From: Candidatus Hydrogenedentota bacterium
Lineage (GTDB): Bacteria > Hydrogenedentota > Hydrogenedentia > Hydrogenedentales > SLHB01
DNA: 36,056 nucleotides
NCBI GenBank assembly: GCA_019695095.1
Contig: JAIBAQ010000047.1
Location: 1-36,056 of the forward strand
Direction: 5' to 3'
Below the pieces are notes generated by a model. It was not told the DNA's origin. It searched no databases and worked only from the letters and a program-made list of their open reading frames with translations. Each line of letters opens with the position of its first letter. Position 1 is the first letter of the stretch. Below, piece by piece: positions 1-36,056 of the stretch. A program made the position numbers and the translations under genes.

Positions 1-20
1 ATGTGAGGGAGGAGGCATTC

Positions 21-1526
21 GTGAAAGCTGAGTCGACTCGACGGGAGTTCTTGGTGCGGAGTGGGGTAGGTATGGCATCGCTGGCTTTGCCCGCTGTACA
101 TGCCCACGCCGCGGAAGGCGCAAAGCAATCGCCCCGCAACATCATCTTTATCCTCACAGACGATCAACGCTTCGACGGCGCGGCCATTCTCGGGCATCCA
201 TTCGTCGAAACTCCGCATCTCGATGCCCTCGTAAAGGGTGGGATTGTCTTCAAGAATGCTTTCGTGGCCACCGCGCTCTGCTCGCCAAGCCGCGCGACAA
301 TTCTCACCGGTCTCTATGCCCATACTCATGGTGTGCTGGATAACAACACGCCCTTGCCGCCGTCTGCGCCGACGTTTCCAAGGGAGTTGCAGAAAGCCGG
401 CTACGAAACCGCCTTCATCGGCAAGTGGCACATGGGTGGACAGAGCGAAGGCCCGCAACCTGGTTTCGATCGGTGGGTTTCCTTCCAAGGGCAAGGAGAG
501 TACGAAGGCACAACACTTAATGTGGATGGGACAAATCACCCCGGATCCGGATACATTACGGACGTTCTCACCGACTACGCCGAAGAATTTCTTCGCAAGC
601 CGCGTCAGAAGCCATTCTGTATGTGCCTTTGTCACAAGGCTGTACATGCGATGTTCAAACCCGCGCCCCGTTACAAAGGTTGTTACGCGGACAAGACCTA
701 CCCACACCCAGCCTCTATGGCCGACACTCCAGAGAATTACAGGGGCAAACCGGCATGGGTCCGAGCCCAGCGTAACAGTTGGCACGGCGTTGATGGCATG
801 TATGCGAATCAGATCGATTTCGATACCTTCACGCGCCTTTATGCGGAGACATTGCGCGCCGTGGATGACAGTGTAGGCCGCATCGTGGCAACGTTGCGTG
901 AACTGGGACAGCTCGATTCCACACTCATTGTTTTTACGTCCGATAATGGATTCCTTATGGGCGAACATGGGCTCATCGATAAGCGGTGCATGTACGAACC
1001 ATCCATCCGAGTGCCGTTGATTGTCCACTGCCCGGAGCTCTTTGCGGGCGGCACGACGCGCGACGAGATGATCCTGAACACGGATTACGCGCCCACTTTC
1101 CTCGAAGCCGCGGGATGCCCAATTCCCACGGCGTGGCAGGGCAAGTCTTTCTATCCGCTGCTTGAAAACAAGCAGATTCCATGGCGCGATGCCTTTTTGT
1201 ACGAGTATTTCTGGGAACGGTCGTTTCCGCAGACTCCAACGGTGCAAGGCATTCGAACAGATCGCTATAAGCTGATGCGATATCACGGAGTCTGGGATCG
1301 ATACGAACTCTATGATTTGCAGAATGACCCGAACGAGATGAACAACTTGTTGGGGGATATCGAACTGACCGTTGAAGGCGGAGCCATCGACAATCTTATC
1401 AATGACGATGCAAGCCCTGAAGTCAAGCCCGTTTACCGGCAGTTAGCCAAACGCCTGAAAGAACTGGTTGAAGAAACCAGCGGCGTTCCTGAACCGATTT
1501 GGTACAAGTCCACGTCAGAACGCTAA
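21..1526 (+). CDS. Tat-exported type I sulfatase
   Basis: Predicted formylglycine-dependent sulfatase of the alkaline phosphatase superfamily, which hydrolyses sulfate esters, probably on a sulfated glycan. The chosen GTG start has a GGGAGGAGG site 5 nt upstream; a GTG at 3 lacks one. The product is 501 aa. A twin-arginine leader (RREFL, residues 7-12, then a hydrophobic stretch ending near AHA) predicts Tat export. Metal-binding DD follows in ILTDDQ (about residues 44-49). The cysteine sulfatase signature CSPSR has its modifiable Cys at residue 87 (codon at 279). GKWHMG and DNGFLMGEHG supply the usual active-site Lys, His and Asp/Asn. Length is normal for family S1 enzymes. The substrate cannot be read from sequence. 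It converges on the Rid-like gene, with only 21 nt between the stops. No maturase is in view. Confidence 0.93.
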   Translation: MKAESTRREFLVRSGVGMASLALPAVHAHAAEGAKQSPRNIIFILTDDQRFDGAAILGHPFVETPHLDALVKGGIVFKNAFVATALCSPSRATILTGLYAHTHGVLDNNTPLPPSAPTFPRELQKAGYETAFIGKWHMGGQSEGPQPGFDRWVSFQGQGEYEGTTLNVDGTNHPGSGYITDVLTDYAEEFLRKPRQKPFCMCLCHKAVHAMFKPAPRYKGCYADKTYPHPASMADTPENYRGKPAWVRAQRNSWHGVDGMYANQIDFDTFTRLYAETLRAVDDSVGRIVATLRELGQLDSTLIVFTSDNGFLMGEHGLIDKRCMYEPSIRVPLIVHCPELFAGGTTRDEMILNTDYAPTFLEAAGCPIPTAWQGKSFYPLLENKQIPWRDAFLYEYFWERSFPQTPTVQGIRTDRYKLMRYHGVWDRYELYDLQNDPNEMNNLLGDIELTVEGGAIDNLINDDASPEVKPVYRQLAKRLKELVEETSGVPEPIWYKSTSER

Positions 1527-1547
1527 CGCTCGCGTTCGGGGAAGCAC

Positions 1548-2735
1548 TTAGAAACGCGGCAGGTCCGGGTTACATGACTGGACGACGGCGACGCCTTCGA
1601 CTTCGATGAGCCAGCCCGGTCTGCACACGGGCGCCACAACGACCTCGATTGGCACATCTCCAAATCGTTCACGCATTCTATTCAGCGCGAAAGTCTGGTC
1701 GCTTGGGTCGCGCACGTACACGAGGAAGATCCGCATATCCTCCAGGCTGGAGCCGGCCTGTTCCAAGAGCGCCTCGACATTTTCCAGGGTCCGTTCGAGT
1801 TGGTGGCCTACGTCTCCCGCGTGCACGATATTTCCGTCTTTGTCAATGCTGGCCGTGCCTGAGATGAATATGTGTTTACGATCTTGGTACGCCACGGAAG
1901 TCGCCCGTTCAAACGTCACTCCATATACATGTGTTGGACTCAAGTGATCCAAGGCCGCAATGTACTCAACCTGCCCGGGACGCAGCCCTGCTATGGCATA
2001 CGAATCCAACATGACTTTGGCTCTAATATCGCTTGACCGGCCTTCGATTCCGGTGCTCGCAATGAAGTGCGTATCGGCAGTCAGTCCGTGCTTAAGGAAG
2101 ATTTCCTTACGCGCCGAAACCATTCCTCCGTAGTTGGAATCGACGTCTTGTACGTAGAACCACGTCCGGACCACGTGGTCCGCCAAGCGCAAGTTGTGAC
2201 GCGACAAGTGTTCCAGATAGTCGTGGAAGATCCCCTGTGTCTGGCCATATGGAGAAGACTCGACAGTGTTCACCAATCCAGCGGTCCAGTGATGCGCTAA
2301 TTCTCCGCGCTTTAGGATGGTCGTCGAATCCGATTGTGACTTTATAAGAGGCGTAAGCTCATCGCTAATGTGATAGGCCCACATCGAAACCTTGGCGGGC
2401 GGCATCGGCGCTTGACCGATCCATGATGCCGCACACGGCTCTCCGGCGGCGCGAGGGTTGGAAAGAGCATGCGCCTTCAACGCATGGCGAGCATTTTGAA
2501 CGTCGCTGCAATAGAATCGCCGAGTCACGGCGGTGTTGCGATGCAGCTCCAGTTCGAAAAGCGCCTCGCTGTAAGCCACCTCTATTCGGTCCAGTTGCTC
2601 TTCGACGGTTCCAATGTCCAATGGGCGTATGAGCAGATGGTACTCACTCGCTCCATCAGATACGTAGAAACTCGAAACGCTTACCGAGACTCCTGTCGAT
2701 TCCAGTATCGCCACTTGCGAATCCATTCGCGACAT
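1548..2735 (-). CDS. Tandem Rid (YjgF/UK114) protein, chorismatase-like
   Basis: This 395-aa protein is far longer than a single Rid domain (about 130 aa). The C-terminal third (about 255-390) is a clear Rid domain: FISGTASID, a GDVGHQLERTLENVEALL helix, and the terminal RPGWLIEVE motif whose Arg (about 372) binds the carboxylate in RidA deaminases. The middle (about 120-250) looks like a second, diverged copy with HHWTAGLVNT and RTWFYVQDVD. The N-terminus is novel to me. This layout resembles the FkbO/Hyg5/XanB2 chorismatases, which hydrolyse chorismate, but that substrate is a guess. No signal peptide is seen, so it should be cytosolic. The start lies 2 nt after the stop of the PPC gene with a GGAG site inside that gene's end, so it is translated as the last gene of the four-gene operon. 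Confidence 0.75.
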   Translation of the reverse strand: MSRMDSQVAILESTGVSVSVSSFYVSDGASEYHLLIRPLDIGTVEEQLDRIEVAYSEALFELELHRNTAVTRRFYCSDVQNARHALKAHALSNPRAAGEPCAASWIGQAPMPPAKVSMWAYHISDELTPLIKSQSDSTTILKRGELAHHWTAGLVNTVESSPYGQTQGIFHDYLEHLSRHNLRLADHVVRTWFYVQDVDSNYGGMVSARKEIFLKHGLTADTHFIASTGIEGRSSDIRAKVMLDSYAIAGLRPGQVEYIAALDHLSPTHVYGVTFERATSVAYQDRKHIFISGTASIDKDGNIVHAGDVGHQLERTLENVEALLEQAGSSLEDMRIFLVYVRDPSDQTFALNRMRERFGDVPIEVVVAPVCRPGWLIEVEGVAVVQSCNPDLPRF

Positions 2736-2737
2736 AG

Positions 2738-5062
2738 CTATTTCTCCACCACTTGAATGGGTATTGCAGGTAAAACACCGAGTGACACACGTTGCTTGCG
2801 CGTGCCTTTCCCTTCGGCATCAGGCGCTGGGTTTAGATAGGCTTCCACAATGACATTGTCCGTGTCTCCAACCTTGGACGAAGCCTTGTCGGCCTTGAGT
2901 ACGAAAGACAATCCCTCCGGTTGCGCTGTCACTTCACCCAAGGCTATGCCGGACGGCGGTTCAACCAGTTCCAAACGAACTTCCGCCAGCTCTGGAAACT
3001 TGGGCGTATTCACGAGCACTTGAGCCGAGCCGCCGCTGGGTATACGTACAGGCAGTATGCCCGCCACCTGTACGGGACGACCCTTGAAACGCGAGCCCAT
3101 TACATCGACTAATAGATCTTGAGACGGAGTCAAGTGACGATAGATGAAGGCCTGCATCATGTCTTCCGAGGGCTCCGCCATACGGCGCACTACTTCCTCG
3201 CCAATCCGGGCACGGCCTTCAATTTGGATTCGCACGGGTTTTTGAGTCGGATTAGCGGCCGCCATAAGCGTCATGCGAATGGAATCGCGGCCTTCAGGAA
3301 TCGTCGCGCCGTTCAACTCGAACCCTTCCGGCGCGCTTGCCAACCGCACATCGATGGCGCCCTCAAAGCCGTCCTTGCGCAGCACATGCACGCATATCGC
3401 GGCTGTCCGCCCGGCAGGGATATTGATGCTGGATGGCGTCACCCGCAACGCAAAATCCGGCATGGGAGGGGAGACGCGCAGCCGATAGGCATAGGTCTCT
3501 CCTCCAGCGTGCTGCGTGTCACTCACTGTGACAAAATACGTACCATTCGAGGGGAGAGCCGTCCTCACATACGAGTCAGCGTGATGCGTGAGCAAGCCTG
3601 CTCCAGGGTCCTCGGTGTCGTCGTTGGCAGCGATCACCTTGCCGCCTGCGTCCATGACTCGCAGCATGGAGTCAAGCGGAGAGCCCAGGCGCCGCGCGAC
3701 AATCTCCGCGACGACTTCCTGTCCTGCTTGGCCTTCAATTGCGTATATGTCGGCATCTCCGGGCCTATCGATACGCCCGTCAACGACAAGAGGGGCTGTG
3801 ACCTGCTGCGGCGAGTCAAAGCTGTCATTGGGCTCCGCTTCAACGCCATTCGTTAGAGCGCTTACCTCATAGTCCATCGCATTGGACAAGAGTGCCCCTT
3901 GCTTTAATCGCGTTTCTCGAATCGCGGGGCCTTCTGTGTCCGCCGATAAGCGAAGTTGAGAAGACGCGAGGTTCCAGCCGGAAAGTGAGGCGAGTGTAGT
4001 ATTCCCCGAAGTTGTGCCCAGCGGAAACATCTGAATGATAAACGGCTGTTCACTGACGACTACGCGGTACACAAAGTCGTCTCTTCCTCGATAGATCGAG
4101 TCCCGTATCTCAACTTCGTAATCGTCGTCTTTCGGCACCTCAAAGAGTATCACCGGATCGGGACGGAACTGATAGTCATCCGAATATGCGACTTCGTGAC
4201 CTCGGCTGTCGTAAACCGTCAGAGTCGCTTGGAACCACCCCGGCACCGCATCCGCCAAATACGGAATCAGTTGACGCGCCTCCGCGCAGAGTACCAAGTG
4301 CTGCCCTTTGCGCGCATGAAATCGAAGGCGGTCTACGTCGCCCGGCTGTATCTGACCATTGAAGACGACGGGGACAGTTTCCGGCGGATCTTGAACACGT
4401 GGCGTGTACACGGCCGCCTCGTTAGGCTCCAATTCGCGCGCTTCGTGCATCGCCGAGACTTCGAATCGCATTGGATTCGTCAGGCCAGCGGGTGTAACGA
4501 TTCGAATCTCACGACTTCCCGGCGCGGCATCCGGTGCAATGCTGAGTTGTACAACGACCGATTCCGCGATCTGCGCATTCATCTGACGCCGGCGGTAATA
4601 GACGATCTCGTGTTGTACGTGGTCCAACTGGCGCAGGCTCATTTCCTCCAGCTTGTACAGCAACGGGTGTTGCGGAATGCCGACCGTCTCGCCTTCGTCG
4701 GTCATCATTTCTGCGGGTTTCGCATCGTCGGCATTTGCGACGGCCCGGCCTTCCTTTTCTGCCATGCGCTTCTCGCGCAGTTCCTTCATAACGCGCACAA
4801 GTTCCTCGTACTCTTCTTTCTTTACATTGCCCAGAGGAGGGAAGAACTTCACCACCGTGCCTTGAATGCCCTCGCCAGAGACATAGACATCCTTCGCGCC
4901 GCGCAGCATTTGACCGCCGACGGTCACCTCGATTGTTGCGCCGCAAGCTCCCCCAGCGGGGTACACATATCCGATGTGAGGATCCTTACGTGCGGCCTGT
5001 CCCCACGCGGCCGTACAGGCCAGCAAAGTCAGCACGAGAATCGATTGCATAAGCTTTATCAT
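2738..5062 (-). CDS. Exported protein with two PPC-type domains
   Basis: A 774-aa exported protein of unknown function. The chosen ATG (MIKLMQSILVL) gives a normal signal peptide ending near WGQA and has a GGAG site 10 nt upstream. An ATG at 5071 has the site only 1-2 nt away. The N-terminus (about 28-70, from PHIGYVYPAGG) resembles an IPT/TIG-like beta domain. Residues 82-108 are charged and probably helical. Two bacterial pre-peptidase C-terminal (PPC) domains follow, about 209-338 and 408-531, each opening with E-EPN and containing GDVDRLRF or GDADIYAI. The rest is beta-rich. PPC domains are usually appended to secreted enzymes; here no enzyme domain is recognisable, so a binding or structural role is likely. 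It starts 13 nt after the DUF1501 stop and is 2 nt from the Rid gene, so it sits in one operon with them. Confidence 0.85.
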   Translation of the reverse strand: MIKLMQSILVLTLLACTAAWGQAARKDPHIGYVYPAGGACGATIEVTVGGQMLRGAKDVYVSGEGIQGTVVKFFPPLGNVKKEEYEELVRVMKELREKRMAEKEGRAVANADDAKPAEMMTDEGETVGIPQHPLLYKLEEMSLRQLDHVQHEIVYYRRRQMNAQIAESVVVQLSIAPDAAPGSREIRIVTPAGLTNPMRFEVSAMHEARELEPNEAAVYTPRVQDPPETVPVVFNGQIQPGDVDRLRFHARKGQHLVLCAEARQLIPYLADAVPGWFQATLTVYDSRGHEVAYSDDYQFRPDPVILFEVPKDDDYEVEIRDSIYRGRDDFVYRVVVSEQPFIIQMFPLGTTSGNTTLASLSGWNLASSQLRLSADTEGPAIRETRLKQGALLSNAMDYEVSALTNGVEAEPNDSFDSPQQVTAPLVVDGRIDRPGDADIYAIEGQAGQEVVAEIVARRLGSPLDSMLRVMDAGGKVIAANDDTEDPGAGLLTHHADSYVRTALPSNGTYFVTVSDTQHAGGETYAYRLRVSPPMPDFALRVTPSSINIPAGRTAAICVHVLRKDGFEGAIDVRLASAPEGFELNGATIPEGRDSIRMTLMAAANPTQKPVRIQIEGRARIGEEVVRRMAEPSEDMMQAFIYRHLTPSQDLLVDVMGSRFKGRPVQVAGILPVRIPSGGSAQVLVNTPKFPELAEVRLELVEPPSGIALGEVTAQPEGLSFVLKADKASSKVGDTDNVIVEAYLNPAPDAEGKGTRKQRVSLGVLPAIPIQVVEK

Positions 5063-5075
5063 TGCTGCCATTCTC

Positions 5076-6410
5076 CTATGCAATCTCGCGCAACCAGCCA
5101 CCGCCTTCCATGCCTTCCATCTTGGCGGGCATAACCAGCGTATCAAGGCCCTGCGGATTAGTAAGAGGACTGTCAGGGTCGATTCCCATCAATTTGTACA
5201 TCGTTCGTATCAGGTCGTGCGGATATACGGGCCGATCTGCAACTTCTTCACCGCGCGCGCTCGATTTCCCGACGGCATGCCCACCCTTAAACCCTCCACC
5301 TGCAACCATGCTGCAGAAGCAATTGCCATAGTGTCCGCGACCGCCGTTCCACGGCGCACCCCAATCAATTTTCGGCGTGCGTCCGAACTCTCCGCCCCAC
5401 CACACAATCGTGCTGTCAAGCAAACCTCTGTCAGAGAGGTCCTGGATTAGCGTCGCCATGCCCTGGTCCATCTCCGGCAATTTGCGTCGCATGATTTCGA
5501 AATGCTGCTTGTGCGTATCCCAACCTTTGTAGTTGATCGTTACGTAGGGCACACCGCTTTCCACCAGGCGTCTCGCCATCAAGCACGACTGTCCAAACGT
5601 GTTGCGGCCATACTTCTCTCGCACCTCGTTCGTTTCCTGCGAAAGGTCGAACAGCTTTCGTGTTTCGCCAAACATCATTTCGTAAGCCCGGGCCTCAGCC
5701 TCATCGAATCGCTCCAAATGGGCATTCCCGGTCATCGCATTTCCAAACGTATCCAGAGCCCCGAGCAACGCCTTGCGAGCCTGTTGCCGCTCGTCAGTTA
5801 TCCCCGGTGCCACAATCCCCTCCACAATGAATCGCGCTTGATTCGGATCGCCGCCCGTCACGAAAGGCTTGAAGCGCTCGCCCAGGAATCCCGCTTCGGA
5901 GAAACGACCCTGAGACTCGTTCAATACCACGTAAGGAGGAATTAGGCCGGTGTAGCCATGCTCGTACCCTTTGAGCATTGCAACCACCGCGCCCATGTTC
6001 GGATAGACGAGGCGATCCGGTTGGTGCCCGGTCTGTACGATGTACGAGGCGGTCTCGTGGGCAAAACTACCATGGGTCATGCTTCGAATGATCGAGTATT
6101 TGTCGGCCTGTTGTGCCAGCAATGGCAGCAGCTCGCAGATTTGGATGCCGCTCGCCTTCGTTGAAATCGGCTTGTTCAAGGGACCACAGAAGTCGTATCC
6201 CGCGCCTGGTTTCGGGTCGAATGTGTCCAAGTGGCAAGGTCCGCCCCACATCCAGATTTGAATCACGGCCTTCGCCTTGGAAGGCGTAGTGCTTGCACCA
6301 AATGCAGGCCGGCCAAAACCTGGAGCAAATGCGAAGGCCGTTGCGGCGATCAAGCCTCGGCGAAGTGCTTCCCGGCGGGATATCTCCGTGCTCTCGTGTT
6401 GCGCCCTCAT
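5076..6410 (-). CDS. DUF1501 protein, Tat-exported
   Basis: A DUF1501 protein of 444 aa, a family with an alkaline phosphatase/sulfatase-like fold that is greatly expanded in Planctomycetota and relatives and has no settled reaction. The leader carries the twin-arginine motif SRREALRRG (about residues 11-19) followed by a hydrophobic run and PAFGA, so Tat export of the folded protein is predicted. Family landmarks are IWMWGGPCHLDTFDPKPG, SMTHGSFAHETASYIVQTG and WWGGEFGRTPKI, whose Asp, His and Glu residues are candidate metal ligands. The start has AGAAGGG 7 nt upstream. It lies 66 nt after the DUF1549/DUF1553 gene, its usual partner, and just before the PPC gene. Confidence 0.93.
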   Translation of the reverse strand: MRAQHESTEISRREALRRGLIAATAFAFAPGFGRPAFGASTTPSKAKAVIQIWMWGGPCHLDTFDPKPGAGYDFCGPLNKPISTKASGIQICELLPLLAQQADKYSIIRSMTHGSFAHETASYIVQTGHQPDRLVYPNMGAVVAMLKGYEHGYTGLIPPYVVLNESQGRFSEAGFLGERFKPFVTGGDPNQARFIVEGIVAPGITDERQQARKALLGALDTFGNAMTGNAHLERFDEAEARAYEMMFGETRKLFDLSQETNEVREKYGRNTFGQSCLMARRLVESGVPYVTINYKGWDTHKQHFEIMRRKLPEMDQGMATLIQDLSDRGLLDSTIVWWGGEFGRTPKIDWGAPWNGGRGHYGNCFCSMVAGGGFKGGHAVGKSSARGEEVADRPVYPHDLIRTMYKLMGIDPDSPLTNPQGLDTLVMPAKMEGMEGGGWLREIA

Positions 6411-6476
6411 AGCATTACCCTTCTTGGCTGCGGACTGTCGCCGCCGAATATCCGTCTATTATCACTGGCCTTCGCC

Positions 6477-8042
6477 TCAATGCCTGTAAAGAAACTCTTT
6501 GCTGTTCACGAGCGCCCACACGAGGTCGAGGGCAGTCTGGTCCGCTTTGCCGCCCTGGTCCCAGGCGTAATCAATGACTGTCGCAATTTCGGCGTCTGTG
6601 GGGTAGCGCGAAAGTACTGTCAAGTACACCGTCCTGATGGCTTCCCGGCTATCGCCCTTCGACGTTGCCACCAATTGCCGTATGCGCGAACTCGTCATGA
6701 TCTTTCGCTGTATGTGAGTCGAATTCAGCATATGCAGACACAACCGGTCGCTGGGTTGATTGTCCCGTTCCGATTCCAGACCAGTATCCCGTGGAGAACG
6801 CCCGAACACCTCAAGCATAGGACTCGTAATGCTCGCGTCGGCTAACGCAATAGTCCGCAGCTCTTCCGGGATGTTTGTGTATGGCTCGGGGATCAAACTC
6901 TGGTATTCCTCGCCCGAACCGCATATCCAATTCAGAGCGTCCGCCACGACTTCCGCGTCAATGCGCCTCACCATGTAGTGTGCGAAAAGTGCTTCGGCTT
7001 CGGGCGAGGTACTTCGCGATATCGGGGATTGTTGATAGGTCCGCGAATTTAGGATTACGCGGAAGAGTTGTTTGAGGTCATACTTCGACTCCACGAATTC
7101 CTTCTCAAGATACGAAAGCAACTCGAGATTGACGGGCGGATTGTCTGGCCGGATGTCATCGGGTTCGTGGATGATTCCACGTCCCATCAGCCACGACCAT
7201 ACTCGATTGACGGCAGCTTTCGTGAACCACGGATTCTCGGGGGTGATCAACCAATCCGCAAATACCACTCGCGGGTCTTCAGTTGCAGGAATCGTCACCG
7301 TTGTACCGCCGGGAAACACGGCATTCAGAGGTTCGGTCGCCGTAGGATCGAGCACGACGATCTCCTCTTTCCACTCATCCGTCTTCTTGTATGCCACGCG
7401 GGAAAAGAAGACCGAAAGATCCGCCCGATCCTTCTCGGACCAATGCTCGAGTCGCGTCCCCATGAAGGTCAGAGCCGTAGCCGCGGCCAAACCCTGTGGA
7501 GTCCTGCCCTGCACGGCGCGATAGAAATTGACTGGTGGTACCCGGAAGTTGCTGCCACTTGACGTTAACAGTTCGCGTGCGAATTCGTCGTAAGGCTTGT
7601 TGGCTCGAATGGAGTCGCGAATCCAGCGGTGATAGGCCTGAACGGCATTCGGCCAAAGGTTGATGGGAAACTCCGCTTTGACGCGCAGAAGGTCGCACCA
7701 TTTTAGCGCCCAGTAATCCGCGAACTCTTCCCGTTCCAACAGGGCTTCGATGAGCTTAGCCCGGCGATCCGGTGCTGGGCTGGTCAGAAAGATCAGAATT
7801 TCTGGTTGACTCGGCAGCGTGCCAATAACATCCAAATACACGCGGCGAACAAAGACTTCATCGGAGCACACGTTTGCCGGTTCTATACCGTGTTGTTGCA
7901 GCGCTGTCTGAACCAGGCTATCCACAGCAGTTGCCTGAACAACAGCCGAATCGGTCTCGAAGGGCGATACGATAGGATTGTCCACCCCAAGCGCGGTGCG
8001 AGAGGCCAGAATGCCTATCGCAAGCACTGCGAGTATCCGCAT
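6477..8042 (-). CDS. DUF1549/DUF1553 protein, short form
   Basis: A 521-aa exported protein with DUF1549 (about 40-230; SDEVFVRRVYLDVIGTLPS, FADYWALKWCDLLR) and DUF1553 (about 270-515; NRVWSWLMGRGIIHEPDDIR, RVILNSRTYQQS). These two domains almost always travel with DUF1501. Many planctomycete relatives are 800-1100 aa and carry an N-terminal cytochrome-like region with CxxCH haem motifs. Here there is no CxxCH, and the protein goes from a signal peptide (MRILAVLAIGILASRTALG) straight into DUF1549. The function is unknown. The ATG has a GGGGGG ribosome site about 6 nt upstream. It is the first gene of the four-gene minus-strand operon; its promoter should lie in the 372-nt divergent gap. Confidence 0.92.
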   Translation of the reverse strand: MRILAVLAIGILASRTALGVDNPIVSPFETDSAVVQATAVDSLVQTALQQHGIEPANVCSDEVFVRRVYLDVIGTLPSQPEILIFLTSPAPDRRAKLIEALLEREEFADYWALKWCDLLRVKAEFPINLWPNAVQAYHRWIRDSIRANKPYDEFARELLTSSGSNFRVPPVNFYRAVQGRTPQGLAAATALTFMGTRLEHWSEKDRADLSVFFSRVAYKKTDEWKEEIVVLDPTATEPLNAVFPGGTTVTIPATEDPRVVFADWLITPENPWFTKAAVNRVWSWLMGRGIIHEPDDIRPDNPPVNLELLSYLEKEFVESKYDLKQLFRVILNSRTYQQSPISRSTSPEAEALFAHYMVRRIDAEVVADALNWICGSGEEYQSLIPEPYTNIPEELRTIALADASITSPMLEVFGRSPRDTGLESERDNQPSDRLCLHMLNSTHIQRKIMTSSRIRQLVATSKGDSREAIRTVYLTVLSRYPTDAEIATVIDYAWDQGGKADQTALDLVWALVNSKEFLYRH

Positions 8043-8414
8043 TACTTCCCCCCTTTGAGCAGCCGCTCACCGCTGCCGGCGCAGACACTATTCCCAAAAC
8101 GCTTCCGAGTCTAGCTGCCTAATCAAACACGCTTCCGAAGAGGAAGTTCCATATTCCCGGTGACTTAGCCGCTTACTTGATGGGTCGGCACTGATTGCCC
8201 GCGCACGTCAATCATCAGTACAACGCGGCGACGGGTATTCCCTCAAGTACGGCCCAGCACGAACTCACTATCTTCTGGCAACGCATGGTTTCCCGTGAGC
8301 CTTTTCAGCCACAAACGTGTACAATGCCTCCCGTCAAATCTTCGGAGCATATAGTCCGGGTTGCTTGCCCATGTCTATTGCTCTACGTTACGGGGTAGCC
8401 ACTTGGAGGGAATC
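8043..8414. promoter_or_regulatory. Divergent intergenic region with 10-bp direct repeats
   Basis: This gap separates the DUF1549/DUF1553 operon (leftward) from the oxidoreductase/HEAT pair (rightward) and must hold both promoters. The motif ACGCTTCCGA occurs twice in the same orientation at 8099-8108 and 8129-8138, exactly 30 bp (about three helical turns) apart, some 57-96 bp upstream of the leftward start codon. The second copy forms a short palindrome CTTCCGAAG. A TACAAT at 8320-8325 could be a -10 for the rightward gene, but no good -35 precedes it. I see no gene here. Confidence 0.35.
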
Positions 8415-9698
8415 ATGCTCAATAGATCTCGATTGACACGAAGAGACTTTCTTCGGAGAACGGGTGCGCTGGCCGTCGCCGGAACCCTGGGAGCGCGCCA
8501 GGCTGCGGCAACCGTAGGGCCCAACAACAGGATCCGCCTTGGCGTGATCGGTTGTGGCGGCATGGGCAGCAGGCACATCGAAGCCCTCGCCTCAAATCCG
8601 AATTGCGAAATCGTCACCCTCTGCGATGCATTCATTCCCCGATATGAGAAAGCCATTGAGACGGTGAAGGCAGCAACGGGCGTTGCCCCTGAAGGCGTCC
8701 AAGACTACCGAAGAGTACTGGATCGTCCCGACGTCGACGCTATCTTCAATGTCACCACGGACAATTGGCATCCACTGATCACGATTCACGGCTGCGAAGC
8801 GGGTAAGGACGTCTACGTTGAGAAACCTGTTTGCATGACAATCGTTGAAGGCCGTGCCATGGTGAACGCCGCGCGGCGCTACGGCCGTGTCGTTCAGGTC
8901 GGTACACAGCAGCGGTCGATGCCCATCTTTCAAGAGGCCATTGAAATCCTGCGAAGCGGCAGACTGGGCCAAATCTCGTCCGCCGGCGCATGGGTCGGAA
9001 TAAATGGTCTGGCGACGGGAGATGTGCCGCGCACTCCGCCACCAGGACTCGATTGGGATCGCTGGCTGGGTCCTGCGCCAGAGGTTCCGTTCAGCAGAGA
9101 GCGATTCATGGGCTGGATGGGCTGGCATGACTATGCGCGCGGCGGCGAACTCACCAATTGGGGTATCCACCTCATGGACGTCGTGCAATGGGGTATCGGC
9201 AAAGACCGTCCGCTCAGTGTGCAGGCAATGGGGGGGACATACGTAGAAGGCACCGGTGCCGACAACTACCAGTGCCTTGAAGCGCTTCTCGAATACGAAG
9301 GCTGCAATGTGACTTGGGAACAGCGCCCCGCCAACACACATGCCGGCAAAGGATACGGTGTCCGGTTTAACGGAACCAACGGCGTCCTGTACGTCAACCG
9401 CATCTCTTACTCCGTTGAACCCGCGGAACTGGGAATCAAGGAAGTCATCGGCGAGCCCGAGCGGAGTTGGGCCAATACCGATCATCACAACAACTTCTTT
9501 GAGTGCGTTCGTACCCGCAAACGTCCCATCGCCGACATTGAACAGGGATTCCGATCCACCAGCGCCGTCTTGATTGCGGGTATCGCTCTCAAAGCACGCC
9601 GAAAGCTAACGTGGGACGGTACAGCCGAGCGTTTCGTAAACGACGATGCCGCCAATCGGTACCTTTCGCGCCCATACCGCGCGCCCTGGCACCTGTAA
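8415..9698 (+). CDS. Gfo/Idh/MocA oxidoreductase, Tat-exported
   Basis: NAD(P)-dependent sugar or polyol oxidoreductase of the Gfo/Idh/MocA family, 427 aa. The ATG at 8415 has GGAGG 5 nt upstream and gives a Tat leader TRRDFLRRTGALAVAG; an upstream in-frame ATG at 8361 has neither. The Rossmann fingerprint RLGVIGCGGMGSRH follows at about residues 40-53. The catalytic EKP lysine is in VYVEKPVCMT, and the His/Asp of the substrate side is in NWGIHLMDVVQWG. Tat-exported members, like glucose-fructose oxidoreductase, generally carry a tightly bound cofactor, because free NAD(P) is not available outside the cytoplasm. The substrate is not predictable. The HEAT-repeat gene follows after 44 nt and both end at one hairpin, so they are probably cotranscribed. 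Confidence 0.92.
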   Translation: MLNRSRLTRRDFLRRTGALAVAGTLGARQAAATVGPNNRIRLGVIGCGGMGSRHIEALASNPNCEIVTLCDAFIPRYEKAIETVKAATGVAPEGVQDYRRVLDRPDVDAIFNVTTDNWHPLITIHGCEAGKDVYVEKPVCMTIVEGRAMVNAARRYGRVVQVGTQQRSMPIFQEAIEILRSGRLGQISSAGAWVGINGLATGDVPRTPPPGLDWDRWLGPAPEVPFSRERFMGWMGWHDYARGGELTNWGIHLMDVVQWGIGKDRPLSVQAMGGTYVEGTGADNYQCLEALLEYEGCNVTWEQRPANTHAGKGYGVRFNGTNGVLYVNRISYSVEPAELGIKEVIGEPERSWANTDHHNNFFECVRTRKRPIADIEQGFRSTSAVLIAGIALKARRKLTWDGTAERFVNDDAANRYLSRPYRAPWHL

Positions 9699-9742
9699 AG
9701 AGACTCTTGCCCTTGTGGCTTTCTATGGAAAGGAATTTTCCC

Positions 9743-11881
9743 GTGTACAGAACATATCATCGAATCCATACGTCGGCGGCGAGCAGTCTAGTCCACTTGG
9801 CTGTACTCGTACTGACTGCGTTTCTGTGTGTGGCCGTGTCCGCCTCAGAAGTCGCCCAACTGGTCGCAGACCTGGGTGGGCCCGATGGACAAGCCCGCAT
9901 TCGTGCCCGGCAATTGCTGCCGCGTTACGGCGAAGCCGCGGTTGAGGGCCTCCTGCCGCTGCTCGCTTCCGGCGACTTCGCCGTGAAACGAACGGCGTTC
10001 AACGTGCTAGCCGACATCGCCAACGGTCTCGTAGCAAAAGATCAGGAGACCGTCTCGGCCACGGAATCCGACCGCGCACGCTTCGTCAAACAGGTTTCCG
10101 CGCTATTGGCGGTAGATCAGGCCGCGGAAATGAAATTGGAGGCACTCAAGCTGCTTCCGATTGTCTTTCAAGATACCGACGACTTTAGCCCAATTGTTGC
10201 GCTCCTGTCCGACCCCTCTTTGCGCGAGAAGGCCCGTGAAACCCTTGAACAGATTGGAACGCACGGCGCCTGCCGCCAGCTTCTGACGGCGACGGCGGAC
10301 CCAACAGTAGATCCTGAATTTGTCGTGGCCCTCATTCGATCTGTTGGGCGTTTGCGCCAGAATGAATCTGCTCTGCGCTTGCTGGGTCTGACAACCCACA
10401 GCAATCCTCGCGTTCGCGTTGCTGCCGCCCAATCACTTGCTTGGATGGGACACCCAGACCTATATCCCTCCTTGAAGTCCGTCGTTCAAAATGCGACGCC
10501 CGACACCCAGGCTGAAGCGTTCGATGCTGTCTATCGGTACGCAGCATCGCTGGTACAGTCGGGCGGCAATTGGGATCTGGCTATGCGCATCTATGGTGAG
10601 ATGCTTGCAGCTGCGCCAACGTCTCCGCTCAAGTCTGCTGCCCTGATGGGACTTGGCATTTACGGAGATAGTACCTCGGTTCCCGTGATTGTGGGCGCGC
10701 TGAACGGTGCCGACGCCACCTTGGTCGATGCGGCCGCCATGGCGCTGGGCAGTGTTCAAGGCAGGGAAGCGGTACGCGCCGTGAAAACGGCCTTTCCTTC
10801 ATTGAGTCCGTCTGCGCAAGAAGGCTTGGTAGCCATCTGGGGACAGCGCAAAGAGAAAGAGGCGCTTGACCTTATCACAGGATTCCTCAAGAGTAACGAG
10901 CCTCATATGCGTATCAGCGCAATTCGCGCCATCGCAAATATCGGGTCCGGTGAAGCGTTTCCTGCCCTTATGGAGATAGCGAAATCAGGTTCAGAAGACG
11001 AGCGCGCTCTTGCTCTCAAGACAGCCGTCTCAATCGCCAACTCGATGGATAAGGTCGGCAATCCTGCAGAAGCGGGGAAGGCCTACCTGTCGTTGTACGA
11101 AATGGCGCCTGACGACGATGTGCGCCGCACGGCGCTTAAGGGTATTTCTGAAGCCCCATTGCCGGAGGCATTTGACGTCGCGAAAGCCTCCATTGACAAG
11201 CCTGAACTCAAAGATGTGGGTGCAATTGCCCTCGCTGGAATTGCCGGCGCGCTAGCCAAGGCCGGTGACGCGGCGAAATCCAATGAAGCCATGGAACTTC
11301 TGCGAGCGGTGCAAGTCGCACCCGAAACCCTGGTCGAACTTGCGAAAAGACTTCAGGCTGCCGGTGTACCCGCTGATCTCTCCAACATGCTGGGCGTTGT
11401 GAAGGTCTGGCAAATTGTTGGCCCGTTTGACTGGAAGACGGATCAAGATTGGGATACGGCTTTTGTTGGAGAGCCAAAGATTGATCTTGCTGCTTCTCTC
11501 TCGGCTGGCAACAACACCGTGCAGTGGAAGAAGGTCGTGACGGCCGACCCCGTCGGCTTGGTCGATCTCGCAGGAAATTTGGGCCAACGAGATCGATGCT
11601 TTGGCTATGCGTATGCCGTCGTTGAGGTTCCCGAGGCCATTGACGCTCAGGTACGTCTCGGTTCGGATGATGGCAATAAGGTCTGGATCAATGGGACGGT
11701 AGTTTGCGAGAACCGAGTCGACCGAGGTGCAGCGCTGGATCAAGACAAAGCCAACATTCACCTCAATAAAGGCCGAAATGAAATTCTGGTGAAAATCAGC
11801 CAGGGCGGCGGTGGTTGGTGCTTCTGTCTTCGCCTTGCCACGGAGAACGGCGCCGGCCTTGTCTTCACGCAGCCAGAGTAA
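9743..11881 (+). CDS. Exported HEAT-repeat protein with C-terminal sugar-binding-like domain
   Basis: An exported 712-aa scaffold-like protein. I chose GTG at 9743 because AAAGGA lies 8 nt upstream; ATG at 9725 has no ribosome site. The signal segment LVHLAVLVLTAFLCVAVSAS ends near residue 35. Alpha-helical HEAT-like repeats fill about 40-540, for example RARQLLPRYGEAAVEGLLPL, NPRVRVAAAQSLAWMG and MRISAIRAIANIGSGEA. The C-terminal 150 residues start at VWQIVGPFDW and contain GSDDGNKVWINGTVV and ILVKISQGGGGW, a beta-sandwich type common in exported proteins of this bacterial group and reminiscent of PA14 or carbohydrate-binding modules. No catalytic residues are evident, so it probably binds partners or glycans. 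It lies 44 nt behind the exported oxidoreductase, which could be its client. Confidence 0.85.
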   Translation: MYRTYHRIHTSAASSLVHLAVLVLTAFLCVAVSASEVAQLVADLGGPDGQARIRARQLLPRYGEAAVEGLLPLLASGDFAVKRTAFNVLADIANGLVAKDQETVSATESDRARFVKQVSALLAVDQAAEMKLEALKLLPIVFQDTDDFSPIVALLSDPSLREKARETLEQIGTHGACRQLLTATADPTVDPEFVVALIRSVGRLRQNESALRLLGLTTHSNPRVRVAAAQSLAWMGHPDLYPSLKSVVQNATPDTQAEAFDAVYRYAASLVQSGGNWDLAMRIYGEMLAAAPTSPLKSAALMGLGIYGDSTSVPVIVGALNGADATLVDAAAMALGSVQGREAVRAVKTAFPSLSPSAQEGLVAIWGQRKEKEALDLITGFLKSNEPHMRISAIRAIANIGSGEAFPALMEIAKSGSEDERALALKTAVSIANSMDKVGNPAEAGKAYLSLYEMAPDDDVRRTALKGISEAPLPEAFDVAKASIDKPELKDVGAIALAGIAGALAKAGDAAKSNEAMELLRAVQVAPETLVELAKRLQAAGVPADLSNMLGVVKVWQIVGPFDWKTDQDWDTAFVGEPKIDLAASLSAGNNTVQWKKVVTADPVGLVDLAGNLGQRDRCFGYAYAVVEVPEAIDAQVRLGSDDGNKVWINGTVVCENRVDRGAALDQDKANIHLNKGRNEILVKISQGGGGWCFCLRLATENGAGLVFTQPE

Positions 11882-11904
11882 ACTCAAAGCTACAAGTACA
11901 TAGC

Positions 11905-11941
11905 ACGCGCCAGCGTCCGTGAGAGTCGGACGCTGGCGCGT
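11905..11941 (+). terminator. Perfect 15-bp hairpin terminator, probably bidirectional
   Basis: Arms 11905-11919 and 11927-11941 are exact reverse complements (ACGCGCCAGCGTCCG on the left), with a 7-nt loop. The hairpin is 23 nt after the HEAT gene stop and 48 nt before the end of the convergent acetyltransferase. The tail is only weakly T-rich (TTACATTTAT), so it may stop transcription from both sides without a long U-tract. Confidence 0.75.
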
Positions 11942-11989
11942 TACATTTATGCTGGCGCCACTTGCAGAGGCGCGATTTGCTGACTTGGA

Positions 11990-13309
11990 TCAGAAATGGT
12001 CGATAGGCCAGATAAACGGCGTTCGTTCCGGAAACAGGCATTCAATCAATCGCCTTCGTTCAACGTTTTCGGACCCGCGTGGCACTTCCACATCCGATGC
12101 TGAGGTAAAGCCCGCCAGCATGCGACAGAATTGTTGCCCCGTCACTCGAATATGTGCTCTCCCGTCCGTGCGTTCCACATGTAAGCTTCCTCGCCTGAGT
12201 GAGAACATGTATCGCTCCTCGTCCACGGCAAGTACGAGGTCGGTGCCACTCTGCCACATACCAGAATCGCGAAGTGCAGTTTCCCATTCTGGGATCATCT
12301 GCTGAAAGGTCTTTTCGGTGTCGAGGACTCGCATCATCCCCTCCGCGTTGCGAAACGTGCGCATCTCGTGAACGCAGGTGTAGTCGCGCAGGTATCTCGC
12401 GAACGGATGCGACGGCGGCAAATGAAAACGAACACGCGTGCGACCCTTCCGGCGCGCCATCGCGGATGCCGCATCGAGTATCGTGTCGAAATGGGTAGGA
12501 CCATCCACACCCATCTCCTTTATATGCAGGACTTCCGAATCCAATTGGGACATGAGGTACCCAACGATTCGGCCCCGTGCATCAAAGACCTTGACGGTTG
12601 CCGCCCAGTCCGGATAGTAGCGGATCGTGCGTGATGTACACTCAAACAGCGTCCGAAAGTACTTCGCGTCTCGGACTACGGAACAAGACACGCAAGATTC
12701 GTGACGTTCATGCAGCGACCGCAAGGTTTTCGCATCTTCCCATGTCACGCGAGCGACACAAGGTTCCGATTGCGTTCGTCCGCTGATGTCGAAAGTGATT
12801 GCGTATTCAGGAAGGATACTCACATACCCGAATTTCTGGTAAAGGTTTGGTATGCCGAAGAGAAGTGACACATCAAAACCAGATTTCGTCATGTAGTCCA
12901 GTGCGTCGCGCATGAGCGCTCCGCACACGCCTCGATTGCGGTGTGTCTCTTCCGTTGACACCCATCCGATGCCGCCTGCAGTGAGCCGTGCCCGGCCGAT
13001 ACGTAGCTTGAACGGTTGTATCCGAAGGGCTCCCGCCATCTCTGAATTAATGTAGTGCACCCGCGTGTGTTCTCTGCGATATCCAGGCCAGTTTGGCCCA
13101 GTTTCCTTCAGCCAGCGCATGCACTCGGTATTGGGTGGCGTCTGTGTAGCGGCCATGAGTTCATTGGCCGCTATCAGTTCTTCATCAGACTTCACTCCTC
13201 GCGTAACGTATTCGGCGACTTCACTCCCATGTGTTTTGTCTATCGATTGGCCAACGTCTCGAATTCCGGGAGACGTACCTGTCCTGTCGCTTTGTTTCCT
13301 CTTCTTCAT
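11990..13309 (-). CDS. Eis-like GNAT N-acetyltransferase
   Basis: A 439-aa protein with an N-terminal GNAT acetyltransferase domain and a long C-terminal part, the layout of Eis-type enzymes that acetylate amines with acetyl-CoA. The acetyl-CoA loop is visible in GWVSTEETHRNRGVCGALM (R/Q-x-x-G-x-G/A variant), followed by a helix and FGIPNLYQKFGYV, which is typical of these enzymes. The C-terminus (from about 330) could be an SCP2-like domain, as in Eis. The ATG at 13309 comes 17 nt after the stop of the upstream oxidoreductase and gives a basic, cytosolic N-terminus. An ATG further upstream would overlap that gene. The substrate is unknown; the link to an oxidoreductase suggests an amino-sugar or small amine, which is inference only. 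Confidence 0.85.
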   Translation of the reverse strand: MKKRKQSDRTGTSPGIRDVGQSIDKTHGSEVAEYVTRGVKSDEELIAANELMAATQTPPNTECMRWLKETGPNWPGYRREHTRVHYINSEMAGALRIQPFKLRIGRARLTAGGIGWVSTEETHRNRGVCGALMRDALDYMTKSGFDVSLLFGIPNLYQKFGYVSILPEYAITFDISGRTQSEPCVARVTWEDAKTLRSLHERHESCVSCSVVRDAKYFRTLFECTSRTIRYYPDWAATVKVFDARGRIVGYLMSQLDSEVLHIKEMGVDGPTHFDTILDAASAMARRKGRTRVRFHLPPSHPFARYLRDYTCVHEMRTFRNAEGMMRVLDTEKTFQQMIPEWETALRDSGMWQSGTDLVLAVDEERYMFSLRRGSLHVERTDGRAHIRVTGQQFCRMLAGFTSASDVEVPRGSENVERRRLIECLFPERTPFIWPIDHF

Positions 13310-13326
13310 GGTTTTACCCCGCGCTA

Positions 13327-14340
13327 CTAAGAGAGATCGACCGGTTGCCCGGAGCGGATGGAGTCTTCGATCGCGCAAATCACACGGGTGACTTCAAGCC
13401 CATCCTTGCCGGTAACCATCGGAACGCGATCGCGGTACACGCAGTCCACAAAATGCCGGATGCTCTCCGCGGCGAACCCTTGTTGTCTGCCGTGAATGAC
13501 GGGCATTACAAACATATCCGGATACTCCCCCGACGACTCTGTGTACTTTTCCAGCGCTCTGTTATGCGTCGCGTCCATATAAATCGCGCCTCTGTCGCCG
13601 ACCAATTCACATTTCACGTCAACGAGATTGGGAATGGTGTCAGGTAGTATCCATGAGTTTTCGATGACGGCCTTGGCTCCACCGCGAAACTCCAGTGTAC
13701 TCAAATAAAAGTCCGGCGTATTAATTCCGCGTTCCGCGAGCACGCCCTTTCCGGCCACTCCAAATACCCGTTTCACTTCGTCGTTCAGCAGCCACCGTAC
13801 CGTATCGATGGCGTGACTTCCGACAAACCAGAGCACCGTAGACATGTGCGCCCAACTCAACATCTTCGTGGGAACAAAAATGCGGTCGTTTAATCGGTAA
13901 TACACATGTTGCGGCGTTCCGATATCGCCCTTGCGAATACTCTCCTGCGCCTTGCACAAGGGGGGACTCCACCGTGCGTGAAAGTCCACCATAAGCTTGA
14001 CCCCTGCGCGCTCTGCCGCTGAGACAATTCGCTCGCATGCCTCCACGCTCATGGCGAGAGGCTTTTCGGCGAGTATGTGCTTACCGGCCGCGATGGCCGC
14101 CAGCGCAATTTCCTCGTGCGCAAAATCAGGGGTGACGATCGCAATGGCCTGCACGCGTGTGTCTTCCAGCAATTGTCGGTAATCGCCGTACGCCACTGCT
14201 CCGTAGGGCTCTGCCAGCGTTTGTGCCCGGGTTATATCCAGATCCGCAACCCCCACCAATTTCGCATGTTCAATGGATGCATAGGTCCGCGCATGCATTG
14301 CCCCCCAACCACCCGAGCCGACAAGTCCGATGCCTACCAT
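13327..14340 (-). CDS. Gfo/Idh/MocA oxidoreductase, cytoplasmic
   Basis: A 337-aa NAD(P)-dependent oxidoreductase of the Gfo/Idh/MocA family (inositol 2-dehydrogenase-like). The ATG at 14340 begins MVGIGLVGSGGWGAMH, putting the Rossmann GSGGWG loop right at the N-terminus, and has AAAGGAG 7 nt upstream. The reading frame stays open for 345 nt further upstream, but that part crosses a terminator and has no family similarity. The catalytic lysine is in AEKPLAMS, and the second conserved site is GSHAIDTVRWL. No signal peptide is present, so unlike the two Tat-tagged relatives in this window it should act in the cytosol on an imported sugar or polyol. The acetyltransferase follows after 17 nt, in one operon. 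Confidence 0.92.
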   Translation of the reverse strand: MVGIGLVGSGGWGAMHARTYASIEHAKLVGVADLDITRAQTLAEPYGAVAYGDYRQLLEDTRVQAIAIVTPDFAHEEIALAAIAAGKHILAEKPLAMSVEACERIVSAAERAGVKLMVDFHARWSPPLCKAQESIRKGDIGTPQHVYYRLNDRIFVPTKMLSWAHMSTVLWFVGSHAIDTVRWLLNDEVKRVFGVAGKGVLAERGINTPDFYLSTLEFRGGAKAVIENSWILPDTIPNLVDVKCELVGDRGAIYMDATHNRALEKYTESSGEYPDMFVMPVIHGRQQGFAAESIRHFVDCVYRDRVPMVTGKDGLEVTRVICAIEDSIRSGQPVDLS

Positions 14341-14746
14341 CTTCGCACTCCTTTCGCGCATGACGCGCCATGTGTCACGATTCAGGCCATCTTCAGTACT
14401 TGTCCACGCACAGAAACACGCCCGCCCATTATCGGGAAACGGGTCCACGCGTTCCAAATTCGGATCGGGACAACTGAAAGCTGGAGGCTGAAAGGAAGAG
14501 ATAGAGAGGGGGAGAGTTGTGGGATCGTTGCTCGTAGGCCGGGGGCGTACAAGTCTCGCCAAAAAATCTCGACCGGAGTCCGGCAGTTTTTCTGTCTGCC
14601 GAACCCCGGTCTTGCACGGTACACCCAGGGAAACAATTCCCAAGGTGTTTGGGGGGCTATTTAACTGGTTTCTGCATCGCCTCAACCGACTCTGTGGTTT
14701 CTGTTACTTTGTCGTGAGCGATTTGCACTCGCATTAAGGCGAGTCA
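14341..14746. other. 406-nt gap between prepilin-like and oxidoreductase genes
   Basis: No coding potential is convincing here. The gap holds a small hairpin directly after the prepilin-like stop (ACTCGC at 14727-14732 pairing with GCGAGT at 14739-14744), then a strong terminator at 14561-14611, and then about 220 nt that should carry the leftward promoter of the oxidoreductase/acetyltransferase pair. A purine-rich run lies at about 14480-14520. I could not place a convincing -35/-10 pair. Confidence 0.4.
14561..14611 (-). terminator. Rho-independent terminator, 16-bp stem plus U6
   Basis: Read leftward, arms 14611-14596 and 14586-14571 form a 16-bp stem with two G-U pairs and no mismatch, around a 9-nt A-rich loop. 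Six Ts (14566-14561) follow after 4 nt. It sits 136 nt past the prepilin-like gene and upstream of the oxidoreductase, so it ends the former transcript and insulates the latter. Confidence 0.8.
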
Positions 14747-15748
14747 TCAACCAACGCCAGCTACTGTTGCCATGTTCGTCGAGAGATTTTCCCCAAGTGT
14801 GCCAGCGGCGCTGTTCATCAAGGGGAACTTGCTCTTATACTTCAGAAATTCAACATGACCGTCCATGTAAAGCACATTGCTGCCGCCCGGAACGTGGTTG
14901 TAACGCGCAACCGCATTGTCGCCATTGATTGACACGAACGGACCCTGGTCTGCCCAGGAATCGAGCATGATAGGAATCGTGCTCTGTGCTTGGGCGGACG
15001 CAGCAGGATTGTTGATGTCGCTGATGAAGAAGCGCTCAATACCTTCCCTCAAGCGGCGATATCCGTCCGGAAGGGGAGCGCCATCGTCGTCTACATCCGG
15101 GCCGTTAACCTTGGACCATTGAACATCCGACGGCATATCGTCTTCACCGATACCACTGTACGCCGCAACCGCAAATCGCAAACACCCCATGCTCTGCATG
15201 TTGCCGCCTGTGCTTGAGAAAAGTGTTGTCGCTTCGCCAAGGAAAAACCAAAGTTGCTGACCACCGATGACGTCATAAAGTTGGGAACTCGTTGTCGTTG
15301 CATAGGGAATGTATGCATAGGAGAATGGAACCGACAGGAAGGCATCGTAACAAATCTCAGGAGCGCCAGTGGAATTGAACGTGTTCAATATTTCGTTGGC
15401 ATTCTCTACAGACGTTCCCAAGAAGTTCGAATCATGCGAGTCCGAAGGACAAATCGCCAAATTGGCATCTGTCCAATATTCAGGATAAAGCGCAAATCCG
15501 CGAAGGTTAAGCAACGTCGGAGTTCCGTTTAGACGGAAGAGGCCGCCTGGAGGAAATGCTTCTCCCTTCGCTTCATTCGCATACATCTTCATGATAATCC
15601 CAAATTGCTTCAGGTTATTCTGGCACGACGACCGGCGGGCGGCTTCCCGTGCGCGCGCCAATGCAGGCAACAGTATTGCCGCCAAGATCCCGATGATGGC
15701 AATGACTACCAACAATTCGATGAGGGTGAAACCCCTTCTCTTGTGCAT
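14747..15748 (-). CDS. Prepilin-type protein, DUF1559-like
   Basis: A 333-aa pseudopilin-like protein. The ATG at 15748 gives [15 protein letters not shown] with the prepilin peptidase site after Gly7 (G|FTLIE), and GGGAG lies 9 nt upstream. A 20-residue hydrophobic helix and [18 protein letters not shown] follow, which is the hallmark of the DUF1559/H-X-DG proteins expanded in Planctomycetota and Hydrogenedentota. The C-terminal signature is [17 protein letters not shown], with 10 residues between His and Asp-Gly rather than the usual 9. These proteins are thought to be processed and anchored like type II secretion pseudopilins; individual roles are unknown. It is a lone gene with its own repeat-rich upstream region and a terminator. 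Length is typical. Confidence 0.92.
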
Positions 15749-15769
15749 GATAGGTCTCCCATTATTCTG

Positions 15770-15818
15770 GACGGAATTCCCGATTGTTTTTCCGTCCGCT
15801 TTACCACATAATTCCGTC
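15770..15818. promoter_or_regulatory. Inverted 9-bp repeat upstream of prepilin-like gene
   Basis: GACGGAATT at 15770-15778 is an exact inverted repeat of AATTCCGTC at 15810-15818, and a third partial copy (TTTTTCCGTCC, 15787-15797) lies between them. The block is 22-70 bp upstream of the prepilin-like start codon. It looks like a regulator binding array or a 5'-UTR structure; which one cannot be told. Confidence 0.4.
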
Positions 15819-15852
15819 TGCGTATGCATGACGATTCTTCTGCTTGATTGCC

Positions 15853-15867
15853 GACGCCACTGGCGTC
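15853..15867. promoter_or_regulatory. 15-bp palindrome GACGCC-N3-GGCGTC
   Basis: A perfect 6-bp inverted repeat with a 3-nt centre lies between the regulator gene and the prepilin-like gene, 105 bp upstream of the latter's start. The flanking run of seven T (leftward) precedes the hairpin instead of following it, so it is not a classical terminator. An operator, perhaps for the adjacent GntR/LacI-type regulator, fits better. Confidence 0.35.
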
Positions 15868-15905
15868 AAAAAAACTCTTCGCTCTCCCTTCTCCCAATTC
15901 GAATC

Positions 15906-17039
15906 TTAGTCTTCGCTGAACCCTCCTCCTTTTACTGCAAGACGTTCCATGTCCGGCTCCTCATGGCCGTTTTGAAGGACGGCCTTGAGAAAGCGTTTCT
16001 GTATCGAACAATCCGGTTCAGCGATCCGGCGTAGCAGCAGGCGAGCGCTTTCGTGACCCATCTCTGAGCCCGCTTGCACGGCCGCTATCATGGGAATCCC
16101 CAAAGCGTCCGCCATCCTGCTGTCATCCACCAGCGCCAACTCCACGTCTTCCGGCACGCTGTAACCGAGACTTGTCAATTCATCCAGCAACGTCGAAGCT
16201 ACAAAGTCGTTCAGGCAACAGAAAGCCGTAGGCCTGTGCCTATAAGCCATGATCCGGCTGATTACCGCCGTGACGGGCTCTTCCTTCGGGTCAACCAATC
16301 CAACCAGGTCCCGGGTGAAGGTCAATCCTGCCTCTTCAAGCGCTCTGCGATAGCCCGCGAGCCGATCTTCCGAAGAGGTACTCACCAGTTCGTTGGCAAC
16401 AAAGGCGATTTCCGTGTGGCCTCGCCGGATCAGAGCTTCCGTAAGCTGGTAGCCCACATCCTCGTTGTCCGTCACCACGTAGTCCGCCTCAACCCCGTGC
16501 ACGTAACGATCAATCAGTACAAAGGGGAAGCCGGAACGGCGGAACTTTCTCAACAACTCAAGCGTCCGCTCCGTGGCATGTTGGAGCCAGAACGCAATGC
16601 CCTCGATTCCGCTGTTGCGCATGTCCGTGAGGAAGTCGAATTCGCTCTCATTGCTGAACCGCACGAAGTAGACCATCGTCTGAACGCCCTCTTCGGCGGC
16701 GGCTTGAATAAATCCTTGCACCACCGAGCGCGTATAGCGGCATTCCAATTCCGGGCATGCCAAGGCGACCGTGCGCCACCCGCTGATTGGAAGCAGGCGT
16801 TGCCTGCTCTGAACCGGCGCCACAAACGAGCCCCGTCCCGGCGTGCGGATGATGTAGCCCTCGCGCTCAAGGTCGCGAAGCGCCTGGCGGGTAGGGTTCC
16901 GGCTGACGTTGTAGCTGCGAGCCAACTCGAACTCCGACGGTACACGCGCGCCCTCGGGCAATTCACCGCTTTCGATTTGGCTTTTCAGTTCGCGCTTTAT
17001 GAACGCATAAAGCGGAATATCGGGAGGAATCTCAGGCAT
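15906..17039 (-). CDS. GntR-type regulator with LacI-like effector domain
   Basis: A 377-aa transcription regulator of the AraR/GntR-LacI hybrid class. The N-terminal winged helix (about 8-76) shows the GntR pattern IPLYAFIKRELKSQI, RVPSEFELARSYNVSRNPTRQALRDLE and GRGSFVAP. A periplasmic-binding-protein-like effector domain follows (about 85-375), with VVQGFIQAA, GIEGIAFW, FVLIDRYV, RGHTEIAFV and PTAFCCLNDFVAS. Such proteins usually sense a sugar and repress nearby sugar genes. I chose ATG at 17039 because GGGGAG lies 9 nt upstream and the family normally starts about ten residues before PLY; in-frame ATGs at 17087 and 17111 remain possible. Its target may be itself, the prepilin-like gene or the CocE gene. 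Confidence 0.9.
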   Translation of the reverse strand: MPEIPPDIPLYAFIKRELKSQIESGELPEGARVPSEFELARSYNVSRNPTRQALRDLEREGYIIRTPGRGSFVAPVQSRQRLLPISGWRTVALACPELECRYTRSVVQGFIQAAAEEGVQTMVYFVRFSNESEFDFLTDMRNSGIEGIAFWLQHATERTLELLRKFRRSGFPFVLIDRYVHGVEADYVVTDNEDVGYQLTEALIRRGHTEIAFVANELVSTSSEDRLAGYRRALEEAGLTFTRDLVGLVDPKEEPVTAVISRIMAYRHRPTAFCCLNDFVASTLLDELTSLGYSVPEDVELALVDDSRMADALGIPMIAAVQAGSEMGHESARLLLRRIAEPDCSIQKRFLKAVLQNGHEEPDMERLAVKGGGFSED

Positions 17040-17352
17040 CTCCCAGGGCTCCCCTCTGCGATGTCCATCCGCCAGGAACATTGCCATACCAACTTTCCGG
17101 CGGCCTCGCATCTAGCATCTCATGTAATAACATTCAAATTAGTGCGGGGAATTGCGCTTGGTAGAATTCATGCGTCTCCTGGATTCGCCGCAATCTGCCC
17201 TGCTATGCCGTTTTGCCTTGGAATTTCAGCCTGGCAAGGCCAATGTTAAAAATGGGTTGCGGCGGAGATGACCAAACAAGCTCGGGAAGTCTGCCCAGCA
17301 AGCTCCCAGAACCCCTTGCGCCCCCGTACTCTCTCAGTTCAATTGTAATCAC
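17040..17352. other. Long leader of the regulator gene
   Basis: About 305 nt separate the regulator's promoter (-10 at 17353-17358) from its start codon. I see no recognisable riboswitch and no conserved small gene. A second possible promoter, leftward TTGAAT then 17 nt then TAGATG at about 17106-17134, would give a much shorter leader. Confidence 0.4.
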
Positions 17353-17381
17353 ATGATATCGTATAGGATGCCTTTTGTCAA
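17353..17381 (-). promoter_or_regulatory. Sigma-70 promoter of the regulator gene
   Basis: Read leftward, TTGACA (17381-17376) is followed by exactly 17 nt and TATCAT (17358-17353): a consensus -35 and a near-consensus -10. It points at the GntR/LacI-type regulator, and it lies just 36 bp downstream of the CocE gene's stop, so it starts a new transcript. Confidence 0.8.
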
Positions 17382-17416
17382 GAGGGGTGAAAGTGGTATG
17401 ACAATTAAAGCCTGAG

Positions 17417-19048
17417 TCAAGGAGTCTTTCTTGCCGGAAGAATTAAAGCGCTCGGGTACTCCTTCCCTAAGTGTAGCGAGTTGATGGCTTTACGCATCTC
17501 CCCGCCTTCCGTCGGGAAGTCGGCCCCAGTGTTAGGGTTCAGTTCATAGCGCGGATAATTGCTGCTGGAGACCTGGATGCCAATTCGATGTCCCTTATTC
17601 ACAACGAGACTGATTGGACCCAGATCGAGCAGCAACTCTCCCACCTCACCCGCAGGCAAGGGTTCTGCCTTCTCGTAGCCTTTCCGGAACTTCAGGCGCC
17701 GAATGCCATCAAGCATGTTGAACGCACGTCCATCGGGATAGATATCAAGCAATTTTGCCGTAAAATCGGTGTCTGGGGCGTCTGTCGACACGTATAAACG
17801 CACCCGCACGTCGCCCGTGATCTCGATAGGCGTCTCCAGCGGGGTCGAGGCGAACGAGAGCACGTCGGGCCGGGATTCGAGTTCCCGCTGATCAAAGGAA
17901 CCTGCGGGTATCGTTAGGTTCGCACCGCCTTTCGTCGGACAAGGATTGGTGGGATCGAACGTGTAGCTCATCGCAGGGTCGTCCGTTCCTGGCACCTCGA
18001 ACTGAAGTGATTTGTCACTTCTTAAGTACAGCAAAGTATCCGTGGTGGGGAAGGGGGGCCAGTCATCTGCCGTTCGCCACTCATTGCCGGGTGCGGAAGG
18101 ATCTTCGGCATCCCCGATGGTGTAGTAGCGGACCGCAGGCGCGTCGTATGGCTTGCTGGCGTCATCCGTCAAATAGTAGTCCAGAAACTTCAAAGTCTCA
18201 CCGTTCAAATCGAATTTGTAGTTGTCTTTGAGAGGCAACTCGCCGTACTTGCCGCCTTCCGGAATGCCGTGTCCCCATGGGCCAATGATGACGTATTGCT
18301 GGCCTTTTGACCCCTTTCCGCCCTTGTGCTGCCGGTTGACAAACGCGTTGAGCGTACCTGTCGCGAAAATGTCCCACCACCCTCCGACGTGCAGCGCGGG
18401 TGCGCTTGTCTTCGACGCGCGAGCATCCATGTTATAGCCCTGCCAAAACGCGTCGTAAGTGGGATGGCTTTTCCATGTGTCGATGATGTAGCCGGAGCCT
18501 TGGCCTTGGGTCCACATCTCTGCCAGGGACTTCAGGAAGACACCGCCGTTGTAGCCAATCTCCCCATAGAACTGCGATGCGCCCACCCACGCAACCTGGC
18601 AAGTCAGTGGCTCTCCCGCAGATGCGCACAAGAGCGACGTTATCGCCAGGGCTGACATCCCAAATGTCCCCACTTTGCCGTTACACCATTTCTGCTGCTT
18701 CACCCACTGGATTGTGTCGACGCCGTCCTGACGCTCGCCCCAGCCATCATCACCGAACACGGCATCCTTGCCCTCGCTGTCGCCCCGTCCGCGCGTGTCT
18801 TGAATGACGAAGGCCATGCCCTTCGTCCCGAAAAGAATTCCGAAAGCCTGCCCAGCCTTGCGAGGATAGGGACTGCGCGCTACGACGACGGGAAAGGGCC
18901 CATCTCCCGAGGGGAGGAAGTAGTCGGTCGCTAGCTTTGTCCCGTCTCGCATCGGCACCATGACCGTTTCGGCCATGCAATGCCATGCTCCAATCAGAAT
19001 TGTAATTACCGTTGCGACAAAGACGCGAGATGCCGCTCGCATGACCAT
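17417..19048 (-). CDS. Exported CocE/NonD family hydrolase
   Basis: A 543-aa serine hydrolase of the CocE/X-Pro dipeptidyl-peptidase S15 group, acting on esters or amides such as acylated compounds or peptides. The ATG at 19048 has GGGAG 8 nt upstream and gives a signal peptide ending near WHCMAE. The alpha/beta-hydrolase core shows RSPYPRK, QDTRGRGDSEG and the nucleophile elbow GTFGMSALA with Ser132. A catalytic Asp is likely in GGWWDIFATGT and the His in IIGPWGHG. The C-terminal beta jelly roll (about 360-540; ETPIEITGDVRVRLYVSTDAPDTDF) is the expected accessory domain. It ends just before the regulator's promoter. The substrate is not predictable. Length is normal. Confidence 0.9.
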   Translation of the reverse strand: MVMRAASRVFVATVITILIGAWHCMAETVMVPMRDGTKLATDYFLPSGDGPFPVVVARSPYPRKAGQAFGILFGTKGMAFVIQDTRGRGDSEGKDAVFGDDGWGERQDGVDTIQWVKQQKWCNGKVGTFGMSALAITSLLCASAGEPLTCQVAWVGASQFYGEIGYNGGVFLKSLAEMWTQGQGSGYIIDTWKSHPTYDAFWQGYNMDARASKTSAPALHVGGWWDIFATGTLNAFVNRQHKGGKGSKGQQYVIIGPWGHGIPEGGKYGELPLKDNYKFDLNGETLKFLDYYLTDDASKPYDAPAVRYYTIGDAEDPSAPGNEWRTADDWPPFPTTDTLLYLRSDKSLQFEVPGTDDPAMSYTFDPTNPCPTKGGANLTIPAGSFDQRELESRPDVLSFASTPLETPIEITGDVRVRLYVSTDAPDTDFTAKLLDIYPDGRAFNMLDGIRRLKFRKGYEKAEPLPAGEVGELLLDLGPISLVVNKGHRIGIQVSSSNYPRYELNPNTGADFPTEGGEMRKAINSLHLGKEYPSALILPARKTP

Positions 19049-19198
19049 GGTGGATACTCCCTGAAAATGAGGTGTGGTTGAGGGGGGCTGTTCCTGCATT
19101 ACCCCGAACAAAAATGGTAATAGGAGGGGGTGTCGATTTCAACCCCGTTGATACTACTCAATGAGTGTTGATCGGAGGCGGAACACGCGCAGGTTCGC

Positions 19199-21088
19199 CT
19201 AGTTAGGTCTGCTTCCTCTAGGTGCTGATTGTCTCGACGCCACAGACTTGGGGGACTTTGCCTTCTTCTCTGGCGTGACAACCACCGGCTTCGTCATGGT
19301 TTCGGGCCTCTTAGAGAGCATCAGAGGAGGAACGCGAAACGAGTCCGGGATCCACTTTGCCAATTGCAGGTCGAACTTGTCGCGGACGGGAAAACCATCC
19401 GTGAACATCTCCTGCAGATAGCTTTCCGTAGTTTCTTTCTGGCCCACGGCCCGATAGAACGCCTCTCGCCTGTAGGCTTCCATCATTGGCAGTTCCTTTC
19501 CTTCGGGCAACGGTGTCACGACTTCTTTGGCCGTCGCCATCTCAGGACTGCCGATGGGCGCTCCCCAGCGCAGTTCCGGACAGTGATTCGGATCAAACGA
19601 CAAGTCGTACAGGCGGCGTTCCAGTTCCAGCAGGCTGACTGAAACCTTTTCGCCTGCGCTATTGGTGTATTGGAAGAACTTCTCCGCAAACACCCGGCTC
19701 TTCTCCGAAACGAGCGATTGCGCCAAGTCCTCGCGCCCTTCCGTGTAGTACCATTCCAACCCCGACAAATCGACCAGATCCGGTTGCCGGTCGTACCAGC
19801 GCACGACATTGTCCATCCAATCCGCGAGGTGGTAGTAGCGCGCGCGAATATCGATGTCCGACGACGCCGTGCTGAACTGTCCCCAACGCCCGCCCGCCGT
19901 GAAAATGTTCTCGGAGCGATCATTTTCCGGGAACGTTATCGGGCCGTTATCCTGGACGTCTTTCCAACCTTCCTGAACAATCTCCTCGCGCATTGCGAAG
20001 AGGTTCAGCAATTGGTCCGCGTAGTCACGCAAAAACACCGCGGGCGCCACGCGTTCACCCGGCTTGCGCATGCGCGCCTGGATGAACTCGTGAAAACTGG
20101 TTAATTCCATGCCATTTTCCACGATATGCTGCGTGCGGCTGATTTCCTCTATGCGATCATACTGTTCCGTCGAGTACCCGAACTCCGCCATCTCCGCGTC
20201 GGTTCTCCGGCGAATGCTGACGACCTTGCCGTTCTCATCGGTCTCGGCAATCGGATACCGCCACACACGCAGCCCTTGAAAACAACCGGCATACTCGCTG
20301 CCGGCGCGGTCCGACTGCTTGGCCGGAATCCCCATCACCGCGTTCAGACCGTTGAACGAGTAGATGTCACGCGAAGCCGCCGTCGTGGAATCCAGGAAAT
20401 GCAGTTCGCCGAAGCGATCCACGTCCGCAAGAATCAGCACGTGCCCGTCCAGGTAATGCATGCACCCTGGCAATAAGTACTGCGGCGTGATCGCCACGGG
20501 AACCGTGTCCGACAGCTCCGAGTTCTTGTTGAAAGGCTCAACCCGCAGATTGCCTGTGCAATACCCCGTTACCGCGTTCGAGAAGAAGTCCTGCGGCGAT
20601 TCCGCGTCCTGGCTCGAATAGGTTCCCACCGGGATGTTGTGGCTTGACGTACGCAAGTCGCCGCCTGTCGACCGCACGTAACTGATCATCCACGGCAACC
20701 CGCGCCGGTACGCGTAGTACGACGACAGGGTGACGGTCAGCTTTCCGCAATCGATCACGCCGTTAATCGACCGCATGATTGACACATCCAACTGCGGATT
20801 GGCCTGCTCGCCCGCGAATTCCGGGTCCAGCAACAGGTTCATCTCAGGGTCCGTCAGCACCCGCTCGATCTTCGCGCGCCGCTGCTCCACGGTCCCCTGG
20901 CACTTCTTCACGTAGATGTGATTAATCCACTTTGCAAAATGATGCGTCTCCGGCACCGTCCACTGTCGCACGATTGGCCATGCGCCGCCGTCGCCATGAA
21001 TCGAAGGTGGATTGGGGTCTTCGGCCCGAGCCGAGACCATCAGAACAGCCGCCGCCACGCCAACAATCGCCACACGCAATCTACGCAC
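19199..21088 (-). CDS. Large exported protein, possible NlpC/P60-like papain fold
   Basis: I do not recognise this 629-aa protein as a named family. The GTG start has GGAAGGA 10 nt upstream and gives a signal peptide ending ARA (about residue 22). Residues 110-135 read NGVIDCGKLTVTLSSYYAYR, close in spacing to the DCSGLV-YVYR block around the catalytic Cys of NlpC/P60 peptidases, with Cys114. HYLDGHVLILADV (His216) and LHFLDST (Asp233) could supply the rest of a papain-like triad. This is inference from pattern. The remainder is charged and helical with no membrane span, and the last 40 residues are basic and low-complexity (KKAKSPKS, APRGSRPN). It precedes the CocE gene by 150 nt on the same strand. 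It may be a cell-wall or protein-processing enzyme. Confidence 0.75.
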   Translation of the reverse strand: MRRLRVAIVGVAAAVLMVSARAEDPNPPSIHGDGGAWPIVRQWTVPETHHFAKWINHIYVKKCQGTVEQRRAKIERVLTDPEMNLLLDPEFAGEQANPQLDVSIMRSINGVIDCGKLTVTLSSYYAYRRGLPWMISYVRSTGGDLRTSSHNIPVGTYSSQDAESPQDFFSNAVTGYCTGNLRVEPFNKNSELSDTVPVAITPQYLLPGCMHYLDGHVLILADVDRFGELHFLDSTTAASRDIYSFNGLNAVMGIPAKQSDRAGSEYAGCFQGLRVWRYPIAETDENGKVVSIRRRTDAEMAEFGYSTEQYDRIEEISRTQHIVENGMELTSFHEFIQARMRKPGERVAPAVFLRDYADQLLNLFAMREEIVQEGWKDVQDNGPITFPENDRSENIFTAGGRWGQFSTASSDIDIRARYYHLADWMDNVVRWYDRQPDLVDLSGLEWYYTEGREDLAQSLVSEKSRVFAEKFFQYTNSAGEKVSVSLLELERRLYDLSFDPNHCPELRWGAPIGSPEMATAKEVVTPLPEGKELPMMEAYRREAFYRAVGQKETTESYLQEMFTDGFPVRDKFDLQLAKWIPDSFRVPPLMLSKRPETMTKPVVVTPEKKAKSPKSVASRQSAPRGSRPN

Positions 21089-21185
21089 GAAACCGGTATC
21101 CTTCCGCAGGCAAGTCCAGGGAAATGCCCAATCTATGGTGTCAAGTCAAAACCTACCCCAAAGTCTAGTAAAACTGCCAAAAAAT

Positions 21186-21487
21186 GACAAGCTGAAGGGT
21201 CCGAGCGGCAGTCGCCCCCGGCTGCGATTCTCTGAGTCTGCGACGTTCTCGGAGGGGCGTGTACCTTGATCGGTCGACGATTCAAGGGGCACGGCCAGCC
21301 TGGAGTGACTTAACCGGAAGGGGCGCCCCCTATTGATTTTGACGGGGCAAGGGGCTCCACCGGGGATGAAAGCATCTCGCGCAGAGCCGCAGCGGCGCAG
21401 GGAGCGCGCGACGCGACCGTTGCGCAAGGGTGTACCCACAACGTTTGACGATTCAAGGGGTCCGAGCGGCAGCCGAGGGCGGCTGCC
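21186..21487. repeat. GC-rich intergenic direct and inverted repeats
   Basis: GACGATTCAAGGGG occurs at 21276-21289 and 21447-21460, and GGGTCCGAGCGGCAG at 21197-21211 and 21458-21472, so pieces of one unit recur in shuffled form. The last copy ends in a 7-bp hairpin (GGCAGCC 21468-21474, GGCTGCC 21481-21487). A perfect palindrome GGGGCGCCCC lies at 21320-21329. The block has no open frame of interest and looks like degenerate dispersed-repeat material between divergent genes. Confidence 0.6.
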
Positions 21488-21789
21488 CCACATTAATTGA
21501 TGAAAGGGATGAGGTACTCAACGTGTTCAGTCTCCTTGCGGGTGTGGGGATTCGTGCCGTACGAGAACATCCCCTATAGTTGAGGGACGAATCGTTGCAC
21601 TGTCGCCAGCCCAAATGGAGCTTGATGGAGAGATGGGACCGTCCTGCCTGCCGACGCGTGTGTCGGCGGAAACCGGACGCTACGAGTTCATCGTGTCGCA
21701 GGGTGTCTTGCGCTTGCGCCCGCGTTTGCGCATCTCTACACTTCTTTGCGGACGCAATTCCGCAAACCTGGATTGGGGGGCCTGTTATT
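21488..21789 (+). promoter_or_regulatory. Upstream region of the RpiB-like gene
   Basis: No gene is supported. A weak promoter candidate is TTCGTG at 21551-21556, 18 nt, and TATAGT at 21575-21580, pointing at the RpiB-like gene about 200 nt away. The frame is open upstream of the chosen start but has no recognisable protein content. Confidence 0.25.
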
Positions 21790-22341
21790 ATGCAACGCCG
21801 TACCTTCTTGAAGGCAGGACTTGGGGCCGCCGCCATCATTGCCACCGCTTCCCACGCGCAAACCAACGAGGAGCACACCATGAACATCGTACTCGCGGCC
21901 GATCCCTTTGCCCTGGAACTCAAAGAATCCGTCAAGGCACATCTCGAAAAGAAGGGACATAAGGTGCTCGACGTGGGCGCGGTCAAGGATAAGGAAATTG
22001 CCTACTACGACGGGGCCCCCGCCGCCGCCAAACTCATCCAGAAAGGCGAAGCGCAACGCGGCATTCTCTTCTGCGGCACCGGCGCCGGCATGTGCATCGT
22101 CGCCAACAAGTTTAAGGGCGTCAACGCTGTCAGCGTGGAATCCGTTTTTGCCGCGAAGATGGCCCGCGCCGTCAACGATTCCAACGTCATTACCATGGGC
22201 GCGATGATTGTCGCCCCCTGGATGGCCAACGCCATGGCCGACGCCTGGCTCGAAACCAAATTCACCGAAGGCCTCGAACCCTACGCCGATTTTATTAAGG
22301 ACGCCTGCTCCAAGGTAAACGCGCTCGATACGGGGCAGTAA
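21790..22341 (+). CDS. RpiB/LacA/LacB-family protein with Tat-like leader
   Basis: Homologue of RpiB/LacA/LacB sugar-phosphate isomerases (aldose-ketose isomerisation by proton transfer). From ATG 21790 it is 183 aa and starts with a Tat-like leader QRRTFLKAGLGAAAIIATA ending SHAQ; a G6 run lies about 10 nt upstream. From an internal ATG at 21880, with GAGGAG 6 nt upstream, it is a standard 153-aa family member. The core motif GILFCGTGAGMCIVANKF keeps the catalytic Cys. But the family DHAG/DHVG motif reads DPFA, YPxYA reads YYDGA, the ring-opening His before ND reads Val, and the C-terminal phosphate-binding Arg residues are not seen. It may isomerise an unphosphorylated sugar outside the cytosol, or have lost activity. 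A GH2 gene follows on the same strand. Confidence 0.85.
   Translation: MQRRTFLKAGLGAAAIIATASHAQTNEEHTMNIVLAADPFALELKESVKAHLEKKGHKVLDVGAVKDKEIAYYDGAPAAAKLIQKGEAQRGILFCGTGAGMCIVANKFKGVNAVSVESVFAAKMARAVNDSNVITMGAMIVAPWMANAMADAWLETKFTEGLEPYADFIKDACSKVNALDTGQ
21868..21882 (+). promoter_or_regulatory. Internal ribosome site and ATG in the RpiB-like gene
   Basis: GAGGAG (21868-21873) precedes an in-frame ATG (21880) by 6 nt, exactly where the isomerase domain begins. It is stronger than the site for the upstream start. It may make a leaderless cytosolic form from the same message, or it may be the only real start. Confidence 0.45.
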
Positions 22342-22353
22342 TAGTCGCATCAA

Positions 22354-22411
22354 GGGCGAAAGTCACAATTCCAGGGGTGACACGACCGGATTTCGTGTGT
22401 AGCTTTCACCC
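22354..22411 (+). terminator. Imperfect hairpin after the RpiB-like gene
   Basis: GGGCGAAAG (22354-22362) pairs with CTTTCACCC (22403-22411) with one mismatch, enclosing CACGA/TCGTG (22381-22385, 22393-22397). No U-tract follows. It may end or attenuate transcription before the GH2 promoter. Confidence 0.3.
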
Positions 22412-22412
22412 G

Positions 22413-22442
22413 TTGCGCGATTTGTCCTCCCGTGATTACAAT
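22413..22442 (+). promoter_or_regulatory. Candidate sigma-70 promoter of the GH2 gene
   Basis: TTGCGC (22413-22418), 18 nt, TACAAT (22437-22442). The predicted transcript start is about 60 nt before the GH2 start codon. Confidence 0.45.
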
Positions 22443-22510
22443 CGCCGGGAGTGGTATGCAAGGAAGAACCGTTATCTCGAACGGCTACCATTGGGCAAAG
22501 GGGTCTACGC

Positions 22511-25186
22511 ATGAAGAGAATCGCGTTGTCTATCGCACTGCTGGCAATGGTGTTGGGAGCGGCCCAGGCCGATGTCATTTCCCTGAACGACGATTGGCGG
22601 CTGCAATCCTCCGCCAAGATATCCGGGACGGGAAGCGCGATTGCGGCGACCGGTTTCAATGTGGCGGGGTGGTATCCGACGCCGGTCCCGCGGACGGTGT
22701 TGGCCGCGCTGGTGGACAATAAGGTCTATCCCGATCCGTATTACGGACTTAACCTGAAGTCCATTCCCGGATATCAAGATCGGCTGTGGCTGCGCATGCG
22801 CGAGGACAGCCCGTTTGCGGTGTCGTGGTGGTATCGCAAGGAGTTTGACGCGCCAGCGGACCTCGCGGGCAAGCAAGTTGGGTTGCATCTTGATGGCATC
22901 AACTACCAAGCGAATGTGTGGCTGAACGGCAAGTTGATTGCGAGCAGTGACGATGTGAAAGGGATGTTCCGGCGCTTCGAGTTCGATGTGGCTGACAATG
23001 TTCTTCCTGGAAAGAAGAATTGCCTGGCCGTCGAGATCATCCCTCCGGGACTCGTACCCGACAAGAATTACCGCACGAAGCAAATTCAAGCGACGACCGG
23101 TTGGGACGACCACAATCCGCAACCGCCCGATCTGAACATGGGCATCTGGGAAGACGTATACCTGTCCGTTACCGGCCCGGTGCGAATCGCGAATCCGTAT
23201 GTCCACGCTGACTTGGAGACGCCGAGCCTGGACATGGCCCACCTGACCGTGTGGGCGCATCTGAAGGGGCGCATCGAAGAGCTGTACAAAGAGCGCAATA
23301 AACTAGACATCGTTCTTCACGGAAGGATCGGCTCGATCGAGTTCTCGAAGCCCATTCCCGTCGATGAGGATATTGTCGAGGGCGATTTCTTGACGGCCGT
23401 ATGCTCACCGCTTGAGTTCGAACAGTTGAACATTGCCAAACCGCGCGTGTGGTGGCCGAATCCGCTGGGTCCGCAGGATATGTACGAGCTGGAACTCAGC
23501 GTGACGGTCAATGGAGAACCTTCCGATTCCATCCGTCTGCCGTTTGCCATCCGTAAAACCGAATCCTACATCGACGAGAACGGCTGGAGAGGTTTTCGCA
23601 TCAACGGACGCAACATTCTGATACGCGGTGGCGCGTGGATGACTTCTGACATGCTGCTTCGCTTCGACAACCGCCGCTACGACGCCCTGGTGCGCTATGC
23701 AAAGGAAGCCAATCTCAACATGCTGCGCCTCGAAGGGTTCTCGATTCGGGAGACCAACGAGTTTTATGCGACATGCGACAAGTACGGCGTCATGGTGACG
23801 CAACAGCTTTTCGGTCGAAGCATCCCCGACGAGGCGCTCGCGATTGACTGTATTCGCGACACGGTGCTGCGCATCCGTAATCACCCAAGCCTTGTGCATT
23901 TCCTCGGCCACGACGAAACATTGCCAAGATATCCGCTCGACGAAGCGTATCGCGGAATCATCGCGAAGTATGCGCCGGATCGCTCGTACCAGCCGCATTC
24001 CGGAGCTTTCGACATTGAGGGGCGTTACCTCACGGGCGGTACGCGCACGGGCACGCGCGAATTGTGGACCTATGCGGGACCGCGCAAGTATTACGACGGG
24101 CATGAAGACGGGGCGTGGGGTTTTGCGCAATCGGGCGGCATCGGTGGAATCATCGCGCCCTATGAATCCGTGCGCCGCTTCATCCCGCAGGATCAGCAGT
24201 GGCCGTTGTGGACCGACGCGATGTCGTTCCACACCGTCACGCAAGGCGGTCACTTTTTCGATGCGGCCATCGAGGCCATGAACAAGCGTTACGGAGAACC
24301 CGCCTCGATTGAGGATTTTTGCCGGACCGGGCAGGTGATGAACTACGAATGCGCCCGCGCGATGTTCGAGGCATACGGCCGCAACAAGTATGACGCGAAG
24401 GGCATCACGACGTGGAAGTACGACGCGGCGTGGCCCGCCGTGATGACTTGGCACTATGTCGACTGGAATCTCATTGCGTCTGGCGCGTACTACGGCGCGA
24501 AGAAGGCATGTGCGCCGCTGCACGTGCAGTATTCGTATGACGACCACTCCGTCTATGTGGTCAACACGCTCAGCAAGGCGCGCGATGGACTGCATGTCGT
24601 CGCCAAAGTCTATTCCGATGATATGCGCGTCGTACAAGAACAGAGTGCCAATGTTTCCATCGAGTCCGATGGCAAGACCCGCGCCTTTGTCATGGAGTGG
24701 CCACGGAATCTTACAAGCATTTTCTTCCTTTCGCTTGAGTTGTCGGACTCTTCCTCCAAACGGATAGATGAGAACATCTACTGGCTGTCTTCCACTCCCG
24801 ATAGTGTCGCCACGAACAACGACCAGTGGGTAGGCTTCAAAGTGGAGCAAGAGACGTGGGCCAATCTAAAGGGATTGCGAAGCCTGAAGCCGGCGGCAGT
24901 GAACGTGAAGTCTTCTACGCGCACTGACGGCAGCGATTCGTGCATTGATGTGACACTCACTAATGACTCGAACGCCATTGCCTTCGGGTTGCGTTTGGCG
25001 ATTCTCAAAGGCAGTGGGGGAGATGAGGTCGCGCCGTGCTACTGGAGCGACAACATCGTGAGCCTGCTGCCAGGAACCACGCGGACGTTGCGCGCGCAAT
25101 TTGCGCAAACGGAATTGGACGGGGCGCCTGCCGTGGTTCGTGTGGAGGGGTGGAACGTGCAATCAGTGTCGCATGAGACCAAGTAG
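22511..25186 (+). CDS. Exported GH2 protein, exo-glucosaminidase/mannosidase-like, nucleophile replaced
   Basis: An 891-aa glycoside hydrolase family 2 protein with a signal peptide (MKRIALSIALLAMVLGAAQA) and AAAGGGG upstream of the ATG. The N-terminal sugar-binding domain has VPRTVLAALVDNKVYPDPYYG, as in exo-beta-D-glucosaminidases and related mannosidase-like GH2 enzymes. An immunoglobulin-like domain follows, then the barrel with WRGFRINGRNILIRGGAW. The acid/base region HPSLVHFLGHDE keeps Glu469, but Asp replaces the usual Asn before it. The nucleophile strand, normally F-x-T-E before a Pro/Glu-Ser block, reads FAQSGG, with Ser at 541 and no Glu there. The retained PYESVRRFIP block anchors this alignment. 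It may be inactive, use another nucleophile, or bind glycans. C-terminal beta domains run from about 690. Confidence 0.88.
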   Translation: MKRIALSIALLAMVLGAAQADVISLNDDWRLQSSAKISGTGSAIAATGFNVAGWYPTPVPRTVLAALVDNKVYPDPYYGLNLKSIPGYQDRLWLRMREDSPFAVSWWYRKEFDAPADLAGKQVGLHLDGINYQANVWLNGKLIASSDDVKGMFRRFEFDVADNVLPGKKNCLAVEIIPPGLVPDKNYRTKQIQATTGWDDHNPQPPDLNMGIWEDVYLSVTGPVRIANPYVHADLETPSLDMAHLTVWAHLKGRIEELYKERNKLDIVLHGRIGSIEFSKPIPVDEDIVEGDFLTAVCSPLEFEQLNIAKPRVWWPNPLGPQDMYELELSVTVNGEPSDSIRLPFAIRKTESYIDENGWRGFRINGRNILIRGGAWMTSDMLLRFDNRRYDALVRYAKEANLNMLRLEGFSIRETNEFYATCDKYGVMVTQQLFGRSIPDEALAIDCIRDTVLRIRNHPSLVHFLGHDETLPRYPLDEAYRGIIAKYAPDRSYQPHSGAFDIEGRYLTGGTRTGTRELWTYAGPRKYYDGHEDGAWGFAQSGGIGGIIAPYESVRRFIPQDQQWPLWTDAMSFHTVTQGGHFFDAAIEAMNKRYGEPASIEDFCRTGQVMNYECARAMFEAYGRNKYDAKGITTWKYDAAWPAVMTWHYVDWNLIASGAYYGAKKACAPLHVQYSYDDHSVYVVNTLSKARDGLHVVAKVYSDDMRVVQEQSANVSIESDGKTRAFVMEWPRNLTSIFFLSLELSDSSSKRIDENIYWLSSTPDSVATNNDQWVGFKVEQETWANLKGLRSLKPAAVNVKSSTRTDGSDSCIDVTLTNDSNAIAFGLRLAILKGSGGDEVAPCYWSDNIVSLLPGTTRTLRAQFAQTELDGAPAVVRVEGWNVQSVSHETK

Positions 25187-25197
25187 TTGGGGCCGTG

Positions 25198-26448
25198 TCA
25201 GGCCAGAAGGTCTTTGCCCTTGGTTTCCGGAGCCCACCAGATGACGACGGCACCAAGGGCATAGATCAGCCCGGTTACGGCGCCGACGCGCGCGTAATCT
25301 CCCTGGAACAACTGAATGAGCAAACCAGCAGCCATGACACCCGCTGCTGTGAGGAATCGTCCGAAGTTGTAGGAAATGCCCGTGCCCGTCGCGCGGACCC
25401 GCGTAGGGAAGATCTCCGGCAGGTATAAGGGGAGCCAGCCAAAGAACATCGTGCTGATGAATCCCTGAACGAATACTGCGGGCAGAAACACCGATTGCAG
25501 CGGTTGAAGTAAGCTGTAGATGAGAATGTTCATCCCGCAGGCACATAGACTGATGAGGACATACGACAGGCGCCGCCCCAGCAATTGTCCGGCATAGCCT
25601 CCGACAAGTCCTCCAATCGTCGCGCCGATGGACCAGCAGGAAAGTACCAGCGCCTTGTAGCCGGGATTGGCCGCGCCCGCGACGTGATCGGCCCACGGTA
25701 ACATCCATTTGCTGGATGCCCAAGCGCCGAGAAGGGGAATTGCCCCCAGGCAAATTCCGAGGATGGTTGCACGAAGCAGGGGAGGACGGAACAGGTCGAA
25801 AAGAGAACCTCGCTGCGTCGCTACCCCGGAGGCCATGCGGCTCTGCAGCCATTTGGGTGATTCCGGCACGAGCGCGTAGGCCAGCACTGCCAAAACGACT
25901 GGACTCCCCGTTATGAGCATGAACGGACGCCAGGTATCCGGAGTTACTACGTACGCTTTGCCTAGAAATGACAGGAGGAGGATGCCGAGGTTGGCGGCCG
26001 CTCCCATGATGCCGGCCAACGCGGGCCTTGATACATCGGACCAGAATTCAGACAGGAGCGACACACCGTTGGGCCAAGTGCCACCCACGCCCAGGCCAAC
26101 GAGAAATCGAAGGAGCAACAGTTGTTCCTGAGATTTCACAAAGTACCCTGCGAGACCAAACATGGTATAGCACAGCATACTCACCGCCAGGCCTCTGGAG
26201 CGTCCGAAGCGGTCGCCGAAATGTCCAAATACGATGCCGCCGATGGCCGCTCCCAGCATCGTAATGGCGGAATAGCCTGCGAACCAGGCTCCGGCCCCGA
26301 CGCTCGAGAAACTCTCGCCCATCAGATCTTTGGAGATGGTCAACGCGGCAAACGGCATGAGCCCCAACTGCACCCCCGCAAACAACCACCCCAGAAAAGC
26401 AGCCGATAGGACCAGCCATTTCGCAACGGGGGACGTCTGGGGCTGCAT
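25198..26448 (-). CDS. MFS transporter, sugar/sialate-like
   Basis: A 416-aa major facilitator superfamily permease with about 12 hydrophobic segments. ATG at 26448 has GGGAGG about 8 nt upstream. Signature loops are visible: GHFGDRFGRSRGL between segments 2 and 3 (the MFS G-x-x-x-D-R-x-G-R-R motif), GLGVGGTWPNG, VPESPKWLQSR before the central loop, and LPEIFPTRVRATGTG in the second half, typical of sugar:proton and sialic-acid-type symporters. It probably imports a mono- or oligosaccharide or an organic acid by proton symport; which one is unknown. It converges on the GH2 gene with 11 nt between the stops and may import that gene's product. It diverges from the exported oxidoreductase across a gap holding a REP-like element. 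Confidence 0.9.
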   Translation of the reverse strand: MQPQTSPVAKWLVLSAAFLGWLFAGVQLGLMPFAALTISKDLMGESFSSVGAGAWFAGYSAITMLGAAIGGIVFGHFGDRFGRSRGLAVSMLCYTMFGLAGYFVKSQEQLLLLRFLVGLGVGGTWPNGVSLLSEFWSDVSRPALAGIMGAAANLGILLLSFLGKAYVVTPDTWRPFMLITGSPVVLAVLAYALVPESPKWLQSRMASGVATQRGSLFDLFRPPLLRATILGICLGAIPLLGAWASSKWMLPWADHVAGAANPGYKALVLSCWSIGATIGGLVGGYAGQLLGRRLSYVLISLCACGMNILIYSLLQPLQSVFLPAVFVQGFISTMFFGWLPLYLPEIFPTRVRATGTGISYNFGRFLTAAGVMAAGLLIQLFQGDYARVGAVTGLIYALGAVVIWWAPETKGKDLLA

Positions 26449-26470
26449 GCACAATTCCTCCCTTGTCGAT

Positions 26471-26530
26471 CGGAAAACAGGGACAGACACGTCTCCGCTT
26501 CGCTGCGCTTGTGTCAGTCTCTTTTTTCCG
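26471..26530. repeat. REP-like 60-bp palindrome
   Basis: The left arm 26471-26490 (CGGAAAACAGGGACAGACAC) and right arm 26511-26530 pair at 17 of 20 positions around a 20-nt centre. The ACAGGGACAGACAC core resembles palindromes that flank REP-associated tyrosine transposase (RAYT) genes in environmental bacteria; that likeness is from memory. No transposase is nearby, so it would be a non-autonomous copy. It lies 23 bp from the MFS start codon, in its 5' region. Confidence 0.55.
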
Positions 26531-26640
26531 CCGCTATTGTCTCTTCCTTGGGTCAGCCAATATGTTGGCTTACTTACGATTCCTAACACGAGCATCTAAT
26601 CTACTTGCAGGCTGCGGGATACTCTGCGCCGCGATCACCG

Positions 26641-26663
26641 AACGCGGCAACCGGTGCCGCGTT
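26641..26663. repeat. 9-bp inverted repeat AACGCGGCA/TGCCGCGTT
   Basis: Perfect arms at 26641-26649 and 26655-26663 with a 5-nt loop, in the divergent gap between the MFS and oxidoreductase genes. No T-run follows on either side, so an operator or a transcript hairpin is more likely than a terminator. The rest of 26531-26705 shows nothing I can name. Confidence 0.35.
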
Positions 26664-26705
26664 TCGGAAAGTAAGCTCATGCAGGGTCTGTTGCGTTTGG
26701 CCCCA

Positions 26706-26741
26706 CAGGATCCTGGAGTTGTCCAGGCAAACGATTATAGA
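26706..26741 (+). promoter_or_regulatory. Operator-like palindromes and -10 of the exported oxidoreductase
   Basis: CAGGATCCTG (26706-26715) overlaps CCTGGA-GTTG-TCCAGG (26712-26727), two perfect palindromes directly upstream of TATAGA (26736-26741), a possible -10 lying about 75 nt before the start codon. A good -35 is missing, as often in activator-dependent promoters. Confidence 0.35.
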
Positions 26742-26815
26742 ATCCCCTTATCGGTATTCACATCTTTAAACCTTCTTGCGCAGAGTGCACTGAGCACAGA
26801 GAAGAGAGCACAGTC

Positions 26816-28099
26816 ATGAACGTAACCAATCGCCGTACCTTCCTGAAAGCGTCCGGAGCGGGTCTGATCGCAGGCGCCGTTTTTCCCGGAGTCTCTAGTG
26901 TAGCCAAGGCGGCTCCAAGCGAGCGCGTGCGCCATGGGATCATCGGGGTAGGAGGGCAGGGAAGACACCACGCGAAGCAGTTTTCCTCGTTTGCGGATTG
27001 TGAGGTTGTGGCGATCAGTGATGTGGACCCGGCTCAGATCCAAGACGCGAAGTCCAAGGTTCCCGACATTGCCGGGGCAACGGTTCACGCGGACTTTCGG
27101 GCACTGCTCGAAGACCCGACCATCGATTCTGTCAGCGTCGTCACGCCCGATCACTGGCACGCTCCCGTGTCGCTGGCCGCACTACTTGCCGGTAAGCATG
27201 TATACGTGGAGAAACCGTGCGCACACAACATTCATGAGGCGATGGCGCTGAAAACGGCCGCGGCGAAATCAGGGAAATGCGTGCAACAGGGGACCCAGGG
27301 CCGTAGCGGCGAGAGTCTGCGGCAGGCGGTGACCCTGCTGCGGGATGGCATCATCGGCAAGGTCCGCATGGCGAAGGCCATCAACCACCAACTGAGAGAA
27401 CCAATCGGACGCGAGCCAGAGACGGATCCTCCCGCTGGTGTCAATTACGACATGTGGCTTGGGCCGGCGCCGGTGCGCCCGTTCACAAGAAATCGCTGGC
27501 ACTATCAGTGGCACTGGTTCTGGGACTACGGCTGCGGGGACATGGGCAACGACGGCATTCATCAGATCGACCAGGCCCGGTGGGGGCTGGGCGTAGGCAT
27601 TCCAAAGGCTGTAAGCGCCACCGGCGGCCAACTCTTCTATCAGGACGACCACGAAACCCCGGACACTCAGGTGGTCACGTTCGAATACGACAACTGCTAC
27701 CTCCTCTATGAAATGCGTTTGTGGACGGACTATAAGCTGGAGGGGCACGACAACGGCGTGGTGTTCTACGGGGACAAAGGGACGTTGGAGTTTGGCCGTG
27801 GCGGATGCGACGTGAGTCTCATAGGGGAAGAGAAGAAACACCTCGGTCCGTATGCTGATATCCGGGACCACATGCGCAATTTCCTCGATTGCGTGAAGTC
27901 GAACAACCCGGCGGGGTTGAACGGGGGAATCGAGGAGGGAGCGATCTCAACAAGTCTCTGTCATCTAGGGAACATTGCGACACGCGTTGGAAGACGACTT
28001 CGAGTCGATCCGGTGTCCTGGCAGTGCGTGGACGACGCCGATGCCGCCGCGCTCTACAAGCGCGAATACCGGAAAGGGTACGAGCTCCCCATACTCTAG
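26816..28099 (+). CDS. Gfo/Idh/MocA oxidoreductase, Tat-exported
   Basis: A 427-aa Gfo/Idh/MocA family enzyme with a Tat leader (NRRTFLKASGAGLIAGAVF) and a purine-rich ribosome site (GAGAG) about 8 nt upstream. The Rossmann motif is HGIIGVGGQGRHH at about residues 41-53, and the catalytic lysine is in YVEKPCAHN. The second signature is GNDGIHQIDQARWGLG, and aromatic residues in RWHYQWHWFWDYG probably line the sugar pocket. It is only distantly similar to the other Tat-exported copy at 8.4-9.7 kb and belongs to a different subgroup, so it is not a local duplication. An exported enzyme of this kind would oxidise or epimerise a sugar with tightly held NAD(P). It stands alone between the MFS gene and the convergent DJ-1/PfpI gene (18 nt gap). 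Confidence 0.92.
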   Translation: MNVTNRRTFLKASGAGLIAGAVFPGVSSVAKAAPSERVRHGIIGVGGQGRHHAKQFSSFADCEVVAISDVDPAQIQDAKSKVPDIAGATVHADFRALLEDPTIDSVSVVTPDHWHAPVSLAALLAGKHVYVEKPCAHNIHEAMALKTAAAKSGKCVQQGTQGRSGESLRQAVTLLRDGIIGKVRMAKAINHQLREPIGREPETDPPAGVNYDMWLGPAPVRPFTRNRWHYQWHWFWDYGCGDMGNDGIHQIDQARWGLGVGIPKAVSATGGQLFYQDDHETPDTQVVTFEYDNCYLLYEMRLWTDYKLEGHDNGVVFYGDKGTLEFGRGGCDVSLIGEEKKHLGPYADIRDHMRNFLDCVKSNNPAGLNGGIEEGAISTSLCHLGNIATRVGRRLRVDPVSWQCVDDADAAALYKREYRKGYELPIL

Positions 28100-28117
28100 A
28101 CCTCTGGTCGATGCGCG

Positions 28118-28687
28118 CTACTGCGCCGCATGCGCCACGGAGCGCCGCTGTAGCTCTTCGGTGAACGCTTTCATCCACGCGGCGCATTCGCGCTTGAACC
28201 GGCAGCAATACAGATTGTCCGAGATTACCAGTGGCTTTTCGATATACGTTGCGCCCACGACTTCGACGTCGAACCGGCAACGGGGAATTGTAGTGACCTC
28301 ACGACCGCGAATCACATCGGCTGTAGCGAGGATTTCTATTCCGTGGCAAATCGTCGCTACGGGCTTCTGCTTGGCAAAGAAGTCTCGAACAATGCGAATC
28401 AGATCGTTGTCATAGCGAAGAAACTCTGGTGCCCTGCCGCCAGGCAAGACCAGTCCAAGATAGTCATCCGGATTGATGTCGCGAAACGCCGCATCGGACT
28501 TGAAGGTGTACCCCGGCATTTCGACGGTGATGTCCCAATCCGGACTGTGCTCATGCTGGACGAGATGATAGATACGGCGTTCCGGAGCTGCCACGACTAC
28601 GTGGAAGTCTTCGCTCAGCCGGTAATACGGCACCATCGTATCGATGACTTCCGCGCCGTCGCCGATGACCAGAAGGACCTTGTCCAT
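28118..28687 (-). CDS. DJ-1/PfpI family protein
   Basis: A 189-aa member of the DJ-1/PfpI superfamily, which has a glutamine-amidotransferase-like fold and includes glyoxalases, deglycases and peptidases. The nucleophilic Cys sits in the elbow ATICHGIEIL, the glycine loop is VLPGGRAPEFLR, and the N-terminus MDKVLLVIGDGAEVID begins the first strand. GGGAG lies 10 nt upstream of the ATG at 28687; the longer open frame overlaps the upstream gene and is not needed. It is the last gene of a three-gene operon, 25 nt after the dehydrogenase stop. A role in clearing reactive carbonyls from sugar breakdown would fit, but is inference. Confidence 0.88.
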   Translation of the reverse strand: MDKVLLVIGDGAEVIDTMVPYYRLSEDFHVVVAAPERRIYHLVQHEHSPDWDITVEMPGYTFKSDAAFRDINPDDYLGLVLPGGRAPEFLRYDNDLIRIVRDFFAKQKPVATICHGIEILATADVIRGREVTTIPRCRFDVEVVGATYIEKPLVISDNLYCCRFKRECAAWMKAFTEELQRRSVAHAAQ

Positions 28688-28712
28688 GTAGCGCAATCTC
28701 CCGAGGTAGACC

Positions 28713-29591
28713 TTACTGACAATACGCCTTAAAAATGGCGGCGTTGTCCAGGTCGCCAGACCCATTTCGCACCAATTCTTCAATGAGACCCACATGGACT
28801 TCGGACACAGGGACTTGAGCCCCCACGGTTTTCGCATAAGCAAGGATGAGCCGGACATCTTTCGCGTGCTGGGCTAGCTTGGCCACGGCGGGAGCGTATT
28901 CACCGGCGATCATTTTAGGCCCCTTGGTGTCCATGGCGACACTGTAGGTTTCGCCCGCCCTAAGAATGTCGAGAATAGCATTCAGGTCGAATCCGGCGTG
29001 CGAGGCGAGTCCCAGAGCTTCAGCCAGGACCAGCCTGTTGAGTCCGAACACAAGATTCACAATTAACTTCACGCGATTGCCCTGACCGGGATTATTGAAA
29101 TAATACTGAGCCTTGGAGAAGCACGACACGATGTCCGCGTACGTTGCGTCCGCCTCTCTGTCGCCGATCAAGGCCAAGGCGCGTCCCTCTGCGATGACCT
29201 GGCTGGAGCCGGACAGGCATACATCGACCAGCTTGACGCCTTGAGCCGCTAGCCGGTCGTGGTCTTCACGTATATCTTCGGGTCTGCCCGTGGTGGTGTC
29301 CAGGATTAGGGTATCCCTCTGCAGAGAAGAAGCGAACGACTGGCCGCCCCAGCATAGGGCTTTTCGGTCATCGGAAGTCATCAGGCTCAATAGAATCAGC
29401 TTCGTAGTCTGGGCAACGACCCGGGCATCTTCCACTACGCGCACGCCCAGGTCACGCGCCCGGACGCGCGCCTCCTCTGCGATATCGTATCCATGCACCC
29501 GATGACCTGCCTCGATTAGTCGCTTGGCCATTGCACGGCCCACCAACCCCAGGCCGACCAAACCGACGTCTCTGGCATGAACTGGTTCCAT
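28713..29591 (-). CDS. 3-hydroxyisobutyrate dehydrogenase-like oxidoreductase
   Basis: A 292-aa NAD(P)-dependent beta-hydroxyacid dehydrogenase (3-hydroxyisobutyrate, tartronate semialdehyde or L-threonate type). The Rossmann loop VGLVGLGLVGRAMAKRLIEAG is at the N-terminus. The substrate-binding signature appears as VDVCLSGSSQVIAEG, and the catalytic lysine region is NRVKLIVNLVFGLNRLVLAEA, where Lys precedes xxxN. The ATG at 29591 has GGGAG upstream. A TTG at 29621 would overlap the DUF6807 stop and lacks a ribosome site. It sits 26 nt after DUF6807 and before the DJ-1 gene. Such enzymes commonly reduce or oxidise acid products of sugar or sugar-acid cleavage. Confidence 0.9.
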   Translation of the reverse strand: MEPVHARDVGLVGLGLVGRAMAKRLIEAGHRVHGYDIAEEARVRARDLGVRVVEDARVVAQTTKLILLSLMTSDDRKALCWGGQSFASSLQRDTLILDTTTGRPEDIREDHDRLAAQGVKLVDVCLSGSSQVIAEGRALALIGDREADATYADIVSCFSKAQYYFNNPGQGNRVKLIVNLVFGLNRLVLAEALGLASHAGFDLNAILDILRAGETYSVAMDTKGPKMIAGEYAPAVAKLAQHAKDVRLILAYAKTVGAQVPVSEVHVGLIEELVRNGSGDLDNAAIFKAYCQ

Positions 29592-29617
29592 AGGCTTGAC
29601 TGCTCCCGATGCGCGAC

Positions 29618-30664
29618 TCAATTGCGCGAGTCCGCGCCCATACCGATGCTTTCCAAATAGGTGTCATAGAAACCGGTCAGGCCGGGGCTGCTCGACGCGG
29701 GATGCTCGAAGATGCACACGCCAAATCCGATTCGGAGGGTTTTGCCAGTAGCAACGCGCGTCGAGTCCGGTGGAGTCTGGTCATCGTCCGGCGCAGTCAT
29801 GGCTTTCTTGGCAAATGGATTTGCGACGATGAGCCCGTAATCCCGGGAGTGAAACCATGAGGGACGGAAGTTACGAGGATCGGGCATGAGCATGGCTCCT
29901 ACCTGACCGTTATCGACACGACCTATCCCCGCACACCATTCCGCCGTTTTGCCCCATGTTCCCTTCTCGTTTGCGCCTCCTGCACTATTGACGATTGTCC
30001 CCGTACCGAATTTGACCGTGAGGGGCGTGTTTAGACGCAGTCCGAAGCCCATTTCCTCCTGATCCCCAAACGCAACATCGGTGTCCAGTGCGCGCAATTC
30101 GCTTTCGCACACGATGAAATAGGCATCCTCTTCTGCGCGAATCGAATACACGCAGGTTTCTTCGCATATCGCAGCGCCGGGAGTCTCAGTAGATTCGTAG
30201 CGATTCACGACCGAGAACCGGCGTGTATTGGGGCTATCGCCAGGCAGCTCCTGGATCGACACATGCCGGACACGCGCCTTGTTTCGCCAGAAGTCGTTGC
30301 CGTTGATGTCGCCGAAGGCCAGCCACAGGCCAGGATGGTAGCCGGCATGATCGTCATTGTCCTTGTTCGCCACGGGATCGGGAGGGTGATTTCGCGTCAC
30401 CCGTGTCCCATTCATCGTCATGACGTTGCAGAAATACGGGCGTGGAATCTCGGGGTCCGCGAAGACGTAGGTTGCGACCACGCGATCTCCGATTCGTATA
30501 TCGAGGTGGTCGGTCTGCTTCACGAAGCTGACATCCATTGGCGGTGCTGCGAAGGAACGTGCGCAAAGCAACAATCCGGCACAGGCGGCGAGAATCAGTC
30601 CTCTCTCGGTGCGGCGCAAGAGACTCAACATGGATACGGACTCCGAGTGTATGGTTCTAGCCAT
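29618..30664 (-). CDS. DUF6807 (PmoA-like) exported protein
   Basis: A protein of about 348 aa matching the pattern of DUF6807, a family first annotated as methane-oxygenase PmoA homologues without good reason and frequent in glycan-degrading bacteria. Landmarks are YFCNVMTMNGTRVTRNHPP, DDHAGYHPGLWLAFGDING and NPFAKKAM. I took ATG 30664 with GAGGA 8 nt upstream; ATG 30631 has GGAG 9 nt upstream and would give a tidier signal peptide (LLRRTERGLILAACAGLLLC), so either could be used. Export is predicted. The DDHAGYHPG histidines could bind metal. The function is unknown; the beta-rich composition would fit a sugar-processing enzyme. It is first in the operon with the dehydrogenase and DJ-1 genes and diverges from the peroxidase. 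Confidence 0.85.
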   Translation of the reverse strand: MARTIHSESVSMLSLLRRTERGLILAACAGLLLCARSFAAPPMDVSFVKQTDHLDIRIGDRVVATYVFADPEIPRPYFCNVMTMNGTRVTRNHPPDPVANKDNDDHAGYHPGLWLAFGDINGNDFWRNKARVRHVSIQELPGDSPNTRRFSVVNRYESTETPGAAICEETCVYSIRAEEDAYFIVCESELRALDTDVAFGDQEEMGFGLRLNTPLTVKFGTGTIVNSAGGANEKGTWGKTAEWCAGIGRVDNGQVGAMLMPDPRNFRPSWFHSRDYGLIVANPFAKKAMTAPDDDQTPPDSTRVATGKTLRIGFGVCIFEHPASSSPGLTGFYDTYLESIGMGADSRN

Positions 30665-30776
30665 CAAGAGCGTCCTCAGACTAGTGAAGATTCCCTTCTA
30701 ATCGCAAGGAGGACGTTGTATCGCCCTGTTGTGACCAATTCCACGATGGACATATCGGCCGACGTATTCGCACGTG

Positions 30777-30782
30777 TATAAT
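30777..30782 (+). promoter_or_regulatory. Perfect TATAAT -10 upstream of the peroxidase gene
   Basis: TATAAT lies about 75 nt before the peroxidase start codon. No -35 at standard spacing is convincing, so the promoter may be activator-dependent. Confidence 0.45.
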
Positions 30783-30856
30783 GGCAACGGGCGAACTTGG
30801 GTATTCGCCTGGCGTCTGTGGAGTCCGTGCAAGGCAACGCGAATCAGGAGCCGAAC

Positions 30857-31429
30857 ATGCTAACGTGGTCTCGAATTGCAGGGGTCGTGGGATTGGCTGC
30901 GCTGTGCGGATGTACGTCGCCCGGTTCGTCCGGGGCTAAGGTGTGGACGCATACCGTCAAGGACATCAATGGCCAGGACGTTGACCTCACGAAATACCAA
31001 GGCAAGGTTGCGCTCATCGTTAACGTGGCCTCGAAGTGCGGGTTCACTCCGCAATACACAGCGCTTGAGGCCATCTACCAGAAATACAAGGACCAGGAAT
31101 TTGTCATCCTCGGTTTCCCCTGCAACGACTTCCTATGGCAGGAACCCGCCACAAACGAGGAAATCAAGACCTTCTGCTCGTCGAAGTACAACGTCACCTT
31201 CGATATGTTTGCCAAGATCTCGGTGCGCGGCGGCGACACTTCTCCTCTATACAAGGACCTTGTGTCTAAGAAGATCAACGGACCCTACGGCGGGGCCATT
31301 AAATGGAACTTCACCAAGTTCCTTGTCGGTCGTAACGGCGAAGTGGTCGCACGGTTCGGCCCCTCCACAACACCGGACGATCCCACTGTGCTTCGCGCCA
31401 TAGAAGCAGAGCTTGAGAAGAAGCCCTGA
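30857..31429 (+). CDS. Lipoprotein glutathione/thioredoxin peroxidase
   Basis: A 190-aa thiol peroxidase of the glutathione peroxidase family (Cys type), reducing H2O2 or lipid peroxides. The ATG has CAGGAG about 6 nt upstream. The N-terminus is a lipoprotein signal, LAALCGC, with the lipidated Cys near residue 19, so it should be membrane-anchored outside the cytosol rather than soluble. The catalytic tetrad is intact: Cys in NVASKCGFTPQY, Gln in FLWQEP, and Trp-Asn in IKWNFTKFLV. The usual FPCNQFGGQEP block is altered to FPCNDFLWQEP. Bacterial members normally use thioredoxin; an exported one would need a periplasmic reductant. It is flanked by a divergent operon and by the ABC transporter genes (145 nt gap). 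Confidence 0.92.
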   Translation: MLTWSRIAGVVGLAALCGCTSPGSSGAKVWTHTVKDINGQDVDLTKYQGKVALIVNVASKCGFTPQYTALEAIYQKYKDQEFVILGFPCNDFLWQEPATNEEIKTFCSSKYNVTFDMFAKISVRGGDTSPLYKDLVSKKINGPYGGAIKWNFTKFLVGRNGEVVARFGPSTTPDDPTVLRAIEAELEKKP

Positions 31430-31574
31430 CGCTTTGTACGCGCCAACGTAGCGAATGAAGCGCCCGTCTCCAGACACTGAGTAGCGTCGCGGTACTTCGG
31501 CGCCACCACGAACCGGAGTTGCATCGGCTCCCCGGAACCTGATACCAACTTGGGCGACGGGAGGGATTTCGGGC

Positions 31575-34046
31575 GTGCCTTGTCTGGAGATGAATGGCGT
31601 CGTGAAGCGCTTTGGCGGTATACCCGCTTTGCGAGGCGCGTCTCTTTCTGTGGAGCCGGGGGAGATTCACGGCCTTGTCGGGGAGAACGGTGCGGGGAAG
31701 AGTACCCTTATCAATATTGCTTCAGGCGTTCTGCGGCCTGACGAAGGCGAAATCCGCATTCAAAACCAAACCGTCCACTTCTCTAATCCGCGTCAGGCGT
31801 CATCCGCTGGAGTGGCGGTTGTCCATCAAGAGTCCGAACTGTTCTCGCAACTGAGTCTGGCGGAAAACATGTTGCTTCGCCAAGGGTTGGTTCGCGGAAA
31901 GTCTGGTCTTGTCCGGTGGGGTGCGACCTACCGCAAGGCGGATAGTCTGATGGCCAATCTGGGTGAAGAACTTGACGTGCGGGCCGCGGCGGGTGGTTTG
32001 CCCGTCGCGCGCCGGATGATGGCAGAGATCGCCGCAGCACTCTCCGCGAACGCGCGTATCCTCTTTCTTGATGAACCTACGGCCTCATTAACTGTAAAGG
32101 AAAGCGAGAACCTTTTCGCTCGAATCAGGGCGTTACGCGACCAGGGGGTTGCGATAATTTACGTAAGCCATCGCCTGGAGGAAGTGCTGGACCTTTGTGA
32201 CCGCGTTACCGTCATGCGCGACGGGCAGACAGTTGCTACTCATCCCTCTGCCGGTCTTACCATGCAGCAACTCGTCAACGATATGGTTGGCCGCGAAATT
32301 GCGACTCTATTCACCAAACGGCACGCTGCAATAGGGCAGACCATCCTTGAGTTGGATAGCTTGACTGACCCCGATCGTGCATTCAAGGACATCTCGCTGG
32401 AGGTGCGGTCGGGCGAGATTGTCGGGCTCTATGGATTCATCGGCGCGGGCAGGAGCGAACTGGGGCAGAGTCTCTTTGGAATGCGGAAGGCTCCGACGGG
32501 GACAATTCGTCTCGACGGGAGAACCTATCGGCCCTGCAACGCACGCCACGCCATTCGCGAGGGAATTGCCTACTTACCAGAAGATCGACTGGTTCAAGGC
32601 ATCTTCCGCGAGCATTCCATTCGCACAAACACGAGCGTTGCCCAACTGCAGTCCTTTTCGAAGGCGGGTATCGTGTCCGGCAAGAGAGAAACGGCACTCA
32701 CGCAACGGGCCATGGAGTCCACGCGCGTGCGCGCCGCGAGTATGGAACAGGCCATCGGTACGCTGAGTGGTGGTAATCAGCAAAAGGTCGTTTTCGGACG
32801 ATGGCAGAGTACGGACCCCAGAGTCCTCATTCTGGATGAGCCCACGCGTGGTGTGGACGTGGGGGCAAAGGCAGAAATCCACGGCCTGATTCACGAGCTC
32901 GCCGAACGTGGAGCAGGCATCGTTCTCATTAGCTCCGACCTTCCAGAGATTATGGCCATCAGCGATCGAGTTGTGACGGTCGCAGAAGGAAGCCTCACCG
33001 GACAGTTTGATCCTCGTACAGACTCTGAGACTGCGGTGGCCGCGGCAGCAGTTCCCAAGTCCGCCAAGGCGCATGCCGCAACACGAAAACCTAGTCTACT
33101 TGGAAAGCTCACGCGTCTTCGTGAAGGGGGATTGTTCACGTTCATTCTCCTCGTGGCAGGAATCATGGCGCTTGTCAAGCCAACCGAATTTGCCACGATG
33201 CAGAACTTTCTCGACATCCTCGCCAACGCGGCGTTGCCGGCCATCATGGCGCAAGGCGTCATGCTCATCATCTGTGCTGGCGGCATCGATATTTCCGTTG
33301 GTTCCATGATGGGACTTGTGGGCGCGGTTGCTGCATTGGCGGCAAAGGGACAGGTCCCCGCGCCAGTTTGTCTCGCGATCGCTGTGGGTATGGGCTGCGG
33401 ATTGAGCCTTGTCAACGGTGCAACGTCACTCATTGCGCGTATTCACCCAATCATCGTCACGCTGGCGGGACTCAGTATTTACAGAGGTATCATGCGTTGG
33501 TCAACGGGCGGTCGCGAGGTTATGCAATTGCCTCAAGCCTACCGGGCCTTGGCCGAAGGTACGTTGTTGGGTGTCCCAAAGTTGATCTGGTGTGCAGTGG
33601 CAGTGACCGTGATTGTTCATGTCTTGCTGCGCTATACCCTGGCTGGCAGGCGCATTTTGGCGCTCGGCAATTCGGAATCTGCCGCGCGATTGATTGGTCT
33701 TTCCAAGACTCGTATCACGCTCTTCGTGTTTGCCATATCGGGGTCGTTGATTGGACTTACAGCCGTGCTTCACGCGGGATACTACGGAAAGGTCCAGGCA
33801 AACACCGGCGAAGGCTGGGAGCTACAGGCGATTGCGGCGGCAGTCATCGGCGGCACAAATATACTGGGAGGACGTGGCTCCGCAGTAGGTACCTTGCTGG
33901 GCGCATTCCTCATTGCCATGCTCTACAACATCCTCATCATCGCGCGCGTGAACTCGTATTGGTCTCACTTCTTCGTGGGCACGCTCATTCTCGCGGCCGT
34001 CCTGGCCGACTTGCAGCTACAACGCCTGCAACGGAAGTCTGCATGA
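31575..34046 (+). CDS. Fused sugar ABC transporter ATPase and permease (RbsA-RbsC type)
   Basis: A single 823-aa reading frame joins a tandem-ATPase subunit of the ribose/rhamnose/AI-2 (CUT2) type to a membrane permease. Residues about 1-485 carry two ABC domains: Walker A GENGAGKST at 36-44, Walker B ILFLDEPTASLT, then a second, degenerate P-loop GFIGAGRSEL, signature LSGGNQQKVV and Walker B VLILDEPTRGVD. A linker (about 486-515, Ala/Lys-rich) leads to the permease (about 516-823) with about 8-10 hydrophobic segments, the CUT2 motif AGGIDISVGSMMGL and the late IGGTNILGGRGS block. These are normally separate proteins of about 500 and 320 aa. GTG 31575 has GGAGGG about 11 nt upstream; ATG 31590 is the alternative. 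It overlaps the second permease by ATGA. Confidence 0.9.
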   Translation: MPCLEMNGVVKRFGGIPALRGASLSVEPGEIHGLVGENGAGKSTLINIASGVLRPDEGEIRIQNQTVHFSNPRQASSAGVAVVHQESELFSQLSLAENMLLRQGLVRGKSGLVRWGATYRKADSLMANLGEELDVRAAAGGLPVARRMMAEIAAALSANARILFLDEPTASLTVKESENLFARIRALRDQGVAIIYVSHRLEEVLDLCDRVTVMRDGQTVATHPSAGLTMQQLVNDMVGREIATLFTKRHAAIGQTILELDSLTDPDRAFKDISLEVRSGEIVGLYGFIGAGRSELGQSLFGMRKAPTGTIRLDGRTYRPCNARHAIREGIAYLPEDRLVQGIFREHSIRTNTSVAQLQSFSKAGIVSGKRETALTQRAMESTRVRAASMEQAIGTLSGGNQQKVVFGRWQSTDPRVLILDEPTRGVDVGAKAEIHGLIHELAERGAGIVLISSDLPEIMAISDRVVTVAEGSLTGQFDPRTDSETAVAAAAVPKSAKAHAATRKPSLLGKLTRLREGGLFTFILLVAGIMALVKPTEFATMQNFLDILANAALPAIMAQGVMLIICAGGIDISVGSMMGLVGAVAALAAKGQVPAPVCLAIAVGMGCGLSLVNGATSLIARIHPIIVTLAGLSIYRGIMRWSTGGREVMQLPQAYRALAEGTLLGVPKLIWCAVAVTVIVHVLLRYTLAGRRILALGNSESAARLIGLSKTRITLFVFAISGSLIGLTAVLHAGYYGKVQANTGEGWELQAIAAAVIGGTNILGGRGSAVGTLLGAFLIAMLYNILIIARVNSYWSHFFVGTLILAAVLADLQLQRLQRKSA

Positions 34047-35023
34047 TAAGACATCTGTTCACTTCGCGCGGGTTGGCGCTGTTCTTGCTTTTAGTTCTAC
34101 TTGTTGTGGGATTCAGCGTATTCGTCGATGGATTTCTCGATTGGCCCGCATTGTGTAAGCAGTCACGCTACTGGGTAGCAACAGGCATTGTTGCCGTTCC
34201 GATGACCTTCATCATTGCCACGGCGGGCATTGACCTTTCGGTTGGCAGCATCGTCGCTTTGGCGGGTGTTACGTTAGGACTGCTTTATGTTGACGCGGGA
34301 TGGAGCATCTGGCTTGCCGGATTTGCCGCAGTGGCGACAGGCGCCGCCGCGGGTGCATTGAATGGTGGGATATCAAGCTACCTGCGCGTGCCGCCGCTTG
34401 TTGTCACGCTTGCTACCATGGCTCTGTTCCGAGGGTTGGCCATGGGACTCAGCCGCGCACGTTCATTGGGTGGGTTTTCTGAAGGTTTTCGTTGGCTCGC
34501 GGGCGGAAATGTGTTGGCGTTCCTGCCGGGCGGCGGTGAACAGACCTACCTTCCATTTTCCCTTGTCATTATGCTGTTGATCTTTGCTGTCGGCGGAGTC
34601 CTCATGCGCAAATCCTGGATCGGACGGTTTGCGGAGTGTATTGGAGCAAACGAGACCGCCGCGGCCTTCGCGGCGATTGACGTGCGGAATCTGAAGGCAT
34701 TGCTCTACACTGCTTCAGGAACGGCGTGCGGTGTGGCTGCCCTCTTTCACACTTCGCTTTACGCCACGGCTAAAGCCGATACGGCCGTGGGCCTTGAACT
34801 GGAGGCGATTGCTGCCGTTGTCGTGGGAGGGACCCGAATCAGCGGAGGACGCGGGTCTGTACTTGGGACATTGTTGGGTCTGCTTATTATTGGTGTACTC
34901 CGGCACGGCCTGCTCATGGCGGGAGTCCGGCAGCAATATGTGGTCATCTATGTGGGGATTCTGGTCGTGGTGGCAGCGGTCTTGAACGAACGGATCGCAT
35001 CGCGTAAAGGAGGGGTCGAATGA
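34043..35023 (+). CDS. Sugar ABC transporter permease, CUT2 type
   Basis: A 326-aa integral membrane permease of the RbsC/RhaP/LsrC-D family. Start and stop of the preceding fusion overlap as ATGA, so translation is coupled. It shows the same landmarks as the fused permease: ATAGIDLSVGSIVALAG after the second hydrophobic segment and VVVGGTRISGGRGSVLGTLLG near the end, with about 9-10 hydrophobic segments. It is clearly the partner that makes the membrane heterodimer with the fused permease. Unlike that one, it carries no ATPase domain. The stop overlaps the start of the binding protein, again by ATGA. Confidence 0.93.
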   Translation: MIRHLFTSRGLALFLLLVLLVVGFSVFVDGFLDWPALCKQSRYWVATGIVAVPMTFIIATAGIDLSVGSIVALAGVTLGLLYVDAGWSIWLAGFAAVATGAAAGALNGGISSYLRVPPLVVTLATMALFRGLAMGLSRARSLGGFSEGFRWLAGGNVLAFLPGGGEQTYLPFSLVIMLLIFAVGGVLMRKSWIGRFAECIGANETAAAFAAIDVRNLKALLYTASGTACGVAALFHTSLYATAKADTAVGLELEAIAAVVVGGTRISGGRGSVLGTLLGLLIIGVLRHGLLMAGVRQQYVVIYVGILVVVAAVLNERIASRKGGVE

Positions 35024-36056
35024 AATCGGTACGGAACCTGAGTCTGTTGCTCATTGTGATTCTGGTTGGCTGCGGGTCGAATCCACCTGCTCCCGCCGTG
35101 CCGGACTCGTCATCGACAACTCCAGGGAATCAATCCGCTGAACCTGCGAAAGAAACGGGTGACGCGGCCTCGCCCGAAAAGAAACTGACTTTGGGCGTGA
35201 TGCCAAAGCTTGTGGGCATCGACTTCTTCAATGCCACTGAACGCGGGGCGCGCGAAGCGGCAAAAGAACTGGGTGTCGAACTGGTCTATGACGGCCCAGT
35301 GACAAATGACGTGCAACAGCAAGTGCAGATGATTGAAACGTGGATAGCCAAGGGCTACAACGCTATCGCGGTGGCGCCCAACGATCCCGATGCGATTGCC
35401 CCTGTGCTGGAAGATGCCAAAGCCAAAGGCGCTGCTGTTGTGGCGTGGGATGCGGATGCCGCCCATGGAGCGCGTGATTACTTCGTAAGCCAATGCACGC
35501 CCGAAAGCGTGGCCAAGGCCCTGCTTGACCTTGTAGCGCAGAACGCGGGGGAAGACGCCAAGTACATCATCCTGACCGGATCGCTCACCGCGGCAAATCA
35601 GAACATCTGGATGCAGGAGATGGAGAAGTACCGACAGGCAAGATATCCGCAGATGACGAACTTGTCTGAGACTCCGAAGGTTTCCGAAGAAGACCAGGCC
35701 CTGGCAACGCAAGTTACCACGGATATTCTCAAGGCTTACCCCGAGGTCGAAGCCATCCTTGCTATCACCACGGTGGCCCTTCCCGGAGCGGCCGAGGCGC
35801 TGAAGAATAGCGACAGGCGCGATCAGGTCTTTCTCACTGGCGTAAGCACGCCGAACGTTATGCGCGAGTATGTCGAACAGGGCGTTGTGAAGGGATTCGT
35901 GTTGTGGGATGCCGTAGATTTGGGATATCTCACGGTGCAGGTGGCGGCAGCCGCTGCGAAAGGCACTCTGGATCCCAGTCAGGAGTCGTTTACGGCGGGA
36001 CGCTTGGGCGCTTTGAAAGTGGCCGATAGAGTCGTTGTGTTAGGTGAGCCGATTGT
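35020..36056 (+). CDS. Rhamnose/AI-2-type sugar-binding lipoprotein, partial at window end
   Basis: The open frame runs off the window edge after 345 codons with no stop. The lipobox LVGC puts the lipidated Cys at residue 18, followed by a Pro/Ser/Thr-rich tether to about residue 55. The binding-protein fold then starts at LTLGVMPKLVGIDFFNATERG. AVAPNDPDAIAPVL, VVAWDAD and the late FVLWDAVDLGYLTVQVA are close to RhaS and LsrB proteins, so the ligand is probably a deoxy-hexose such as rhamnose, or a related sugar. The ATGA overlap with the permease and a GGAGGGG-like site show it belongs to the same operon. Binding-protein genes often come first in such operons; here it follows the membrane genes. 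Confidence 0.9.
   Translation, partial: MKSVRNLSLLLIVILVGCGSNPPAPAVPDSSSTTPGNQSAEPAKETGDAASPEKKLTLGVMPKLVGIDFFNATERGAREAAKELGVELVYDGPVTNDVQQQVQMIETWIAKGYNAIAVAPNDPDAIAPVLEDAKAKGAAVVAWDADAAHGARDYFVSQCTPESVAKALLDLVAQNAGEDAKYIILTGSLTAANQNIWMQEMEKYRQARYPQMTNLSETPKVSEEDQALATQVTTDILKAYPEVEAILAITTVALPGAAEALKNSDRRDQVFLTGVSTPNVMREYVEQGVVKGFVLWDAVDLGYLTVQVAAAAAKGTLDPSQESFTAGRLGALKVADRVVVLGEPI

Follow-up and report, generated by a model that had tools for sequence, protein, structure and literature searches.

We identify, at positions 21790 to 22341 of the forward strand of the window (the whole 36,056-nt stretch of DNA analysed), a gene for a 183-residue RpiB/LacAB-family isomerase-like protein that combines a Tat-type leader with a phosphate site stripped of its usual residues. 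We consider it probable that the product is a catalytically active, RpiB/LacAB-fold isomerase exported through Tat to the periplasm, where it would act on an unphosphorylated sugar, sugar acid or polyol-derived ketone. RpiB and LacAB themselves are cytosolic sugar-phosphate isomerases.

The family assignment rests on the translation, Pfam and an AlphaFold model. The reading frame starts at ATG 21790 and its translation begins MQRRTFLKAGLGAAAIIATASHAQTNEEHTMNIVLAADPFA; the LacAB_rpiB domain (PF02502; 21886 to 22272, forward strand, protein residues 33-161) scores 139.7 bits against a cut-off of 24.7, and the NCBIfam subfamily uniting RpiB, LacA and LacB (TIGR00689) scores 118.8 against 88.3, which places the protein in the superfamily. 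It nevertheless falls below the NCBIfam cut-offs for the rpiB equivalog (TIGR01120; 113.5 versus 138.65 bits) and the DerI equivalog (96 versus 240), and far below those for lacA (71.2 versus 181.1) and lacB (58.0 versus 312.55). With the AlphaFold model (pLDDT 86.7, the leader being the low-confidence part), Foldseek places Clostridium thermocellum RpiB (3he8) as the nearest fold, at TM 0.93 by target length, and gives E. coli RpiB (2vvr/1nn4) TM 0.92, also by target length. An earlier note, made from this DNA alone, had described an RpiB/LacA-like protein with a Tat-like leader, a description that the domain score and the conservation of the leader in relatives bear out.

Our alignment covered 108 members of the family, among them E. 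coli K-12 RpiB, whose numbering is used here; the canonical comparison set comprises 75 of them, E. coli RpiB and 74 others. In the window protein His10 of the 'DHAG' motif is replaced by Pro, Pro44 of 'YP' by Tyr and the ring-opening His99 by Val, so that the altered DHAG, YP and His-before-ND motifs described earlier are all confirmed, while Arg110, Arg133 and Arg137 are replaced by Met, Leu and Ala. The loss of the phosphate-binding arginines had likewise been claimed, with the proviso that they might turn up elsewhere in an alignment; no such relocation was seen, and the only arginines left in the domain, R90 and R126, lie off the phosphate positions. Cys66, Thr68, Asp9 and Asn100 are retained, in agreement with the claim of an intact catalytic Cys block. 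The catalytic cysteine itself (Cys95 of the window protein, E. coli Cys66) lies in the motif CGTGAGM, is encoded at 22072 to 22074 of the forward strand, and is found in 31/31 members of the clade described below and in 74/75 canonical members.

This pattern is shared by 31 relatives from Hydrogenedentota, Planctomycetota, Verrucomicrobiota and one Bacillota, which form a single clade separated from canonical RpiB with 99/99 support (IQ-TREE, 55 sequences). All 31 keep Cys66, Asn100 and Thr or Ser at position 68, and thus the cysteine together with the GTG loop; Asp9 is kept in 30, L168 having Glu instead. All 31 have lost His10 (mostly to Pro), His99 (to Ile or Val), Arg133 (mostly to Leu, with Lys in L007) and Arg137 (mostly to Ala), so that neither the window protein nor any other clade member carries the His10/Arg133/Arg137 and His99 set diagnostic of RpiB; Arg110 is retained in L007 and L008. 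Canonical members, by contrast, possess nearly all phosphate and ring-opening residues (Arg133 in 75/75, His99 in 74/75). The clade has also gained a Glu at position 88 (31/31; Glu117 of the window protein), a residue that is not common at this site in canonical members. Judged from the aligned residues, the phosphate pocket of the window protein no longer has basic residues and is mostly hydrophobic (Pro, Met, Leu, Ala). The altered site is a trait of a clade, not of a single sequence, and the window gene is not a one-off.

In characterised enzymes the lost residues hold the phosphate and open the sugar ring (PMC3755991, PMC4783025), and activity on the natural substrate is lost in the H102N mutant of Leishmania RpiB (PMC4783025) and in the H9A mutant of LacB (PMC3755991). 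Equivalent changes in the clade could therefore mean a dead enzyme, and the protein might instead bind or sense sugars in the periplasm, its fold retained and its catalysis lost; a binding protein was the other option raised in the earlier note. Loss of both the ring-opening and the DHAG histidine, which in known members lowers or abolishes activity on their own substrates (PMC3755991, PMC4783025), is what such a protein might show. We regard it as unlikely, however, because the clade as a whole retains the catalytic residues. Across 31 sequences spanning four phyla, Cys66 and Asn100 never vary and the Asp and Thr positions hardly do, which would be unexpected had catalysis been abandoned, and leaderless relatives lie in catabolic clusters, as enzymes do. 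For an active isomerase, the non-basic pocket and the missing ring-opening His suggest that the substrate is probably already open-chain, short, or a carbocycle. Unphosphorylated substrates have precedents in this fold: DhuI takes an unphosphorylated uronate (PMC12838403), LacAB acts on D-allose and D-psicose (PMC3755991), and Leishmania RpiB acts on D-ribose (PMC4783025).

By profile scores the clade is carried by 15/68 Hydrogenedentota genomes (one of them as a fragment at a contig end, which its sequence assigns to the leader type), and in this phylum full-length clade members score at least 235 bits and canonical RpiB at most 121. It is rarer elsewhere, with 5/392 Planctomycetota and 10/388 Verrucomicrobiota genomes above threshold, counts that include at least one protein, L159, that is canonical on the tree. 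Canonical RpiB is also present in 13/15 of the carrying Hydrogenedentota genomes, where the clade protein is thus not the housekeeping enzyme. The source genome (G000; 6.77 Mb, an approximately 95% complete assembly) has one PF02502 match, and neither canonical RpiB nor RpiA was found in it, so that the housekeeping ribose-5-phosphate isomerase is absent, was left out of the assembly or has been replaced. Replacement by the window protein, acting as a ribose-5-phosphate isomerase, seems to us highly improbable: the phosphate site is lost, canonical RpiB coexists with the clade in most carriers, the assembly is incomplete, and several related genomes without the clade likewise have no RpiB match.

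The leader, a Tat-type signal peptide MQRRTFLKAGLGAAAIIATASHA encoded at 21790 to 21858 of the forward strand, has an RRxFLK motif, a hydrophobic region and a putative cleavage site, cleavage being expected after SHA from the sequence; the motif and the hydrophobic stretch recur in 12 relatives, giving 13 clade members from three phyla. Signal peptides were assessed by motif, hydrophobicity and conservation rather than by a trained predictor, and the Pfam TAT_signal score of 19.9 bits is slightly under its cut-off of 22.7. Under the same Tat-motif test 0/77 canonical members were positive, compared with 13/31 in the clade, and by this comparison the RR motif of the window gene exceeds chance. 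Two further members, the near-identical Verrucomicrobiota loci L163 and L164, bear a Sec-like leader (MKKAVV...AACTCA), bringing the leadered members to 15/31. Between orthologues, second codon positions of the leader vary least and third positions mostly most, and the 60 nt upstream are unrelated; the Tat leaders show in-frame length changes across three phyla. TatC is encoded in the source genome, and we infer that the window protein is exported.

The exported isomerase proposed in the earlier note thus gains from the leaders, from TatC and from the loss of the phosphate site, but leader and altered site do not come as one package. Among the homologues collected, Arg133 and Arg137 are missing from every member, a leader is present in only about half, and the 16 leaderless members all share the altered site. 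The leader state requires at least three changes on the tree (IQ-TREE, 55 sequences), and the clade's deepest branches are among the leaderless ones, so that alteration of the site came first and the export leader was added afterwards.

The gene has two candidate translation starts. A G-rich Shine-Dalgarno-like run (21775 to 21780, forward strand; -9.3 kcal/mol with the anti-SD) precedes the leader start, and a second such site, GAGGAG (21868 to 21873, forward strand; -7.6 kcal/mol), lies within the coding region before an internal ATG (21880 to 21882, forward strand) that coincides with the start of leaderless relatives in an alignment with L006, L097-L100 and L169. Tat-leadered genes have an internal Met at or just upstream of this position, and most have an AGGA-type sequence at Shine-Dalgarno distance before it, although the residues encoded there vary (EEHT, EERT, EESK, KEST, KEKP). 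Anti-SD energies at the internal site range from -4.9 to -9.5 kcal/mol in 12/13 Tat-leadered genes, and as a set these sites are stronger than those of 278 internal in-frame ATGs (p = 1.7e-6, for related, not independent, sequences). In L160 and L161, Verrucomicrobiota genes with Tat leaders, the internal Met precedes the usual core start by a few residues and itself follows a strong SD-like GGAGG.

The true product might accordingly begin at ATG 21880 and be a cytosolic isomerase, the leader being untranslated or unused, as the strong GAGGAG, its retention in nearly all Tat-leadered relatives and the exact coincidence with the leaderless start would suggest. This too we find improbable, given that the RR motif persists in three phyla through in-frame length changes, together with a hydrophobic stretch and a credible cleavage site, that most leader starts are preceded by a good Shine-Dalgarno site of their own, and that the Sec-leadered pair, with its different leader, has no internal Met at all. 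Homologues that all began at the internal ATG had been named as evidence against a leader, and 15/31 begin upstream of it. With the leader start preferred, the internal start may be a relic of the ancestral one, or it may still function as a second start that gives a cytosolic form, in which case one gene may yield both exported and cytosolic proteins.

Both action on unphosphorylated substrates by the RpiB fold and an RpiB whose phosphate site is dismantled (PMC3212906) are already known. An exported RpiB-family member was not found reported in the open-access papers searched, most subscription journals lying outside that scope. RpiB (3he8; 2vvr/1nn4) shares with the window protein the fold and Cys66/Thr68/Asp9/Asn100, and differs from it in keeping His10, Arg133, Arg137 and His99, in having no export leader and in the rpiB equivalog score. 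The RpiB-like protein of Coccidioides immitis (3qd5/3sdw) is likewise reported (PMC3212906) to be without the ring-opening His and the majority of the phosphate-binding residues, but there the His is replaced by Ser and one Lys holds the phosphate, its description includes no leader, and by score it is no close relative. LacA/LacB (4lfk), which binds D-psicose and D-ribulose (PMC3755991), has the same fold and catalytic Cys, yet is a heteromer that keeps its own phosphate Arg and whose equivalog cut-offs the window protein misses widely. DhuI belongs to the RpiB superfamily and takes an unphosphorylated substrate, and L007 adjoins KduD- and KDPG-aldolase-type genes; the DhuI structure (4u8e) is distant, however (TM 0.64 by target length), and DhuI is longer and is described without a leader. 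Assignment of the window protein to DhuI was rejected by score: 4u8e reaches 27.6 bits, and only over part of the profile, whereas C. thermocellum RpiB reaches 132. PRK09273, used in place of DhuI to search the phylum, is uninformative, as it matched nothing there and none of the controls.

Downstream on the same strand, about 170 bp away, begins an exported GH2 gene resembling exo-beta-glucosaminidases (22511 to 25186, forward strand; Ig_GlcNase 91.5 bits, Glyco_hydro_2_N2), which is possibly co-transcribed with the isomerase-like gene; no terminator or promoter pattern above chance was found between the two. The GH2 neighbour pointed out in the earlier note is therefore real, but it is specific to this window, being absent from every related locus examined. 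The window also holds two Tat-leadered Gfo/Idh/MocA oxidoreductases, one of which (26816 to 28099, forward strand) is nearest to the glycoside 3-dehydrogenase BT_2158 family, far below its cut-off, and a 629-residue protein (19199 to 21088, reverse strand), without a match in Pfam, whose N terminus is signal-like. Occasional Gfo/Idh/MocA genes apart, exported members have no recurrent partner, most standing singly in varied surroundings.

Leaderless loci contain a KduD-like SDR and KDPG aldolase (L007), KDPG-aldolase- and KDG-kinase-like genes (L156), a TRAP transporter (L006), an IolO-like epimerase (L008) or a split transketolase with MMSDH and DhaK (L168), and the exported L163 follows KDPG aldolase, KDG kinase and a DUF4838 gene. 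KDG/KduD/TRAP-type genes lie near 6/31 clade members versus 0/55 canonical ones (Fisher p = 0.0016, an optimistic value because the query set was picked after those loci had been seen), and the neighbourhoods point weakly to sugar-acid or inositol-type catabolism. In Hydrogenedentota PF04962 accompanies the leadered clade in 9/9 carriers versus 11/59. A link to KduI through this family was discarded, the source-genome match being IolB in an inositol cluster (L178, contig C70, 2681 to 9212) with IolC, IolD, MMSDH and a class II aldolase. The PF04962/iolB association holds when either family (p = 0.001) or genome size is used to stratify and is lost when both are used jointly (p = 0.25), so the co-occurrence is only a hint. 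Replacement of L-rhamnose isomerase, an idea taken from the rhamnulokinase and rhamnosidase near L096, was rejected because true RhaA occurs in most carriers, G039 included, and an association with UxaC disappeared on stratification by family.

In the mechanism that we propose, the Tat system would export the isomerase already folded, and in the periplasm it would interconvert the carbonyl position of its substrate (aldose-ketose or keto-keto) via a cis-enediolate, with the retained Cys acting as the base and the GTG loop providing the oxyanion hole. Translation begun at the internal ATG could in addition supply a cytosolic form. More tentatively, and with distinctly less confidence, a whole RpiB/LacAB branch may have turned to unphosphorylated substrates, part of it becoming periplasmic via Tat and Sec after the phosphate site was lost, with dual products from the ancestral start.

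Under profile-based annotation these genes would be labelled ribose-5-phosphate isomerase B or a sugar-phosphate isomerase, probably in error. Having lost its phosphate site, and with an export signal in many of its members, the branch probably acts beyond the inner membrane on sugars without phosphate or on related compounds. Being small and probably soluble, the proteins should lend themselves readily to substrate screening. If the proposal is true, aldose-ketose chemistry would be placed in the periplasm of Hydrogenedentota, Planctomycetota and Verrucomicrobiota, groups in which Tat-leadered Gfo/Idh/MocA oxidoreductases hint at sugar processing before uptake.
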